64,000 bases of DNA from Streptomyces sp. NBC_01217. Lineage in GTDB: Bacteria; Actinomycetota; Actinomycetes; Streptomycetales; Streptomycetaceae. The stretch covers positions 6,115,501-6,179,500 of the forward strand of contig NZ_CP108538.1 in assembly GCF_035994185.1 (NCBI RefSeq), written 5' to 3'. The position numbers and the translations under genes were made by a program. The notes below the pieces were generated by a model. That model did no database searches, was not told the DNA's origin, and saw only the letters and a list, made by a program, of their open reading frames with translations. This document shows, in pieces, positions 1-64,000 of this stretch; the first letter of the stretch is position 1; every line of letters starts with the position of its first letter.

Positions 1-124
1 GCGCCCTCGGATTAAAGCGGTCGCGTCCGGGGTTCACCGCTACAGGCAGGGCCCGCTCGTGGGGCGCATCCGGTCGATCGCTCACAGCGAACACACCCCG
101 GGGAACAATGGGCGGCGCATGAGC

Positions 125-145
125 ATTGAGTCTGCATAGCTCAAC
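125..145 (+). promoter_or_regulatory. HAIR-type operator upstream of lon
   Basis: The inverted repeat TTGAGT-N7-GCTCAA (126-131 and 139-144) closely matches the HspR recognition element (CTTGAGT-N7-ACTCAAG) and lies 22 bp before the lon start. HspR control of lon, dnaK and clpB is established in Streptomyces. Heat-shock repression of this lon by HspR is therefore inferred. Confidence 0.8.
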
Positions 146-166
146 TTGACTGCCGAAGGGGAGATC

Positions 167-2590
167 ATGGCTACCGAGTCCAATGCGGTCACTCCGCTCG
201 CCCTGCCCGTGCTGCCGCTCGACGACGAGGTCGTGCTGCCCGGGATGGTGGTGCCTCTGGACCTGTCCGACAACGATGTACGCGCCGCCGTGGAGGCCGC
301 GCAGGCCGCAGCCCGCCAGGGCGGCGGCAAGCCCGAGGTGCTTCTTGTGCCGCGGATCGACGGGACGTACACCGGCACCGGTGTCATCGGCACCGTCGAG
401 CAGGTCGGACGGCTTTCGGACGGAGATCCGGGCGCGCTCATCCGCGGCCGTGGCCGGGTTCGGATCGGGGCCGGGACCAGTGGACCGGGCGGAGCGCTCT
501 GGGTGGAGGGGACACGGGTTGACGCGGTCGTCCCCGACCCGCTCCCCGGAGCCGCGGCCGAGCTGGTCAAGGAGTACAAGGCGCTCGCCACCAGCTGGCT
601 GAAGAAGCGCGGCGCCTGGCAGGTCGTGGACCGGGTCCAGCAGATCGAGGACATCTCCGCGCTCGCCGACAATTCCGGTTACTCACCCTTCCTCACCACC
701 GCCCAGAAGGTGCAGCTCCTGGAGACCGTGGACGCGGTCGCCCGGCTGAAGCTCGCCATCCAGTGGCTCGGCGAACACCTCGCCGAACAGGACGTCGCCG
801 AGTCCATCGCCAAGGACGTCCAGGAGGGCGTCGACAAGCAGCAGCGCGAATTCCTGCTGCGGCGCCAGCTGGAAGCCGTACGCAAGGAACTGTCCGAGCT
901 CAACGGCGACCCGGGGGACGAGTCCGACGACTACCGGGCGCGCGTCGAGGCCGCCGACCTTCCCGCGCATGTCCGCGAGGCCGCGCTCAAGGAGGTCGAC
1001 AAGCTGGAGCGCTCCTCCGACCAGAGCCCCGAGGGCTCCTGGATTCGAACCTGGGTAGACACCATCCTCGAACTGCCTTGGAACGAGCGGACCGAGGACG
1101 CGTACGACATCCGCGGCGCCCAGGCCGTCCTCGACGCCGAGCACGCGGGCCTGCAGGACGTGAAGGAGCGGATCACCGAGTACCTGGCGGTGCGCAAGCG
1201 GCGTTCCGAGCGCGGTCTCGGGGTCGTCGGCGGGCGTCGTGGCGGCGCGGTGCTGGCCCTCGTGGGGCCGCCCGGCGTAGGCAAGACGTCCCTCGGTGAG
1301 TCCGTCGCGCACGCCATGGGGCGCAAGTTCGTCCGTGTCGCGCTCGGCGGTGTGCGGGACGAGGCGGAGATCCGCGGCCACCGGCGTACGTACGTCGGCG
1401 CCCTGCCGGGACGTATCGTCCGCGCCATCAAGGAGGCCGGTTCGATGAACCCGGTCGTCCTGCTCGACGAGATCGACAAGGTCGGCTCCGACTTCCGGGG
1501 CGACCCGGCCGCCGCCCTGCTCGAAGTCCTCGACCCGGCGCAGAACCACACCTTCCGCGACCACTACCTGGAGGTCGAACTCGACCTCAGCGACGTCGTC
1601 TTCCTGGCGACGGCCAATGTGCTCGAAGCCATTCCGGAGGCCCTGCTCGACCGCATGGAGCTGGTCAGGCTCGATGGCTACACCGAGGACGAGAAGGTCG
1701 TCATCGCCCGGGACCACCTGCTCCCGCGCCAGCTGGAGCGGGCCGGTCTGGAGAAGGACGAGGTGACGCTCGACGAGTCCGCGCTGCGCAAGCTGGCCGG
1801 CGAGTACACCCGTGAAGCGGGCGTACGGAACCTGGAGCGGGCCGTCGCCCGGCTGCTCCGCAAGGTCGCGGCCCAGCACGAACTGGGCGACCGGGAGCTG
1901 CCGTTCACGGTCACCGAGGCGGATCTGCGCGCTCTGATCGGCCGCCCGCACCACGTCCCCGAGTCCGCCCAGGACCCGGCCGAGCGCCGCACCTCGGTGC
2001 CGGGTGTGGCCACCGGGCTCGCGGTGACCGGCGCAGGTGGTGACGTGCTGTTCGTGGAGGCCTCGCTGGCCGACCCGGAGACCGGGGCGTCCGGACTGAC
2101 CCTCACCGGTCAGCTCGGCGACGTCATGAAGGAGTCCGCGCAGATCGCGCTGAGCTTCCTGCGGTCGCACGGCGCGGAGCTGGAGCTGCCGGTCGCGGAT
2201 CTCAAGGACCGCGGAGTGCACATCCACTTCCCGGCGGGCGCGGTCCCCAAGGACGGCCCGAGCGCCGGTATCACGATGACCACGGCGCTGGCCTCGCTGC
2301 TCTCGGGGCGGCTGGTCCGTACGGACGTGGCGATGACCGGTGAGGTCTCGCTGACCGGTCGGGTGCTGCCGATCGGCGGCCTGAAGCAGAAGCTGCTCGC
2401 CGCGCACCGGGCCGGGATCACCACCGTGGTGATCCCGAAGCGGAACGAGGCCGACCTGGACGACGTCCCGGCCGAGGTCCTGGACACCCTGGAGGTCCAC
2501 CCGGTGACGGACGTCCGCCAGGTGCTGGAGATCGCCCTCGCCCCGGCCACCGCGGCCAGGCCCGAGGAGAGGATCCCGGCCGCGGCGTAG
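167..2590 (+). CDS. lon: ATP-dependent protease Lon
   Basis: Cytosolic AAA+ serine protease that unfolds and degrades damaged and regulatory proteins. The predicted protein is 807 aa, normal for bacterial LonA. It has an N-terminal substrate-binding domain starting LALPVLPLDDEVVLPG, a coiled-coil linker, Walker A GPPGVGKTS near residue 367, Walker B LLDEIDK, and a C-terminal protease domain. The catalytic dyad is Ser699 in DGPSAG and Lys742 in GLKQKLLAAHR; the 43-residue spacing equals that of the E. coli dyad. ATG at 167 is preferred to the upstream TTG because GAAGGGGAG sits just before it. A HAIR operator overlaps the upstream region. The gene is monocistronic and ends at a strong hairpin shared with the convergent deacetylase gene. 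Confidence 0.97.
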   Translation: MATESNAVTPLALPVLPLDDEVVLPGMVVPLDLSDNDVRAAVEAAQAAARQGGGKPEVLLVPRIDGTYTGTGVIGTVEQVGRLSDGDPGALIRGRGRVRIGAGTSGPGGALWVEGTRVDAVVPDPLPGAAAELVKEYKALATSWLKKRGAWQVVDRVQQIEDISALADNSGYSPFLTTAQKVQLLETVDAVARLKLAIQWLGEHLAEQDVAESIAKDVQEGVDKQQREFLLRRQLEAVRKELSELNGDPGDESDDYRARVEAADLPAHVREAALKEVDKLERSSDQSPEGSWIRTWVDTILELPWNERTEDAYDIRGAQAVLDAEHAGLQDVKERITEYLAVRKRRSERGLGVVGGRRGGAVLALVGPPGVGKTSLGESVAHAMGRKFVRVALGGVRDEAEIRGHRRTYVGALPGRIVRAIKEAGSMNPVVLLDEIDKVGSDFRGDPAAALLEVLDPAQNHTFRDHYLEVELDLSDVVFLATANVLEAIPEALLDRMELVRLDGYTEDEKVVIARDHLLPRQLERAGLEKDEVTLDESALRKLAGEYTREAGVRNLERAVARLLRKVAAQHELGDRELPFTVTEADLRALIGRPHHVPESAQDPAERRTSVPGVATGLAVTGAGGDVLFVEASLADPETGASGLTLTGQLGDVMKESAQIALSFLRSHGAELELPVADLKDRGVHIHFPAGAVPKDGPSAGITMTTALASLLSGRLVRTDVAMTGEVSLTGRVLPIGGLKQKLLAAHRAGITTVVIPKRNEADLDDVPAEVLDTLEVHPVTDVRQVLEIALAPATAARPEERIPAAA

Positions 2591-2625
2591 GCGCCATGGC
2601 GTGACGGGCGTGGCACCACGTGCGC

Positions 2626-2686
2626 GACCGGTACGGACGGCCCGCCCTCCCGGAAACGGGCGGGCGGGCCGTTCCGCGTACCGGTC
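2626..2686. terminator. Bidirectional hairpin between lon and the deacetylase gene
   Basis: Two nested inverted repeats, GACCGGTAC (2626-2634)/GTACCGGTC (2678-2686) and ACGGCCCGCCC/GGGCGGGCCGT inside it, form a long GC-rich hairpin. It lies at the 3' ends of two convergent genes, so it probably stops transcription from both sides. Confidence 0.75.
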
Positions 2687-3449
2687 AGGGGCGGTACACG
2701 GTCCCCGGCACCGGCTCCGCGGGTGCCATCAGCTGCGGGACGGTGACGAACGTATAGCCCTGCTTCTTCAGCGCTTCGATGATGCCCGGCACCGCGGGCA
2801 CCGTCCCCTTGTAGATGTCGTGCAGCAGGATGATGCCGTCCCTGCCCGCCTGGTCCAGGATGCGCTTCCTGATCAGCGCCGAGTCGGTGGTGGAGTAGTC
2901 CTTGGCGGTGGCGCTCCACAGGATCTGGGAGAGTCCCAGGTCCTTGCAGATGTCCGCGACGGTGTCGTCGGTGCGGCCCTGCGGCGGGCGCATCAGGCGC
3001 GGCTTCCTGCCGGTGATCGCCGCTATCGCGTCCTGCGTCTTCTCCAGCTCGGCGCGTATCTCGGAGGGCTTGCGGTCCGTCAGGATCTTGTGGGTCCAGG
3101 TGTGGTTGGCCACCTCGTGCCCCTCGGCGGCGAGTCTGCGCACCGTGTCGGGGTGCTTCCTGACGTGGTTCCTGCCCAGCAGGAAGAAGGTCGCGTGCAC
3201 CTTCTCCCGCTTGAGGATGTCCAGCAGACGAGGGGTGTCCTCGCCCGGTCCCGCGTCGAAGGTCAGGGCGATGCACTTCGCCTTGCGGCAGTCCACCGGG
3301 CCGAAGGAGCCCTTGGCGTCGGAGCCCGCGTCACCCCGCGCCGAGGCCGGTGCGGTGGTCTGCAGGGAGCAGCCGCCCAGCGTCAGGGTGAGCGCCGTCA
3401 CAAGGGCGGCAGCCAACGCCGTACCGGTCGGCTTCGTCTTCATGCGCAA
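2685..3449 (-). CDS. Polysaccharide deacetylase (NodB-like) lipoprotein
   Basis: Secreted, lipid-anchored carbohydrate esterase-4 family protein, probably acting on peptidoglycan or another N-acetylated glycan. The N-terminus is a type II signal peptide with lipobox LGGC. NodB motif 1 reads TFDAGPG, so the usual second metal-binding Asp (TFDDGP) is Ala. Motif 2 is intact (NHTWTH), motif 3 reads MRPPQGRTDD and the C-terminal motif is LLHDIY. The predicted protein is 254 aa. TTG at 3449 is preferred over ATG at 3443 because GAGGAG (3464-3459) is 9 nt from the TTG and 15 nt from the ATG. It converges on lon. Activity may be altered by the Asp-to-Ala change. Confidence 0.85.
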   Translation of the reverse strand: MRMKTKPTGTALAAALVTALTLTLGGCSLQTTAPASARGDAGSDAKGSFGPVDCRKAKCIALTFDAGPGEDTPRLLDILKREKVHATFFLLGRNHVRKHPDTVRRLAAEGHEVANHTWTHKILTDRKPSEIRAELEKTQDAIAAITGRKPRLMRPPQGRTDDTVADICKDLGLSQILWSATAKDYSTTDSALIRKRILDQAGRDGIILLHDIYKGTVPAVPGIIEALKKQGYTFVTVPQLMAPAEPVPGTVYRP

Positions 3450-3510
3450 GGCGGGTCACTCCTCTGTAGCTGAACGGGACGCACGGCGTGCGGCGTACGA
3501 CAGAGAAGGA

Positions 3511-3542
3511 CTATACACACAGTTTATACATCGAGTGTATAG
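3511..3542. promoter_or_regulatory. AT-rich palindromic operator candidate
   Basis: TATACA-TCGAG-TGTATA (3525-3541) is a perfect 6+5+6 inverted repeat. An extra CTATACAC at 3511-3518 mirrors GTGTATAG at 3535-3542. It lies 47 bp upstream of the deacetylase start, and its A+T richness is unusual here. It looks like a regulator binding site overlapping a promoter; the regulator is unknown. Confidence 0.5.
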
Positions 3543-3610
3543 AGGCTTGTGATGCCTTCCTGGAGAGGGAAATGCCTGGTCAGCTGGGGAGTCGGGGGAT
3601 GCGGACATGG

Positions 3611-3650
3611 CAGAGCCCCCCGGTGACCGGGCGGTCACCGGGGGGCTCTG
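3611..3650. terminator. Perfect 18-bp hairpin downstream of the GH25 gene
   Basis: The arms 3611-3628 and 3633-3650 are perfectly complementary around a GGGC loop. It follows the GH25 stop codon (3698, minus strand) and is probably its terminator. No U-tract is seen, as is common in Streptomyces. Confidence 0.75.
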
Positions 3651-3697
3651 CAGGGCGTGGGGCGGGGCGGTGGGCGAAGTCGGTGCGGCGGGCCGGC

Positions 3698-4546
3698 TCA
3701 GCCGTTCGCGAGAGCCTGTACGCGGTCGAGGGCGCCGTTGAAGTGGTTGTGGTCGCCGACGTAGGGGCCGGACGAGGTGTACTGCCAGATCGTGTAGTAG
3801 CTCCAGCCGGCCGGGAGCGTGCCCACCGTGGTGTTGTAGCGGGCCACCCACAGCGGGTTGGTGGAGGCGAAGCCCGCGTTGTTCCCGGTGCAGGTCTGCC
3901 ACCAGCTGGTCGCGGTGTAGATGACCGCGTCGCGTCCGGTGCGCGCCTTGTAGGTGTTCACGAAGTCGCGGATCCAGGAGACCATGCCGGCCGCGGTCTT
4001 GCCGTAGCACTGGTCGCCGTACGGGTTCCACTCGATGTCGAGGACGCCGGGCAGGGTCTTGCCGTCGCGCGACCAGCCGCCCCCGTGGTCCACGAAGTAG
4101 TTGGCCTGGGTGGCACCGCTCGTGGTGTCCGGGGTGGCGAAGTGGTACGCGCCCCGGATCATCCCGATGTTGTACGAGCCGTTGTACTGCTGCGCGAAGT
4201 ACGGGTTCGTGTAGTACGTGCCCTCGGTGGCCTTGGCGTAGGCCCACTTCACACCGCTGTTCCAGAGCGTCGCCCAGTCGACGTTGCCCTGGTGGCTGCT
4301 GACGTCCACGCCTTCGGTCTGGACGGCGCGGGTGTCGCGCGGCAGTCCGCCCTGGCCGTCGTGGGCGATGACACCCATGCCCATCGTGGCCGTGCCGCGG
4401 GTGGGGGTCTTGGCGGCGTCATGGGTGCCCGTGGCGCTTGCCGCGCCGGGCAGGGTGAGGAGGAGGGAGAGGGCCGCGAGCAGGGTTCCTGCGGCGGCGA
4501 AGCGCGAGTGGTGGGGGGTTCCGGGTCCGGATCTGAGCACGGGCAT
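3698..4546 (-). CDS. Secreted GH25 lysozyme (N-acetylmuramidase)
   Basis: Exported peptidoglycan hydrolase cleaving the MurNAc-GlcNAc bond. The 282-aa product has a Sec signal peptide (about residues 1-37, hydrophobic core AAGTLLAALSLLLTLPG, AxA site) followed by one GH25 domain. Family landmarks are visible: EGVDVSSHQGNVDW at the start of the barrel with its conserved Asp, the catalytic pair in GVLDIEWN, and WVARYN and YTIWQYTSSG near the end. ATG at 4546 is chosen because GGAGG lies 7 nt upstream; longer frames lack a ribosome site. It is divergent from the MarR gene, with direct repeats between them that may be an operator. Confidence 0.93.
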   Translation of the reverse strand: MPVLRSGPGTPHHSRFAAAGTLLAALSLLLTLPGAASATGTHDAAKTPTRGTATMGMGVIAHDGQGGLPRDTRAVQTEGVDVSSHQGNVDWATLWNSGVKWAYAKATEGTYYTNPYFAQQYNGSYNIGMIRGAYHFATPDTTSGATQANYFVDHGGGWSRDGKTLPGVLDIEWNPYGDQCYGKTAAGMVSWIRDFVNTYKARTGRDAVIYTATSWWQTCTGNNAGFASTNPLWVARYNTTVGTLPAGWSYYTIWQYTSSGPYVGDHNHFNGALDRVQALANG

Positions 4547-4614
4547 GTGGGTGCCTCCGAGGCCTTGGTGGGGGGACGCGCTGATCCCAGGGGGACGCCG
4601 GGCGCACCCCTGTC

Positions 4615-4646
4615 GACATGTCATGGTGTGGACATGTCATACATGA
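4615..4646. promoter_or_regulatory. Direct repeats GACATGTCAT between GH25 and MarR genes
   Basis: GACATGTCAT occurs at 4615-4624 and 4631-4640, 16 bp apart, and contains the palindrome GACATGTC; an inverted TCATACATGA overlaps the second copy. The position between divergent lysozyme and MarR genes suggests regulator binding. ATGTCATGGT recurs near 23822 upstream of the RodA-like gene. Confidence 0.4.
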
Positions 4647-4773
4647 CGCTACGCACGTAGACCCGGGCTGCGGAAGGGGGCCCGGGCGCTGCCGTTGGTC
4701 TACGCCTGCGAAATACTGGCCGAGCTGCGGTGATGACCTGCGGCGAAAGAAAGTTTCAGCGGTAGGAAAGCTC

Positions 4774-5271
4774 ATGAGGGGTGTTGACGTGCACGGGAGC
4801 GAAAGCGGTAGTGAACCCGGCGCGACCGGGGAAAGTGGTGTGGACCACGCATTCCTTGCCCTGGAGCGGGAGTTGGCCGTCTTCCTGCGCAGGGCGCGGG
4901 CCAACTCCGGGGAAATGGCCCGCGAGGTCCACCCCGAACTGGAGGCCGCCGCCTATGGACTCCTCGTACGGCTGGAGTCGGCCGGGCAGCAGCGGGCCAC
5001 CGATCTCGCAGCCTACTTCGGGGTCGGCAAGGCGACCATGAGCCGTCAACTGCGCGCCCTGGAGAACCTCGGACTGGTGTCGCGCGAGCCGGATCCGGCC
5101 GACGGCCGGGCCTCTCTCGTCCGCCTCACCGCCGAGGGGCTGGCCCGCTACAGCAGCGTCCGCGACGCCCGCCGCGCCCGCTATGTGCGCAAACTCGCCG
5201 ACTGGGACCGGACGGAGGTGGCCGAACTGGCCCGTTTGCTGCACCACTTGAACGCCCGCGCCGAGGACTGA
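4774..5271 (+). CDS. MarR-family transcriptional regulator
   Basis: DNA-binding winged-helix regulator of 165 aa. The central part shows the MarR helix-turn-helix and wing: ATDLAAYFGVGKATMSRQLR followed by LENLGLVSREPDPADGRASL, with the typical DxR wing motif. Flanking helices would form the dimer interface. ATG at 4774 is taken because a GGAAAG-type site precedes it at a suitable distance; an in-frame upstream GTG region looks non-coding. It is divergent from the GH25 lysozyme gene and convergent with the PP2C-like gene. Its ligand and targets are not evident; the repeats at 4615-4646 are the obvious candidate site. Confidence 0.88.
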   Translation: MRGVDVHGSESGSEPGATGESGVDHAFLALERELAVFLRRARANSGEMAREVHPELEAAAYGLLVRLESAGQQRATDLAAYFGVGKATMSRQLRALENLGLVSREPDPADGRASLVRLTAEGLARYSSVRDARRARYVRKLADWDRTEVAELARLLHHLNARAED

Positions 5272-5306
5272 CGGCCCAGGGCCTGTCCGCCGTGCCCGGT
5301 GCGCCG

Positions 5307-6092
5307 TCACAGCACCACGTAGACGGCCGTCGCGTCGTCGTGGGTCTTGCCGCGGCGCAGATACGTACGCCGTGTGTCCGCGTCCTCCAGGGCCCGGACG
5401 CGGTCGATCAGCCCCTGCGTCCCCTCCTTGCGGAGCACCCCGAGGCAGTCCGCCCAGTCGCCCTCGCGGAACATCTCGGTCCAGCGGGCCGCCCCGTCGG
5501 TCATCGCGGCCAGCGCCCGCACCCGGCCGAGCGGGGTGCGCCCGGTGACCGCACGGGCCGACACGGAGGGATCGGCGGCGGCGGTGAAGAAGCCGCCCTC
5601 CTTGTTCCGTACCTGTGCGTCGGCGATCGCCTCGCTCGCCAGCGAGCCGGGCGGCAGGCGGTCCAGCCGGTCGTCGAGCAGGGGGTGCACGGTTCCGTCC
5701 GGGGCCTCGAACAGCAGTGCGGAGTCGGAGAGCACCAGGTGCTCGATCTCCCGTTCGTCCCAGCGCGCCATGACCACCGTCGCCTGCGGTGTCCTCACGT
5801 GAGAAAGGTCACAGGAACTGCGGTGTGTGTCGGCGGTGCGTCGAATGGACTCCGCCAGGATCTCCTGGAGGGTCAGATCCCGTTGCGAACCAGACAGTTC
5901 GACCAGCGAGCCGCCCAGCCGTGCGGTGAACCAGGGGACCGAGTGCACACAACCGTCGTCACCCTGTGGCGGTGTCACCCCGTCGAGCAGGACCAGCGTC
6001 CCACCCTGGCCGGAGGCGGGCAGTGCGGTGGCGGCCCAGTCCTCGTTCGGGCGTCCGGTGCTGCCGGCGGCGGTGGCGAGTTCCATGTGCAT
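5307..6092 (-). CDS. PP2C-like phosphatase-fold protein
   Basis: About 261 aa, cytosolic. The N-terminus has the PP2C-type pattern GSTGRPNEDW, with the Asp that normally binds metal, followed by GTLVLLDGVTPPQGDD where PP2C enzymes have the DGxGG motif. ALAAMTDGAA corresponds to the later metal-binding DG motif, and KTHDDATAVYV to the C-terminal DD motif. These fit an integral-membrane-free Ser/Thr phosphatase fold, though the motif after DG is divergent, so activity is uncertain. Starts at 6092, 6086 or GTG 6110 are all possible; none has a convincing ribosome site. The neighbouring MarR gene converges. Confidence 0.7.
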   Translation of the reverse strand: MHMELATAAGSTGRPNEDWAATALPASGQGGTLVLLDGVTPPQGDDGCVHSVPWFTARLGGSLVELSGSQRDLTLQEILAESIRRTADTHRSSCDLSHVRTPQATVVMARWDEREIEHLVLSDSALLFEAPDGTVHPLLDDRLDRLPPGSLASEAIADAQVRNKEGGFFTAAADPSVSARAVTGRTPLGRVRALAAMTDGAARWTEMFREGDWADCLGVLRKEGTQGLIDRVRALEDADTRRTYLRRGKTHDDATAVYVVL

Positions 6093-6445
6093 GGGGCCAG
6101 TCTGCACGACGCCTTCACGAGCCCTGCACTGGCCGGTACTGGCCTGTACCAGCAGGTCAGACGGGCAGTCGGAGCGGAAGGAATGGCTCCGTGCGGCGTG
6201 CGGGCGGGCATCCTGCCAAAGCCTGGGCGGAAGTTCCAGCCGACGGCCCGGGTGTGCCGTGTACGCCTCGGGGGGAGACTTGTTCGTCAACTCCGGAGTG
6301 ATGTTCACTCGTTCAGGTGGTGGAGTGGTTGATGCGCGTCCCCCTCTCAAAAGCGCTGGAATGGTCAGAAGCCGTACCAGGGGTCGGGGCGCTCGCTCAT
6401 ATGTGACCGTGCGTCACCTCTGCTTCAAGGGCGGACGAGTCAAGA
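6093..6445. other. Intergenic region before the conservon
   Basis: No gene is supported here. The one notable element is GTGAC-CGTGC-GTCAC at 6403-6417, a perfect inverted repeat 29 bp before the conservon, which could be an operator; it partly resembles BldD-type half sites. Assignment is uncertain. Confidence 0.35.
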
Positions 6446-9415
6446 ATGCGAGCACCGGTGCAGAAGAAGCGGCCTCGGAGCAAGGGCAGAAAGCACAGCG
6501 GTTCCGGGGTGACGCCCCCGGTACCCGCCGAGAGCGAGAGCACCCGGCGGACCGTGCGTGTACGCAGCCGGCTGGTCGCCGGTGTCGCGGTCGTCGGTAT
6601 CACCGTCATCGCCGCAGGCGCCCCCGCGGCCCTCAGCGCTTCCGCCGATCTGAACGAGTCCCAGCGGCTGGTCACCCTCGCGCAGCTGAACCAGCAGGCC
6701 TTGGCGCTCGCCCACGCCCTCGCCGACGAGCGCGACGAGGTCACCTCCTACATCGCGGCCGGCCGCGACGAGGACTCCGGCCCGACGGCGGAGGGCAAGG
6801 GCGCCCCCGGCAGCCCCAGCGCCCGCGTGGACCAGCAGGTGGACGAGATCAGGGACGCGGCGCCGGCCGCACTGCGCCGCGACCTTGCCGCCATCCCCTC
6901 CCTGCGCCGCGACGCGCTCAGCGGCAAGGGCTCGGCGCTGGAGGCCCATCAGGCGTACTCCGAGGTCATCTCCAAGCTCCACGACCTCGCCGAGGAACTC
7001 GCCGAGAAGACCCCGCCGCGTGCCGCCGAGTCCACCCGCGCCCCGCTCGCCCTCGGCCGGGCCACCGAGCAGGCCTCCGCCACCCGCGGGCTGCTGCTCG
7101 CCGCGCTCTCCGTACCCCGTGCGGTCACCGTCCCGCAGATCGACCCGGTCACCGGGCTGCAGATCCAGGTCCAGGAACAGGGCAGCAGCAAGGACGACCG
7201 CACCCGTGACGAGCTGAGCGCCGCCGCCCAGCAGGCCCGGGTCGGCGAGCTCTCCTCGCTCGCCGACTTCGACCAGGCCGCAGGGGCCACCGCCCGCGAC
7301 AAGCTGTCGTCCACCGTCACCGGCCCCGAGGTCAACAGCGCGGAGAAGTACCTCAACTCCCTCACCGACCGCCCCGAGCTGTCCGACTCCGACCAGAAAT
7401 CCAGCAGCAAGAAGGTAAAGGCGGCGCTCTCCGCCCGGATCGACCGGATGCGGGGCGTCGAGTCCGCCCTCGGCACGGCACAGGTCCAGCGCCTGGAGCA
7501 ACTGCGCGACGAGGACGTCACCGCGCTCGAACTGCGGATCGCGTTGCTCGGCGGCTGTCTGCTGGTCGCCGTCGGCGTCTCCACCGCCGTCGCCCGCACC
7601 CTCACCCAGCCGCTCGCCGTCCTGCGGATCGGCGCCGCCCGCCTCGCCGCGGAACCCGCCACCGCCGAACCGGTCCGCTACACGGGCCGCAACGACGAGT
7701 TCGCCCAGGTCGTACGGTCCATCAACGCCCTGCACGGCAAACTGCACGGACTGCTCCACGAGTTCAACGGCCGCTTCGAGAGCCTGCAGACCGAACGCGG
7801 CGAACTGATCGCCGGCCGCGAGACCCTCGCGGCCCAGCGCGCCGAACTCCAGACCGCGGCCGCCGACCTCACCGGCCAGCTGGAGCGGCTGAGGAACACG
7901 GTCAACCACACCTTCGTCAATCTCTCGCTGCGCACCCTCGGCCTCGTGGAGCGCCAGCTCGGTGTCATCGAGAACCTGGAGGAGCGGGAGCACGACCCGG
8001 AGCGGCTCGCCACCCTCTTCAAGCTCGACCACATGGCCACGGTCATGCGCCGCCACAGCGAGAACATGCTGGTCCTCGCGGGCGCCGAGCACGGCCACGG
8101 GCACGCGGGCCCGATCCCGCTGGTCGATGTGCTGCGCGCGGCCGTCTCCGAGATCGAGCGGTACGAGCGGGTCACCATCCAGTCATTGCCGCCGCACGCC
8201 CAGATCGCCGGTTTCGCCGCGGACGACCTCAGCCACCTGGTCGCCGAACTCCTGGAGAACGCCACCTCCTTCTCCCCGCCGGACTCCCATGTCCAGCTCT
8301 CCGGCTGGCTGCTGGAGACCGGCGAGGTGATGCTCTCCGTCCAGGACGAGGGCATCGGGATGTCGGCGGTACGGATGGGCGAGCTCAACACCCGGCTCGG
8401 TGACCCGGCTTCGTTCGAGGCGGGGGAGCAGAGCGCGGACGGGGCCGGGCTCGGCCTCCAGGTCACCTCCCTGCTGGCCGCGCGCCACGGCGTACGGGTC
8501 CAGCTGCGCGACCACAAGGGCAGCGGGGTCACGGCGGTCGTCGTCCTGCCCCAGGCCCTGCTGCCGAAGGCGCCACCGGCCGCCACACCGCCGCCGGTGA
8601 AGGTCCCCGGGGACGCCCCCGCGCTGAACCTGCCGGGTTCGGTCGCCGAGGCCAACTCCAACGCGCTGCCGGGACGTACGCTCGCACCGGCCGCCGATCC
8701 GGTGCCGGGCGACCCGCTGTCCGGTGACGCTCTGCCGGGCGACCCGCTGTCCGGTGATCCGCTGATCGCCGCGGCCGAGCGGACGATCCGCGAGTCGGGG
8801 ATCGCCGTCGAGCCGCTGCCCGAGCCCGAGCCGCTGCCCGAGCCCGAGCCGCTGCCCGAGTTCGCCGCGGACAACGTGCCCGCACCCGCCCCGCTCGCCG
8901 CCGAGACCGAGGCGGAGATCACGATGCAGGTCCGGCTCCCGGTCGTCGAGGAGTTCGCGGCGCCCGACCCGTACGCCATCGGCCCCGACCGCCACGAGCG
9001 CACCCCGGACGAGTCCCCGGAGCCGCACACGGTCGAGACCCCGGCCCCCGCGCCCGCCCCCGAGGCCACCGTGCCCGGCCCCCGCCGCCCCGAGCAGCAG
9101 GAGACCATCACGGACAAGGGGCTGCCCAAGCGCACCCCCAAGGTCGTCCAGCCCGCCACGGCACCCACCGCCGAGCGCAAGGGCGGCCTCGACAAGGAGG
9201 CACTGCGCCGCCGGCTCGGCGGCTTCCACCAGGGCGCGAAGGAGGGCCGCCGGGACGTCGAGGCGGAGATCGCCGAGATCACGGCCACCGAGCCGTTCCC
9301 CGAGGCCCCGGTACACGCCGGACACCCCGCACCTACCGAGCACAGTGAGCCGGCCGCCCCCAGCGACGGCCGAACCGATGAGACGGGGGATACAGTCGAG
9401 GAGGCACGCAGTTGA
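6446..9415 (+). CDS. cvnA: Conservon protein A: NIT-domain, HAMP-like, ATPase sensor
   Basis: Membrane sensor of a conservon, thought to work like a eukaryote-like receptor complex with CvnB, C and D. The 989-aa protein has an N-terminal TM segment (LVAGVAVVGITVIAAG, about residues 42-60), an extracytoplasmic region resembling nitrate/nitrite-sensing domains, and a second TM (IALLGGCLLVAVGVSTAVA, about 362-381). A HAMP-like stretch, a coiled coil and a HATPase_c domain follow (ELLENATSFSPP N-box, DEGIGMS, GLGLQVTSLLAARHG). The Pro/Glu-rich tail has short repeats such as PLPEPEPLPEP and GDPLSGD. No ordinary His phosphoacceptor box was obvious. Its TGA overlaps the cvnB TTG. Confidence 0.9.
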   Translation: MRAPVQKKRPRSKGRKHSGSGVTPPVPAESESTRRTVRVRSRLVAGVAVVGITVIAAGAPAALSASADLNESQRLVTLAQLNQQALALAHALADERDEVTSYIAAGRDEDSGPTAEGKGAPGSPSARVDQQVDEIRDAAPAALRRDLAAIPSLRRDALSGKGSALEAHQAYSEVISKLHDLAEELAEKTPPRAAESTRAPLALGRATEQASATRGLLLAALSVPRAVTVPQIDPVTGLQIQVQEQGSSKDDRTRDELSAAAQQARVGELSSLADFDQAAGATARDKLSSTVTGPEVNSAEKYLNSLTDRPELSDSDQKSSSKKVKAALSARIDRMRGVESALGTAQVQRLEQLRDEDVTALELRIALLGGCLLVAVGVSTAVARTLTQPLAVLRIGAARLAAEPATAEPVRYTGRNDEFAQVVRSINALHGKLHGLLHEFNGRFESLQTERGELIAGRETLAAQRAELQTAAADLTGQLERLRNTVNHTFVNLSLRTLGLVERQLGVIENLEEREHDPERLATLFKLDHMATVMRRHSENMLVLAGAEHGHGHAGPIPLVDVLRAAVSEIERYERVTIQSLPPHAQIAGFAADDLSHLVAELLENATSFSPPDSHVQLSGWLLETGEVMLSVQDEGIGMSAVRMGELNTRLGDPASFEAGEQSADGAGLGLQVTSLLAARHGVRVQLRDHKGSGVTAVVVLPQALLPKAPPAATPPPVKVPGDAPALNLPGSVAEANSNALPGRTLAPAADPVPGDPLSGDALPGDPLSGDPLIAAAERTIRESGIAVEPLPEPEPLPEPEPLPEFAADNVPAPAPLAAETEAEITMQVRLPVVEEFAAPDPYAIGPDRHERTPDESPEPHTVETPAPAPAPEATVPGPRRPEQQETITDKGLPKRTPKVVQPATAPTAERKGGLDKEALRRRLGGFHQGAKEGRRDVEAEIAEITATEPFPEAPVHAGHPAPTEHSEPAAPSDGRTDETGDTVEEARS

Positions 9416-9891
9416 CTGCGCCCAGCACATTCGGGCTGAGTACCGAGGCCCGGAACCTTCACTGGTTGCTGAGCAATCTGGTGGAGGAGGTGCCAGGGGT
9501 CCACTCGGTCACCGTCGTCTCGTCCGACGGGCTGATGCTGCTCTCCTCAGACCCCGGCCATCTGACCGCTCGGAAGACCGGCCGGCAGGACGGCCCCAAG
9601 GGCTCCAGCGCCGACCTGGCCACCATCGTCTCCGGTATCGGCAGCCTCACCGAGGGCGCCGCCAAGCTGATGGACGGCGGCTCCGTCAAGCAGACGATGG
9701 TCGCCATGGACGAGGGCAGCGTCTTCGTCATGTCGATCAGCGACGGCTCGCTGCTCGGTGTGCACGCCACGCCAGACTGCGACATGAGCGTCGTCGCCTA
9801 CCACATGGCGCTCTTCGTCGGCCGGGCGGGACACGTACTCACCCCCGAACTCCGCAGTGAACTGCGCAAATCGATGGAGAGCGCCCAGTGA
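9412..9891 (+). CDS. cvnB: Conservon protein B: roadblock/LC7 domain
   Basis: Small 159-aa cytosolic roadblock/LC7-fold protein, expected to bind the GTPase-like CvnD and tether the complex. The sequence shows the family pattern: NLHWLLSNLVEEVPGVHSVT, SSDGLMLLSS, then a long helix and a C-terminal LVGRAGHVLTPEL-type strand/helix. The start is TTG at 9412, supported by GAGGAGG at a spacing of about 8 nt. It overlaps cvnA by 4 bp and cvnC by 4 bp (GTGA), indicating translational coupling. Confidence 0.9.
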   Translation: MTAPSTFGLSTEARNLHWLLSNLVEEVPGVHSVTVVSSDGLMLLSSDPGHLTARKTGRQDGPKGSSADLATIVSGIGSLTEGAAKLMDGGSVKQTMVAMDEGSVFVMSISDGSLLGVHATPDCDMSVVAYHMALFVGRAGHVLTPELRSELRKSMESAQ

Positions 9892-10301
9892 CGCCCGCCG
9901 CTGAATCCGCCCGCAGGCTCCCCGTCCGCGGGGCCGACCGGAGGCCCGCACGGGTCCGCCCGTACTCCCTCACGGGCGGCCGCACCCGCTTCGGACACGT
10001 CCTGCTCGTCGAGACGTTCGTCGCCGCGCTCGAAGCACCCGAGGAGCGCCGTGAGCTGACCAACGGCAACCTGGCCACCCGTGTCATGCCGGAGCTCCAG
10101 GCCATCGTCGAGATCTGCCGCCGGATGCGTACGGTCGCGGAGATCTCCGCGCTGCTGAAGATGCCGCTCGGCGTGGTCCGGGTGCTGCTCAGCGACTTGG
10201 CCGACCAGGGAAAGATCCGCGTGTACGGGACCGGTCACGGCACCGGCCAGCCCGACCGCGCACTGCTCGAAAGGGTGCTCGATGGACTCCGCCGTCTCTG
10301 A
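9888..10301 (+). CDS. cvnC: Conservon protein C: DUF742 winged-helix protein
   Basis: 137-aa DUF742 protein. It contains RPYSLTGGRTR near residue 24, typical of the family, and a winged-helix-like half (ALEAPEERRELTNGN, VAEISALLKMPLGVVRVLL, DLADQGKIRVY). The exact role is unknown; it is always part of the CvnA-D module and probably links the complex to DNA or to CvnD. The GTG start overlaps the cvnB stop and the 3' end overlaps cvnD by 20 bp, so all four genes are one tightly coupled operon. Confidence 0.9.
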   Translation: MTPAAESARRLPVRGADRRPARVRPYSLTGGRTRFGHVLLVETFVAALEAPEERRELTNGNLATRVMPELQAIVEICRRMRTVAEISALLKMPLGVVRVLLSDLADQGKIRVYGTGHGTGQPDRALLERVLDGLRRL

Positions 10302-10932
10302 GCCGTCGCTCTTCGCCCCCCGCGCGCCGGGGGAGACGGACCAGGCCGAGGAATCGCTCCAGGCCTGGCAGCTGGACCGCACCAGGGCCCCCATAGCCAC
10401 GAAGATCGTGGTCGCGGGCGGCTTCGGCGTGGGCAAGACGACCTTCGTGGGCTCGGTCTCCGAGATCACCCCGCTGCAGACCGAAGCGATGATGACCCAG
10501 GCCAGCGAGGAGACCGACGACCTCTCCTCGACGCCCGACAAGGTCACCACGACCGTCGCGATGGACTTCGGCCGGCTCACGCTCGACGACGACCTCGTGC
10601 TGTACGTGTTCGGCACACCGGGCCAGCAGCGCTTCTGGTTCATGTGGGACGACCTGGTGCGCGGCGCGATCGGCGCGGTCGTGCTGGCCGACACCCGGCG
10701 CCTCGCCGACTGCTTCCCCGCGCTCGACTACTTCGAGAGCTGCGGCCTGCCCTACATCGTCGCCGTCAACCACTTCGAGGGAACACCGGGGTTCGAGGCG
10801 CAGGACGTCCGGGAGGCCCTGACCATACCTCCGCACGTGCCTGTTGTGATCATGGACGCGCGTAACAGGATCACTGTTGTCGAGTCGCTGCTGGCCCTCG
10901 TCGGCCACGCTCTTGACGCCACTCCCGCCTAG
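10282..10932 (+). CDS. cvnD: Conservon protein D: small GTP-binding protein
   Basis: Ras-like/ATP-GTP-binding protein of 216 aa, the presumed effector switch of the conservon. Walker A is GGFGVGKTTF near residue 48. The switch II region reads YVFGTPGQQRFWFMW, and the G4 motif is VNHFEG instead of NKxD, so nucleotide specificity may be relaxed as in other Cvn/MglA-like proteins. The ATG lies within the last codons of cvnC. It is followed 22 bp later by the flavoprotein gene, which probably belongs to the same transcript. Confidence 0.9.
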   Translation: MDSAVSEPSLFAPRAPGETDQAEESLQAWQLDRTRAPIATKIVVAGGFGVGKTTFVGSVSEITPLQTEAMMTQASEETDDLSSTPDKVTTTVAMDFGRLTLDDDLVLYVFGTPGQQRFWFMWDDLVRGAIGAVVLADTRRLADCFPALDYFESCGLPYIVAVNHFEGTPGFEAQDVREALTIPPHVPVVIMDARNRITVVESLLALVGHALDATPA

Positions 10933-10954
10933 CAACACGTAACGGAGAACCGCG

Positions 10955-12202
10955 ATGCGGAAGATACTCATAGTCGGAGCCGGCCAGTCCGGTCTCCAGC
11001 TCGCCCTGGGACTGCAGTCCAGAGGGTACGAAGTCACCCTGATGTCCAACCGCACCGCCGACGAGATCCGCTCCGGCCGGGTCATGTCGACGCAGTGCAT
11101 GTTCGACACGGCGCTCCAGTACGAGCGTGACTACCAGCTCAACTTCTGGGAGTCCCAGGCTCCGCGCATCGAGGGCCTCGGCGTCTCGGTCGCCGCCCCC
11201 GACTCCTCGCGCGCCGTCGACTGGGTCGGCAGGCTGGACGGCTTCGCCCAGTCCGTCGACCAGCGCGTGAAGATGGCCGGCTGGATGGAGACCTTCGCCC
11301 AGCGCGGCGGACAGCTCGTCATCCACGGCGCCGCCGTCTCCGACCTCGACTACTTCTCCCGTACGTACGACCTGGTGATGGTGTCGGCGGGCAAGGGCGA
11401 GCTGGTCTCCATGTTCGGCCGGGACGCGTCGCGTTCGCCGTTCGACGCCCCGCAGCGCGCCCTGGCCGTCGCGTACGTCCACGGCATGGGCCCCCGCCCG
11501 GAGCACCCCGACTTCGACGCGGTCCGCTGCAACCTGGTCCCCGGCGTCGGCGAGCTCTTCGTGATGCCGACCCTGACCACGTCCGGCCGCGCCGACATCC
11601 TGTTCTGGGAGGGCATCCCGGGCGGCCCGCTCGACGTCTTCCAGGGCATCAAGGATCCCTCCGAGCACCTCGCCAAGACGCTGGAGCTCATGGAGCGGTT
11701 CACCCCGTGGGAGTACGCCCGCGCCACCAAGGTCGAACTGACCGACGCCAACGGCACCCTGGCGGGCCGCTACGCCCCGACCGTCCGCAAGCCGATCGGC
11801 CGGCTGCCCGGCGGCGGTCTGGTGCTCGGCGTGGCCGATGTCGTGGTCGCCAACGACCCGATCACCGGCCAGGGCTCCAACTCGGCCTCCAAGTGCGCCA
11901 ACGCGTACCTGGATTCGATCATCGAGCACGGCGACCGGGAGTTCGACGCGGACTGGATGCAGGCCACGTTCGACCGTTACTGGGACACCGCGCAGCACGT
12001 CGTGAAGTGGACCAACGCGATGCTCGGCGTACCGCCGGAGCACGTGCTGAACCTGATCGGCGCCGCGGGCCAGCTCCAGCCGGTCGCCGACCGCTTCGCC
12101 AACGGCTTCGACGACCCGGCGGACTTCGAGAACTTCTTCTTCGACCCCGAGAAGACGAACGCGTACCTCGCGGAGGTGTCCGCATCCGCGTCGGCCGCCT
12201 GA
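10955..12202 (+). CDS. StyA-like FAD-dependent monooxygenase
   Basis: 415-aa flavoprotein related to styrene/indole monooxygenase large subunits (two-component group E), which use reduced FAD supplied by a separate reductase to epoxidise aromatic alkenes. An N-terminal Rossmann GxGxxG motif is clear (ILIVGAGQSGLQLALGL). PITGQGSNSASK corresponds to the second FAD-binding region. The ATG follows GGAGA at 7 nt. No flavin reductase gene is adjacent. Its place right after cvnD recalls conservons that carry an oxygenase or P450 as fifth gene, suggesting a redox output or shared regulation. Substrate unknown. Confidence 0.85.
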   Translation: MRKILIVGAGQSGLQLALGLQSRGYEVTLMSNRTADEIRSGRVMSTQCMFDTALQYERDYQLNFWESQAPRIEGLGVSVAAPDSSRAVDWVGRLDGFAQSVDQRVKMAGWMETFAQRGGQLVIHGAAVSDLDYFSRTYDLVMVSAGKGELVSMFGRDASRSPFDAPQRALAVAYVHGMGPRPEHPDFDAVRCNLVPGVGELFVMPTLTTSGRADILFWEGIPGGPLDVFQGIKDPSEHLAKTLELMERFTPWEYARATKVELTDANGTLAGRYAPTVRKPIGRLPGGGLVLGVADVVVANDPITGQGSNSASKCANAYLDSIIEHGDREFDADWMQATFDRYWDTAQHVVKWTNAMLGVPPEHVLNLIGAAGQLQPVADRFANGFDDPADFENFFFDPEKTNAYLAEVSASASAA

Positions 12203-12212
12203 GCGACCGCAG

Positions 12213-12260
12213 CAGCCGGGCCGGGCCCCGTCGGCGATCCGACGGGATCCGACCCGGCTG
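12213..12260. terminator. Hairpin after the conservon operon
   Basis: CAGCCGGG (12213-12220) pairs with CCCGGCTG (12253-12260), with an inner CCGTCG/CGACGG stem. It separates two convergent genes. Confidence 0.7.
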
Positions 12261-12278
12261 TTCACCTGCTCGGCCCGC

Positions 12279-13433
12279 CTACTGCGCGGGCGCCGACGAC
12301 GCGCCGTACCCCGTGTCCGAGCCCGCGGTCGCGCCCTGCGGGAGTTCGGGCTGCCGGTACGAGGACAGGGCCGCGCTCTGCGGATCCGGCCGTACGGCGC
12401 CCAGCAGCGGGTTCGACGCCACCGGCGAGACCTTCACCCGTGAGCCCGGCCGGGGCGCCTGCACCACCAGGCCGTTGCCGATGTACAGCGCCACATGGGT
12501 GGCCTTCGGGAAGTAGATCACCAGGTCACCCGGGCGCAGCGAGTTCAGCGGCACCCTCGGGAGCTGCCGCCACTGCTCCTGCGAGGTCCGCGGAATGGCG
12601 CGGCCCGCCTTCGCCCAGGCCTGGGAGGTGAGTCCCGAGCAGTCGAACGAGCCCGGTCCCTCCGCGCCCCACACATACGGCTTGCCGATCTGCCCGATCG
12701 CGAACCTCACCGCCGAGCCGCCCGCCTCGGACGGCGGCCTGGTCGAGGACAGGGCCCCCGAGGCGACCAGGGCGCCCTGAGCCTTCTGCATGTCCTGCTG
12801 CTCCAGCCGGGACAGCTCGGTGAGCTGGGCGGCGGAGAGCTTGGCCAGCTTCGACTCCACGGCCTTGAGCCGTGAGCGCACCGTGTCCCGCTGCTTCTTC
12901 TGCTTCGCGGCCAGGACCTGCTGCCGGTCCAGCACCTTGCGGGACTCGGCCGCCAGCCGGTCGGCGTGCTTCTCGGCGTCGGTGAGCCGCTTCACGGTCG
13001 CCGCCCGCCCGGCCGCCGCACGCCGGATCACATGTTCCTGGTCCAGCAGGTGCTCGGGATCGCGGGACAGCAGGAGCTGCATGTACTGGGAGAGGTCGGA
13101 TCGCCCCTGGTACTGCTCCCGGGCCAGTTGCCCGGCCTCGTCGCGGCTGTCGGACAGCGCGTTCCGGGCGACGGCGAGCGAGGCGTCGAGCTTCTTCGCC
13201 TGCGCCTTGCGCTTCTTCAGCTCCGCCGCGGTGCCGTTGTACGTCTCGGTGGCCTCCTCGGCCTGCTGGTACAGCTTCTGCATCTCGGTCAGCAGCTGGG
13301 CGACGCTTTTCCGCGCGGCCGCGGTGGGACCGGCCGCGGGACTCGGATCCACGGGCGTGGCGGCTGCCGGCGAGGCTACGACGAGTGTGGTCAGGGTCGC
13401 GGTGCAGACCGCACGCAGGACTGCGCCTGGCAC
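12279..13433 (-). CDS. Secreted NlpC/P60 peptidoglycan endopeptidase
   Basis: Exported cysteine peptidase expected to cleave stem peptides of peptidoglycan. The 384-aa precursor has a signal peptide ending near SPAAATP. A long coiled-coil follows (about residues 40-210, rich in K/E/Q), then the catalytic domain: GKPYVWGAEGPGSFDCSGL with the nucleophile Cys and THVALYIGNG with the catalytic His. The third position reads VVQAP, Gln where many relatives have His. GTG at 13433 is chosen because GGAGG lies 7 nt upstream; ATG at 13463 has no ribosome site and would put MARPVTGGDV before the signal peptide. It resembles RipA-type septal hydrolases. Confidence 0.9.
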   Translation of the reverse strand: MPGAVLRAVCTATLTTLVVASPAAATPVDPSPAAGPTAAARKSVAQLLTEMQKLYQQAEEATETYNGTAAELKKRKAQAKKLDASLAVARNALSDSRDEAGQLAREQYQGRSDLSQYMQLLLSRDPEHLLDQEHVIRRAAAGRAATVKRLTDAEKHADRLAAESRKVLDRQQVLAAKQKKQRDTVRSRLKAVESKLAKLSAAQLTELSRLEQQDMQKAQGALVASGALSSTRPPSEAGGSAVRFAIGQIGKPYVWGAEGPGSFDCSGLTSQAWAKAGRAIPRTSQEQWRQLPRVPLNSLRPGDLVIYFPKATHVALYIGNGLVVQAPRPGSRVKVSPVASNPLLGAVRPDPQSAALSSYRQPELPQGATAGSDTGYGASSAPAQ

Positions 13434-13599
13434 GACATCACCTCCGGTGACGGGGCGAGCCATGGGACCGCCCCATGAGTGAGCGCAACGTATTCATACG
13501 GTCACTCTGTGTCGGGGGATGCAAGAACCGCGCGGTGTGGCGGGCGAGGGGTTCGCCCGGAAGGCGGTGAGCGGGTGCGCTGCGGCCCGGGACCCTCGC

Positions 13600-16275
13600 T
13601 CAGGCGACCGGGAACGCGTAGAAGATCCGCTCGCGCTGGACGACGGCGGTCCTTCCGTACGCCAGCACCCGGTACGGAGCGGTGACCGTGGGGCCCTTGG
13701 GGTCCTGGGACCCGATGTCCTGGAACTTCCACAGCCGTCGCCCGTCCGCCGCCGCGAACGCGGTGACCTGCGAGGCGTCGGCGGCCAGGAGTGTCCTGCC
13801 GGTCGTGCTGAGCGTCACCGCGGGGGCGGCGGTGCCGGGTGCAGCCTCGGTCGAGCGGCGCCAGCGCAGCCGTCCCGTCTCCCGCTCGACCGCGCCCACC
13901 TCCTGGTCGCGGTTGGTGGTGTGCAGAAGCGTTCCGGTGGCGACGGAGGTTCCGTACGGGGTCCCTGTGGTGCCGTTCAGCGTCCACTTCGGCTTGCCCG
14001 CGGGGAGCTCGAACGCCTGGAGATCGTCGCCCACCGCCGCGTACAGCAGACCCCGGTCGTCGGCGATGGCCGCCGCGTCAGGGGTGACCGCGCCGAACTG
14101 CCGGGTCCACAACTGCTTGCCGGTCTTCTGGTCGAAGCCCCGGAACACGGCCTTCCCCTTGGCGGCCTTCACATCGCCGGGGGTGAGCGTGCCCGGACTC
14201 TGGCGTACGACGAAGTCGGCCTGCCCGATCGCGATCAGCCGGTACACGGGGGCGGCGGGTCCGCGCCCGGTGGGTACGGGGGTCCGCCACAGCTCCTTGC
14301 GCTGGAGAACGTCGTACGCGAACAGGTAGGACCTGACGACCTGGGTGTCCTTGCCGCGCTTCTTGCCCTTCTTCGGGGGCGGGGCCTTGACGGTGACCTT
14401 GTGGGAGCCGGTGAACCAGACCACAGGGCCGAACGTGCCGACGATCTCGGACACCGCGAGATCCGGCGCCCCGGCGAACTGGTCGGCGTAGCCCGCCCGG
14501 TGCACGACCTTGCCGTCCTTGGGCGACAGCCACAGGAACTCGGACGGACCCGCGACGAAGCAGAGGTCCTTCCCGGCCGGAAGCGCGGCGCGCCCCTTGG
14601 CGGCGTCCGCGCTCTGCCAGACCCGGCGCCCGGCGCGCAGATCGATGCCGGACGCCCCGTTCTCGCCGGTCAGCACCAGCAGCCGGTCGTTCCAGAGGGT
14701 GGCGGTGAGCGGCGGCGGTTCGGCGGCCGGGTGCGTGTACACCCAACGCGGCTGCGGCGGCAGCCCCGCGACGACCGGACCGCTGGGGCTCGGCGCGGGC
14801 TTGGGATCGTCCGTCCCCCCGTCGCCGGACCCGAGCGCGAGCCCCCCGCCCCCACCGGCCACCAGACCGGCGACCCCGGCAGCGACCCCGATGAGAAGCC
14901 CCCGCCGGCCGAGGGCGGGGACGGTGGGGGCGGCGGACGCGGGAGCGGGTGCTGCGGGGACCGGCAGCGGGCGGGGAGGCATGGGCACGGCGGGCGGGAG
15001 CACGGCAGGGGGCGTGTTGAGCTGGCGCGGGACGGACAGCTGGGTCGTCGGCCGGTCGGTCGCCGGGACGTGGCGCCCGACGTCCCCGAGCTGAGCGGTA
15101 CGGGTGTCCTGATCGGGGGCGGGAGCGGGGGCGGGAATGAGCTCACGCCCGGCCGTACCGGGCGCAGCGTCGGCCGGCAAGGCGTCCATGGGCTCACCGA
15201 GGGGCCCGTCAGTGCCTTCGTCGGCCGGTGCGCTTGCTGCCGCGTCGGCCGGTCCGCTTGCCGGTTTGTCAGCTGACCCACTTGACGCCGCGTCGGCCGG
15301 TCCGTCGGTCGACTCGTTCACCAGTGCGTCCGCCGGACCGCTGCCCGCCGCCGCTTCCAGCGGACGTCCCTCGGCGACCAACTCCCGTACGAGCAACCCC
15401 TGTTCCGCCACCACCGCCGTCAGGTGTTCCGGGAGCCAGCCGCCCTTCGCCAGGCCCGCCGCTCCCTCAAGGGCCAGCTCCGCGGCCACCGTCCCCGCGG
15501 TCGGCCGGTCGACCGGGTCCTTCGCCAGGCAGCGGGCGATCAGATCGCGCAACTCCCCGGGGACCGCGCCGAGTTCGGGGTCGGTGTGGGCGATCCGGTC
15601 GGCTGCCTCGGCGGCCGGGCCGTCGGCGAGGGGGGTCGTGCCGGTCGCCGCGTACGCCAGCAGCAGGCCCAGTACGAAGAGGTCGGAGGCCGGACCGGGT
15701 TCCTCGCCCTCGACCTGCTCCGGGGTGAGATAGCCGAGCCGTACGGACAACTGCCCGCCGGGCCGGGCCTCGGCGGCGGCCGCGGCGCCCAGCGGGCCGA
15801 ACGCGGTGAGCCGCGGCCCGTCCTCGGCCATCAGCACCGTCCGCGGGGCCAGGCCCTGGAGCACGGCTCCGGTGGCGTGCACCCGGGAGAGCGTCTCGGC
15901 GATGCCCGCGCCCAGTATCCGCACGGCACGCTCGGGAAGCGGACCCGCGACCTCGATCGCCTCGGAGAGCGTCAGCGCGGGTACGTAGGGGCCCGCCGTC
16001 CACGGCAGGCCGTCGTCCCCGTCGCCGTCGGACGGGATGTGGAGCTGAGGCTGGACCCAGCCGCCGGCCAGCCGGTCAGCGGTGCGGGCCTCCGACTGGA
16101 AGCGGCGCCGGAAGGCGGGCAGCGCGGCGAGTCCGGGGCGGGCGGCGGCGATCACCACCGGCCCGTCGGCCATGTCGTGCGCGAGGTACTGCACGGCGCT
16201 CGCGGTCTCGCGGAGCCGCGCCAGCACGGCGTACGGGCCGATGCGGCGTGGATCGTCCTGACGCAGCGCCTCCAT
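13600..16275 (-). CDS. Membrane pseudokinase with PQQ-type beta-propeller
   Basis: 891 aa. The N-terminal third aligns by pattern with Hanks-type Ser/Thr kinases (IGPYAVLARLRET, LTPEQVEGEEPGPASDLFVLG, CLAKDPVDRPTAGTVAAEL). The catalytic landmarks are absent: the VAIK Lys site reads VVIAAARPG, the HRDLKPxN loop reads VLQGLAPRTV, and DFG reads AFG. A Pro/Ala/Asp-rich linker and one TM segment (GLLIGVAAGVAGLVAGGGG) precede an extracytoplasmic domain of repeated PQQ-like blades (GKQLWTRQFG, GRRLWKFQD). I infer a non-phosphorylating sensor or scaffold that binds an envelope ligand. ATG at 16275 follows AAGGGGG. Confidence 0.85.
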   Translation of the reverse strand: MEALRQDDPRRIGPYAVLARLRETASAVQYLAHDMADGPVVIAAARPGLAALPAFRRRFQSEARTADRLAGGWVQPQLHIPSDGDGDDGLPWTAGPYVPALTLSEAIEVAGPLPERAVRILGAGIAETLSRVHATGAVLQGLAPRTVLMAEDGPRLTAFGPLGAAAAAEARPGGQLSVRLGYLTPEQVEGEEPGPASDLFVLGLLLAYAATGTTPLADGPAAEAADRIAHTDPELGAVPGELRDLIARCLAKDPVDRPTAGTVAAELALEGAAGLAKGGWLPEHLTAVVAEQGLLVRELVAEGRPLEAAAGSGPADALVNESTDGPADAASSGSADKPASGPADAAASAPADEGTDGPLGEPMDALPADAAPGTAGRELIPAPAPAPDQDTRTAQLGDVGRHVPATDRPTTQLSVPRQLNTPPAVLPPAVPMPPRPLPVPAAPAPASAAPTVPALGRRGLLIGVAAGVAGLVAGGGGGLALGSGDGGTDDPKPAPSPSGPVVAGLPPQPRWVYTHPAAEPPPLTATLWNDRLLVLTGENGASGIDLRAGRRVWQSADAAKGRAALPAGKDLCFVAGPSEFLWLSPKDGKVVHRAGYADQFAGAPDLAVSEIVGTFGPVVWFTGSHKVTVKAPPPKKGKKRGKDTQVVRSYLFAYDVLQRKELWRTPVPTGRGPAAPVYRLIAIGQADFVVRQSPGTLTPGDVKAAKGKAVFRGFDQKTGKQLWTRQFGAVTPDAAAIADDRGLLYAAVGDDLQAFELPAGKPKWTLNGTTGTPYGTSVATGTLLHTTNRDQEVGAVERETGRLRWRRSTEAAPGTAAPAVTLSTTGRTLLAADASQVTAFAAADGRRLWKFQDIGSQDPKGPTVTAPYRVLAYGRTAVVQRERIFYAFPVA

Positions 16276-16356
16276 GGCGCACCCCCTTGCTGACCGTGCC
16301 TGGCACCAGAGCGCCGATCTTAGACCGACACCCCGGCCGCGCCGGGTACCGTGCCC

Positions 16357-16623
16357 TCAGCGCGGCTTCGACCAGGGCCACTTGGGGCTGTGTCGCTCAC
16401 GGCCCTCGGGGGCGTACTCGTACACCCAGCCGCGTGGAATCCCCAACCGCCTGGAGTGACCGGCCGGCACCCTGCGGTACGCGTACACCGTGGCGGGCCC
16501 GCCGTCGGCGGCCGGTACCGGGACCTCGTACCACTTGGGCGGATGGCCGGTCGGGCCGACGAGGACGGGCAGGACCCGTCCGTCCAGGGGGCCGCCGGTG
16601 AAGTGGGTGTTCTCGCTTCTCAC
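16357..16623 (-). CDS. Small conserved protein, unknown function
   Basis: 88-aa basic protein starting at GTG 16623 with sequence beginning [20 protein letters not shown] and ending [13 protein letters not shown]. The pattern GGPLDG...VYEYAP is found in small actinobacterial proteins of unknown function. No signal peptide or membrane segment is seen. It lies 17 bp downstream of the TetR gene on the same strand and may be co-transcribed with it. The ribosome site is weak, so the start is uncertain. Confidence 0.6.
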
Positions 16624-16640
16624 GGCCCCAGTCTGACCGA

Positions 16641-17402
16641 TCAGCTCTCGGGCAGCAGATGGGCCGCACCGCCGACGACCGGGATCAGCCGCTCCGCCAG
16701 CCGTCCGGCCGGACCCGCTGCGGTCTCCAGCGGCAGCAGCTCCGCCACCGCCGACGCGGTGTCCGGGTCCGTCGCCGCCGTTGCGGCCAGCAGTGCGATC
16801 AGCTGGTCGACCAGCCAGTCGCGCAGTTCGGACGCGGCGGGCTGCTTGCCCTCGTCCAGCCAGATCAGGGACGCCGCTTCGACGGCCGCGATCCAGGTGC
16901 GCACCATCATCCCCAGCCGGGGCCCGGCCGGGGCCTTCGCATCCGGGCCGCCCCGGCCCAGGTGCAGCAGGATCTGCTCGGCCGCCGCTCGCCGCACCTC
17001 GTCGACGATCGCGGTCGTACGGGAGGTCTCGACGACGCTCCCGCCGCGCAGCAGCGCGCTGAATCCGGCGTCGTGCTCGTCCACGAAGGCGAGATAGCGG
17101 TCGAGCACCCGCAGCACCCGCTCGGTGGGCGGCCCCACCGGCGGCTCGCTGAAGCACAGGATCAGCTGCTCGGCGGCGGACCTCAGCGCCGCTTCGTACA
17201 ACTGCTGCCGCCCGCCCGGGAAGTAGCGGTAGACGAGCGGGCGGGAGACCCCGGCGACCGTCGCGACCTCGTCGAGCGAGACCTCGTCGGGGGCCCGGTG
17301 TGCGAACAGGGTCAGCGCCGCACCCAGGAGCTGGGCGCGGCGCTCCTCGACGCTCAGCCTTCGGTATGCACGGGGCGGCGGCGCGGCAGCGGCAGTGGTC
17401 AT
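16641..17402 (-). CDS. TetR/AcrR-family regulator
   Basis: 253-aa repressor-type protein. The N-terminal DNA-binding domain is clear: [20 protein letters not shown], then [20 protein letters not shown] with the recognition helix, then [20 protein letters not shown]. The C-terminal helical domain would bind an unknown hydrophobic ligand. ATG at 17402 is taken as the start because the upstream stretch MPVGLRLHG does not look like a domain start. It lies next to two divergent di-iron oxygenase-like genes and could control them, which is an inference from position only. Confidence 0.9.
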
Positions 17403-17441
17403 GCCATGAAGCCTAAGACCGACCGGCAAATGGGGGGCGGC

Positions 17442-18377
17442 TCAGGCCAGCAGGCCCGAGCTCTTCCACAGCCTGCGTCCCACGCCGTTCAGCACTCCGA
17501 TGTCGTCGAGGAAGTCCGTCAGCCGCTTGGCACCGCTCTGCATGACCTCCGCCCGGTGGCCGCTCGCCCGCACCTGGGCGACGGCCTCGCGGCGGTCCAG
17601 GCCGACGTTCTCGTACACCAGCGGGTTGATGAAGCAGACGGAGAAGACCCGGGCCGCCTCACCGCAGCTCACCCGGGTGAACTCGCGCTCCCAGCGCGGG
17701 GCGGTCACCATCTGGCGGCGCAGCTCCTCGCGGGCGTACCGGACGTGCCGTGCCTCCTCGACGACATGGATGCGGGTCACGCCGCGCACCAGCGGCTGGA
17801 CGCGCTCGTCGGGGAACGTGAGGCGCTGCATCCAGTCGAGGATCTCCTCGCCGAGCAGGGTCGCGGCGAACGAACCCGGCGTGGTGGAGACGGTCTTCAG
17901 CACGCGCGCGAGGTTGTGATAGACGCGCGGCACGGGGTAGTCCGGCGACCCGCTCCACTTGATCATGCGGCCGAACATCATCGAGTGCCGGCACTCGTCG
18001 GCTATCTCGGTGAGCGCGTAGCGGACGTGGTTGCTGGTCACTGGCCTGTCGTAGATGTGCCGGACCAGCAGCTGCATGAGGATGATCTCGAACCAGATGC
18101 CCAGCGAGGCCAGCGACGCCGCCTCGTGCCGGGACAGGTCCAGCCGCTGTTCCTCGGACATCTTCCGCCACAGCGGGGTGTCGTAGAGCGAGACGAGCTC
18201 GGGCGGCCAGAACCACTTGCCGTCCTCGACCGCCGAGTCCCAGTCGAGCTCCTTGTCCGGATCGAAGGAGTGCTTGGCGGAGGATTCGAGCAGCCGCTCG
18301 GCGATCTGCTCGCGGTCCCGGAGCGGGCCGAGCGCATCGCGGAGCAACTGCACATCGCGTTCGGTCACTGTCGTCAT
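17442..18377 (-). CDS. AurF-like di-iron oxygenase
   Basis: 311-aa protein resembling AurF-type p-aminobenzoate N-oxygenases and other ferritin-like di-iron enzymes. Metal ligands are visible in IADECRHSMMFGRMI and VVEEARHVRYAREEL, with further Glu in WFEIILMQ and TLLGEEILDWM. It would bind two irons and activate O2; the substrate is unknown. ATG 18377 follows a GAGGTG site about 10 nt upstream. It is divergent from another ferritin-like gene (18579), sharing a 201-bp intergenic region that has no clear motif I can name. Confidence 0.8.
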   Translation of the reverse strand: MTTVTERDVQLLRDALGPLRDREQIAERLLESSAKHSFDPDKELDWDSAVEDGKWFWPPELVSLYDTPLWRKMSEEQRLDLSRHEAASLASLGIWFEIILMQLLVRHIYDRPVTSNHVRYALTEIADECRHSMMFGRMIKWSGSPDYPVPRVYHNLARVLKTVSTTPGSFAATLLGEEILDWMQRLTFPDERVQPLVRGVTRIHVVEEARHVRYAREELRRQMVTAPRWEREFTRVSCGEAARVFSVCFINPLVYENVGLDRREAVAQVRASGHRAEVMQSGAKRLTDFLDDIGVLNGVGRRLWKSSGLLA

Positions 18378-18578
18378 GGCTGAAGGCACCTCACACATGG
18401 GTTACCGGCGGTCACCTCTTATGAGACCCCCCGTCAGCAAGGCCGTCAATCCCTTGCGCACGACTTGTTGACCCGGCGTCTACCAACGTGTGAACCTGCC
18501 AACTGACGTCACTGCTGCGGCACTTATGCGGACGCCACGGAACTCAATCGGAGCACGCAAGGCGAGAAGGAGCCGTCC

Positions 18579-19709
18579 GTGTCGACACACGACCTCTACA
18601 CCACCGCCCCCGACGCACCCCTGTGGCAGGTCCCCGCCTCCGGCGCCGCCCGCTTCAGCTGGGACTACGACGAAGGCCGCGAACGCCTGCTCGCCCTCTA
18701 CCAGAAGGGCAAGGACAAGCAGTGGGACGCCAACAAGCGGATCGACTGGTCCCTGGAGGTCGACCCCACCGACCCGCTCGGCACCCCGGACGACGTCCTC
18801 ACCCTGTACGACACGCCGCACTGGGCGAAGATGACCGAGAAGGACCGGGGCGAGCTGCGCAAGCACTACACCGCCTGGCAGTTCAGCCAGTTCCTCCACG
18901 GTGAGCAGGGCGCCATGGTCTGCGCGGCCAGGATCGTGGAGTCCGTCCCCGATCTGGACGCGAAGTTCTACTCCGCCACCCAGACCATGGACGAGGCCCG
19001 GCACGCGGAGATATACAGCCGGTTCCTGCACGAGAAGGTCGGGATGCTCTACCCGATCAACGACAACCTCCAGGGCCTGCTCGGCGACACCCTGCGCGAC
19101 TCCCGCTGGGACATGCCCTACCTCGGCATGCAGGTCCTCATCGAGGGCCTCGCCCTGGCCGCGTTCGGCATGATCCGCGACACGACGACCAAGCCGCTGC
19201 CCAAACAGCTCCTCGCGTACGTCATGCAGGACGAGGCCCGGCACGTCGCCTTCGGGCGGATGGCGCTGCGCGACTACTACAAGCAGCTGAGCGACGCCGA
19301 ACTGCGCGAACGCGAGGAGTTCGTCATCGAGGGCTGCTATCTGATGCGCGACCGGCTCAGGGGCGTCGAGGTGCTGGAGAACTTCGGCATCGGCAGGCGC
19401 GAGGCCGAGGAACTCTCCGAGAACTCACCGTTCCTGCAGCTCTTCCGCAAACTGCTGTTCAGCCGCATAGTGCCGTGCGTCAAGGACATCGGTCTGTGGG
19501 GCGAACGGCTCCAGAAGGCCTACGTCGACATGGGCGTCTTCGAGCTCGGCGACTCCAACCTGGACCTGCTGATGGCCCAGGACGAGGAGCTGGCCGAGCA
19601 GTTGGACCGGGACCGATTCGCGGCGGAGGAACAGGCCAGGGTCGCCGAGGTCGAGGAGGCGATAGCGCAGGGCGGACCGGGCACGCCGGGAGACATTTCA
19701 GGGCCTTGA
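18579..19709 (+). CDS. Ferritin-like di-iron protein
   Basis: 376-aa ferritin-like protein of the ribonucleotide reductase R2-like superfamily. Di-iron ligands are present as FLHGEQGAM, TMDEARHAEIYSRF, VLIEGLALAAF and VMQDEARHVAFGRM, the two EARH motifs marking each half of the site. N-terminal LYDTPHWAKMTEKDR matches LYDTPLWRKMSEEQR in the divergent neighbour, so the two share ancestry. GTG 18579 is supported by GAAGGAG 8 nt upstream. The C-terminal 50 residues are acidic and probably disordered. Substrate unknown; pairing with the AurF-like protein suggests a joint oxidative function. Confidence 0.85.
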   Translation: MSTHDLYTTAPDAPLWQVPASGAARFSWDYDEGRERLLALYQKGKDKQWDANKRIDWSLEVDPTDPLGTPDDVLTLYDTPHWAKMTEKDRGELRKHYTAWQFSQFLHGEQGAMVCAARIVESVPDLDAKFYSATQTMDEARHAEIYSRFLHEKVGMLYPINDNLQGLLGDTLRDSRWDMPYLGMQVLIEGLALAAFGMIRDTTTKPLPKQLLAYVMQDEARHVAFGRMALRDYYKQLSDAELREREEFVIEGCYLMRDRLRGVEVLENFGIGRREAEELSENSPFLQLFRKLLFSRIVPCVKDIGLWGERLQKAYVDMGVFELGDSNLDLLMAQDEELAEQLDRDRFAAEEQARVAEVEEAIAQGGPGTPGDISGP

Positions 19710-19824
19710 TGGATGTACGTCATCGGCCGCTCCCGGAGGGACGCGGGGCATATGACGCGGTCGCGGTCGGTGCCGGTGCCGGGCAGCGCCTTCGCAGGGT
19801 GCACGCCCGCCCGGGCGTTGTGTG

Positions 19825-20907
19825 TCATGGCCGTACAGCGACCAGCGCGTTCTCCACCGCACGGGCCATTTCGAGCAGCGAGACATCCGCCCCGCGCCGG
19901 GCGACCAACTGCAGCCCGGCCGGGCAGCCGTCCGTCGTGAAACCGGCCGGCACACTCGCGGCGGGATGCCCGCTGAGATTGAACGCCCAGGTCAGCGCGG
20001 TCGAATAGAGCTCGCCCGGACCGTCGTGGCCATGTGGTCGGTTGGGGGTGGTCGGGGTGAGCAGGAGGGGGGTGCGGGCGAACAGCGCGTCGAGCCGTGC
20101 GTCGTTCTCGTGCCGGATCTCGGTGGCGGCCGCGGACGGCTCCCCGCTCCGGACCGCCTGCCACGCCTCTCGCGGGTCGAGCAGCTCGCAGGTACGGTCC
20201 ACCGGCCGCACCACCCCGGCCGCTGTGAGCCGCCCCACCGCACGCCGGACGACCGACTCGACTTCCGGGTCGACCTGCGCGTACCCCAGACCGGGGCTGA
20301 AGACGGCCGGGATCGGAAGACCTGCCGGGGCCTGCGGTCCGTACCCGTCCAGGACACAGCTCAGATACGTCTGGGCATGAGCCGCCGAACGGGCCAGCAC
20401 CCCCGCGGACGCGAGCCCGGAACGGTCGGGGGAGGGCAGCAGGCCGTTCGTCGTCTTCAGGCCGAACACCCCGCACCACGCCGCCGGAATCCGCACCGAC
20501 CCCGCCCCGTCGCTGCCCGTGGCCAGCTCCACCAGATCCGCCGCGACCGCGACCGCCGCGCCCGCCGAGGACCCGCCCGGCGTGCGGTCGGGACGCCAAG
20601 GGTTGACCGTACGGCCGTGGGCGCCCAGCCCCCACGTCTGCCAGGGCGTGCCGGGTCCGGGCACCGAGGTCGCGCCGACCGGGACGCCACCGGCCGCGAT
20701 CAGCCGCCGGGCCGCGTACGAACGGATGCCGGAAGGTCCCTTGACCGCGAACGGCATTGCGGCCAGCGCGAGCCTGCGGGCCCGTTGCTCGTCGGCGAGT
20801 GCCCTTTCGGGCCACACCTCGATGAACGCGCACAGCCGCGGATCCTCGCGTCCGATCCGCTCCAGCGCCCGGCCCACCCCACCCGCACCCGCACCCGCAT
20901 CCGCCAC
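19825..20907 (-). CDS. Amidase signature family protein
   Basis: 360-aa amidase-signature hydrolase. The Ser-cisSer-Lys triad is readable: Lys in FAVKGPSG, cis-Ser in [12 protein letters not shown], and nucleophile Ser in [13 protein letters not shown], where most relatives have GSDxGGSIR. The C-terminus contains [13 protein letters not shown] and [15 protein letters not shown], typical of the family. It would hydrolyse an unknown carboxamide. The GTG start lies 4 nt after the PBP stop, so it is the last gene of the lipoprotein-kinase-RodA-PBP strand run and is probably co-transcribed with the PBP. Confidence 0.85.
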
Positions 20908-20911
20908 GCGG

Positions 20912-22369
20912 TCAGTCTCGCAGGGCCGCCTCCATGACGGCGCGGGCGATCGGGGCCGCGCTGCCGCCGCCGCTGATGTCGGCCCGGTTGGCGGCGGCGT
21001 CCTCGACGACCACGGCGACCGCGACGGCCGGCTGCGCCGAGTCCGGCGCCTGCGCCCAGGAGATGAACCAGGCGTACGGTCTGCCCGAGTTGTCGATGCC
21101 GTGCTGTGCGGTGCCGGTCTTGCCGCCGACCGTCACTCCGTCGATCGCGGCATTGGACCCCGTGCCCTCGTCCACCACGTCGACCATCATCCTCCGCAGC
21201 TGCATGGCCGTCTGCTGGCTCATCGCCCGGTGGTAGGTGCGCGGGCCGTTGCGGTGGACGGTCGAGCCGCCTCTCGTGGTCGTACGGTCCACCAGATACG
21301 GGTACTTGAGGTCGCCGCCGTTCGCCACGGCCGAGGCGACCATCGCCATCTGGAGCGGAGTCGCCGTCGTGTCGAACTGCCCGATCGAGGAGAGGGCCAG
21401 CTGGTCGTCGCTCATCTCGGTGTCGAAGTTGCTCTTCGCCACCCCCGACGGGATCTTCAGCCCGGTGTCGTTGAAGCCGAACCTGCGCACCGCGTCCACC
21501 ATGCCCTTCAGCCCGACCCGCACCCCCAGCTCCGCCATCACGGTGTTGCAGGAGACCCGGATCGCCTCGGCGAGCGAGGCGTCCTCACAGCCCTCCGCCT
21601 CATTGGGGAGCGTGGTCGACGTGCCCGGCAGCACATAGGGGGAGGGGGTGTCGGTCTCGTCGTCGGGATCGGTGACGACGTCCGCGTCGAGCGCGGCCGC
21701 CGCCGTCACGATCTTGAACGCGGAGCCCGGCGGATACGTCTGCCGGATCGCCCGGTTGAGCATCGGCTGGCTCTTCGACGCGTTCAGCTCCTGCCACGCG
21801 TCCGTGACGGACGAACCGGTGCCGGAGATCCGCCCGGGATCGTACGAGGGTGTCGAGACCAGCGCCAGGATCCTGCCGGTCGACGGCTCGACGGCGGCGA
21901 CCGCACCCCGTCGTCCCCCCAGCCCGTCGTAGGCGGCGCGCTGCATCGAGTCCTTGATGGTCGTGGCGACATTGCCGCCGGGCTGCCGGTCGCGGGTGAT
22001 CTCGTTCCACAGCGGGAGCGGGGCGAGCATCGAGTCGGTGCCGGAGAGGATGTCGTCCTCGGCGTTCTCGATCAGGGTCGTGCCGTACGTCTGCGAGGCG
22101 TAGCCGGTCACCGGCGCGTACAGCGGTCCGTGCAGGTACGTGCGCTCGTACTTGAGCTGCTCACCGGTGTCCTCGGAGCCGGTGACGGACCTGCCGCCGA
22201 CCAGGATGTTGCCCCGCGGCTGGCTGTAACGGGCGATCGTGAGGCGGCGGTTGGCGGGATTGTCGTCCAGGCTGTCGGCGTCGAGGACCTGGATGCGGGC
22301 GGCGTTCAGCAGCAGCGCCACGAGCAGCAGCAGCAGAAGCGCGGCGGCCCGGCGGATATAACGGATCAC
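20912..22369 (-). CDS. Class B penicillin-binding protein (PBP2/PbpA type)
   Basis: 485-aa membrane-anchored transpeptidase that crosslinks peptidoglycan with its RodA/FtsW partner. One N-terminal TM ([16 protein letters not shown]) is followed by a short pedestal and the transpeptidase domain with all three penicillin-binding motifs: SxxK in YPPGSAFKI, SxN in VSCNTVM, and KTG in [12 protein letters not shown] 22369 is chosen because GGAGG lies 7 nt upstream. It starts 34 nt after the RodA-like stop, the classical flippase/PBP pairing. Confidence 0.93.
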
Positions 22370-22403
22370 AGCCTGGCCTCCGGGGCTCGCGGCGGGTACC
22401 GGG

Positions 22404-23783
22404 TCACAGCTCGTCCTCCGCCATCGGTGCGATGACCCCGGTCTCCACATGGTCGGGGCGCGGTCTGCGGGCCTGGTCGCTGACCCGGATCAGCAGCGCC
22501 ACGATGATCCAGTTGGTGACGACGGACGAACCGCCCTGGGCGAGGAACGGCATCGCCATGCCGGTCAGCGGGATCAGCCCCATAACCCCGCCCGCGATCA
22601 CGAACACCTGGAGCGCCAGGATCGAGGCGAGACCGATCGACAGCAGCCGCCCGAACGGGTCGCGCAGGGCCAGCCCCGCCCGGTAGCCGCGGGCGACGAG
22701 CAGCGCGTAGAGCAGGAAGACCGCGGTGAGCCCGGTCAGGCCGAGTTCCTCGCCCGCGGTGGCCAGAATGAAGTCGGACTTGGCGGCGAAACCGATGAGG
22801 ATGGAGTGCCCGAGCCCGAGCCCGGTGCCGAGCATCCCGCCCGCGGCGAACGCGAACAGCGACTGGGCCAGCTGGCCGGGGCCCCGTCCGGCGTCGATCG
22901 AGGCGAACGGGTCGAGCCAGTCCTGGACGCGGCTGTGCACATGCGGTTCGAAGGAGCCGACCACGAACGCGCCGACGGCGGCGAGCAGCAGCCCCACCGC
23001 GATCCACCCGGTCCGGCCGGTCGCCACGTACAGCATGATCACGAAGAGGCCGAAGAAGAGCAGCGAGGTGCCCAGATCGCGCTCCAGGACCAGCACGCCG
23101 ACGCTGAGCAGCCAGATCGCCACGATCGGGCCGAGCACCCGGCCGGTGGGGAGCTGGAGCCGCCAGATCTTGCGGCCGGTATAGGCGAGGGCGTTGCGGT
23201 TCGCGGCGAGATACGCGGCGAAGAACACGGCGAGCAGGATCTTGGCGAACTCGCCCGGCTGGAAGGAGAATCCGCCGACCCTGATCCAGATCTTGGCGCC
23301 GTTCACCGCGGGGAAGAAGATCGGCACGATCATCAGGACCAGGGCGGCGGCGACCGAGAGATACGCGTACCGCTGGAGCACCCGGTGGTCGCGCAGAAAG
23401 ACGACCACCGCGATGAAGAGCGCCACACCGAGCGTGGACCAGATCAGCTGGGTGGGGGCCGCCTGGTCCTTCGGCGTCTCCAGGTCGAGTCGGTAGATCA
23501 GCACCAGGCCGAGCCCGTTGAGCAGTACGGCGATGGGCAGCAGCAGCGGATCGGCGTACGGGGCACGGAAGCGGACCGCGAGATGGGCGAGGAGGGCGAG
23601 CAGCCCCAGGCCCGCGCCGTAGCCGGCCACATCGGGCGGGACCGCGCCGTTCCTGGCCAGGCCGACGGCGGCGTAGCCGTAGACGGAGATGAGGACGGCC
23701 CCGATGAGGAGCAGCAGCTCGACTCCGCGCCGCTTGGGCAGACGTAGATCGGGCGGGGGCGCGTCCGCCGTCGTTGCGGTCAT
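22404..23783 (-). CDS. RodA/FtsW-family SEDS glycosyltransferase
   Basis: 459-aa polytopic membrane protein with about 10-12 hydrophobic segments (for example LLLLIGAVLISVYGYAAVGL and PIVAIWLLSVGVLVLERDLG). SEDS signature elements are present: GFSFQPGEFAKI, LERDLGTSLLFFG, GTGLGLGHS, ATAGEELG and GMAMPFLAQGGSS. It polymerises lipid II with the PBP encoded next. ATG 23783 is favoured over TTG 23792, though neither has a strong ribosome site. The 55-bp gap behind the kinase gene holds AT-rich repeats, so a separate promoter is likely. Confidence 0.93.
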   Translation of the reverse strand: MTATTADAPPPDLRLPKRRGVELLLLIGAVLISVYGYAAVGLARNGAVPPDVAGYGAGLGLLALLAHLAVRFRAPYADPLLLPIAVLLNGLGLVLIYRLDLETPKDQAAPTQLIWSTLGVALFIAVVVFLRDHRVLQRYAYLSVAAALVLMIVPIFFPAVNGAKIWIRVGGFSFQPGEFAKILLAVFFAAYLAANRNALAYTGRKIWRLQLPTGRVLGPIVAIWLLSVGVLVLERDLGTSLLFFGLFVIMLYVATGRTGWIAVGLLLAAVGAFVVGSFEPHVHSRVQDWLDPFASIDAGRGPGQLAQSLFAFAAGGMLGTGLGLGHSILIGFAAKSDFILATAGEELGLTGLTAVFLLYALLVARGYRAGLALRDPFGRLLSIGLASILALQVFVIAGGVMGLIPLTGMAMPFLAQGGSSVVTNWIIVALLIRVSDQARRPRPDHVETGVIAPMAEDEL

Positions 23784-23806
23784 GCCACGCAACGTAGCAA
23801 GAGGTG

Positions 23807-23852
23807 GTGTCTATTTCCTTTATGTCATGGTCGGTATGTCAGCCGACATGTT
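23807..23852. promoter_or_regulatory. AT-rich repeats upstream of the RodA-like gene
   Basis: Between the kinase stop and the RodA-like start, ATGTCA occurs at 23822 and 23836 and an inverted GACATGTTT follows. TCCTTTATGTC at 23816-23826 is repeated exactly at 26059-26069, upstream of the lipoprotein gene of the same cluster. Both sites are where minus-strand promoters are expected; a shared regulator or promoter class is inferred. Confidence 0.4.
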
Positions 23853-25233
23853 TATCGGGGTCTGTCCGGCGGTCGGTGGGGGAGGGGCTGTCCGTCCCTC
23901 CCGGACCGTCCGACGCCTCGTCATCCAGCCGTACGTACTCCGGGAGTGTCAGCCGGGCCACCGCCCCGCCGTCCTCGGCGTTGGAGAAGACGAGGCCGGC
24001 GCCGATCACCTGCGCCTGTCCGGCGGCGATGGTCAGCCCGAGGCCGTGTCCCTTGCCGCAGGCCTCGGTACGGAACCGCTGTGGGCCGCCGTCCAGCAGA
24101 TAGTCCGGAAAACCCGGCCCGTGATCGCGTACGGTCACCACCGGCCCGTCGACCGTCAGCACCACCGGAGGGCGGCCGTGCTTGTGCGCATTGGCGATCA
24201 GATTGCCCAGCACCCGTTCCAGGCGCCGCTTGTCGGTCTCCACCCGCACGTCCCTCGCCCCGGTGCCGGCCTCCGCTCCCACGACGCGGATCGCGGTCTT
24301 CGTCCCCGACGCACGCACCACGCGTTCGACGAGCGGCGCCAGTTCGTGGATGTCGAGATCGACCTGTTCGGTACGGGCGTCGAGCCGGGAGATCTCCAGC
24401 AGATCCTCCGTCAGCGCCCGCATCGTGCGGACCCGGTCCCGCACCAGCTCGGACGGCCGCCCCGGCGGCAGCAGTTCGGCGGCGGCCGAGAGTCCGGTCA
24501 GCGGGGTGCGCAGCTCGTGCGCCACATCGGCGGTGAAGCGCTGCTCGGTCAGCAGCTTGCGCTGGAGTGTGGACGCCATCGTGTCCAGAGCACCGGCGAC
24601 GATCGCCACCTCGTCCTGCGGGCGCGAGGGGTCCGCCGTGCGCGGGTCGTCGACGCGGGCGTCGAGGTCGCCCGCGCTGATCCGGCGGGCCACCCGGGCG
24701 GTCTGGTGCAGCCGCCGGGTGACCCGGGTGACGGCGAACGCGCCGACCAGCAGGGTGGCGCCGGTGGCCAGCAGGGAGGAACCGACGATCGCCCCGTCGA
24801 GATCGTTGATCGTGCGGGCGCTCTGGCTGTAGTCCACCTGCGTGGCCAGCGCGCGGCCGTCGGCCGGTGCCGCCGCCCACATGGCGGGGCGGCCGTCGTG
24901 ACGGCCGACCAGTGTGCCGCGTTCGCCGCTCACGGCCAGGGCGCGCAGGGAGGCGGGCAGCTCGGGCGGATCGATCCCGGAACCGGGCGGGAGCGCCTCG
25001 CCCGTCTCGTAGGCGGCGGAGACGTCCTCCAGCCGGGACAGCGCCTTCTCGCGGGCCTGGCCGACGGTCTGACGAGTCACCTCGCTGTGAACCAGCACGC
25101 TCAGCAGCGCGGCGAGGGCGCAGCACATCACGGTGATGAAGACGGCCGCCTTCCAGGTGAGCGTCGCGGTCCAGGAAGGCGCGCGCAGTCCGCGACGCCC
25201 CGTGCCGCGCAGCCTCTTGCCCTGCCGTTTCAT
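23839..25233 (-). CDS. Orphan sensor histidine kinase
   Basis: 464-aa membrane kinase. Order of parts: TM1 (AAVFITVMCCALAALLSVLV, about 29-48), an extracytoplasmic sensor loop of about 100 residues, TM2 (GSSLLATGATLLVGAFAV), HAMP (RVTRRLHQTARVARRISAGDLDAR region), HisKA with phosphoacceptor in DVAHELRTPLT, then HATPase_c (NLIANAHKHG N-box, VRDHGPGFPD, GKGHGLGLTIAAGQ). The ATG overlaps the lipoprotein stop by 4 bp. No response regulator gene is adjacent, so the partner is encoded elsewhere. Its position before RodA-PBP suggests cell-envelope sensing. Confidence 0.9.
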   Translation of the reverse strand: MKRQGKRLRGTGRRGLRAPSWTATLTWKAAVFITVMCCALAALLSVLVHSEVTRQTVGQAREKALSRLEDVSAAYETGEALPPGSGIDPPELPASLRALAVSGERGTLVGRHDGRPAMWAAAPADGRALATQVDYSQSARTINDLDGAIVGSSLLATGATLLVGAFAVTRVTRRLHQTARVARRISAGDLDARVDDPRTADPSRPQDEVAIVAGALDTMASTLQRKLLTEQRFTADVAHELRTPLTGLSAAAELLPPGRPSELVRDRVRTMRALTEDLLEISRLDARTEQVDLDIHELAPLVERVVRASGTKTAIRVVGAEAGTGARDVRVETDKRRLERVLGNLIANAHKHGRPPVVLTVDGPVVTVRDHGPGFPDYLLDGGPQRFRTEACGKGHGLGLTIAAGQAQVIGAGLVFSNAEDGGAVARLTLPEYVRLDDEASDGPGGTDSPSPTDRRTDPDKHVG

Positions 25234-26006
25234 CGGCGCTCCGCGGAGACGCCGACGGATGGTGCGGCGGTGGGCTTCGCGGTCGTGGGCCCGGGGCTCG
25301 GCGGGGCGGCCGTGGGTTTCGGTCGAGGGGTCCTGGACGCGGGCATCCGCAGGATCTCGTCCTCGGCGGGCAGCATGGCGCGCTGCCGGCTGTCCCAGGT
25401 CCAGGCGGTGCGGTACGCGTACCCGGTGATGACCGACGGCGTCCGAATGATCAGATCCCGCCCGGCCAGCTCGACGCTGATCACGGCGTCCGCGGTGGAC
25501 AGGATCCGCATGAGCCCGCCCGCCTCCGGCATGTAGACCCGCACGGAGAGCTGGCGGCCGGGCATCCGGATGCCGAGCACCATCTCGTCCTCGCCGTCGC
25601 CCGTCAGGTCACGGAAGTAGGGCTGCAGCACGGGACAGGAGGCCGGCTCGGTGCGGCACGCGACGATGTGCCGGACGGTGTCGGCGGGCAGCTCGTTCCT
25701 GCCGCTGGTCCGGTTGGGCCGGGCCTTCAGGTCGGCCTGCACCACCGTCACCGGGGCCAGACGGTGCACATCGCCGTCCGGCACCTCGATCCCCGGGACG
25801 CGCGCGGTCTCGCCCTCGCCGTAGTCGTACGGAGCGGCGGAGGCGGGCGGCAGCTGCGGCCAGAGCCGGGCGGGTCCGATGGCGGCCGGGGTCGGTCCGG
25901 CGCTCCGCAGCCCACCGCCCGTACCGCAGCCCGCCAGCAGCACTGCGCCGACGACGGCCCCGAGGGCCACCGCCGTACGGCACCGCACCCGGCGCTGCGG
26001 ACGCAT
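25230..26006 (-). CDS. Putative lipoprotein paired with the orphan kinase
   Basis: 258-aa exported protein with a type II signal peptide and lipobox LLAGCG. The mature part contains PYFRDLTGDGEDEMVLGIRM, an FG-GAP-like calcium-binding stretch, and a Pro/Thr-rich C-terminus. ATG 26006 follows GGGAGGG. Overlap with the kinase start by 4 bp implies co-translation; it may be an accessory sensor or signal-binding lipoprotein for that kinase. No enzyme motif is seen. Confidence 0.8.
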   Translation of the reverse strand: MRPQRRVRCRTAVALGAVVGAVLLAGCGTGGGLRSAGPTPAAIGPARLWPQLPPASAAPYDYGEGETARVPGIEVPDGDVHRLAPVTVVQADLKARPNRTSGRNELPADTVRHIVACRTEPASCPVLQPYFRDLTGDGEDEMVLGIRMPGRQLSVRVYMPEAGGLMRILSTADAVISVELAGRDLIIRTPSVITGYAYRTAWTWDSRQRAMLPAEDEILRMPASRTPRPKPTAAPPSPGPTTAKPTAAPSVGVSAERR

Positions 26007-26117
26007 GACACCCTCCCTTCCCGCGGTCCATGCCTCATAGACCTTATTCGGAAGGAAGTCCTTTATGTCTATTTGATGCCTGTAAGAGTGCTACTCGGGT
26101 GCTGCCTCAGCGCTGCC

Positions 26118-26447
26118 TCAGTGCTGGTAGGGGTTCTGGCCCTGCCCGCCCGGCGCGTAACCCGGCTGCCCCTGCGCCTGCGCCTGTCCGAACGGATTGC
26201 CGTCCTGCGAGGCGGCGTGCTGCGCCAGCAGCTGCTCGGCCTGCTCCTTCGGGATCTGCTGCTCCCCGCCGCAGAACGTGCACTGCGTCGCGTACTTCGT
26301 CGAGAACGGGAACAGCGGCACGAAGAACAGCGTGAACTTCGTGACCCGCTTGCGCAGCGTGTGCGCGGCCGGATTGCCGCACCACCCGCAGACCATCGTC
26401 AGGATGGCCAGCTGGTACAGATAACCCCGCGTACCGAAAATGATCAT
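26118..26447 (-). CDS. Zinc-ribbon membrane-associated protein
   Basis: 109-aa protein with two Cys pairs, CGWCG and CTFCGG, spaced to form one zinc ribbon. A hydrophobic stretch FTLFFVPLFPF lies between them, and the C-terminus is Gln/Gly/Pro-rich (AQAQGQPGYAPGG). The ATG overlaps the stop of the HEAT-repeat gene (ATGA) and a GGAAGGGA site precedes it. Function unknown; similar small proteins are common in Streptomyces. Co-translation with the HEAT-repeat protein suggests a shared role. Confidence 0.75.
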   Translation of the reverse strand: MIIFGTRGYLYQLAILTMVCGWCGNPAAHTLRKRVTKFTLFFVPLFPFSTKYATQCTFCGGEQQIPKEQAEQLLAQHAASQDGNPFGQAQAQGQPGYAPGGQGQNPYQH

Positions 26448-28630
26448 GTCGTGGGTCCCTTCCCCGTATCGCCCAGAAGTGCCTGCCGGCAGAACGCCAG
26501 CAGTTTTTCGTCCTCGTATGTGTCGTGGCTGCCGAATCCACCGTCCATCGCGTTGTGACGGCGTACGGAGGCCAGCTCGTCGCGCAGCACGCGTGCCACG
26601 TCCGACCCTGCACCGGCGACACCCTTTTGCGCCAGGCATTCCGCCACCCGGACCCGGGCATGACGGTTCTTCTCCCAGGCCGCCAGGAGCACCGGAACGG
26701 ACTCGTCGGCCCGCCCGGACACGTCCCACAGCGCGATCGCCGCATCCACCCTCAGCCACAGCTCCTCGTGACCGAGCAGCGCGCGCAGCCGGGGCGCGGT
26801 CACCGCTGCCCGCGTGCCGAGCCTGCCCAGCGCGTTCACCGCGGAGCGCCGCTCGTGGGTGCGCTCCGCCTGCAGCCCCTCGATCAGCACCGGCAGCACG
26901 GCATCGGCGTCCCCGCCGACCGCCCACAGGGCCTCCGCGGCCTCCGCCGCCGAGGTGCTCCCGGGGCGGCGCAGCAGCGTACGCAGCTCCGGTACGGCGC
27001 TGTGGGCCGCGGGCCCGAACGAACCGAGCGCCCGCAGCGCCGCCGTACGCAGCCACTCGCCCCGGTACTCCGGCGTGCCCCGCAGCACCCGCAGCACCTC
27101 CGGCACCGCCTCGTGCGCCCGCAGCGCGGTCAGCCCCACGAGCAGCGGCCCCGCCCGGTCGTACGCCCGCTCGTCCAGCCGGACCTCGCCGAGCCTGCGC
27201 CGCAACGCCTCGGCCAGCGGGGCCGCCGCCGCCCCCAGACAGTCGATGGCGAAGCCCACGTCGTGCGGCACCTCGGGCCGCTCCAGCGCGGCGGCCAGCG
27301 CGGGCACGGCACGGGCATCGCCCAGCCGGGCCAGCGCCTTCACCGCGCTGCCGAGCGCCGGAGGCCCGCTCGGCCACTCCTGCACCCAGGCGCCGGGGTC
27401 CGCAGCCACCCGCGCCGCCAGCGCGTCCGCGGCGGGCGCGGCCAGCCCGAACAGCTCCTCCAGCACATGCGCGGCGGCCTCGGCCAGCCGTGGTTCGGGC
27501 GTGGCGAGCTGCTCACCGACCAGCCGGACCAGCTCCTCGTACGAACCCCGCCAGGCCCGGATCAGCCCGCTGCTCATCCGGAGCGCGTCGATCCGCTGCC
27601 GGTGGTCGGGGCTGCGCAGCTGGTCGGTCAGCAGCGCCGTCCGCTCGGCGACCCGGTCGTCGAGCCCGACGTGCAGCGTCCGCAGCAGATCCGCCGTCCA
27701 GGGGGCGGTGCGCCCCGAGGTCTCCTCGTCGGACAGCGCCCGCAACTGCCCCACCAGGGTCACGGGCGCGGCCCGCTCCTCGACGGGCGGCTCCCCGGCC
27801 CCGGACCCGGCCGCATCCGCGTACCCGTCGACGGTCGCGACCGCCTCGGCCGGACCCGTCTGCGCATCGACCGAGGGAGCCGCCGCGCCCCGGCGCACGG
27901 GCACCGAACGCAGCTGCCGCAGCAGCCCCGTCACCACCCGTACGACATCGCCCGGCAGAGCGTCCGGCGCGCACCGCGCCAGCTGGGCCAGCGCGGCGAG
28001 CCGCAGCCCCGGCGGAAACCCCTCACCGGCCAGCCGCACCAGCCACGCCGCGGCCTGCCCGGCCAGCCCACGATGGCGCAGGGCGACCCGCCCCGCGGCC
28101 TCGACCAGGGCGAGCCGTACCTCGTCGGACGGCTCTACCGGCAACCGCTCTTGCAGCAGCGCCAGGACCCGCACCGGGTGGCTGTGCAGCGTGGCGAGCG
28201 CCAGGGGCGCGGAAAGCCGCACGCCCGGGTCCTCATCGGCCATCAGCTCGCAGAACACCCCGGCACCCGCGGCGACGGCGGTCGCCGCCATCGCGTAGTT
28301 TGCCGCGCCCTCGATCTCCTCCTCGTCGAACTCGTCCTCGTCGTCCCCGTCCAGATCGATGCCGCCGATGCTGGTGAGCAGCTCGACGATGCTGCCCCGG
28401 TCCTGGATCCCCGGATCAACGACCAGCTCGAAGAGAAAAGGAATGCAGGCCAGCGTGCAGGCGTACACATCACCCTGGTGGTGAACGGCCCCGTACATGC
28501 CGTCAAGCGCCGTCTCGCGCTCCGCCGGATCGGCGGACGCCAGACCCCGCAGCATCTCCGGCACATCATCGGCAGGCCCGTAGGCATGCTCCATCGAGGC
28601 CCAGTCGACCTCGTCGATCCCCGCGAACAC
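26444..28630 (-). CDS. HEAT-repeat protein
   Basis: 728-aa alpha-solenoid of HEAT/PBS-lyase-like repeats, such as AVPELRTLLRRPGSTSAAEA and RRSAVNALGRLGTRAAVTAP. These are protein-interaction scaffolds; no catalytic motif is seen. The N-terminus VDWASMEHAYGPADDVPEML is shared with a truncated relative in the island (44239-44667). GTG 28630 is preferred over ATG 28651, because GGAGG lies 7 nt before the GTG whereas the ATG has no ribosome site. The zinc-ribbon gene overlaps its 3' end by 4 bp. Confidence 0.85.
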   Translation of the reverse strand: MFAGIDEVDWASMEHAYGPADDVPEMLRGLASADPAERETALDGMYGAVHHQGDVYACTLACIPFLFELVVDPGIQDRGSIVELLTSIGGIDLDGDDEDEFDEEEIEGAANYAMAATAVAAGAGVFCELMADEDPGVRLSAPLALATLHSHPVRVLALLQERLPVEPSDEVRLALVEAAGRVALRHRGLAGQAAAWLVRLAGEGFPPGLRLAALAQLARCAPDALPGDVVRVVTGLLRQLRSVPVRRGAAAPSVDAQTGPAEAVATVDGYADAAGSGAGEPPVEERAAPVTLVGQLRALSDEETSGRTAPWTADLLRTLHVGLDDRVAERTALLTDQLRSPDHRQRIDALRMSSGLIRAWRGSYEELVRLVGEQLATPEPRLAEAAAHVLEELFGLAAPAADALAARVAADPGAWVQEWPSGPPALGSAVKALARLGDARAVPALAAALERPEVPHDVGFAIDCLGAAAAPLAEALRRRLGEVRLDERAYDRAGPLLVGLTALRAHEAVPEVLRVLRGTPEYRGEWLRTAALRALGSFGPAAHSAVPELRTLLRRPGSTSAAEAAEALWAVGGDADAVLPVLIEGLQAERTHERRSAVNALGRLGTRAAVTAPRLRALLGHEELWLRVDAAIALWDVSGRADESVPVLLAAWEKNRHARVRVAECLAQKGVAGAGSDVARVLRDELASVRRHNAMDGGFGSHDTYEDEKLLAFCRQALLGDTGKGPTT

Positions 28631-28753
28631 GCCATCGCCTCCCCACGTCATTCACGAAGCAGTGTCTGCGAGGAGTGTGCACCACGGCTCGGACGGTCCG
28701 CCCTCCACATGCGGTCTTTTCCTGAGGGACATGACAAGATCGTCCGCCGTGCG

Positions 28754-29686
28754 CTAAGCGCCCGGGGGGCGAATTCCGGACGCCTTCGGATCAAGCCCGG
28801 CCGGCAGCCGCCGGGCCCGGTTCGGATTGATGAGCGGCCCGAGCAGATCCCCGTACCGCTCCAGCCGCGCCCCCATGTCACCGGCCAGGAAGGCCAGCTG
28901 CCCCGGCGCCCGGCACTCCTCGATCTCCGCCCAGGTGACGGGCGCCGAGACGGTCGGCTCGGGCCGGGCGCGCAGCGTATAGGGCGTGGCGGTCGTCTTC
29001 GACGCCGCGTTCTGGCTGAAGTCGACGAAGACCTTCCCCGGCCGCAGCGCCCGGGTCATCCGGTGCACGACCAGCTCCGGAAGCTCCAGTTCCGCCTCGA
29101 CGGCCAGCCCTTTCGCGTACGCCGACACCCGATCGGCAGGGGTCGGCTCCAGCGGTACGAGCAGATGCAGCCCCTTCGACCCGGAGGTCTTGCCGTACGT
29201 GAGCAGCCCGTCCGCCGCCAGCCGCTCGCGCAGCCACAGCGCCACCGTGCAGCACTCCACCACGCTGGCGGGTGCACCGGGGTCGAGGTCGAACACCATC
29301 CGGTCGGCGATTGCGGGCGCATCGGCCTGCCATTGCGGAGTGTGGAACTCCACCACCAGATTGGCCGCCCACATCAGCGAGGCCAGATCCTGCACGACCA
29401 CCTGTCTGGCCCGGCTGTCCTCCTGGTGCGGCACGGGAGTGGTCCGTACCCAGGACGGCGTACCCGGCGGCGGATTCTTCGTGAAGAAACGCTGCCCCTC
29501 CGGCCCGTCCGGATAGCGCAGAAAGGACACGGGCCGGTTGTACAGATGCGCGAGCAGGGCCCCCGCCGCGGTGGCCGCGTAGTAGTGGAGCACCTCGCCC
29601 TTGGTGGTTCCGGTGGCCGGATACAGCACCTTGTCGAGATTGCTGAGAGCCAGCCGCCGCCCCTCCACCTCTGTGATCGGCGTCAT
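28754..29686 (-). CDS. Stand-alone LigD-type primase-polymerase (NHEJ)
   Basis: 310-aa archaeo-eukaryotic primase-like polymerase homologous to the POL domain of bacterial LigD, which fills gaps and adds nucleotides during non-homologous end joining. Landmarks: LSNLDKVLYPATGTTKGEVL, RYPDGPEGQRFFTKN, the metal-binding MVFDLDPGA, TSGSKGLHLLVPL and VFVDFSQN. There is no ligase or phosphoesterase domain, so the ligase must be encoded elsewhere. It is divergent from ku across only 60 bp, a typical actinobacterial NHEJ arrangement. Confidence 0.93.
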   Translation of the reverse strand: MTPITEVEGRRLALSNLDKVLYPATGTTKGEVLHYYAATAAGALLAHLYNRPVSFLRYPDGPEGQRFFTKNPPPGTPSWVRTTPVPHQEDSRARQVVVQDLASLMWAANLVVEFHTPQWQADAPAIADRMVFDLDPGAPASVVECCTVALWLRERLAADGLLTYGKTSGSKGLHLLVPLEPTPADRVSAYAKGLAVEAELELPELVVHRMTRALRPGKVFVDFSQNAASKTTATPYTLRARPEPTVSAPVTWAEIEECRAPGQLAFLAGDMGARLERYGDLLGPLINPNRARRLPAGLDPKASGIRPPGA

Positions 29687-29746
29687 ACGATAAGAATCAC
29701 ACGTTTACGGATCTACAGGTATTCATACGTACACAAGGGGTGAACA
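29687..29746. promoter_or_regulatory. Divergent promoter region of the NHEJ pair
   Basis: Only 60 bp separate the LigD-polymerase and ku starts, so two promoters must overlap. It contains GTATTCATACG (29719-29729), repeated exactly at 13490-13500 upstream of the NlpC/P60 gene. AAGGGG serves as the ku ribosome site. Confidence 0.55.
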
Positions 29747-30832
29747 GTGCGGTCCATATGGAACGGTGCCATCTCCTTCGGGCTGGTCAGCATCCCGATC
29801 AAGCTGGTCAACGCCACCGAGAGCCACGCGGTCTCCTTCCGCCAGATCCACCTCGCCGACGGCGGCCGGATCCGCTACCGGAAGGTCTGCGAGATCGACG
29901 AGCAGGAGGTCACCGCCGCCGAGATCGGCAAGGCCTACGAGGACGCCGACGGCTCGATGATCCCGATCACCGACGAGGATCTGGCCTCGCTCCCGCTTCC
30001 CACCGCCAAGACGATCGAGATCGTCGCCTTCGTGCCCGCCACCGAGATCGACCCGCTCCAGATGGACGCGGCGTACTACCTCTCCGCCAACGGAGTCCCG
30101 GCCGCCAAGCCGTACACCCTGCTGCGCGAGGCGCTCAAGCGGAGCCGGAAGGTCGCCGTGGCGAAATACGCGCTGCGCGGCCGCGAACGGCTCGGCATGC
30201 TCCGGGTGGTCGACGATGTGATCGCCATGCACGGTCTGCTCTGGCCGGACGAGATCCGCGGCACCGAGGGCATCGCCCCGGAGACCGGGGTCACGGTCCG
30301 CGACGCCGAACTCGACCTGGCCGACGCGCTGATGGCCACTCTCGGTGAGGTCGACATGGACTCGCTCCACGACGACTACCGCGAGGCGGTCGAGGAACTC
30401 ATCGCGGCGAAGGCGGAGGGCCGGACCGTGGAGGCGGCGGAGGCGGAGGGCGCGGGCGGCGGCAAGGTCATCGACCTCATCGCAGCGCTGGAGAACAGCG
30501 TTCGCGCGGCGAAGAAGGCCCGCGGCGAGGAGCCGGAGCCCGCAGAGGAACCGGAATCCGCAGAGGCATCGGCGGACGCCCCTGTCGCCAAGGTCACCTC
30601 GCTCACCAGCCGCAAGAAGTCCGGCGGAACCGGAGCCAAGAAGAAGGCCGCGGCGGCCACCCAGAAGACGGCCGCGAAGAAGTCCACGCCGAGCAGGGCG
30701 CCCGCCAGGAAGACCGCCGCACGGTCGACGGCGAAGTCGTCCGCCAAGACGACGGCGAAGAAGACCACGGCGAAGGCGGACACGAAGCAGACGGCGAAGA
30801 AGGCGGCGCCGCGCAAGCGTGCCTCGGCCTGA
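29747..30832 (+). CDS. ku: Ku DNA end-binding protein
   Basis: 361-aa Ku that encircles double-strand ends and recruits LigD-type enzymes. The core (about 1-240) is typical: MRSIWNGAISFGLVSIPIKL, KVCEIDEQEVTAAEIGKAYE, and MDAAYYLSANG near residue 105. The C-terminal 120 residues are an extended Lys/Ala-rich tail with AAKK-type repeats, as in Streptomyces and mycobacterial Ku with DNA-sliding tails. GTG 29747 follows AAGGGG. It is divergent from the polymerase gene. Confidence 0.95.
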   Translation: MRSIWNGAISFGLVSIPIKLVNATESHAVSFRQIHLADGGRIRYRKVCEIDEQEVTAAEIGKAYEDADGSMIPITDEDLASLPLPTAKTIEIVAFVPATEIDPLQMDAAYYLSANGVPAAKPYTLLREALKRSRKVAVAKYALRGRERLGMLRVVDDVIAMHGLLWPDEIRGTEGIAPETGVTVRDAELDLADALMATLGEVDMDSLHDDYREAVEELIAAKAEGRTVEAAEAEGAGGGKVIDLIAALENSVRAAKKARGEEPEPAEEPESAEASADAPVAKVTSLTSRKKSGGTGAKKKAAAATQKTAAKKSTPSRAPARKTAARSTAKSSAKTTAKKTTAKADTKQTAKKAAPRKRASA

Positions 30833-30884
30833 GAAGCCCGGCCGGTCCGTCCGGCCCGGGCACGTATGCCCGCTGCCCGATGGC

Positions 30885-30923
30885 CGACGGCCGCCCCGGA
30901 GCACAGGCCCGGGACGGCCGTCG
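30885..30923. terminator. Hairpin after ku
   Basis: CGACGGCCG (30885-30893) pairs with CGGCCGTCG (30915-30923), with CCCGG/CCGGG inside. It separates ku from the convergent S53 protease gene. Confidence 0.65.
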
Positions 30924-30952
30924 TCGTGGTCAGGCGATCGACCGCTACGCCA

Positions 30953-32899
30953 CTACCAGCGGTACGAGTTCACGTAACCGGCCGCCGGAGTCCCGACACC
31001 CGTCACGTCGTCATACCCCTTGACCGCCTTCAGCGAGGCGTCCTTGCCGAGGCTGCGCAGCGACGTCAGCACACCGTCCGCCGCGTCGAAGCCGTTGGCG
31101 AAGTCGGCCCGCGCCACCGCGAGGTCGTGGTTCGGGCCCAGCGGGTGGTCGGTGACGTCGTGGTACGCCTTCGAGCCGTACCGGTCGTAGATCGCCGGGT
31201 TGGCGAAGCCGATCGGCAGACCGTGCCGGGCCTGCTGCGCGAGTGCCTGGACACCGGCGATGACCGGCGCGGCCAGTGACGTACCGCCGATGCGGTACTC
31301 GTCGTAGCCGAGCGAGCCGTCGGGCAGCGTCTGGGTCTGGCCGACCAGGAAGCCGGTGTTCGGGTCGGCGACGGCCGCGATGTCCGGGGCCGTGCGCATC
31401 CGCTTCGTCCCGTTCGCCTGCGCGAGGGAGTCCGGGACGATGCCGCGCTGGTACGACGGCTGCTTCACGGTCGAGCTGGTGCCGCCGCCCGCGCCGGAGG
31501 TGTACGAGCCGGGGAAGCCGGTCCAGCTCTTCCCGTCGTCGGAGAGGTTCGCCTTCAGCGTGCCCCAGCCGGTCTCCCACTGGTACGTGTCGTTCCTGCC
31601 GACGGCCAGCGAGGTGCCGCCGACCGAGGTCACCCAGGCGGAGTTGGACGGGACGTCGATCTGCTTCGTGCCCGTGGACGCGACGTTGTCGCCCGCGTCG
31701 CCGGAGGAGAAGTAGAAGCCGATGCCCTCGATCGCGCCCATCTTGAAGACCTGGTCGTACGCGGCCGCGACGTCCGGGGGCTCATTGGCCTCGATGTCGC
31801 CCCAGGAGTTGGAGACGATGTCCGCGAGCCGATGGTCGACGATCTTGTTCAGCGAGTCCAGCAGATCGGCGTCGTAGCAGGAGGCGCCGCCCACGTACAC
31901 GATGTCGGCGGCGGGCGCGACCGCGTGCACGGCCTCGACGTCGAGGGTCTCCTCGCCGTACCAGCCGGAGGCCCCGCACTCCTCGGTCTTCGTGTAGTCG
32001 TCCGGCAGCACCTGGCTGAGCTGCCCGCGACGGTAGGGGGCGTCACCGTTGCGCTTCGCGTACTCGGCGGCGTCCTTCGCGATGGTCGGCGATGCGTACG
32101 CGTCGGTGATCGCGACGGTGACGCCCTTGCCGGTCCAGCTGCCCGCACCGTACGCGGCGCGCAGCTGCTTGCCGGTATACCCCTTGACGGCGTACGGCAC
32201 CTTGGACCCGTAGGCGCTCGGCAGCGACGACGCGGTCTTCGAGCCGTAGTACGAGGAGAAGGGGCCGGAGTTGCGGAACACCGCGTCCGGCGGCGGCAGC
32301 GTCTCGTCGTGGCTCGACTTGTGCGGCGCGTTGTCCAGGCCGGAGACGGCGAGAACGGCGTCGCTCAGGGCGGCGGGCACGGAGGCGGTGGAGGCCGGGG
32401 CGCGGTAGGTCCGGGCGCCCTTGCGATAGTTGCGCAGCTGGGTGCCGAACGCCTTCTCGGCGGCGGCGACGTCACCGGTGGCGGAGACGTAGTGCTGATT
32501 GGCTCCGGTGACGGTCAGCCCGTTCGACTTCAGCCACTGACCGACCTGGTCGATCTGCTGCTGAGTGGCCCCGAACCGGGCCTGCGCCTGTGCGGCGCTC
32601 AGGTACTTCCCGTACGAGGCGGACTGCGGGTCGGACACGGCGGCGGCGTAGGCGGCCAGCCCCTTCGCGTCCCGTCCGGCCAGATGGACCCGGACGCCGA
32701 CCTTGCCGCTGTCGGACGTGGCCCCCTGGTCGGCCTCGGCGGTCGCCCAGACGGGCTTGGTGCCCTGCAGCGCGTCCCGCCCGCTGGGCGCGGAATCGGC
32801 GCTGGCGTTCGGTATCCCGAGGGCGAGCGCACCGGCGAGCAGTGGCAGTGTCGCTGCCATGCTCAGCGCGGCGCGACTTCTCGCGCGGCTGGTTCTCAT
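30953..32899 (-). CDS. Secreted S53 (sedolisin/kumamolisin-type) serine protease
   Basis: 648-aa secreted prepro-protease. The signal peptide ends near NASADS. A pro-kumamolisin activation domain follows (KYLSAAQAQARFGATQQQID region), then the S53 catalytic domain. The Glu and Asp of the catalytic triad lie in GEETLDVEAVHAVAP, the oxyanion Asp in NSWGDIE, and the Ser in GGTSLAAPV (SGTS in most relatives). The C-terminal DVTGVGTP forms part of the Ca site. These proteases are usually active at acidic pH. ATG 32899 follows AGGGGG; upstream in-frame residues are unlikely to be translated. Confidence 0.92.
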   Translation of the reverse strand: MRTSRARSRAALSMAATLPLLAGALALGIPNASADSAPSGRDALQGTKPVWATAEADQGATSDSGKVGVRVHLAGRDAKGLAAYAAAVSDPQSASYGKYLSAAQAQARFGATQQQIDQVGQWLKSNGLTVTGANQHYVSATGDVAAAEKAFGTQLRNYRKGARTYRAPASTASVPAALSDAVLAVSGLDNAPHKSSHDETLPPPDAVFRNSGPFSSYYGSKTASSLPSAYGSKVPYAVKGYTGKQLRAAYGAGSWTGKGVTVAITDAYASPTIAKDAAEYAKRNGDAPYRRGQLSQVLPDDYTKTEECGASGWYGEETLDVEAVHAVAPAADIVYVGGASCYDADLLDSLNKIVDHRLADIVSNSWGDIEANEPPDVAAAYDQVFKMGAIEGIGFYFSSGDAGDNVASTGTKQIDVPSNSAWVTSVGGTSLAVGRNDTYQWETGWGTLKANLSDDGKSWTGFPGSYTSGAGGGTSSTVKQPSYQRGIVPDSLAQANGTKRMRTAPDIAAVADPNTGFLVGQTQTLPDGSLGYDEYRIGGTSLAAPVIAGVQALAQQARHGLPIGFANPAIYDRYGSKAYHDVTDHPLGPNHDLAVARADFANGFDAADGVLTSLRSLGKDASLKAVKGYDDVTGVGTPAAGYVNSYRW

Positions 32900-33070
32900 G
32901 TAACCCCCTGCGATGTGGTTCTTCGCGTGTGGAGCATGTGCCGGATGATGTGCACATGTAATGCGCCACTCTGGCGAGGAACCCCTCATGTAGGGGGCAT
33001 GCATTCACCAAGAATCGATCAAGTGGACTGATTGACGGGGTGGTTCATCCCGTTCCAGGGAAATGCTCCG

Positions 33071-34699
33071 TCAGGCGTCCGAGCCGGAGCCGGAGACCGG
33101 TTCCGCAGGGCCGGTGCCGAGCGAGGACGAACTGGACACGTACGTACAGCCGGTGTACCGATACCCGGGCTGGATCCTCGACCCGTCCGCGTAACTCGTC
33201 ACACTCGTGTCGGAGGCGGTGCCCCCTCGGTGCTTGTAGAGGAAGTGGTACTCACCCGCGGGCAGCCACAGCGTCACCCGCGGATAGCTCTTCCCCTTGG
33301 CCTTGCAGGCCGACACGGAACCGCTCGCCCAGGTGTACGACCTGCAACTGCCGCACCCCCCGATGTCGACCTTCCCCGTCACCGGCCCGGTGTACAGGAT
33401 CTCGACCCCGTCGGGGGCGTCGTTGCTGATGACGAGCTGCATCCGGGCCCCGCCCGCCCGGTCCGAGGGCGGCAGGTGCTTCCCGGCCGCCGGCCGGGTG
33501 TCGGCGATCTCGGCGGCGATGGCGATGTCCCGGGCCCGCGCCCTGCGCTTGTCCTTCTTGTACGTGGCGGCGAACTCCGTCAGCGTCTGTCGCGCGTCGC
33601 CGAACCGCTTGGCCTTGAACTCCGCGAGCCCGCAGGCGTAGACACCGTTCTCGATACCGCCGTCGGCGCTCCCGGCCAGCACCGAGACCGACTTGTCCGG
33701 CAGCGACAGCGCCGTCGCGCGGACCCGTCGCAAGGTGTCCGTGGCGGCGCAGGGATCGCTCCCGCGTACGGCCCGGCTCTGCTCCGAGATCTCCTTGGAG
33801 ACCGCCGCTCCCACCTTCTTGGCCTGCGCCGATCCGGGGAACGCACGCAGCAGCTCGCCCAGTTCGCCACCCTCCGCACCGGCGGACGTGTCGCCCAGCC
33901 GGGACACCCCGCACTCGTACAGGGAGGTGGCCAGCGGACCGTCCGGATAACCGACGAGATCGCCGAGCAGCTCCGGGTCGATGGACTCGGGCACGGTCCG
34001 CAGATGGGTCAGCGGCTCGATGGCCTCACAGTGCTTCTTCTGCCGGTACGGTGCCGAGACGGCCCGGTAGTACGCGTCGAGCCGCGACGGTACGAGCTTC
34101 CCGGCCCCGGACCCGGCGTGCTCCTCACCGAGCTCGCGGTAGACGGCGAGCGCCGAGCGGTAGTCGCCCCGCGCGGCGTCGAAGGGCTTGGCCGACGCGG
34201 CCTCGACGGTCCTGTCGCCCCTGTCCAGCCGGTCGAGCAGCATCTGTTCCACGGCCTCGTCCTGCGCGGAGCCGTAGAACACCACGCCCCCCGCGGGCAC
34301 GGCCAGCAGCACCAGACCGGCCACGGCCGCCACCACCGGCCGCCACGACCCGCCGACGGTCCGGCGCCGGGCGGTCCGCGCCCCGTCCAGGGCCGCCAGG
34401 GCCAGTGCCAGGAGATACGCGACGACGAGCCCCCTGGCCACCCCGTCGGGGTCGGCGGGCAGCGAGGCGAGCAGCAGCGCACCGGTCGCCACGCAGCACA
34501 CTGCCGCCCTGAACCAGCACCGCATCAGCGCATAGCCGAGCCCGAAGCCACCCAGATTGAGCAACGCCACGGCCACGGAACGGAGACCACCCCCGGGTGG
34601 CGGCGGCCCGACAGTCGGCGGCCGGCGCGGGGGTGCCGGCGGCGGTGGCGGAGGCGGCGGACAAGCCCCCGCCCCGAAGCGCTGATCGTCCCAACTCAC
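33071..34699 (-). CDS. Membrane protein with polyproline N-terminus, unknown function
   Basis: About 542 aa. Starting from GTG 34699 the protein begins VSWDDQRFGAGAC, then a run of prolines, then about three or four TM segments (LLNLGGFGLGYALM, AAVCCVATGALLLASLP, VVAYLLALALAAL, VVAAVAGLVLLAVPAG). The long extracytoplasmic part has helical TPR-like spacing (FKAKRFGDARQTLTEFAATY) and a Cys-containing beta-rich C-terminus (GGCGSCRSYTWASG). A start at GTG 34762 is possible; both have imperfect ribosome sites. I do not recognise a defined function. It is divergent from the riboswitch-controlled glyA. Confidence 0.7.
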   Translation of the reverse strand: MSWDDQRFGAGACPPPPPPPPAPPRRPPTVGPPPPGGGLRSVAVALLNLGGFGLGYALMRCWFRAAVCCVATGALLLASLPADPDGVARGLVVAYLLALALAALDGARTARRRTVGGSWRPVVAAVAGLVLLAVPAGGVVFYGSAQDEAVEQMLLDRLDRGDRTVEAASAKPFDAARGDYRSALAVYRELGEEHAGSGAGKLVPSRLDAYYRAVSAPYRQKKHCEAIEPLTHLRTVPESIDPELLGDLVGYPDGPLATSLYECGVSRLGDTSAGAEGGELGELLRAFPGSAQAKKVGAAVSKEISEQSRAVRGSDPCAATDTLRRVRATALSLPDKSVSVLAGSADGGIENGVYACGLAEFKAKRFGDARQTLTEFAATYKKDKRRARARDIAIAAEIADTRPAAGKHLPPSDRAGGARMQLVISNDAPDGVEILYTGPVTGKVDIGGCGSCRSYTWASGSVSACKAKGKSYPRVTLWLPAGEYHFLYKHRGGTASDTSVTSYADGSRIQPGYRYTGCTYVSSSSSLGTGPAEPVSGSGSDA

Positions 34700-34873
34700 G
34701 TCGGCCCCCCAACCGTTGAGCGAGTCGGGCCCAGAACCGCACCCGGTGTGATTACCATCCACGAGCCCCCGAACGGTGTCAATCCGGGCCCCGGTCCGCA
34801 CGTCGGCTCACGCACCCCGGACCGGTCCCGAACCGGTATAGAAGCGCGCACGACCCCCACACCGGATAATGTG

Positions 34874-34997
34874 AGGGCGCCGCGACTGGCGCGTACCCCG
34901 GCAGGGGTGCTCCGTGGAACCGACCACGAGGGAGCGGCACACCCCGGGCCCGCCCGGGGGGCGTCACCGCCGGAGAGCCGTCCGCCTGGGCATCCGG
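34874..34997 (+). promoter_or_regulatory. ZTP (pfl) riboswitch upstream of glyA
   Basis: The RNA contains the conserved ZTP-aptamer landmarks: CGCGACTGGCG (34880-34890), a GTGG...CCACG helix ending at AGGGAGCG (34915-34935), a variable GC hairpin, and CCGCCTGGGCA (34982-34992). A -10-like GATAAT at 34865-34870 would place the start just upstream. ZTP/ZMP binding signals low folate-dependent one-carbon supply and turns on genes such as glyA. The spacing from the last aptamer base to the GTG start is about 40 nt, so control may be at the ribosome site. Confidence 0.85.
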
Positions 34998-35034
34998 GTC
35001 CACTGCAGCAATGCGACCGACCCGGGAGGACCCC

Positions 35035-36318
<1,284 letters not shown>

Positions 36319-36415
36319 GTCCGACGCCGATCCCGACGGCGAGGGCCGCCCGCCCCCGGAGACGCGAACATCCGACCGGCCCCGGGCCGCACGGCTGCCC
36401 GCCTATGCTCACGGG

Positions 36416-36793
36416 ATGGAGCAGAGCGAAGTGGTGAAGCGTGTCGTGGGCATCCTCACGGAGGCGGGCGAGATCCGCCGGCTCCTCGAAGAGAACGTCG
36501 ACCGCGACGACGTGGAAACCGATCCGAGCGTGGTGACCGCGCTCCTGAACGAGACGATGCCCCGGATCACGATCCCCGAGGACGCCTCGATCGAAGAGGT
36601 CGCCGTCCTCGTCGGCCGGGAGGTCGGCGGCGCGGTGGAGCAGCTGGTCGGCGCGTTCACCCTGGCCTTCGCGATGCTGGCCCAGGTCCACGACTCCGGA
36701 CAGACGGACGTCACCTCCGCCGACGTACTCCAGGACCTGGCCCTGCGCGCGGAACAGATCGGCTCCGGCGGCCAGGAGGGCATGGACGAGTAG
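36416..36793 (+). CDS. Small acidic protein, unknown function
   Basis: 125-aa acidic, mostly helical protein (EQSEVVKRVVGILTEAGEI, then EEVAVLVGREVGGAVEQLVG). No signal peptide or known motif. The ATG lies 6 nt after a -10-like TATGCT (36404-36409), which suggests a leaderless transcript because no Shine-Dalgarno sequence is present. It is the last gene before the island. Function unknown; codon usage is typical of the core genome. Confidence 0.65.
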   Translation: MEQSEVVKRVVGILTEAGEIRRLLEENVDRDDVETDPSVVTALLNETMPRITIPEDASIEEVAVLVGREVGGAVEQLVGAFTLAFAMLAQVHDSGQTDVTSADVLQDLALRAEQIGSGGQEGMDE

Positions 36794-36877
36794 ACGACCG
36801 GACGCCCCGAACCGACCGGCGGCCGACCGGCCGCCGGTCCGGTACTGCACCCCGAACGGACACGACCGCACATGACA

Positions 36878-36920
36878 ACAGGCCCTCAGATCCGGCGCGA
36901 TGCCTGATCAAAGGGCCTGT
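36878..36920. terminator. Hairpin just outside the island left end
   Basis: ACAGGCCCT (36878-36886) pairs with AGGGCCTGT (36912-36920). Before the island inserted, this hairpin lay just downstream of tRNA-Arg(CCG) and may have been its terminator, as well as that of the 36416 gene. Confidence 0.6.
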
Positions 36921-36937
36921 CCGGCACCTTGCACAAG

Positions 36938-36980
36938 GTGCCCCCGGCAGGATTCGAACCTGCGCACACGGCTCCGGAGG
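36938..36980 (-). repeat. Left att repeat: 3' half of tRNA-Arg(CCG)
   Basis: 43 bp identical to 47694-47736. It covers the anticodon loop, T arm and acceptor 3' strand of tRNA-Arg but lacks the 5' half, so it cannot fold into a tRNA. It marks the chromosome-island junction. Confidence 0.9.
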
Positions 36981-37049
36981 GCCCTTCGGACTATGCCGTA
37001 GGCGCAGGTCATCGTGCTTCTGCGATCCAACTAGGCAGTGTCCTGGCGA

Positions 37050-37466
37050 TCATGAGCGGAGCCAGATGACGAGTGCGGCTGCGGTGACGGTGCCGAGGTA
37101 GACGTAGCCGCGCTTGTCGAACCTGGTCGCAACCGCGCGGAAGGTCTTCAGCCTGTTGATCGCCCGTTCGACGGTGTTGCGCTTCTTGTAGCGGTCCCTG
37201 TCGAAACCGGGCGGCCGACCCCCGGCGCTGCCGCGTCGGACCCGGTTGGCGGCCTGGTCGGCCTTCTCCGGGATGACATGCCGGATTCCTCGTCTGCGCA
37301 GGTAGCGGCGGGTTCGGCGGTTGCTGTAGCCCTTGTCGGCGCTGACGCTGTCCGGCTTCGTACTAGGCCTGCCGCTGGTCAACCTCGGCACACGGATCTT
37401 GTCCATGACCGGCTCGAACTGGGTGCAGTCGGCACACTGCCCGGGCGTGATGACCAGCGAGAGCAC
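37050..37466 (-). CDS. IS5-family transposase, C-terminal frame
   Basis: 138 aa counted from the first Met-type codon; the frame stays open upstream to overlap frame A. It contains SADKGYSNRRTRRYLRRRGI with the second catalytic Asp and KRNTVERAINRLKTFRAVATR with the catalytic Glu. Together with frame A this completes the DDE triad, so the element may be functional. Confidence 0.85.
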   Translation of the reverse strand: MLSLVITPGQCADCTQFEPVMDKIRVPRLTSGRPSTKPDSVSADKGYSNRRTRRYLRRRGIRHVIPEKADQAANRVRRGSAGGRPPGFDRDRYKKRNTVERAINRLKTFRAVATRFDKRGYVYLGTVTAAALVIWLRS

Positions 37467-37486
37467 CCGGCAACGGCCGTCCGCAC

Positions 37487-37978
37487 TCAGGTGGATCTTG
37501 GTGGTGAACCCGCCGCGCGAGCGGCCGAGCGCCTCACCTCCCGCACTACCCCCGCCAGCCGGTTGATCAGTTCCGCCCGGATCCGAGCGGCTTTGACCGC
37601 CCGGCCAAAGCCCCCTTTGAGGACGGGCGGCGGAGCGTGCCGGGCGCCGGCGGCGTGGTGGTGGGCGCGCACGGACGTCGAGTCGACCGAGACGTTCCAG
37701 TCGATCTCGCCGGCCGCGTCCGCCTCAGCCTGGACCCGCCGCAGGAGCATTTCCCACGTTCCGTCCGCCGACCAGCGGCGATGGCGCTCGTGCACCGTCT
37801 TCCACGGTCCGTATTGTTCCGGCAAATCGCGCCACTGCACGCCCGTGCGTATCTGGAAAAGCACCCCGTTCACGACCTGGCGATGGTCCCGCCACCTGCC
37901 GCAACGCCCATTGCTCACCGGCAGGAGCGGCTCCAGCCGCTCCCACTGGGCATCTGTCAGATCACTCCTACTCCCCAT
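37487..37978 (-). CDS. IS5-family transposase, N-terminal frame
   Basis: 163-aa frame A. It begins MGSRSDLTDAQWERLEPLLP and carries VFFQIRTGVQWRDLP-like and SVDSTSVRAHHHAAG regions (first catalytic Asp in DSTSVRA). It ends when the reading frame shifts near 37500-37560. The next frame reads GEALGRSRGGFTTKIHLSAD directly across the overlap, the expected continuation in this family, so a ribosomal frameshift would give full-length transposase. Confidence 0.85.
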   Translation of the reverse strand: MGSRSDLTDAQWERLEPLLPVSNGRCGRWRDHRQVVNGVLFQIRTGVQWRDLPEQYGPWKTVHERHRRWSADGTWEMLLRRVQAEADAAGEIDWNVSVDSTSVRAHHHAAGARHAPPPVLKGGFGRAVKAARIRAELINRLAGVVREVRRSAARAAGSPPRST

Positions 37979-38090
37979 AGTCACATCAACGACTGACTGA
38001 CCGTCGGGATGTCGTCCAGCCCCCGGCGATGCTCGGTGCTGACCGCTGAATACGGTGGAGGGGCCCGGCTGAATGAGAGGACGCGAAGAC

Positions 38091-38756
38091 GTGGATGTGT
38101 ATGAGGCCGTGGACAGCCGCCGGGCTGTACGGGCGTTCAGCGATGAGCCGGTGCCCAAGGAGGTCCTCGAACGGGTGCTGACCGCAGCAACGCGGGCTCC
38201 GTCCAGCGGGAACCTCCAGCCGTGGCGCATGTATGTCGTGAGCGGGGAACCCTTGGCCGAACTGAAGAAGTGCGCGACGGCCAGGTCACTGGCGGGAGAC
38301 CCGGGTGATGAGCGGGAGTATCCGATGTACCCGGACGAACTGACCTCGCCGTATCTGGACCGCTTCTCCGCTGCGGCGGCTCAGCGATACGAAGCGCTGG
38401 GGATTGAGCGCGACGACCCCGACCGGCCCCAGAAGATCGCTACCTTGAACTCGGAGGCGTTCGGGGCGCCGGTCGTCTTGTTCTGCTACCTCGACCGGAC
38501 GATGGGGCCCGGGCAGTGGGGTGACGCGGGGATGTACCTGCAGACGGTCATGCTGTTGCTGAGGGCGGAAGGATTGCACAGCTGCCCCCAGGTGATGTGG
38601 ACCATGTGCCGCAAGACCGTCAGCCGAATAGTCGGAGCCGATGACGAGCTTGTGCTGTTCTGTGGCATTTCAGTGGGATTTGAGAAGGAAGGCGTACCAA
38701 GGCTGCGTACCGGGCGGGCGGACATGACGGAAACGGTGAGCTTCATCGGAGTGTGA
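38091..38756 (+). CDS. Nitroreductase-family flavoprotein
   Basis: 221-aa FMN-dependent nitroreductase-type oxidoreductase. Signature parts: SRRAVRAFSDEPVPKEVLER (FMN phosphate contacts), TRAPSSGNLQPWRMYVV, and QTVMLLLRAEGLHSCPQVMW. It would reduce nitro compounds, quinones or flavins with NAD(P)H. GTG 38091 is chosen because GAGAGG lies 10 nt upstream; ATG 38073 is also in frame. It lies in the island between two transposase loci and is cargo of unknown role. Confidence 0.88.
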   Translation: MDVYEAVDSRRAVRAFSDEPVPKEVLERVLTAATRAPSSGNLQPWRMYVVSGEPLAELKKCATARSLAGDPGDEREYPMYPDELTSPYLDRFSAAAAQRYEALGIERDDPDRPQKIATLNSEAFGAPVVLFCYLDRTMGPGQWGDAGMYLQTVMLLLRAEGLHSCPQVMWTMCRKTVSRIVGADDELVLFCGISVGFEKEGVPRLRTGRADMTETVSFIGV

Positions 38757-38841
38757 CCGCTGACGGCCGAGATCGACAGGACAGGGCCAAGGGCTGTCCC
38801 GCAACTGCTCCTCATCTCCAGTGGGAGACAGCCCGCAGCGG

Positions 38842-39222
38842 TCAGCAGAAGATGAGCTCGACTTCCTTCTCCATGCAGTACTTCATGACGGTGACCAGTT
38901 GGCGCACGTCGTCGATGTGTCGCTCAAGGACATGGCCACCGTCCTCGTGTTGCTGCTGGTTGGTGATTGCTTCCAGTCTGGGCAGCATGGCCGCGCATTG
39001 AACGGGCGCGAGAGAGCCGTCGTCGTCTGGATGGTCGAGTAGTGGTGCCAGCGTGGTGGAGACGCTGCTCCACATGCGGTCTCCACCGAATCCGTTCATC
39101 TCCGCAAGGGTGAATCCCTCTGCCTGGGCCAGCCACTCCCTGAACATGTTGAAGCCGCTATAGGACCAGGAGACGTCTGGGCTGGTCACGTCGTCGCCTC
39201 CGGGGGAGAGCATGAGCCCCAC
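38842..39222 (-). CDS. Conserved hypothetical protein
   Basis: 126 aa, starting ATG 39222. It reads SPDVSWSYSGFNMFREWLAQ, then MNGFGGDRMWSSVSTTLAPL, then PPVQCAAMLPRL-type helices, ending KEVELIFC. Similar proteins occur in Streptomyces, often in accessory regions. No catalytic motif, signal peptide or membrane segment is seen. GGAGGAAC lies upstream but far from the ATG. Confidence 0.65.
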   Translation of the reverse strand: MGLMLSPGGDDVTSPDVSWSYSGFNMFREWLAQAEGFTLAEMNGFGGDRMWSSVSTTLAPLLDHPDDDGSLAPVQCAAMLPRLEAITNQQQHEDGGHVLERHIDDVRQLVTVMKYCMEKEVELIFC

Positions 39223-39297
39223 TCTGTTCCTCCTTGCTTGCCCGGTGCTCAGGATCGGCCGCGGGGAGACGTGTCGGCAACTGAAATGATCTGCCGT

Positions 39298-40341
39298 ATG
39301 GCTGGTGTGATCACGGCGTCGGAGCCCTCGTGGATAGCCCCGTTCACCGGGCTGAGCCCGCGCGCCTTCGGGAAGCTGATGACGGTTTTGCGGCGCGAGG
39401 GCGCGGACGCGGTCCGCAAGGGTCGGCCGTGGGGCCTGCCGCTGGAGGACCGGGCACTGCTGGTCGCGGCGTACTGGCGCACGAACCTAACGATGCGCCA
39501 GCTGGCCCCGCGGTTCGGGGTCTCCAAGTCATTGGCGGACCGCATCATCGACCACCTCGGGCCGATGCTCGCGCTCCAGCCCCGCAAGCGGTTCGCCAAG
39601 GCCACCGTGCTCATCGTGGACGGCACTCTGGTCCCCACCCGCGACCACACCATCGCCGCGCAGTCGAAGAACTACCGGTACTCCACCAACCACCAGATCG
39701 TCATCGATGCCGACACTCGGCTCGTCGTCGTGGTCGGCCGACCGCTGCCCGGGAACCGCAACGACTGCAAGGCGTGGGATGAATCCGGCGCCAAGGCCGC
39801 AGTCGGCAGGACACTCACGATCGCCGACGGCGGCTACCTTGAGGAGAAAGAAGCCGAGGAGAAGAAGCCCTACGACTTGGAGGGGGATCCGCTCTTCCGC
39901 GTCAGGGCGTACGAGGCGGCAAAAGATCTCGCCGATAGGAACCCTTTAACATTTACTCCGTCAGGACCTGAGCAGTTCCCTGAATTCATTCAGGCCATCA
40001 TCGGAACCTTCCAGCATGCAATAGAAGAATCCGACTTGTGGATGCACTTGTGGCGCGACGATAGATTCGTCAGCGAGAGAGCTGTTCAAAGCCTTTTCAG
40101 GCATACAGTGTGGCACTACTGCCGAGCAGTAGGTGTCGACATGACAGCCGAGGCGAATGCTGGGAGAGGGCCCGTCGATTTCAAATTCGTGCAGAATTGG
40201 GAATCTCGGGCACTTCTGGAGATAAAGCTTGCATCCAATCCGTATTTCTGGCATGGCCTCACGAAGCAAACAGTTCAATACCTCAAGTCGGAAGGCATTA
40301 AGAGGATGTCTCACGTGGTGATCTTGGCGAGTCTCTTGTAG
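39298..40341 (+). pseudogene. Chimeric frame: truncated DDE transposase fused to nuclease-like gene
   Basis: The first 180 residues are a DDE_Tnp_4-type transposase (SPRAFGKLMTVLRREGADAV, RFGVSKSLADRIIDHLG, LIVDGTLVPTRDH, PGNRNDCKAWDESG, LTIADGGY). After ADGGY, near 39,840, the expected transposase C-terminus with the catalytic Glu is missing. The frame continues into an unrelated low-GC coding sequence (EKKPYDLEGDPLFRV). The final 12 residues come from the IS inserted at 40302. It is thus a deletion fusion read through into a second IS, not a real full-length gene. Confidence 0.8.
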
Positions 40342-40721
40342 CAGGTCAGGGCTGCGGCGAGGCCGAGGAAGGCGAGGAAGTGGCTGCCCTTTCGCTCATA
40401 CCGGACGGTGAGGCGGCGGTAGCCGAAGAGCCAGGAGATCGACCGCTCGATCTTCCACCGGTGTCGGCCGAGGCGCTCGCCGGACTCGATGCCGGGACGG
40501 GCGATGCGTGGGACGAGGTTCCGGGCGCGGAGCCAGCGCAGGTGTTCCGCGGAGTAGTACGCCTTGTCCGCGCGGATCTTCACGGGCCGTCTCCGACGGG
40601 GCCCGCGCCGGGAGCGGACGGCGGGTATGCCGAGGATCAGCGGCTTGAACGCCTGGCTGTCGTGCAGGTTCGCACCCGAGACCGCCACGGCCAGCGGCAG
40701 GCCCTGGGCCTCGGACAGCAC
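40311..40721 (-). CDS. IS5-family transposase, C-terminal frame (IS B)
   Basis: 136-aa frame: LAVAVSGANLHDSQAFKPLI, KIRADKAYYSAEHLRWLRAR (second Asp), HRWKIERSISWLFGYRRLTV (Glu). The reading frame is open upstream through GPNPVDRGKKGSKLHVLSEA to the slippery site, giving a complete DDE enzyme after frameshift. Confidence 0.88.
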   Translation of the reverse strand: MLSEAQGLPLAVAVSGANLHDSQAFKPLILGIPAVRSRRGPRRRRPVKIRADKAYYSAEHLRWLRARNLVPRIARPGIESGERLGRHRWKIERSISWLFGYRRLTVRYERKGSHFLAFLGLAAALTCYKRLAKITT

Positions 40722-40768
40722 GTGCAGTTTGCTGCCCTTCTTGCCGCGATCGACCGGATTCGGCCCGG

Positions 40769-41128
40769 TCAGCGAGCCCCCCTTTTCGCCCGCACCGACG
40801 CCGCATCGACGATCGCGGAGGTCCAGTCGAGCTCACCCCTGGCGCCGAGTTCATCCAGCACCGCCCGGTGCAATCGGCGCCACAACCCGGCCTCGGTCCA
40901 CGCGGTGAACCGGCGGTGCGCCGTCGCGGGCGATACCCCGAACGTCTCCGGCAGGTGCCGCCAGGCGCACCCGCTGGTCAGCACGTACACCACCGCCGTG
41001 AACACGGCCCGCTCGTTCAGCGGCGCAGTCCCACCGCCCTGCGGACGGGAGCTGAACGACGGCAACAACGGGGCGACGAGTTCCCACAGACCGTCAGGAA
41101 CCAGCCGCTGCGAAAGATCGGCACTCAC
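40769..41128 (-). CDS. IS5-family transposase, N-terminal frame (IS B)
   Basis: 119-aa frame A from GTG 41128: LVPDGLWELVAPLLPSFSSR, SGCAWRHLPETFGVSPATAH, WTSAIVDAASVRAKRG, with the first catalytic Asp in IVDAASVRAK. It ends just after the A4G6 slippery run, where a -1/+1 shift joins the next frame, as is usual in this group. Confidence 0.88.
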   Translation of the reverse strand: MSADLSQRLVPDGLWELVAPLLPSFSSRPQGGGTAPLNERAVFTAVVYVLTSGCAWRHLPETFGVSPATAHRRFTAWTEAGLWRRLHRAVLDELGARGELDWTSAIVDAASVRAKRGAR

Positions 41129-41232
41129 GAAGAGACATCATGCCGCAGCTCACACCATCACCACGTGAGACATCCTCTAAGCTTGGCTACTTCGTGTACG
41201 TGATTCATGCCGAGCGCCACGTGGAGCCTGAG

Positions 41233-42940
41233 CCCGGATCCACCGGCTGATGTTTCCGAGGTCCGATTTCTCGCCGAGGGCTGATGGTGGTGTGGGGCTT
41301 GGGTTCGAGGGCGGGCGGCGCCCGCCGCGCTCGGGTCGCGGCCTGTCCGAGGTGTTTTGCGAGTCGGGGCTGGGGCGGTGGTGCCGGTGGCCGGTGCGGC
41401 CGTCAGGGTGCGGTGTCGATGGAGGCCGTCAGGGTGTTGACGGTGGGTGATGGACGGCCTCGAACAAGTCCTGGTAGGCGGCCTGCCAGGGCCAGTTGGC
41501 GGGCAGGTGGGCGGTCAGCTTGGTCCTCGCGGTGCGGGCGAGTCGGGCGGGGACGTGGATCAGGTGGGCGCGGAGTGTGGCGGTGGTGGCCTTGGCGTGG
41601 AAGGCCGAGGCCAGGGCGCCGGCGGCCCGCAGCAGGTTGTGCGACATGGCCCACAGGATCAGCCAGGCGGCGTTCGCCTGGAAGTTTCCCGAGGGCAGGT
41701 GGGCGAGCGCGGAGGACTTCCCGTCCGCGATCGCCTGTTCCACGACAGCGTGTTGCCGGTGGTGCAGTTCGGCCTGAAGCATGCCGAAGGGGCTGTTGGT
41801 GAAGATGGGATGGTAGCGCCAGGAGTCGAACAACTCGCCCTGCCCGGTGGCTGCTTGCGGGTTCAGGCGTCGCACCCGTCGCACGATCAGACGGGCGGTG
41901 ACCTGCTCGGCCTTCTTGCGTCCGGTGAACGCGGTGTACTCGGTCTCGGCGACCTCGGCGTCGGAGACCATCTCGCCGGTGTCGGGATCCACGAACGCCT
42001 CGGGGTAGCGGATCGGGATCCAGGCGTCCTCGGTGATGCGGCCGATCGCGGCGGCGATGGAGGGGTTCATGCCCGTGGTGAGGGAGAAGTGGGCACCGGA
42101 CCTGTGGCAGGCGGCGGCCACATCGGCGGTGTAGAACTTGCTGTCCGCCCGCACCATCCGGATTCCGGTTCCGCCCGCGTCCTTCGCGATGGCCAGGGCC
42201 TGGGCGACGAAGCTTTTCGCGCCGCGGACGTCGGCGGCCTTGCCGCGGCGCAGGCGGACCGCACCGATCACCGGCCGGGCGAGCGGGGTGGACAGGGTGG
42301 CCATGATCGGGTGCAGGGTGCGCTGCCCCTTCAGGCGCCCGTGCTCGGCGCCTTGCTTGGCCCGTCCGTAGACCCGGCGGTGGGTGGGGTCGATGTCGAT
42401 GAACATCAGCTGCCCGGCGCCGGGCAGCAGCGGGGTACGGGTCGCGAGGCGGGCCAGGAATTCCCGGTGCACACGGTGGAGTTGCCGGTTGTGGCCGTGG
42501 GTGAAGGAGCGCAGGAAGGTGCCCAGCGTGGACGGGGCGCGTATCCCGGCGAAGGCCCGGTCCATTGCGCCGTGCCGCAGCCGGTCGGCATCATCGATGG
42601 AGTCGGCCCCCGAGCACATCGCGCCCAGCAGCGACAGCACCTTGGCCGCCGGATGGGCGCCGCCGCTGTTGTCGGCCGCCTCGATGCGGACCTGGGCGGC
42701 CAGACCGGGCAGGCCGACCCGTTCGGCGAGCGCGATCAGCGGAAGCAGCCCCGCATCCGCGATCAGATTCGGCTCGTCGAAGAGTGCGGAGACATGGACG
42801 GCGGCATGGGAAGATTGCATCTCGGAAGAGCCTTGTCATCGTGCGTGCTGGAAGCCTCAAGAACTCCCATCATCGCAGGTCACAAGGCTCTTCCTCGTTC
42901 CCGGAGAAGTTGTCCACAGAGGTCAGCCGGTGGATCCGGG
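41233..42940 (-). mobile_element. IS1380-family element (1708 bp)
   Basis: 18-bp perfect terminal inverted repeats CCCGGATCCACCGGCTGA (41233-41250 and complement at 42923-42940) are flanked by a 5-bp direct duplication CTGAG (41228-41232 and 42941-42945), matching the 4-5 bp known for the family. One transposase gene, apparently complete. Confidence 0.93.
41429..42820 (-). CDS. IS1380-family transposase
   Basis: 463-aa DDE transposase. Typical parts: DDADRLRHGAMDRAFAGIRA and PSTLGTFLRSFTHGHNRQLH near the N-terminus, LMFIDIDPTHRRVYGRAKQG with the first Asp, IRMVRADSKFYTADVAAACH with the second, and a C-terminal AELHHRQHAVVEQAI with the Glu. It is full length for the family and uninterrupted, so probably active. 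The long regions on both sides up to the terminal repeats hold no other gene. Confidence 0.93.
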   Translation of the reverse strand: MQSSHAAVHVSALFDEPNLIADAGLLPLIALAERVGLPGLAAQVRIEAADNSGGAHPAAKVLSLLGAMCSGADSIDDADRLRHGAMDRAFAGIRAPSTLGTFLRSFTHGHNRQLHRVHREFLARLATRTPLLPGAGQLMFIDIDPTHRRVYGRAKQGAEHGRLKGQRTLHPIMATLSTPLARPVIGAVRLRRGKAADVRGAKSFVAQALAIAKDAGGTGIRMVRADSKFYTADVAAACHRSGAHFSLTTGMNPSIAAAIGRITEDAWIPIRYPEAFVDPDTGEMVSDAEVAETEYTAFTGRKKAEQVTARLIVRRVRRLNPQAATGQGELFDSWRYHPIFTNSPFGMLQAELHHRQHAVVEQAIADGKSSALAHLPSGNFQANAAWLILWAMSHNLLRAAGALASAFHAKATTATLRAHLIHVPARLARTARTKLTAHLPANWPWQAAYQDLFEAVHHPPSTP

Positions 42941-43140
42941 CTGAGCTTACGGTCAGGGCGAAGCAGCTCGCGAAAGAAGTTTCGTCGCGCTTTGGACTCG
43001 ACGTCAGAACGTCCCAGATTGATGCCAGGAGGAAGCTCTCGGCTTCGAAGCTGAAGGAAGGCAAGGGGGAGGTTGTGGAGTCACCCGCTGCTGAACTCGA
43101 CCCTATAGAGGGGTTCGATGAAGAAACTGACTTGGAGTAG

Positions 43141-43818
43141 ATTCCAGATCTGGCCTTGCTACGGAGGGCCATTCGCCTCATTGGCAACGTGCTGGCGAGT
43201 GGCTCTGTTGTGTCAACTCGTAGGGTTTGTAAGCGGACAGCTGCAGATTCCTGCGACCCCATGAAGACACCGAACTACTACTGGCGGCCAGTGATCTCTC
43301 CGTTGACGCGGGACGCCCACCGGGTAGCATCGCGACGGTTGCCACCCAGCTTTACTGAACCGCGTCCGCCGCCGGCGCCAGGGGCCCGCGGATCATCCGT
43401 ACCCATCCGTGGCTAGAGCATGATTGCATCGGCAGGCTCGTCGACCACCGCCTTGTAAGTTCGCTCTATCTCGGCCTCGGCTGGGCCCAGCTGCGCGCAC
43501 GAGAGTCATCTACGGCCGCTCAAAGGTGCAGCTGTCGGTGGTCGTTGATGTCAGCGCTGGATGTCAGCCGAACAACTCCGGCACAGGGAAGATCTCCAAG
43601 GGCTCGTCCGGCCGATCCGCTCAGCTCCACCAGGGTGTGCCGACTGGCACACCCCCGCAGCGATCGGCACCTCCGCCGACCATCGTCCTCTCGCTTGGAG
43701 AGCACGAGGCCACCCGACTTCATGGGCTAGCCGCACCCAGGACAGGCCGGTACATCGCTGGTCATGCGCCGCACACTAACCCGAGCCCCCTCACCCCCCG
43801 GGGAGGCCCCAGACGTGA
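43141..43818. other. Gene-free stretch of the island
   Basis: No convincing gene is seen on either strand; the short frames lack homology patterns and ribosome sites. A perfect inverted repeat GGGTGTGCC-GACT-GGCACACCC lies at 43633-43654 and could be an operator or terminator. The stretch is probably decayed island DNA. Confidence 0.5.
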
Positions 43819-44136
43819 TCACCCAAGCGCCGTTCCTGACCCGTGCAGCCGAACTCTCACCTGGTGGTTGTGCTCAGCGTGCCCGATGACCTCACCGCGG
43901 ATGCGTGCCCCGAGAATGGGTAGTCCCATCCCCTCGGGCATGGCAATGATCTCGGCGAGCGCCACGGCGTTCGGAAGTCCGTCGACCCGGATGAAGATGC
44001 CGAAGGGCTGACGTCCGATCACCTCTCCCGCGACGGAGGCCCCCAGAGGGAGAACTGCAAGCGTCGCCGTCCAAACTTCCTCCGACGACTGCCCCGGCAC
44101 GTCGGGGCGGCGCGCTGGCCAGTTGTACTCGTCCAT
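43819..44136 (-). CDS. S1-like RNA-binding domain protein
   Basis: 105 aa. ATLAVLPLGASVAGEVIGRQ and PFGIFIRVDGLPNAVALAEI match an S1/OB-fold start (G-x-V-x-G-x-V, then PFGxFV), followed by RIRGEVIGHAEHNHQVRVRL. It probably binds RNA; no other domain is present. ATG 44136 is used. It is the last gene of a minus-strand group (DUF1152, HEAT-like fragment, S1). Functional role in the island is unknown. Confidence 0.75.
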   Translation of the reverse strand: MDEYNWPARRPDVPGQSSEEVWTATLAVLPLGASVAGEVIGRQPFGIFIRVDGLPNAVALAEIIAMPEGMGLPILGARIRGEVIGHAEHNHQVRVRLHGSGTALG

Positions 44137-44238
44137 AGGCAGATCATGACCTGCCGAGGAGCCCGCGACTACTGCGTTGTAAGGGCGGACGCGGTCGATC
44201 GCTGGGACGCCCAGGTCACTGCGGCTGTAGCGCCACCC

Positions 44239-44667
44239 CTACCCAACGAGGCATCTCGACTGCGGCGAGCCGTCGTTGACCATGGTTGACCGCACGATGT
44301 GGCATGACTGTGGCACGGAGCTCAGGCCGTCAACGGCCGCCATGAACATGTCGACTTCGAACTGAATTGCCACTTCACTCCGCTCCGGACGGGCAACCGG
44401 GGCTACGATATCCGGACGAGCCGCGACAAGACTCACAACAGGAACCGTCGCCTCGTAGATCGTGTTCTGGTGGTGGAGGATGCCGTGAACGTCGTCCAGC
44501 GCCTGCGTTCTTACGGCCTGATCTGCATCCGATAGCGCTACCAGGATCTTGGGCGCATCTGCGGCTCGTCCGTAGGCATGGTGCAGTCCTGTCCAGCTGG
44601 TTCGGGTGAGTGTCCACTCTGGGGCGGGCGGATCCGCGGTGGACGGGGGCTCGTGATCGTCTCTCAT
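44239..44667 (-). CDS. Truncated HEAT-protein relative
   Basis: 142 aa. Residues around WTGLHHAYGRAADAPKILVA and LDDVHGILHHQNTIYEATVP match the N-terminus of the 728-aa HEAT-repeat protein at 26444-28630 (WASMEHAYGPADDVPEML; LDGMYGAVHHQGDVYACTL). The remaining 600 residues are missing, and the end (RSTMVNDGSPQSRCLVG) looks random, so it may be a fragment. ATG 44667 overlaps the DUF1152 stop (ATGA), suggesting it is still co-translated. Confidence 0.6.
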   Translation of the reverse strand: MRDDHEPPSTADPPAPEWTLTRTSWTGLHHAYGRAADAPKILVALSDADQAVRTQALDDVHGILHHQNTIYEATVPVVSLVAARPDIVAPVARPERSEVAIQFEVDMFMAAVDGLSSVPQSCHIVRSTMVNDGSPQSRCLVG

Positions 44668-45749
44668 GCGATCCGCCACAAGGGTGCGTTGTACTGCTCC
44701 GGGCGGCTGCGAATGAGTAGCTGGCGCAGTTCGTCACGCTGTGAGCCGTTGAGGTTCAGGACCTCTGTGATGTGGCGGAACGTCGTGTGGGTGATTCCGC
44801 GGCCTCGGGCCTCGCTCTCGAACTCGTCGAGCCGGGACAGGACGGAGTCGCCGTCGAGCTTCACTGTCGGCCGGTCCTTGAGCCATGCGGCCTTGTTGCG
44901 CTCGTAGTCGATTTCCGAGTAACCGCAGACTTCTCGGCTGTGTGCCTCGACCTCGTCCAGGGTGGTGGTCGACAGGATGGCGCGGGCCAACTCGTTGCGG
45001 TTCAGTGCCTCGTCAAAGTCGACTTCATGGATTGTCGGGCTGTCGTCCGTGAGCGGAATAGGCAGGCCGGCGTCCCGCACCTCGCAGACGCCTCGCACTC
45101 CTCGCGCTGTTGCCGCGAGCATCCCAGTTGCCTCGGAGGGATGCCATTCCAGGATTGAGCCGACCAGCTCTGCGTCCCTCGCGGACAAGGTGTGGATGAG
45201 AGGACCGAGCAGACCGCGCACGTCGTCGAGCGGGAGTTCACCATCAAGGCTGGGGCCGGCGATCAGTAGCCGGATGGGCGCGCTCACCTCGCAGCACGCG
45301 GCCAGTGTCAGGGCATCTGCCAGCGGGCTCTTGAGCGTCGGCTCGTCACCTCGCGCGACGATGTCGCCGCCAACGTCCAGGAGGTCGATCGACGCCGGCT
45401 CCAAGTGGGCCACCAGCTCTTCGAGCTGGCATGTGATGCCCTTGGCGCCGTGGTACGGGTCGATCAGTGCGAAGGTGTGCGGGAGCTCTGCGGCGAGTCG
45501 GGGAAGGGCCGAGCCTGCTGGAGCGACCGGGCGGGCCTTGGACGGCACCGACCGGACAGATGGAGTGAGGGGTTCGAGGCCCGTGAAGTCAGACGGTCCT
45601 CTTGGCCCCGGTAGCGGGTCGACCAGCAGACGGTCCCACGCGTACGTGAGGATCACCGCCTGTTCCTCGTTGCCGTACAGGGCGGCGTGAAGCATTGCGG
45701 CGGCGACTGCGTCGCCCCCTCCTCCTGCCGCGACGATCAATCGCGTCAT
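44664..45749 (-). CDS. DUF1152-family protein
   Basis: 361 aa beginning MTRLIVAAGGGGDAVAAAML, a glycine-rich nucleotide-binding-like loop characteristic of DUF1152, and containing ASIDLLDVGGDIVARGDEP and TARGVRGVCEVRDAG. The function of the family is unknown; a sugar-isomerase or nucleotide-binding role is only suggested. The divergent gene is the GntR regulator, with an operator-like site between them, so it may be in the GntR regulon. Confidence 0.82.
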   Translation of the reverse strand: MTRLIVAAGGGGDAVAAAMLHAALYGNEEQAVILTYAWDRLLVDPLPGPRGPSDFTGLEPLTPSVRSVPSKARPVAPAGSALPRLAAELPHTFALIDPYHGAKGITCQLEELVAHLEPASIDLLDVGGDIVARGDEPTLKSPLADALTLAACCEVSAPIRLLIAGPSLDGELPLDDVRGLLGPLIHTLSARDAELVGSILEWHPSEATGMLAATARGVRGVCEVRDAGLPIPLTDDSPTIHEVDFDEALNRNELARAILSTTTLDEVEAHSREVCGYSEIDYERNKAAWLKDRPTVKLDGDSVLSRLDEFESEARGRGITHTTFRHITEVLNLNGSQRDELRQLLIRSRPEQYNAPLWRIA

Positions 45750-45788
45750 GTGCTCAACATTACGGGTTCGGCGTCTGACCGCTCACCC

Positions 45789-45817
45789 TATAGTGGCCAG
45801 AGGCTATAGCCACTTGG
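45789..45817. promoter_or_regulatory. GntR operator and promoter (site A)
   Basis: AGTGGC (45792-45797) and GCCACT (45809-45814) form an inverted repeat overlapping a -10-like TATAGT (45789-45794), 17 bp before the GntR start. The same half sites recur downstream at 46608-46648. Autoregulation by the GntR protein is inferred. Confidence 0.65.
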
Positions 45818-45830
45818 ACGAGGAGGGGAC

Positions 45831-46571
45831 ATGCCTCAGATCGAGGAGGCGCAGCCGAAGTATCTCCAGATCGCTCACTACATCCGCGATCAGATCCTTC
45901 GGGGCGACCTGAGGCCCGGGGACGAGGTGCCCTCGGAGCGGCAGTTGGCGGCGAACTGGAAGGTGTCCCGGCCGACGGCGGCACGGTCGCTGGAAGCGTT
46001 GAGCCACCAGGGGCTCGTCGAGAAGCGGCAGGGGTCGGGCACGTACGTACGGAGCCTCGAAGTCAACCGCCGGGCACGGGAGTTGTACGGGCGGGCTCGG
46101 CAGGTCGGGAAGATCTACACCCCTGGTGAGTACGCGGTGATCACCTCGGCCGGCTGGCTGGAGGCGCCGGAGTACGTAGCCGAGGCGCTGGGCCTGGTGA
46201 AGGATCGTCGGGCTGTGCACCGTCGGCGCGTGACCAGCAACCAGGACGGCCCCATCACCCTGTCCACCTCGTGGTTCGCCCCGGATGTCGGGCAACGGGC
46301 ATCCAAGCTTCTGGAGCCCGAGCGGATCCAGGAGGGCACCTTGATGTACGTCGAGAGCGTGACGGGACGGCAGGGGAGCTATGCCGAGGACCGTATGTGC
46401 GCTCGGCAGGCGACCGACGAGGAGGCAGCAGACCTTCAACTGGGGCCTGGATCTGCGGTCTTGATCGTGCACCATGTCGTGTTCGACCTCCAGGACCGGC
46501 CGTTGGAGTTCGCCGAAGCCACCTACCCGCCGCACCGCTGGGCGTTCGAGCAGGGCTATCCCCTCACCTGA
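45831..46571 (+). CDS. GntR-family (HutC/UTRA) regulator
   Basis: 246-aa transcription factor, KorSA/HutC-like, of the kind that controls transfer of actinobacterial integrative elements. The N-terminal winged helix is clear: KYLQIAHYIRDQILRGDLRP, GDEVPSERQLAANWKVSRPT and QGLVEKRQGSGTYVR. A UTRA ligand-binding domain follows (PITLSTSWFAPDVGQR ... PLEFAEATYPPHRWAFEQGY). GAGGAGGGG precedes the ATG. Inverted AGTGGC/GCCACT sites lie before it and before the next gene. It is probably a remnant of the element's own control circuit. Confidence 0.93.
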   Translation: MPQIEEAQPKYLQIAHYIRDQILRGDLRPGDEVPSERQLAANWKVSRPTAARSLEALSHQGLVEKRQGSGTYVRSLEVNRRARELYGRARQVGKIYTPGEYAVITSAGWLEAPEYVAEALGLVKDRRAVHRRRVTSNQDGPITLSTSWFAPDVGQRASKLLEPERIQEGTLMYVESVTGRQGSYAEDRMCARQATDEEAADLQLGPGSAVLIVHHVVFDLQDRPLEFAEATYPPHRWAFEQGYPLT

Positions 46572-46607
46572 TCGTTCGCCATTTCGGCGAACCGCTTGCG
46601 TGGCCCG

Positions 46608-46648
46608 AGTGGCCAATGCCACTATCCATTAAGTGGCTAAGGCCACTT
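46608..46648. promoter_or_regulatory. GntR operators (sites B and C)
   Basis: Site B AGTGGC-CAAT-GCCACT (46608-46623) and site C AAGTGGC-TAAG-GCCACTT (46631-46648) are perfect inverted repeats centred 24 bp apart, about two helical turns. They flank a possible -10 (TATCCATT) ahead of the ATP-binding gene. They share half sites with site A. Confidence 0.7.
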
Positions 46649-46772
46649 GGTCGGCGGCTGGATCAGCTCGCGCGCGGCCCTTGCGCTCTCCATCGCCAAC
46701 GACCGTGTCCGTGCCGCACCGAAACGGCGCTGCCTCGACTGCGACGGCAGCGGCAAGGAAGGAGTGAGCACT

Positions 46773-47210
46773 GTGGCCTACATGATCGACCGCTACCCCT
46801 GTGAGGGCTCACCGCGACTCGGCGCGATGACGTTGCACCCCTTAGCCGATTCGGTGGGGATGGCGCGGCGCTGGTTCCGGAAGCTCATCGCTCCGTACGA
46901 GGTTGCCTGCTCGGTCGACGACTGCGTACTGATGATCTCCGAGCTGGTGACCAACGCCATTGTCTATGGTCGGTCCGACGAGTCGTGGGTCGTGCGGGTG
47001 GAGTGGTTCCGGGAGGGGGCTTCCCTCCGCGTAGAGGTGCACAATCCTGGGTTCCCGGCGAACGTGCGGCTGCGGTGCCCCGATGCCGGTGACGCGCATG
47101 GGCGCGGACTGCTCCTCGTCGCTTCCATCGCCGACTCCTGGCACTCAGGGCCCAGTCGTCTCGGCGGGACGGTTGTTTCCTTCGTGATGGCTGATGCCTG
47201 GCCCGCATGA
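46773..47210 (+). CDS. Anti-sigma-factor-like ATP-binding protein
   Basis: 145-aa HATPase_c_2 (RsbW/SpoIIAB-like) protein. It has the N-box DDCVLMISELVTNAIVYGRS, then VRVEWFREGASLRVEVHNPG, and the G-box in HGRGLLLVASIADSWHS. Such proteins bind ATP and may kinase or sequester regulators; many Streptomyces copies lack a known partner. GTG 46773 is 8 nt after GGAG; GTG 46764 is possible. The region upstream reads RRCLDCDGSGKEG in frame, perhaps a remnant of a small CxxC protein. It is controlled by GntR sites B and C. Confidence 0.85.
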   Translation: MAYMIDRYPCEGSPRLGAMTLHPLADSVGMARRWFRKLIAPYEVACSVDDCVLMISELVTNAIVYGRSDESWVVRVEWFREGASLRVEVHNPGFPANVRLRCPDAGDAHGRGLLLVASIADSWHSGPSRLGGTVVSFVMADAWPA

Positions 47211-47305
47211 GGTCGGCGAAAGTCGGCCGAAGGTACTCTGCTGCCCATCTGTTCGATGAGCGGGCAGCCTTCGGGGGTTCTGCCCCTGTTCCCGTCGGAG
47301 GGGCC

Positions 47306-47587
47306 ATGGATCTGCTCACTTCGCTCGATGAAGCGGTGGCCGCCCTCAAGGAGCCGTTGAGGCAGCGCGACATCGCGGAGGGTTGGACCGACGATCTCCG
47401 GAGGGAGCTCCAGGAGGAGATCTCGATCAGCTGCTCGGTCCTGCGCCGTCATGGGCAGGGAATGGTGCGGCATTTGCGGCCTCGCCTGGACGAGTGGATG
47501 GAGCGTGAAGCGGTGCAGCCGGGACGTCTCCGGCATCTGGTCCTGGATGTGCAGCGACGGTTGGTGGATGCCCGCAGCGCCATCTGA
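47306..47587 (+). CDS. Small conserved protein near the island right end
   Basis: 93-aa helical, charged protein: MDLLTSLDEAVAALKEPLRQ, then LRRELQEEISISCSVLRRHG. No recognised domain. The ATG follows GGAGG; a longer frame from ATG 47207 overlaps the previous stop but has no ribosome site. It is the last gene before tRNA-Arg and is probably co-transcribed with the ATP-binding gene. Confidence 0.6.
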   Translation: MDLLTSLDEAVAALKEPLRQRDIAEGWTDDLRRELQEEISISCSVLRRHGQGMVRHLRPRLDEWMEREAVQPGRLRHLVLDVQRRLVDARSAI

Positions 47588-47637
47588 GGATGTCGCCCGA
47601 ACTGAACATCCGGGCGGCATGCGCCTGTACATACGCG

Positions 47638-47677
47638 AAGACCCCGACCTCAGCGTTTCCGCTGGAGACGGGGTCTT
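47638..47677. terminator. Hairpin downstream of tRNA-Arg
   Basis: AAGACCCCG (47638-47646) pairs with CGGGGTCTT (47669-47677), with an inner TCAGCG/CGCTGG stem. It is within the island just beyond the att site, and could stop both tRNA transcription (minus strand) and the 47306 gene. Confidence 0.65.
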
Positions 47678-47693
47678 GGGCACTTCCTGCGAA

Positions 47694-47736
47694 GTGCCCC
47701 CGGCAGGATTCGAACCTGCGCACACGGCTCCGGAGG
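47694..47736 (-). repeat. Right att repeat within tRNA-Arg
   Basis: 43 bp identical to 36938-36980. It is the 3' part of the intact tRNA gene plus one following base, and defines the right boundary of the island. Integration restored a complete tRNA. Confidence 0.9.
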
Positions 47737-47766
47737 CCGATGCTCTATCCCCTGAGCTACGGGGGC
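47695..47766 (-). tRNA. tRNA-Arg(CCG)
   Basis: The reverse strand folds as a complete tRNA: acceptor GCCCCCG/CGGGGGC with discriminator A, D arm GCTCAGGGGATAGAGC, anticodon arm TCGGC-CTCCGGA-GCCGT with anticodon CCG, and T arm GCAGG-TTCGAAT-CCTGC. CCA is not encoded. It is the integration site of the island. Confidence 0.97.
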
Positions 47767-48032
47767 GTATCGCTGCGTTACGCGGCGACGGGGGAAACAC
47801 TACCAGCTTCCGCAGGGTGTCCGTGAACAGGTATTTCCGGGTTGGCGGAGGCGGTGGGACGGGTGGTTGTGCGGGTGGTGAAACGGGCGGTGACGTGGGT
47901 GGCTGTGCGGGGTGCGCGGAGACGATGGCCGGGTGGGGCCGGGGGCATCCGGCCGCCCCTTGCGCCACTCGTCCGGGGTCGGAAATGGGCAAAACCCGGA
48001 CGCAGCCCCTACACCCCGCCTACTCTCGGAGT

Positions 48033-48467
48033 GTGTCAGGGGCGTGTGGCCGCGTGCTTGTTGTCGACGACAACAAGGTCATCCGGCAGTTGATCAGGGT
48101 CAATCTTGAGCTTGAGGGCTTCGAGGTCATGACCGCGGCCGATGGTGTCGAGTGTCTGGATCTGGTCCACCGGGTGCGTCCCGATGTGATCACGCTCGAT
48201 GTCGTCATGCCCCGGATGGACGGTCTGCAGACCGCCACCAGATTGCGCTCCGATCCGCGGACCAGACATGTGCCCGTGGCGATCGTCAGTGCCTGTACGC
48301 CTTACGAGGTGGACAGCGGGGTCGCCGCAGGGGTCGATGCGTTCCTGGCGAAACCCTTCGAGCCGAGCGAGCTGGTGCGGCTCGTACGGCAGTTGATGGA
48401 CAGGGAGGCCCCGCCGTCGCTCGACGGCAGACACGGAGCCGGGAGGGCGGAGAGCGCCGCCGGGTGA
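48033..48467 (+). CDS. Single-domain response regulator
   Basis: 144-aa CheY-like receiver with no output domain. The acidic pocket is VLVVDDN, the phosphoacceptor Asp is in ITLDVVMPRMDG, and the conserved Lys is in FLAKPFEP, followed by an Ala/Gly-rich tail. The GTG at 48033 lies 6 nt after TACTCT, resembling a -10 box, so a leaderless mRNA is possible; the GTG at 48054 is an alternative. Partner kinase unknown. It lies between tRNA-Arg and nrtL. Confidence 0.85.
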   Translation: MSGACGRVLVVDDNKVIRQLIRVNLELEGFEVMTAADGVECLDLVHRVRPDVITLDVVMPRMDGLQTATRLRSDPRTRHVPVAIVSACTPYEVDSGVAAGVDAFLAKPFEPSELVRLVRQLMDREAPPSLDGRHGAGRAESAAG

Positions 48468-48522
48468 CCGCATGGCGAAACCGGGTCGCGGGGCGCCCCC
48501 CTTCCTCCCATACGCTGGTCCT

Positions 48523-49518
48523 GTGACCCCCGCCGATCTCTCCAGGACCGTGCTGCACGCCGTGCGCCGCGCGGTCGACGAGAACGCCTTGCGCGCGCCC
48601 GTGCCCGCGCGCGTGCGAGTGGAGCGGACACGCCCCGGCGGGCGTGGTGACTACGCCTGTGCCGTCGCCCTCCAGCTGGCCGGGCCCGCCGCGCTGCCGG
48701 CCGGGGAAGTGGCCGAGATCCTCCGGGAGCGGGTGCAGGGGGCGCCGGGGATCGATGGCGTCGAGGTCACCGGGCCCGGGTTCCTGAACTTCACCCTCGG
48801 TGATTCGGACGGCCTGGCAGCGGTCGTCCGGGTCGTGGGCGGGTGCGGCACGGAGTACGGGCACGGGGACGCCCTCGCCGGCGCGCCGGTCTCGTTCGTA
48901 CCCGTCGACGAACCGCGCGCCCGCGTCGTCACCGGGACCGTCGAGCGACTGCTCCGGGCCCAGGGGGCGGACGTCGGGGCGCGTACGGAGGACGGCGAGG
49001 CACTGTACGTCGTGCCCGTGCCTGCCGAAGACCGTGATCTCTTCACGCGGCTCGGGAGCGACGCCGCGCGCTGGGCGCTGCTGCGGGCCGCCCCGCACGA
49101 CCGCGCCCGGTGTACGGGGAGCGACGAGCTCCTCGTACAGCAGGAGAGCAATCCGTTGTTCCGGGTGCGGTACGCGTACGCCCGCACCCGTGCGCTGAGC
49201 CGGAACGCCCGGCAGCTCGGGTTCCGCGCCGAGTACGAGGAGAGCGTGGACGCGCCCGCGCTCGGGGCACTCCTCGCCGATCATCCCGGTGTGCTCGCCG
49301 CCGCCGCCCGCCACCGCGAGCCGGACCGGGTCGCCCGGCAGCTGGAAGCGGTCGCGCAGGCATTCTTCGACTTCCACGACAGCGCCGGGCCGCTCCCCGT
49401 CGGTGACGAGAAACCCTCGGCCGCCCACCGCTCCCGGCTCGCCCTTGCCGAAGCCGCCGGGACGGTGCTGGCAGGCGGCCTGTCCCTGCTCGGCATCAGC
49501 GCACCCGAAGTCCTCTGA
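48523..49518 (+). CDS. nrtL: ArgS-related anticodon-binding protein
   Basis: 331-aa relative of arginyl-tRNA synthetase that lacks the catalytic HIGH/KMSKS core. It keeps an N-terminal ArgS-like domain (GDYACAVALQLAGPA, VEVTGPGFLNFTL, typical of the add-1 domain) and a DALR-type anticodon-binding domain at the C-terminus (NPLFRVRYAYARTRAL...FFDFHDSAGPL). It probably binds tRNA or acts as a regulator but cannot aminoacylate. GTG 48523 follows a -10-like TACGCT by 6 nt, suggesting leaderless expression. It lies before lysA in the aspartate-family cluster. Confidence 0.85.
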   Translation: MTPADLSRTVLHAVRRAVDENALRAPVPARVRVERTRPGGRGDYACAVALQLAGPAALPAGEVAEILRERVQGAPGIDGVEVTGPGFLNFTLGDSDGLAAVVRVVGGCGTEYGHGDALAGAPVSFVPVDEPRARVVTGTVERLLRAQGADVGARTEDGEALYVVPVPAEDRDLFTRLGSDAARWALLRAAPHDRARCTGSDELLVQQESNPLFRVRYAYARTRALSRNARQLGFRAEYEESVDAPALGALLADHPGVLAAAARHREPDRVARQLEAVAQAFFDFHDSAGPLPVGDEKPSAAHRSRLALAEAAGTVLAGGLSLLGISAPEVL

Positions 49519-49545
49519 GAGATCCGAGAGAAGCAGAGCAACACG

Positions 49546-50937
49546 ATGAGCCGATCCGCACACCCCGCCGGGCCCCGTCACGCCGATGCCATGACGGAGG
49601 GGCACTACACGGCCCCGCCCGCCGACCTCAACGCCCTGGACGAGAAGGTCTGGGCCCGTACCGTCACCCGCAACGAGGACGGCGCGGTCACCGTCGGCGG
49701 TATCGAAGTGACGCGGCTGGCCGAGGAGTTCGGCACCCCCGCCTACTTCCTGGACGAGAGCGACTTCCGGGCCCGCTGCCGGGCCTGGGCCGACGCCTTC
49801 GGGCGTGACGCCGATGTCTTCTACGCAGGGAAGGCCTTCCTGTCGCGCGCCGTCGTGCGCTGGCTCAAGGACGAGGGGCTCAACCTCGACGTCTGCTCCG
49901 GCGGCGAGCTGACCACCGCGCTCGACGCGGGAATGCCCGCCGAGCGCATCGCCTTCCACGGCAACAACAAGACCGTCGCGGAGATCGAGCGGGCGATCAC
50001 CGTCGGTGTCGGGCGGATCGTGCTCGACTCCTTCCAGGAGATCGCCCGGGTCGCGCACATCGCGCAGGCGCTCGGCAAGCGGCAGCGCGTACAGATCCGG
50101 GTGACCGTCGGCGTCGAGGCGCACACCCACGAGTTCATCGCCACCGCGCACGAGGACCAGAAGTTCGGCATCGCGCTCGCCGGGGGACAGGCCGCCGAGG
50201 CGGTGCGCAGGGCGCTCACCCTCGACGGGCTCGAACTCATCGGTATCCACTCGCACATCGGCTCGCAGATCTTCGACATGGCCGGCTTCGAGGTCTCCGC
50301 CCGGCGCGTGGTGCAGCTGCTCGCCGAGGTGCGTGACGAGCACGGCATCGAACTGCCCGAGATCGACCTGGGCGGCGGGCTGGGAATCGCCTACACCTCC
50401 GAGGACGACCCGCGCGAGCCGCACGAGATCGCCAAGGCGCTCGGCGACATCGTGACCCGCGAGTGCGAGGCCGCCGGGCTCGCCACCCCGCGGATCTCCG
50501 TCGAGCCGGGGCGCGCCATCGTCGGCCCCACCGCGTTCACGCTGTACGAGGTCGGCACCATCAAGCCCCTGGAGGGGCTGCGTACGTACGTCAGCGTCGA
50601 CGGCGGCATGTCGGACAACATCCGCACCGCGCTGTACGACGCCGAGTACAGCGTCGCGCTCGTCTCGCGCACCTCCGACGCCGAGCCGATGCTCGTACGC
50701 GTCGTCGGCAAGCACTGCGAGAGCGGTGACATCGTGGTCAAGGACGCGTTCCTGCCGTCCGACCTGGCCCCCGGCGATCTCATCGCCGTGCCCGCCACCG
50801 GCGCGTACTGCCGCTCCATGGCGAGCAACTACAACCACGCCCTGCGCCCGCCCGTCGTCGCCGTGCGCGACGGAGAGGCGCGAGTCATCGTCCGGCGCGA
50901 GACGGAGGAAGATCTCCTGCGACTCGATGTCGGCTGA
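49546..50937 (+). CDS. lysA: Diaminopimelate decarboxylase
   Basis: 463-aa PLP enzyme (alanine racemase-like barrel plus beta domain) that decarboxylates meso-diaminopimelate to lysine, the last step of lysine synthesis. PLP Lys96 is in VFYAGKAFLS. Other landmarks: LDVCSGGELTTAL, HSHIGSQIFD, GGGLGIAY, and VSVDGGMSDNIR, plus GAYCRSMASNYN near the C-terminus. A GAGAGAAG site precedes the ATG. It is the first of a lysA-hom-thrC-thrB block. Confidence 0.97.
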   Translation: MSRSAHPAGPRHADAMTEGHYTAPPADLNALDEKVWARTVTRNEDGAVTVGGIEVTRLAEEFGTPAYFLDESDFRARCRAWADAFGRDADVFYAGKAFLSRAVVRWLKDEGLNLDVCSGGELTTALDAGMPAERIAFHGNNKTVAEIERAITVGVGRIVLDSFQEIARVAHIAQALGKRQRVQIRVTVGVEAHTHEFIATAHEDQKFGIALAGGQAAEAVRRALTLDGLELIGIHSHIGSQIFDMAGFEVSARRVVQLLAEVRDEHGIELPEIDLGGGLGIAYTSEDDPREPHEIAKALGDIVTRECEAAGLATPRISVEPGRAIVGPTAFTLYEVGTIKPLEGLRTYVSVDGGMSDNIRTALYDAEYSVALVSRTSDAEPMLVRVVGKHCESGDIVVKDAFLPSDLAPGDLIAVPATGAYCRSMASNYNHALRPPVVAVRDGEARVIVRRETEEDLLRLDVG

Positions 50938-51033
50938 TGAAATAGATGTCTCAGGATCCGGACGAGTGACAGAAACGCCCGTCCGGTGAGTGAGACTGGT
51001 CCACACATCAGATGTACAAGGAAACGAGGTCGG

Positions 51034-52335
51034 ATGATGCGTACGCGTCCGCTGAAGGTGGCGCTGCTGGGCTGTGGAGTGGTCGGCTCAGAGGTGGCGC
51101 GCATCATGACGACGCACGCCGACGACCTCGCCGCGCGCATCGGCGCACCGGTCGAGCTCGCCGGTGTCGCCGTACGCCGGCCCTCCAAGGTGCGTGAGGG
51201 CGTCGACCCCGCACTGATCACCACCGATGCGACAGCCCTGGTCAAACGGGGCGACATCGACGTCGTCATCGAGGTCATCGGCGGCATCGAGCCCGCCCGT
51301 GCCCTCATCACCACCGCCTTCGAGCACGGCGCGAGCGTCGTCTCCGCCAACAAGGCGCTGCTCGCCGAGGACGGCGCCGCTCTGCACGCCGCCGCCGAGC
51401 AGTACGGCCGGGATCTCTACTACGAGGCCGCCGTGGCCGGTGCCATCCCGCTCGTACGGCCGCTGCGCGAGTCCCTCGCCGGTGACAAGGTCAACCGGGT
51501 CCTCGGCATCGTCAACGGCACGACCAACTTCATCCTCGACCGGATGGACACGAGCGGAGCCGGATACTCCGAGGCGCTCGACGAGGCCACCGCCCTCGGA
51601 TACGCCGAGGCCGACCCGACCGCCGACGTCGAGGGCTTCGACGCCGCCGCCAAGGCCGCGATCCTCGCCGGTATCGCCTTCCACACCCGGGTCAGGATCG
51701 GCGATGTGCACCGCGAGGGCATCACCGAGGTCACCGCCGCCGACATCGCCTCCGCCCGCCGCATGGGCTGCACCGTCAAGCTCCTCGCCATCTGCGAGCG
51801 CGCCGCCGACGGGCGGTCCGTCACCGCGCGCGTGCATCCGGCGATGATCCCGCTGAGCCACCCGCTGGCCTCCGTCCGCGAGGCGTACAACGCGGTCTTC
51901 ATCGAGGCCGACGCGGCTGGACAGCTCATGTTCTACGGCCCCGGCGCCGGTGGCTCGCCGACCGCGTCCGCGGTCCTCGGCGACCTGGTCGCGGTCTGCC
52001 GCAACAAGCTCAACGAGGCCACCGGTCCCGGTGAGTCCGCGTACACGCGCCTGCCGGTCAGTCCCATGGGCGAGGTCGTCACGCGGTACCACATCAGCCT
52101 CGACGTGGCCGACAAGCCTGGCGTACTCGCCCAGGTCGCGACGGTCTTCGCCGAACAGGGCGTATCCATCGATACGGTACGTCAGCAGGGCCGACCGGAC
52201 GGAGGCGGCGAGGCATCTCTCGTCGTCGTCACCCACCGCGCGCCCGACGCCGCCCTCTCGGCGACCGTCGAAGCGCTGCGCAAGCTCGACACCGTGCGCG
52301 GTGTCGCCAGCATCATGCGTGTTGAAGGGGAGTAA
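51034..52335 (+). CDS. hom: Homoserine dehydrogenase
   Basis: 433-aa NAD(P)-dependent enzyme reducing aspartate semialdehyde to homoserine. N-terminal Rossmann VALLGCGVVGSEVA, then SVVSANKALLAEDG, the catalytic region YEAAVAGAIPLVRPL and EADPTADVEGFDAAAKAAIL, and a C-terminal ACT domain (KPGVLAQVATVFAEQGVSID) for threonine feedback. ATG 51034 is preferred because GAGGTCGG lies just upstream. It is followed by thrC after 6 nt, so the two are co-transcribed. Confidence 0.97.
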   Translation: MMRTRPLKVALLGCGVVGSEVARIMTTHADDLAARIGAPVELAGVAVRRPSKVREGVDPALITTDATALVKRGDIDVVIEVIGGIEPARALITTAFEHGASVVSANKALLAEDGAALHAAAEQYGRDLYYEAAVAGAIPLVRPLRESLAGDKVNRVLGIVNGTTNFILDRMDTSGAGYSEALDEATALGYAEADPTADVEGFDAAAKAAILAGIAFHTRVRIGDVHREGITEVTAADIASARRMGCTVKLLAICERAADGRSVTARVHPAMIPLSHPLASVREAYNAVFIEADAAGQLMFYGPGAGGSPTASAVLGDLVAVCRNKLNEATGPGESAYTRLPVSPMGEVVTRYHISLDVADKPGVLAQVATVFAEQGVSIDTVRQQGRPDGGGEASLVVVTHRAPDAALSATVEALRKLDTVRGVASIMRVEGE

Positions 52336-52341
52336 GGACCC

Positions 52342-53412
52342 ATGACCAGCAAGGGCACCCACCAGTGGCGCGGCATCATCGAGGAGTACCGGGACCGCCT
52401 TCCGGTCACGAGCGCGACGCCCGTCGTCACGCTTCGTGAGGGCGGCACGCCGCTCGTCCCCGCTCAGGTCCTCTCCGAGCGCACGGGCTGCGAGGTGCAC
52501 CTCAAGGTGGAGGGCGCCAACCCCACCGGGTCCTTCAAGGACCGCGGAATGACGATGGCGATCAGCCGGGCCAAGGAGGAGGGCGCACAGGCCGTCATCT
52601 GTGCCTCCACCGGCAACACCTCCGCCTCCGCCGCCGCGTACGCGGTGCGGGCCGGCATGGTCTGCGCCGTCCTCGTACCGCAGGGCAAGATCGCGCTCGG
52701 CAAGATGGGTCAGGCGCTCGTGCACGGCGCCAAGATCCTCCAGGTCGACGGCAATTTCGACGACTGCCTGACGCTGGCCCGCTCGCTCTCGGACAACTAC
52801 CCGGTGGCGCTGGTCAATTCGGTCAATCCGGTCCGTATCGAGGGCCAGAAGACCGCCGCGTTCGAAATCGTCGACGCGCTCGGCGACGCCCCGGACATCC
52901 ATGTCCTCCCGGTCGGCAACGCGGGCAACATCACCGCGTACTGGAAGGGATACAAGGAGTACGCGGGCGACGGCATGTCCACGCACACCCCGCGCATGTG
53001 GGGCTTCCAGGCGTCCGGCTCCGCGCCCATCGTCCGCGGTGAGATCGTCAAGGACCCGTCGACCATCGCCACCGCGATCCGGATCGGCAACCCGGCCTCC
53101 TGGCAGTACGCGCTGAACGCCAAGGACGAATCGGGCGGTTTCATCGATGAGGTGACGGACCGCCAGATCCTGGCCGCCTACCGGCTGTTGGCCTCCCAGG
53201 AGGGCGTCTTCGTGGAGCCCGCGTCGGCCGCGTCCGTCGCCGGTCTGCTGAAGGCCGCCGAGGAGGGCAAGGTCGACCCGGGCCAGAAGATCGTCTGCAC
53301 GGTCACCGGCAACGGGCTCAAGGACCCCGACTGGGCCGTCGCGGGCGCCCCGCAGCCGGTCACGGTCCCGGTCGACGCGGTCACGGCAGCGGAGAAGCTG
53401 GGCCTCGCGTAA
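52342..53412 (+). CDS. thrC: Threonine synthase
   Basis: 356-aa fold-type II PLP enzyme that converts O-phosphohomoserine to threonine. PLP Lys66 is in [13 protein letters not shown]; phosphate-binding [14 protein letters not shown] and the C-terminal [10 protein letters not shown] are also typical. An AAGGA site precedes the ATG. It is co-transcribed with hom. A 457-bp gap with repeats follows before thrB. Confidence 0.97.
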
Positions 53413-53470
53413 GGGCCGCCCAGGAGTGCGGGACCGGCCGGTAGCAATATTGCTCGCCGCCGGCCGGAAG

Positions 53471-53539
53471 CCCGCTCGCCCGACGACGAGAACCCCGCTC
53501 GCCCGACGACGAGAACCCCGCTCGCCCCCCGACGAGAAC
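53471..53539. repeat. 23-bp tandem repeat between thrC and thrB
   Basis: Three head-to-tail units of CCCGCTCGCCCGACGACGAG plus AAC (53471-53493, 53494-53516, 53517-53539); units 1 and 2 are identical and unit 3 differs at two positions. A further degenerate unit may follow. No coding meaning is evident; it could vary in length between strains. Confidence 0.85.
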
Positions 53540-53869
53540 CCGGCTCCGCTGCCGGCAGGAGCCCCGCGCGCCGGCGGTGGCGACCCGGCTCACCTGTCGG
53601 TAAGAACCCAGCTCAACCGCCCCTTTTCGGGGCGGAGAGCGCATAGGAGGCGGGCGACACGCATCGTGCGCCTCCTGTGCGCCCTATGTCGCCACAGAAC
53701 CTTCCTTCGATAAGCTGTACCCAACCCGCCCCGCCGCATCTGCCGCGTGGGAAGGGCCGTTGTGGCCGTCGGTTTCCCCGGAATCCCACTCCCCGCCGCC
53801 ACGACCTCCGCCAGTATCGAAAAACCGCTTCACCACCCCCGCTGCCTCACAAGGAGAGTCCTCCAACCG
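53540..53869 (+). promoter_or_regulatory. thrB leader and promoter region
   Basis: AGGAGGCG (53645-53652) pairs with CGCCTCCT (53669-53676) as a hairpin. A -10-like TAAGCT at 53711-53716 lies about 155 bp before thrB, so thrB may be transcribed on its own. No known riboswitch or attenuator peptide was recognised. Confidence 0.4.
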
Positions 53870-54787
53870 ATGGCCGGTCCCGCCTTCCGAGCCGCCGCCG
53901 TCCGGGTGCGCGTCCCCGCGACCAGCGCCAACCTGGGCCCGGGTTTCGACGCCTTCGGCCTGTCGTTGGGGCTGTACGACGACGTCGTCGTCCGCGTGGC
54001 CGACTCCGGGCTGCACATCGACATCGCCGGTGAGGGCGCGGACACGCTGCCCCGCGACGAGAACCACCTCCTCGTACGCTCCCTGCGCACGGCCTTCGAC
54101 CTGCTGGGCGGACAGCCCCGCGGCCTGGAGATCGTCTGCGCCAACCGCATCCCGCACGGGCGCGGCCTCGGCTCCTCCTCCGCCGCCATCTGCGCCGGCA
54201 TCGTCGCCGCCCGAGCCGTGACGACCGGGGGTGACGCCCGGCTCGACGACGCCGCGCTGCTGGAGCTCGCCACCGAGATCGAGGGCCACCCCGACAATGT
54301 CGCGGCCTGTCTGCTCGGCGGGTTCACCCTTGCCTGGATGGACGGCGGATCGGCCCGTGCGATCAGGATGAATCCCGCAGATTCCATCGTTCCGGTGGTT
54401 TTCGTCCCCGGCAAGCCGGTCCTGACCGAGACCGCCCGCGGCCTCCTGCCGCGCACGGTCCCGCATGTGGACGCCGCCTTCAACGCAGGACGTGCCGCGC
54501 TCCTCGTCGAGGCCCTGACCAGACGCCCCGAGCTGCTGCTCACCGCCACCGAGGACCGGCTGCACCAGGAGTACCGCGCCCCGGCGATGCCGCGGAGCGT
54601 GGAGCTCGTGAACCGACTGCGCGCCGACGGCGTGCCCGCAGTCATCTCCGGTGCCGGGCCGACCGTGCTCGCACTGGCCGAGGACGGTGCGGCCGACAAG
54701 GTCGCACAGCTGGCGGGTGAGGGATGGGCGGCCAACCGCCTCGCTCTCGACGCCCCGGGTGCGAGTGTGCTGCCGCTCGCCCCGTAG
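53870..54787 (+). CDS. thrB: Homoserine kinase
   Basis: 305-aa GHMP-family kinase making O-phosphohomoserine for threonine. N-terminal VPATSANLGPGFDAFGLSL, ATP-binding PHGRGLGSSSAAICAGI, and C-terminal ISGAGPTVLAL are diagnostic. AAGGAGAG lies upstream of ATG 53870, 13 nt away, which is long; upstream in-frame codons do not resemble ThrB. It completes the threonine branch with hom and thrC but is separated by a 457-bp gap with its own promoter-like elements. Confidence 0.95.
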   Translation: MAGPAFRAAAVRVRVPATSANLGPGFDAFGLSLGLYDDVVVRVADSGLHIDIAGEGADTLPRDENHLLVRSLRTAFDLLGGQPRGLEIVCANRIPHGRGLGSSSAAICAGIVAARAVTTGGDARLDDAALLELATEIEGHPDNVAACLLGGFTLAWMDGGSARAIRMNPADSIVPVVFVPGKPVLTETARGLLPRTVPHVDAAFNAGRAALLVEALTRRPELLLTATEDRLHQEYRAPAMPRSVELVNRLRADGVPAVISGAGPTVLALAEDGAADKVAQLAGEGWAANRLALDAPGASVLPLAP

Positions 54788-55172
54788 GCGAGAAGTGATT
54801 GCCGGTGAGTGAGAGGGGGAATGTTTGTTGGAGCCGGTAGTGTTAACCTCAAGTCTGCAACCGACGTCTATGTGGCGCGTTGCTTAGTGTCCCTTTCCGG
54901 GACCACCAATTCTTCCGGGAGCCTCCCCAACTGCCTGAGCAGCCTGCCTGAGCAGTTTCGTGCACGCTCCGGAACCGGCACGACACCCCTCGCTGGTCCA
55001 GGAGTGGGCCGAGCAGGGGGTTGCTCGCGCCGGACCCTTGCACACCTTCATCTCTCCGCCGTACCCGGCGGACCACCGCCCCGGCACGGTCCGCAAGAAA
55101 AAGACCGCAGTCGGACAGCACAACCGGTCGCCGAGCCAGAAGGCCGACGTCCGCTCCAGGGAAGGACCCTTC
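54788..55172 (+). promoter_or_regulatory. rho leader region
   Basis: 385 bp between thrB and rho without a supported gene. A -10-like TAGTGT at 54838-54843 suggests a long 5' UTR. Autoregulation of rho by its leader is known in other bacteria; no attenuator was proven here. Confidence 0.35.
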
Positions 55173-57212
55173 GTGAGCGACACCACCGATCTGATGGGCG
55201 TGACTGCCGACAAGAGCGTCGACAGCGCTGCGCCCGCCGAAGGTGCTGCCACTGGCACCACCGCACGGCGCCGCCGCTCCGGCACCGGCCTTGACGGCAT
55301 GGTCCTGGCCGAGCTGCAGCAGGTCGCGTCCGGCCTCGGCATCAAGGGCACTGCGCGGATGCGCAAGGGCCAGCTGATCGAGGCCATCAAGGAGGCGCAG
55401 GCCGGTAGCTCCGCCGCGCCCAAGGCCGCCGCACCCGCCGCGGATGCCGAGACCAAGCCGAAGCGCCGTGCCACCTCCAAGACGCGCACGGGGGACGAGT
55501 CCGCCGCCGCGCCCGCCGAGAAGGCGACGGCCCAGCAGCAGATCGACATCCCCGGCCAGCCGGCCAGCGACGACCAGCCCACGGGCGAGCGCCGTCGGCG
55601 CCGTGCGACCGCTCAGGCGGGCAGCCCGGAGACCAAGGCGGAGAGCAAGTCTGCCGAGGACCGGACGCAGGCCGAGCCGCAGAGCGACGACCGCGCCGAA
55701 GCCAAGGCCGAGGCCGCCGTGGACACGGCCGAGGGCCGCCGGGGTGAGCGCCAGGACCGCGGTCAGCGCGGCGACCGGGCCGACCGCCAGGAGCGTGGCG
55801 AGCGCGGGGAGCGCGGGGAGCGCCGCGACCGTCAGCGCGACCGCCGTGGCAAGGGCGACGAGCAGGGCAGTGGCCAGGGCCAGCAGCGCCAGGGGCAGGG
55901 CCAGGGCCAGCAGCAGCGCCAGGGCCCGCAGGGCGGCGGCGGCCCGCAGGACGACGGTTACGACGACGAGGCGGGCGGCCGTCGCGGTCGTCGCGGCCGC
56001 TACCGTGACCGCCGTGGCCGCCGTGGGCGCGAGGACTTCGCGAGTGACGCGCCGCCGGTCACCGACGACGACGTCCTGATCCCCGTCGCGGGCATCCTGG
56101 ACATCCTCGACAACTACGCGTTCATCCGGACCTCCGGCTACCTGCCGGGCCCGAACGACGTGTACGTGTCGCTGGCCCAGGTCCGCAAGAACGGCCTGCG
56201 CAAGGGTGACCACGTCACCGGTGCGGTGCGCCAGCCCAAGGACGGCGAGCGCCGCGAGAAGTTCAACGCGCTGGTCCGCCTCGACTCGGTCAACGGCATG
56301 GCGCCCGAAACCGGCCGCGGTCGCCCGGAGTTCCAGAAGCTGACCCCGCTCTACCCGCAGGACCGGCTCCGCCTGGAGACCGACTCCAACGTCCTGACGA
56401 CGCGGATCATCGACCTGGTCGCACCGATCGGCAAGGGCCAGCGAGGCCTGATCGTGGCCCCGCCGAAGACCGGCAAGACCATGATCCTGCAGTCGATCGC
56501 CAACGCGATCACGGTCAACAGCCCCGAGTGCCACCTGATGGTCGTCCTGGTCGACGAGCGTCCGGAAGAGGTCACCGACATGCAGCGGTCGGTGAAGGGC
56601 GAGGTCATCTCCTCGACCTTCGACCGTCCCGCCGAGGACCACACCACCGTCGCCGAGCTGGCCATCGAGCGCGCCAAGCGTCTCGTCGAGCTGGGTCACG
56701 ACGTGGTCGTCCTGCTGGACTCCATCACCCGTCTCGGCCGTGCGTACAACCTCGCGGCCCCCGCCTCCGGCCGCATCCTGTCCGGTGGTGTCGACTCGAC
56801 CGCGCTCTACCCGCCGAAGCGCTTCTTCGGTGCCGCGCGCAACATCGAGGACGGCGGTTCGCTGACCATCCTGGCCACCGCGCTCGTCGAGACCGGCTCG
56901 CGCATGGACGAGGTGATCTTCGAGGAGTTCAAGGGCACCGGCAACATGGAGCTCAGGCTCGACCGGAAGCTCTCGGACAAGCGCATCTTCCCGGCGGTGG
57001 ACGTCGACGCGTCCAGCACCCGTAAGGAAGAAATCCTGCTCGGCAGCGACGAGTTGGCCATTGTCTGGAAGCTGCGCCGGGTGCTGCACGCGCTCGACCA
57101 GCAGCAGGCGATCGAACTCCTCCTGGACCGGATGAAGAAGACCCAGTCCAACGCGGAGTTCCTGCTCCAGATCCAGAAGACGACGCCCGCCACGGGCAAC
57201 GGCAACGACTGA
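55173..57212 (+). CDS. rho: Transcription termination factor Rho
   Basis: 679-aa hexameric RNA-dependent ATPase. The N-terminal Rho-N helices (MVLAELQQVASGLGIKGTAR) are followed by a roughly 230-residue insertion rich in E, A, R, G and Q (repeats such as RGERGERGERR and GQGQGQQQRQ), typical of high-GC actinobacteria and able to bind RNA. The cold-shock-like RNA-binding fold and the ATPase core follow: GQRGLIVAPPKTGKT with Lys435, VVLVDERPEEVTDM, and GRAYNLAAPASGRILSGGVD. GTG 55173 has GGAAGGA about 7 nt upstream. A strong hairpin terminator follows. Confidence 0.96.
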   Translation: MSDTTDLMGVTADKSVDSAAPAEGAATGTTARRRRSGTGLDGMVLAELQQVASGLGIKGTARMRKGQLIEAIKEAQAGSSAAPKAAAPAADAETKPKRRATSKTRTGDESAAAPAEKATAQQQIDIPGQPASDDQPTGERRRRRATAQAGSPETKAESKSAEDRTQAEPQSDDRAEAKAEAAVDTAEGRRGERQDRGQRGDRADRQERGERGERGERRDRQRDRRGKGDEQGSGQGQQRQGQGQGQQQRQGPQGGGGPQDDGYDDEAGGRRGRRGRYRDRRGRRGREDFASDAPPVTDDDVLIPVAGILDILDNYAFIRTSGYLPGPNDVYVSLAQVRKNGLRKGDHVTGAVRQPKDGERREKFNALVRLDSVNGMAPETGRGRPEFQKLTPLYPQDRLRLETDSNVLTTRIIDLVAPIGKGQRGLIVAPPKTGKTMILQSIANAITVNSPECHLMVVLVDERPEEVTDMQRSVKGEVISSTFDRPAEDHTTVAELAIERAKRLVELGHDVVVLLDSITRLGRAYNLAAPASGRILSGGVDSTALYPPKRFFGAARNIEDGGSLTILATALVETGSRMDEVIFEEFKGTGNMELRLDRKLSDKRIFPAVDVDASSTRKEEILLGSDELAIVWKLRRVLHALDQQQAIELLLDRMKKTQSNAEFLLQIQKTTPATGNGND

Positions 57213-57235
57213 CGCCGTATCCCGACCGGCTGGAT

Positions 57236-57279
57236 CACAGGGCCGCCCCCGTCACTGATGCGACGGGGGCGGCCCTGTG
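57236..57279 (+). terminator. Hairpin terminator after rho
   Basis: An 18-bp perfect GC-rich stem (57236-57253 and 57262-57279) with an 8-nt loop lies 24 bp past the rho stop. Confidence 0.8.
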
Positions 57280-57609
57280 TCGTCCGGCCGTGAGTTTGTG
57301 GCGCAGTCGATTCGGGCCTTTCCCCCCGATCCGAGACCTTCGCCACACGAGTGGCGCGGGAACAGGGGCCGCCACGATGTCTGTACGGGACAAGAAACCG
57401 CAGGTGAGCGCGGAATCACCAGCTGTTGACCGAAGTCAAGCGTCCCCTTCGTCCTCACCCGGACGCGACAGACCGTTGTGCAACCCTTCTTGGTATCGAG
57501 ACGTCGTACGAGTCGCATGAAGTGGCGGCAAGTCACCACAAGCGACGAATCAGTGCCCGCACACCGCTGCAGGGGGTAGCCGGGAGAAGCTGACGACCGA
57601 AGGAGAGGC
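57280..57609. other. Intergenic region before the LCP gene
   Basis: No supported gene; a short plus-strand frame at 57290-57520 lacks a ribosome site or recognisable features. The region probably holds the LCP promoter. Confidence 0.4.
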
Positions 57610-58713
57610 ATGACCGAGCAGAGCGGGAGCGGCGGCCGAATACGCGCCACCGGCAAACGCCGGAAGAAGCCTTCCCGTCGCCGCAGGGCGACGGTGACAG
57701 CCGCCTGGGTCCTGGCAGGCGCGGTCGTCGTCGGCGGCGGCGGCCTCGGATACGCGTACTTCAAGCTCAACGGCAATCTCAAGGCCGTCGACATCAACGC
57801 GACGCTCGGCAAGAACCGCCCCGGCAACGTCGACAACGGCTCCGAGGACATCCTGGTGCTCGGCTCGGACTCCCGCTCCGGCGCGAATTCGAAGTACGGC
57901 GCCGACGAGGGCACGGCCCGCTCCGACACGGCGATGGTCGTGCACATCAACAAGGGCCACAGGAGCGCCTCCGTCGTCTCCATCCCGCGCGACACCCTGG
58001 TCACCCGCCCCGACTGCACCAGCGACACCACGGGCCAGGCCGTCGCGGGCCGGCAGCGCGCGATGTTCAACACGGCGTACGAGGTCGGCGGGCCGGCCTG
58101 CGCGGTCAAGACCGTCGAGTCCATGTCCGGCATCCGCATGGACCACTACCTCGAAGTCGACTTCACCGGATTCAAGAAGCTCATCGACGAGCTGGGCGGC
58201 GTGAAGATCACCACCACCGAGGCGATCAACGACTCCAAGAGCCATCTGAATCTCGAACCCGGCACCCACACCCTGGACGGCGAGCAGTCGCTGGGCCTCG
58301 TCCGCACCCGCAAGAGCGTCGGCGACGGCAGCGACCTCGGCCGCATCCAGCTCCAGCAGGCGTTCATCAAGGCGCTGATGGAACAGGCCAGGAGCGTCGG
58401 TGTGTTCTCCAGCCCGAAGACCCTCTTCGGCCTCGCGGACACGGCGACGAAGGCCATCACCACCGACTCCGACCTGGGTTCGGTCACACAACTCACGAGC
58501 TTCGCGAACGGCCTCAAGGGGCTCGGCTCGAAGAACGTCCACATGGTCACCCTGCCCGTGCAGTACGACCCCGCCGACCCCAACCGCGTCGTACCGCTGG
58601 AGGAGTCCGCACAGCAGGTGTGGACGGCGCTCAAGCACGACCGGGCCATCCCCGCCTCCGCCACCGAGAAGTCGGCGGGCGACAAGGGCGTCGCGGGCAG
58701 CGTCCTGCGGTGA
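57610..58713 (+). CDS. LytR-CpsA-Psr (LCP) family cell-wall glycopolymer transferase
   Basis: 367-aa membrane protein that attaches wall glycopolymers to peptidoglycan. A basic N-terminus (KRRKKPSRRRR) and one TM (ATVTAAWVLAGAVVVGGGGL) precede the LCP domain with conserved Arg/Asp residues: ILVLGSDSRSG, ARSDTAMVVHINK, VVSIPRDTLVTRPDC, and LVRTRKSVGDGSDLGRIQLQ. It acts outside the membrane on pyrophosphate-linked polymer. AAGGAGAG precedes the ATG. Its promoter is probably in the 330-bp gap upstream. Confidence 0.93.
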   Translation: MTEQSGSGGRIRATGKRRKKPSRRRRATVTAAWVLAGAVVVGGGGLGYAYFKLNGNLKAVDINATLGKNRPGNVDNGSEDILVLGSDSRSGANSKYGADEGTARSDTAMVVHINKGHRSASVVSIPRDTLVTRPDCTSDTTGQAVAGRQRAMFNTAYEVGGPACAVKTVESMSGIRMDHYLEVDFTGFKKLIDELGGVKITTTEAINDSKSHLNLEPGTHTLDGEQSLGLVRTRKSVGDGSDLGRIQLQQAFIKALMEQARSVGVFSSPKTLFGLADTATKAITTDSDLGSVTQLTSFANGLKGLGSKNVHMVTLPVQYDPADPNRVVPLEESAQQVWTALKHDRAIPASATEKSAGDKGVAGSVLR

Positions 58714-58855
58714 CCGGCCGGGCCGGGAATAGCTGCGGCCCGCCCCCGGTTTTGGGAGATGCGGCCGGTCCTGGCAGACTGGTACGTCGGCCCCGGTTCA
58801 CGGACGCGCAATCCGCGCGTACGACCCGGCGCCCTCCCGAACCTAGGAGAAACCC

Positions 58856-59080
58856 TTGAAGCGCGACATCCACCCCGAGTACGTCGAGACGCAGGTCAGC
58901 TGCACCTGTGGCGCGTCGTTCACGACCCGGAGCACCATCGACGGCGGCAACATCCGCGCCGACGTCTGCTCCGAGTGCCACCCGTTCTACACGGGCAAGC
59001 AGAAGATCCTCGACACCGGTGGCCGCGTGGCCCGCTTCGAGGCCCGCTTCGGCAAGGCTGCCGGCTCCGTCAGCAAGTAG
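58856..59080 (+). CDS. rpmE: Ribosomal protein L31 (zinc type)
   Basis: 74-aa large-subunit protein starting with [23 protein letters not shown], with Cys residues in SCTCG and VCSECHPFY forming the zinc site (C+ form). Zn-containing L31 usually has a Cys-less paralogue elsewhere in Streptomyces, controlled by Zur. GGAG lies 7 nt before the TTG. A clear intrinsic terminator follows. Confidence 0.97.
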
Positions 59081-59090
59081 CGAGCCACTG

Positions 59091-59141
59091 CGCCGGTTCT
59101 CGGCGCCCTCTTCCCGGGGGCGCCGAGGCCGGCGTTTTTTT
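59091..59141 (+). terminator. Intrinsic terminator after rpmE
   Basis: CTCGGCGCCC (59099-59108) pairs with GGGCGCCGAG (59118-59127), extended by GCCGG/CCGGC, followed by seven T residues (59135-59141). A textbook rho-independent terminator, uncommon in this window. Confidence 0.92.
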
Positions 59142-59235
59142 CCGGTCCGGGGTACGGACCGTCCCCGCACCCGGGCCCGGACAGCGGCACGCCGTCCAGC
59201 AGGCACGTATGAGTGAAGAAACCAGGAGCCCGAAG

Positions 59236-60312
<1,077 letters not shown>

Positions 60313-60379
60313 GACGCCGCACGAGAACGCCGCACCAGACAGAGCCCGCCCCGCCCGTGACCCCGTACGGAGAACCGCG

Positions 60380-61225
60380 ATGAACCTGCTGCTCGCCGAG
60401 GTGGCCCAGGCCACCCAGCGGCTGGCCGACGCCGGTGTCCCTTCACCGCGATTCGACGCGGAGGAGCTCGCCGCCTTCGTGCACGGCGTCAAGCGGGGCG
60501 AGTTGCACCATGTGCCTGACACCGACTTCGACGCCCGCTACTGGGAGGCCATCGCCCGCCGCGAGGCCCGCGAACCGCTCCAGCACATCACCGGACGCGC
60601 CTTCTTCCGCTACCTGGAGCTCCAGGTCGGACCCGGTGTCTTCGTCCCCCGCCCGGAGACCGAATCGGTCGTCGGCTGGGCGATAGACGCCGTGCGCGCG
60701 ATGGATGTCGTCGAGCCGGTCGTCGTCGACCTCTGCAGCGGATCCGGCGCCATCGCCCTGGCCATGGCCCAGGAGGTGCCCCGCTCCCGCGTGCACGCCG
60801 TGGAACTGTCCGAGGAGGCCCTCACCTGGACGCGGAAGAACGCCGAGGGATCCAGGGTCACCGTCCACCACGGAGACGCGCTCACCGCCCTTCCCGAGCT
60901 CGACGGCCAGGTCGACCTGGTCATCTCCAACCCGCCGTACATCCCGCTCACCGAGTGGGAGTACGTGGCGCCCGAGGCCCGTGACCACGACCCGGACATG
61001 GCCCTCTTCTCCGGCGAGGACGGCCTCGACACCATCCGCGGCATCGAACGCACCGCACACCGTCTGCTGCGCCCCGGCGGCCTCGTCGTCATCGAGCACG
61101 CCGACACCCAGGGCGGCCAGGTGCCGTGGATCTTCACCGAGGAACGCGGCTGGGCCGACGCGGCCGACCACCCGGACCTGAACAACCGGCCGCGGTTCGC
61201 CACGGCCCGCAAGGCCATGCCGTGA
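60380..61225 (+). CDS. prmC: Release factor glutamine methyltransferase
   Basis: 281-aa S-adenosylmethionine-dependent methyltransferase acting on the GGQ glutamine of release factors. N-terminal helical domain, then VVDLCSGSGAIALAMA (SAM-binding) and the NPPY motif in LVISNPPYIPL. GGAG precedes the ATG. It lies 67 bp after prfA and before the YrdC-type gene, the common actinobacterial order. Confidence 0.95.
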   Translation: MNLLLAEVAQATQRLADAGVPSPRFDAEELAAFVHGVKRGELHHVPDTDFDARYWEAIARREAREPLQHITGRAFFRYLELQVGPGVFVPRPETESVVGWAIDAVRAMDVVEPVVVDLCSGSGAIALAMAQEVPRSRVHAVELSEEALTWTRKNAEGSRVTVHHGDALTALPELDGQVDLVISNPPYIPLTEWEYVAPEARDHDPDMALFSGEDGLDTIRGIERTAHRLLRPGGLVVIEHADTQGGQVPWIFTEERGWADAADHPDLNNRPRFATARKAMP

Positions 61226-61289
61226 CCCGCGGCGACCACCCGCACGACCCGTACCCGCCATACCCGTACATGCTTGAGGAGGCCGGCTG

Positions 61290-61937
61290 ATGGCACGGCG
61301 ATACGACTGCAACGACGCGACCGACCGTACGACGGGTCTGCGTGAGGCCGCGTCGGCCGTCCGCCGCGGCGAACTGGTCGTGCTGCCCACCGACACCGTG
61401 TACGGGATCGGTGCGGACGCCTTCAGTTCCGAGGGCGTCGCCGACCTGCTGGACGCCAAGGGCCGTGGCCGCAACATGCCCACGCCCGTGCTGATCGGCT
61501 CCCCGAACACCCTGCACGGACTGGTCACGGACTTCTCCGAGCAGGCCTGGGAACTCGTCGACGCCTTCTGGCCCGGCGCCCTCACGCTCGTCGCCAAGCA
61601 CCAGCCTTCGCTGCAGTGGGACCTCGGGGACACCCGCGGCACCGTCGCCATCCGGATGCCGCTGCACCCGGTCGCCATCGAGTTGCTCACCGAGGTCGGC
61701 CCGATGGCCGTCTCCAGCGCCAACCTCACCGGACACCCGGCCCCCGAGGACTGCGACGCCGCCCAGGACATGCTCGGCGACTCCGTCTCCGTCTACCTCG
61801 ACGGCGGCGCGACGCCCGGCATCGTGCCGTCGTCGATCGTCGACGTGACCGGCAAGGTTCCCGTACTGCTGCGCACGGGTGCGCTCTCGGCCGAGGAGCT
61901 CCGCAAGGTGGTACCCGACCTCGAGGTGGCCAATTGA
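61290..61937 (+). CDS. L-threonylcarbamoyladenylate synthase (YrdC/Sua5 family)
   Basis: 215-aa enzyme that makes threonylcarbamoyl-AMP for the t6A37 modification of ANN-reading tRNAs. Signature: RGELVVLPTDTVYGIGADAF, PMAVSSANLTGHP and VPSSIVDVTG. GAGGAGG-like sequence GAGGAGGCCGG precedes the ATG. Its stop overlaps the TTG start of the next gene. Confidence 0.93.
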   Translation: MARRYDCNDATDRTTGLREAASAVRRGELVVLPTDTVYGIGADAFSSEGVADLLDAKGRGRNMPTPVLIGSPNTLHGLVTDFSEQAWELVDAFWPGALTLVAKHQPSLQWDLGDTRGTVAIRMPLHPVAIELLTEVGPMAVSSANLTGHPAPEDCDAAQDMLGDSVSVYLDGGATPGIVPSSIVDVTGKVPVLLRTGALSAEELRKVVPDLEVAN

Positions 61938-62575
61938 CCGCCCCTGAGGGGCGTGGCATAGCGGGGCAGTCCGACACTTTCCGCATCCTCCACGTCAGTA
62001 CCGGCAACGTCTGCCGCTCACCGATCACCGAGCGGCTGACCCGCCATGCCCTGGTGGACCGCCTCGGCGATCCCCGTCAGGGCGGACTGATCGTGGAGAG
62101 TGCGGGCACCTGGGGCCACGAAGGCGCCCCCATGGAGGCCAACGCCGAGATCGTCCTCGCCGACTTCGGCGCCGACACCACCGGCTTCGTCGGCCGGGAA
62201 CTGCTCGACGAGCATGTGATCCGGGCCGACCTGGTGCTCACCGCCACCCGCGACCACCGGGCCCAGGTGATCTCCATGGGGCACTCGGCCGGCCTGCGCA
62301 CCTTCACCCTCAAGGAATTCACCCGGCTGGTCCGGGCCATAGACCCCGCCACACTGCCCGACCCGCGCGACGAGGGCGTCGTCGAGCGCGCCCGCGCACT
62401 GGTCCGCGCCGCGGCCGCGCTGCGCGGCTGGCTCCTGGCCCCCACCGCCGAGGCCGACGAGGTGTACGACCCGTACGGCGCCCCGATCACGTTCTTCCGC
62501 TCCATCGGCGACGAGATCAACCAGGCCCTGGACCCGGTGGTCACGGCTTTGACGGGTGTCGCGGCCAATCACTGA
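61934..62575 (+). CDS. Low-molecular-weight phosphatase-family protein, Cys-to-Ser
   Basis: 213-aa protein of the LMW protein-tyrosine-phosphatase/arsenate reductase fold. The P-loop reads HVSTGNVCRSPITERL: the nucleophilic Cys of CxxxxxR is Ser, while the Arg and Ser of CRSP are retained, so normal Cys-dependent catalysis is unlikely. The C-terminal DP motif (LPDPRDE) is present. TTG 61934 overlaps the YrdC stop and has GAGGTGG 7 nt upstream. The last 20 codons are duplicated downstream. It may be a binding or regulatory pseudophosphatase. Confidence 0.8.
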   Translation: MTAPEGRGIAGQSDTFRILHVSTGNVCRSPITERLTRHALVDRLGDPRQGGLIVESAGTWGHEGAPMEANAEIVLADFGADTTGFVGRELLDEHVIRADLVLTATRDHRAQVISMGHSAGLRTFTLKEFTRLVRAIDPATLPDPRDEGVVERARALVRAAAALRGWLLAPTAEADEVYDPYGAPITFFRSIGDEINQALDPVVTALTGVAANH

Positions 62576-62748
62576 GGACGGCTCGCACCGACGGCCGGAG
62601 GCCGGCGCAGCGGCGCGAAGCCTGGGAGGCCCTCTGGGGCCGAGCGGTGCGAGGGGCGCGTCGGGAGTGGTGCTCAACCAGGCCCTGGACCCGGTGGTCA
62701 CGGCTTTGACGGGTGTCACGGCCAATCACTGAGGACGACTCGCACCGA
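62517..62748. repeat. 75-bp direct duplication at the phosphatase 3' end
   Basis: 62517-62591 and 62674-62748 agree at 73 of 75 positions, including the last codons and stop of the phosphatase gene. The copy has no start or upstream reading frame, so it is a non-coding duplication relic in the 330-bp gap before the next gene. Confidence 0.9.
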
Positions 62749-62905
62749 ACGGGCGCTCCTGCGCCACTCTGACGGCCGTACTCACGGGCCCGGCACTGGG
62801 GGCCGGGCGGGTGTACGGCGTCGTCGCACAGCGGGCAGGGGGCCCCTCACGGGCCTACATTGGAGCTGACGTCAGCGCACCCCTCCCCAGGCCCGGAGCC
62901 GTCAG

Positions 62906-64000
62906 ATGCCGGTCACCACTCCTGCCGCCCCCACCACCGCCCAGGCCACCCTGCCGCAGGGCTTCGGCGCCCTGCTCCGGGAGGACCCGGAGATCGCCGC
63001 CGTGCTGCTGGGGGAGCTGCACCGGCAGTCGAGCACCCTGCAGCTGATCGCCGCCGAGAACTTCACCTCGCCCGCGGTCCTCGCCGCACTCGGCTCACCG
63101 CTCGCCAACAAGTACGCCGAGGGCTACCCCGGCGCCCGCTACCACGGCGGCTGCGAGCAGGCCGACGCCGCCGAACGCATCGCCTGCCGGCGCGCCACCT
63201 CGCTCTTCGGCGCCGAACACGCCAACGTCCAGGCGCACTCCGGCTCCTCCGCCGTCCTCGCCGCCTATGCCGCCCTGCTGCGTCCCGGCGACACGGTGCT
63301 CGCGATGGGCCTCCCGTACGGCGGACATCTCACCCACGGCTCGCCCGCCAACTTCTCCGGCCGCTGGTTCGAGTTCATCGGTTACGGGGTGGACTCCGAG
63401 AGCGGCCTGATCGACTACGAGCAGGTGCGCGCACTGGCCCGCGCGCACCGCCCCAAGGCGATCGTCAGCGGCTCGATCTCCTACCCCCGCCATCCCGACT
63501 ACGAACTGTTCCGGGAGATCGCCGACGAGGTGGGCGCGTTTCTCATCGCCGACGCCGCGCACCCGATGGGGCTGATCGCCGGGGGAGCGGCGCCGAGCCC
63601 CGTCCCGTACGCCGATGTGGTCTGCGCGACCACGCACAAGGTGCTGCGCGGTCCGCGCGGCGGGATGATCCTGTGCGGCGCGGAACTGGCCGAGCGGATC
63701 GACCGGGCGGTCTTCCCGTTCACCCAGGGCGGCGCGCAGATGCACACGGTCGCCGCGAAGGCGGTCGCGTTCGGGGAGGCGGCCGCTCCGGCGTTCGCGG
63801 CGTACGCCCACCGGGTGGTGGCCCATGCCCGGGTGCTGGCCGCCGGCCTGGAGGCCGAGGGCTTCGAGGTCACCACGGGCGGCACGGACACCCACCTGAT
63901 CGTCGCGGACCCGGCCCCGCTGGGCGTCGACGGTCCCACCGCCCGCGCCCGGCTGGCAGCGGCGGGCCTGGTGCTGGACACCTGCGCGCTGCCGTACGGG
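62906..64000 (+). CDS. glyA: Serine hydroxymethyltransferase, second copy (partial, cut by window end)
   Basis: 365 codons are visible and the stop is beyond the window. The product has the SHMT pattern LQLIAAENFTSPAV, KYAEGYPGARYHGG, AAHPMGLIAGG and PLP Lys in CATTHKVLRGPRGG. GGAG lies 7 nt before ATG 62906. It is clearly divergent from the 35035 gene (for example SGSISYPRHPDYELF) and has no ZTP-type leader, so it is probably a paralogue with different regulation or substrate. Confidence 0.92.
   Translation, partial: MPVTTPAAPTTAQATLPQGFGALLREDPEIAAVLLGELHRQSSTLQLIAAENFTSPAVLAALGSPLANKYAEGYPGARYHGGCEQADAAERIACRRATSLFGAEHANVQAHSGSSAVLAAYAALLRPGDTVLAMGLPYGGHLTHGSPANFSGRWFEFIGYGVDSESGLIDYEQVRALARAHRPKAIVSGSISYPRHPDYELFREIADEVGAFLIADAAHPMGLIAGGAAPSPVPYADVVCATTHKVLRGPRGGMILCGAELAERIDRAVFPFTQGGAQMHTVAAKAVAFGEAAAPAFAAYAHRVVAHARVLAAGLEAEGFEVTTGGTDTHLIVADPAPLGVDGPTARARLAAAGLVLDTCALPYG

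Follow-up and report, generated by a model that had tools for sequence, protein, structure and literature searches.

Integrative elements of Streptomyces are described as stacking at a tRNA-Arg gene, and decaying AICEs of these bacteria as leaving cargo and direct repeats behind (PMC9513070). The present study characterised a comparable locus in a 64,000-nucleotide stretch of Streptomyces sp. NBC_01217 (the window; positions 6115501-6179500 of the 8.89 Mb contig in a two-contig genome of 9.03 Mb), where the remains of a nuclease gene lie within an island bounded by copies of a tRNA-Arg(ccg) 3′ end. We read the locus, with a probability of about 0.88, as a pseudogene: the nuclease-family cargo of a decayed tRNA-Arg(ccg) element, which lost its 5′ half by fusion and carries two IS insertions. 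As an ordinary pseudogene, the copy here is unable to make the protein of its family. The locus itself thus represents ordinary decay on a mobile element, and its value lies in pointing to a large unnamed family. Feature coordinates are collected in Table 1.

Table 1. Features of the tRNA-Arg(ccg) island and of the interrupted nuclease gene, in window coordinates.
Feature	Position	Strand	Basis
Genomic island between 43-bp direct repeats of the tRNA-Arg(ccg) 3′ end	36938..47736		blastn of tRNA region against window; pattern search, 0 expected by chance
att-type repeat, distal copy	36938..36980		All 43 bp the same as in 47694-47736 (100% identity)
IS112-like (IS5 family) transposase fragment, about the first 180 of the 256 codons of intact relatives; ORF opens at 39238	39282..39838	+	HTH_Tnp_4, DDE_Tnp_1
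Fusion junction; TACC (at least TAC) assignable to either side	39835..39838	+	Comparison with homologues and IS112 relatives
Nuclease piece 1: linker and PD-(D/E)XK motif (VDFKF, LLEIK, QTVQY), N-terminal half of gene missing	39835..40301	+	P0011 alignment, catalytic columns
IS B of IS5 type, flanked by duplicated TAA; inverted ends of 22 bp at 40301-40322/41157-41178	40302..41177	-	Copies and ends compared
Nuclease piece 2, 17 whole codons	41181..41232	+	P0011 alignment
IS1380-type element, intact transposase 41429-42820, CTGAG duplication	41233..42940	-	Pfam DDE_Tnp_1_4, genome copies
Nuclease piece 3: last strand, IDARRKLSASKLK end, stop	42946..43140	+	P0011 alignment
GntR-UTRA regulator within island	45831..46571	+	Pfam GntR, UTRA
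tRNA-Arg(ccg), presumed island target gene	47694..47766	-	ARAGORN

The island measures 10.8 kb, with a GC content of 65.9% against 71.3% and 70.5% outside, and holds an IS5-type transposase, a nitroreductase, the fusion, the two IS, a DUF1152 protein, the GntR-UTRA regulator and a HATPase_c_2 protein. Neither an integrase nor a TraB/FtsK-type transfer gene was found with Pfam among its 13 ORFs, a scan that covered the island except for some short or antisense ORFs and small fragments of genes; the island is therefore called a remnant rather than an AICE, and is best read as what is left of a decayed integrative element. Searching with the left flank plus the repeat gave matches in 41 of 41 genomes (own included), many of them to the repeat alone, and at least nine genomes carry the repeat two or more times within some 65 kb of a single contig (among the matches listed: G004, G006, G007, G009, G014, G016, G021, G024 and G401). 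Just inside the left repeat lies another IS5-type transposase ORF (37050-38230, with DUF4096 in 37487-38230), overlapping on the opposite strand the start of the nitroreductase gene at 38073. At the other end, the DUF1152, regulator and ATP-binding genes (44664-47183) are matched at 74.5% DNA identity, in two segments, by a relative on an S. angustmyceticus plasmid of 27 kb.

The three nuclease pieces, searched one by one, each align without gaps to P0011, an intact 505 aa homologue from Streptomyces sp. NPDC017638: piece 1 at 84% identity to residues 268-422, piece 2 with 12 of 17 positions identical to residues 424-440, and piece 3 at 58% identity to residues 441-499. Residue 423 corresponds to the codon split by IS B, and P0011 is collinear with the window across both IS junctions. 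In six other displayed homologues the counterparts of pieces 2 and 3 follow one another as they do in P0011, with lower identity to the window, and piece 1 is also gap-free against further homologues. Being collinear with a homologue, the pieces represent a single frame interrupted twice, with its stop at 43138-43140; their GC content is 53.8%, against 70.5-71.3% in the flanks. The first-pass annotation, which had seen the frame restored by in silico excision of both elements, was right on this point: the joined pieces run open to the stop and match an intact homologue over their whole length, and P0011 is an uninterrupted counterpart in another Streptomyces that spans both junctions. Recovery of the frame is in itself expected, since an insertion with a clean target duplication can always be undone in frame; what does carry information is that the pieces have accumulated no added stop or frameshift.

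Both IS elements, their ends and their target duplications were likewise as first described, with an exact duplication at each, except that the elements are not nested: they are neighbours, 55 bp apart. IS B has perfect inverted ends and split IS5-type transposase frames, its duplicated TAA lying at 40299-40301/41178-41180. Its genome copies include five near-full-length ones of 100% identity (rounded) and three of 89%; each of the eight examined is flanked by a 3-bp duplication of the form TNA, and seven of the eight used a site of the TAA/TTA kind. The second element, whose transposase matches DDE_Tnp_1_4 at 5e-32, has identical 18-bp inverted ends and a 5-bp duplication (41228-41232/42941-42945). 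Its name, IS1380, is that of the first-pass annotation; elements so named have a DDE group 1 transposase, inverted ends and a short target duplication. Nine full-length genome copies stand at 100% (rounded), and the eight examined all show a perfect duplication, CTGAG in the window and three others and CTCAG, TTCAG or CTGAA elsewhere, CTNAG being the usual target. By eye, an IS B-like element also occupies positions 291-1340 of the Actinomadura rubrisoli locus L024, ending just upstream of an intact nuclease gene at 1356.

A third lesion affects the 5′ side of the gene. The position first proposed as its start, 39850, is not where a gene begins: it lies inside a frame that is open from 39238, without a stop to 40301, and that upstream of 39835 encodes an IS112-like transposase (HTH_Tnp_4, DDE_Tnp_1), 91% identical at DNA level to a copy on an S. 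goshikiensis plasmid. The switch point is GGCTACC, past which the window continues into YLEEKE of the nuclease family, whereas transposase relatives, and two partial IS112-like copies in the same genome, continue as transposase. At seven homologue loci inspected (L022 and L081 among them probably being one record), the corresponding codon is TAC in five and TAT in one, while L024 gave no pattern match and has, by eye, a Phe codon; TACC occurs only in L026. A deletion could therefore have used TAC, perhaps TACC, as microhomology. About the last 210 residues of the nuclease are retained (266-475 in L022 numbering) and some 265 N-terminal residues are missing. Relocation of this half was considered and rejected: the 9.03 Mb genome, searched with the L022 protein, the A1 profile and P0011, returned no N-terminal half, and each query found a single match, the window's own fragment. 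Since that half is missing, undoing the two insertions gives a truncated fusion rather than a whole gene.

Three other explanations bear on these lesions. That the pieces are a chance open frame, with no gene behind them, has only the broken state of the gene in its favour and is ruled out by the collinear P0011, to which piece 1 is so similar and along which pieces 2 and 3 follow in order; its probability is negligible. A second reading, itself very improbable, takes the in-frame fusion of an HTH, a partial DDE and a full nuclease domain for a formerly functional, domesticated protein that the two IS elements then inactivated. The frame is kept without a stop from 39238 to 40301, as are the nuclease domain and its catalytic residues, but joining in frame has a one in three chance, and none of the 120 relatives listed, out of at least 1497, has a transposase domain, while the same two precomputed Pfam domains are present in all of them; the query in this check was the unfused family rather than the fusion.

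The double hit had also been taken as a hint that the gene was costly or had become dispensable. Relaxed selection after truncation, together with the multiplication of both IS families, suffices to account for two insertions, and a cost is possible yet unneeded. Selection against the gene, with transposon hits favoured because the nuclease was toxic or in conflict with another element, is a very unlikely explanation. In its favour, three lesions fall within or at the edge of the roughly 700 bp of the gene that are left; hits after truncation would nevertheless be neutral, both IS families have multiplied in the genome, and TAA/TTA, the kind of site that IS B mostly takes, has a density of 13.0 per kb in piece 1 and 5.1 in piece 3, is lacking from piece 2, and stands at 0.9 in the flanks. 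The argument from site density is limited by CTNAG, the sites of the IS1380-type element, which show no clear enrichment (piece 1 has 2.17 per kb and piece 3 has 0, against 1.27 and 0.86 in the flanks), the single one in piece 2 being the insertion site itself.

For the pseudogene reading, the following history may be proposed. Because tRNA repeats are present and an integrase is missing, a member of the nuclease family was probably brought in by an integrative element that entered at tRNA-Arg(ccg), and this element would then have decayed. A deletion, perhaps at the TAC(C) microhomology, would have taken the 3′ end of the transposase and the 5′ half of the nuclease, the leftovers of both being fused in frame, and both IS B and the IS1380-type element are inserted in what is left of the nuclease gene. 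In intact relatives, the N-terminal domain may gate or recruit a swappable nuclease.

The intact family is uncharacterised. Its members, 475-505 aa long (L022, P0011), consist of an unnamed N-terminal domain and a predicted C-terminal PD-(D/E)XK nuclease, and at least 1497 relatives are found at E up to 0.001. The family's two precomputed Pfam domains are PF28130 and PF28123, of which no mention was found in the literature searched. The D...ExK signature noticed at the outset (VDFKF...LLEIK) is real, D380, E394 and K396 being conserved in 50 of 50 homologues and present in piece 1. Structure prediction bears out the nuclease reading as well: the model of an intact homologue (pLDDT 87.1) has a PD-(D/E)XK-like fold with an alpha-beta core, and its nearest structures are restriction endonucleases, in a list obtained by re-examining Foldseek's own matches, so that families missing from it may still match. 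The model thus supports a PD-(D/E)XK nuclease as the likely C-terminal domain. A PDB sequence search with one family protein or the A1 profile gave nothing significant, and for the intact proteins NCBIfam returned no family up to E 1 and Pfam a chance-level match only.

A profile search of 392 Streptomyces genomes, in which at most four candidates per genome were scored, located the family at 13 places in 12 genomes (own included): three full-length proteins, the window's fragment, eight proteins that match in the N-terminal part alone (about 1-225) and one in the C-terminal part alone. Seven of the eight N-terminal-only proteins show, by eye, an E-(C/L)-K motif in a differing C-terminal part of their own, with Pfam support in two of the seven (Mrr_cat above the cut-off, PDDEXK_3 just below); L066 (342 aa) shows no such motif by eye. 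Among plasmid records, 23 have a match, four covering at least 80% of P0011 and many others the N-terminal part only. These distributions suggest one N-terminal module with interchangeable nucleases, and a shared N-terminal domain joined to a changing nuclease part is a pattern of defence proteins. At L062 (7686-11103), two convergent genes 58 bp apart share the family's N-terminal domain; in each of their differing C-termini an E-C-K motif is visible by eye.

Intact homologues match the PADLOC model PDC-M36A at 1.1e-29, 4.8e-28 and 3.1e-30; no mention of PDC-M36 was found in the literature searched. The 110 neighbour ORFs at 13 loci matched 35 PADLOC families at E up to 1e-10, including ThsA, ThsB, ShosA, NsnA and AriA, and the 25 of these that are listed contain no PDC-M36 partner name. 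ThsA-like and ShosA-like genes lie within about 3 kb of the L026 member, and an NsnA-like gene about 3 kb from that of L025. As a control, 95 ORFs were taken from 10 arbitrary stretches, in ten genomes of the same set; they matched 61 families, and the 25 listed include DISARM DrmA, MzaA and dGTPase. This control is crude, with five stretches on the homologue's own contig, ORFs from a GC-based caller, ORFs below 120 aa dropped and matches pooled rather than broken down by locus; since its stretches also yield defence models, the test does not discriminate and no enrichment of defence neighbours is claimed. PHROG 30194 matches the L022 protein over residues 8-473 (E 9.3e-54), and tblastn of the same protein found no match in INPHARED phage records. 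The neighbour of this homologue (L022, 6272-8095) encodes 607 aa without a Pfam, PADLOC or NCBIfam match, and its end carries, by eye, a possible HEPN-like RxxxxH stretch (RSKLVH).

A defence role of the family is plausible, and its intact members would most likely act as DNA-cutting defence effectors. The fuller proposal is tentative, and we hold it at somewhat less than even odds: the intact family may be a modular anti-phage nuclease carried by integrative elements, with a conserved N-terminal sensor or gate and interchangeable PD-(D/E)XK cutters, of which the window would preserve a fossil.

Among known systems, the unpublished defence candidate PDC-M36A (PDLC04597/PDLC04598) resembles the intact relatives, which match it over residues 2-288, and differs from the window copy, which is without the matched part; its partner does not appear by name among the PADLOC families listed for neighbouring ORFs. 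With PD-(D/E)XK nucleases of the BamHI/BstYI kind the family shares the motif, the strand order and the best structural matches, over about 308-472 of the intact homologue, whereas identity is about 11%, the family is joined to a separate N-terminal domain, and no recognition site or methylase is known for it. IS112 (IS5 family) has 89-91% DNA identity to the retained 557 bp in the plasmid copies listed, although the window copy ends after about 180 of 256 codons and its right end is missing. Compared with the decayed AICE at a Streptomyces integration site, the island belongs to another strain, has other cargo and an extra IS load, and its AICE origin is presumed; it is alike in its direct repeats (here of the tRNA-Arg 3′ end), in the loss of mobility genes and in the cargo that remains (PMC9513070).
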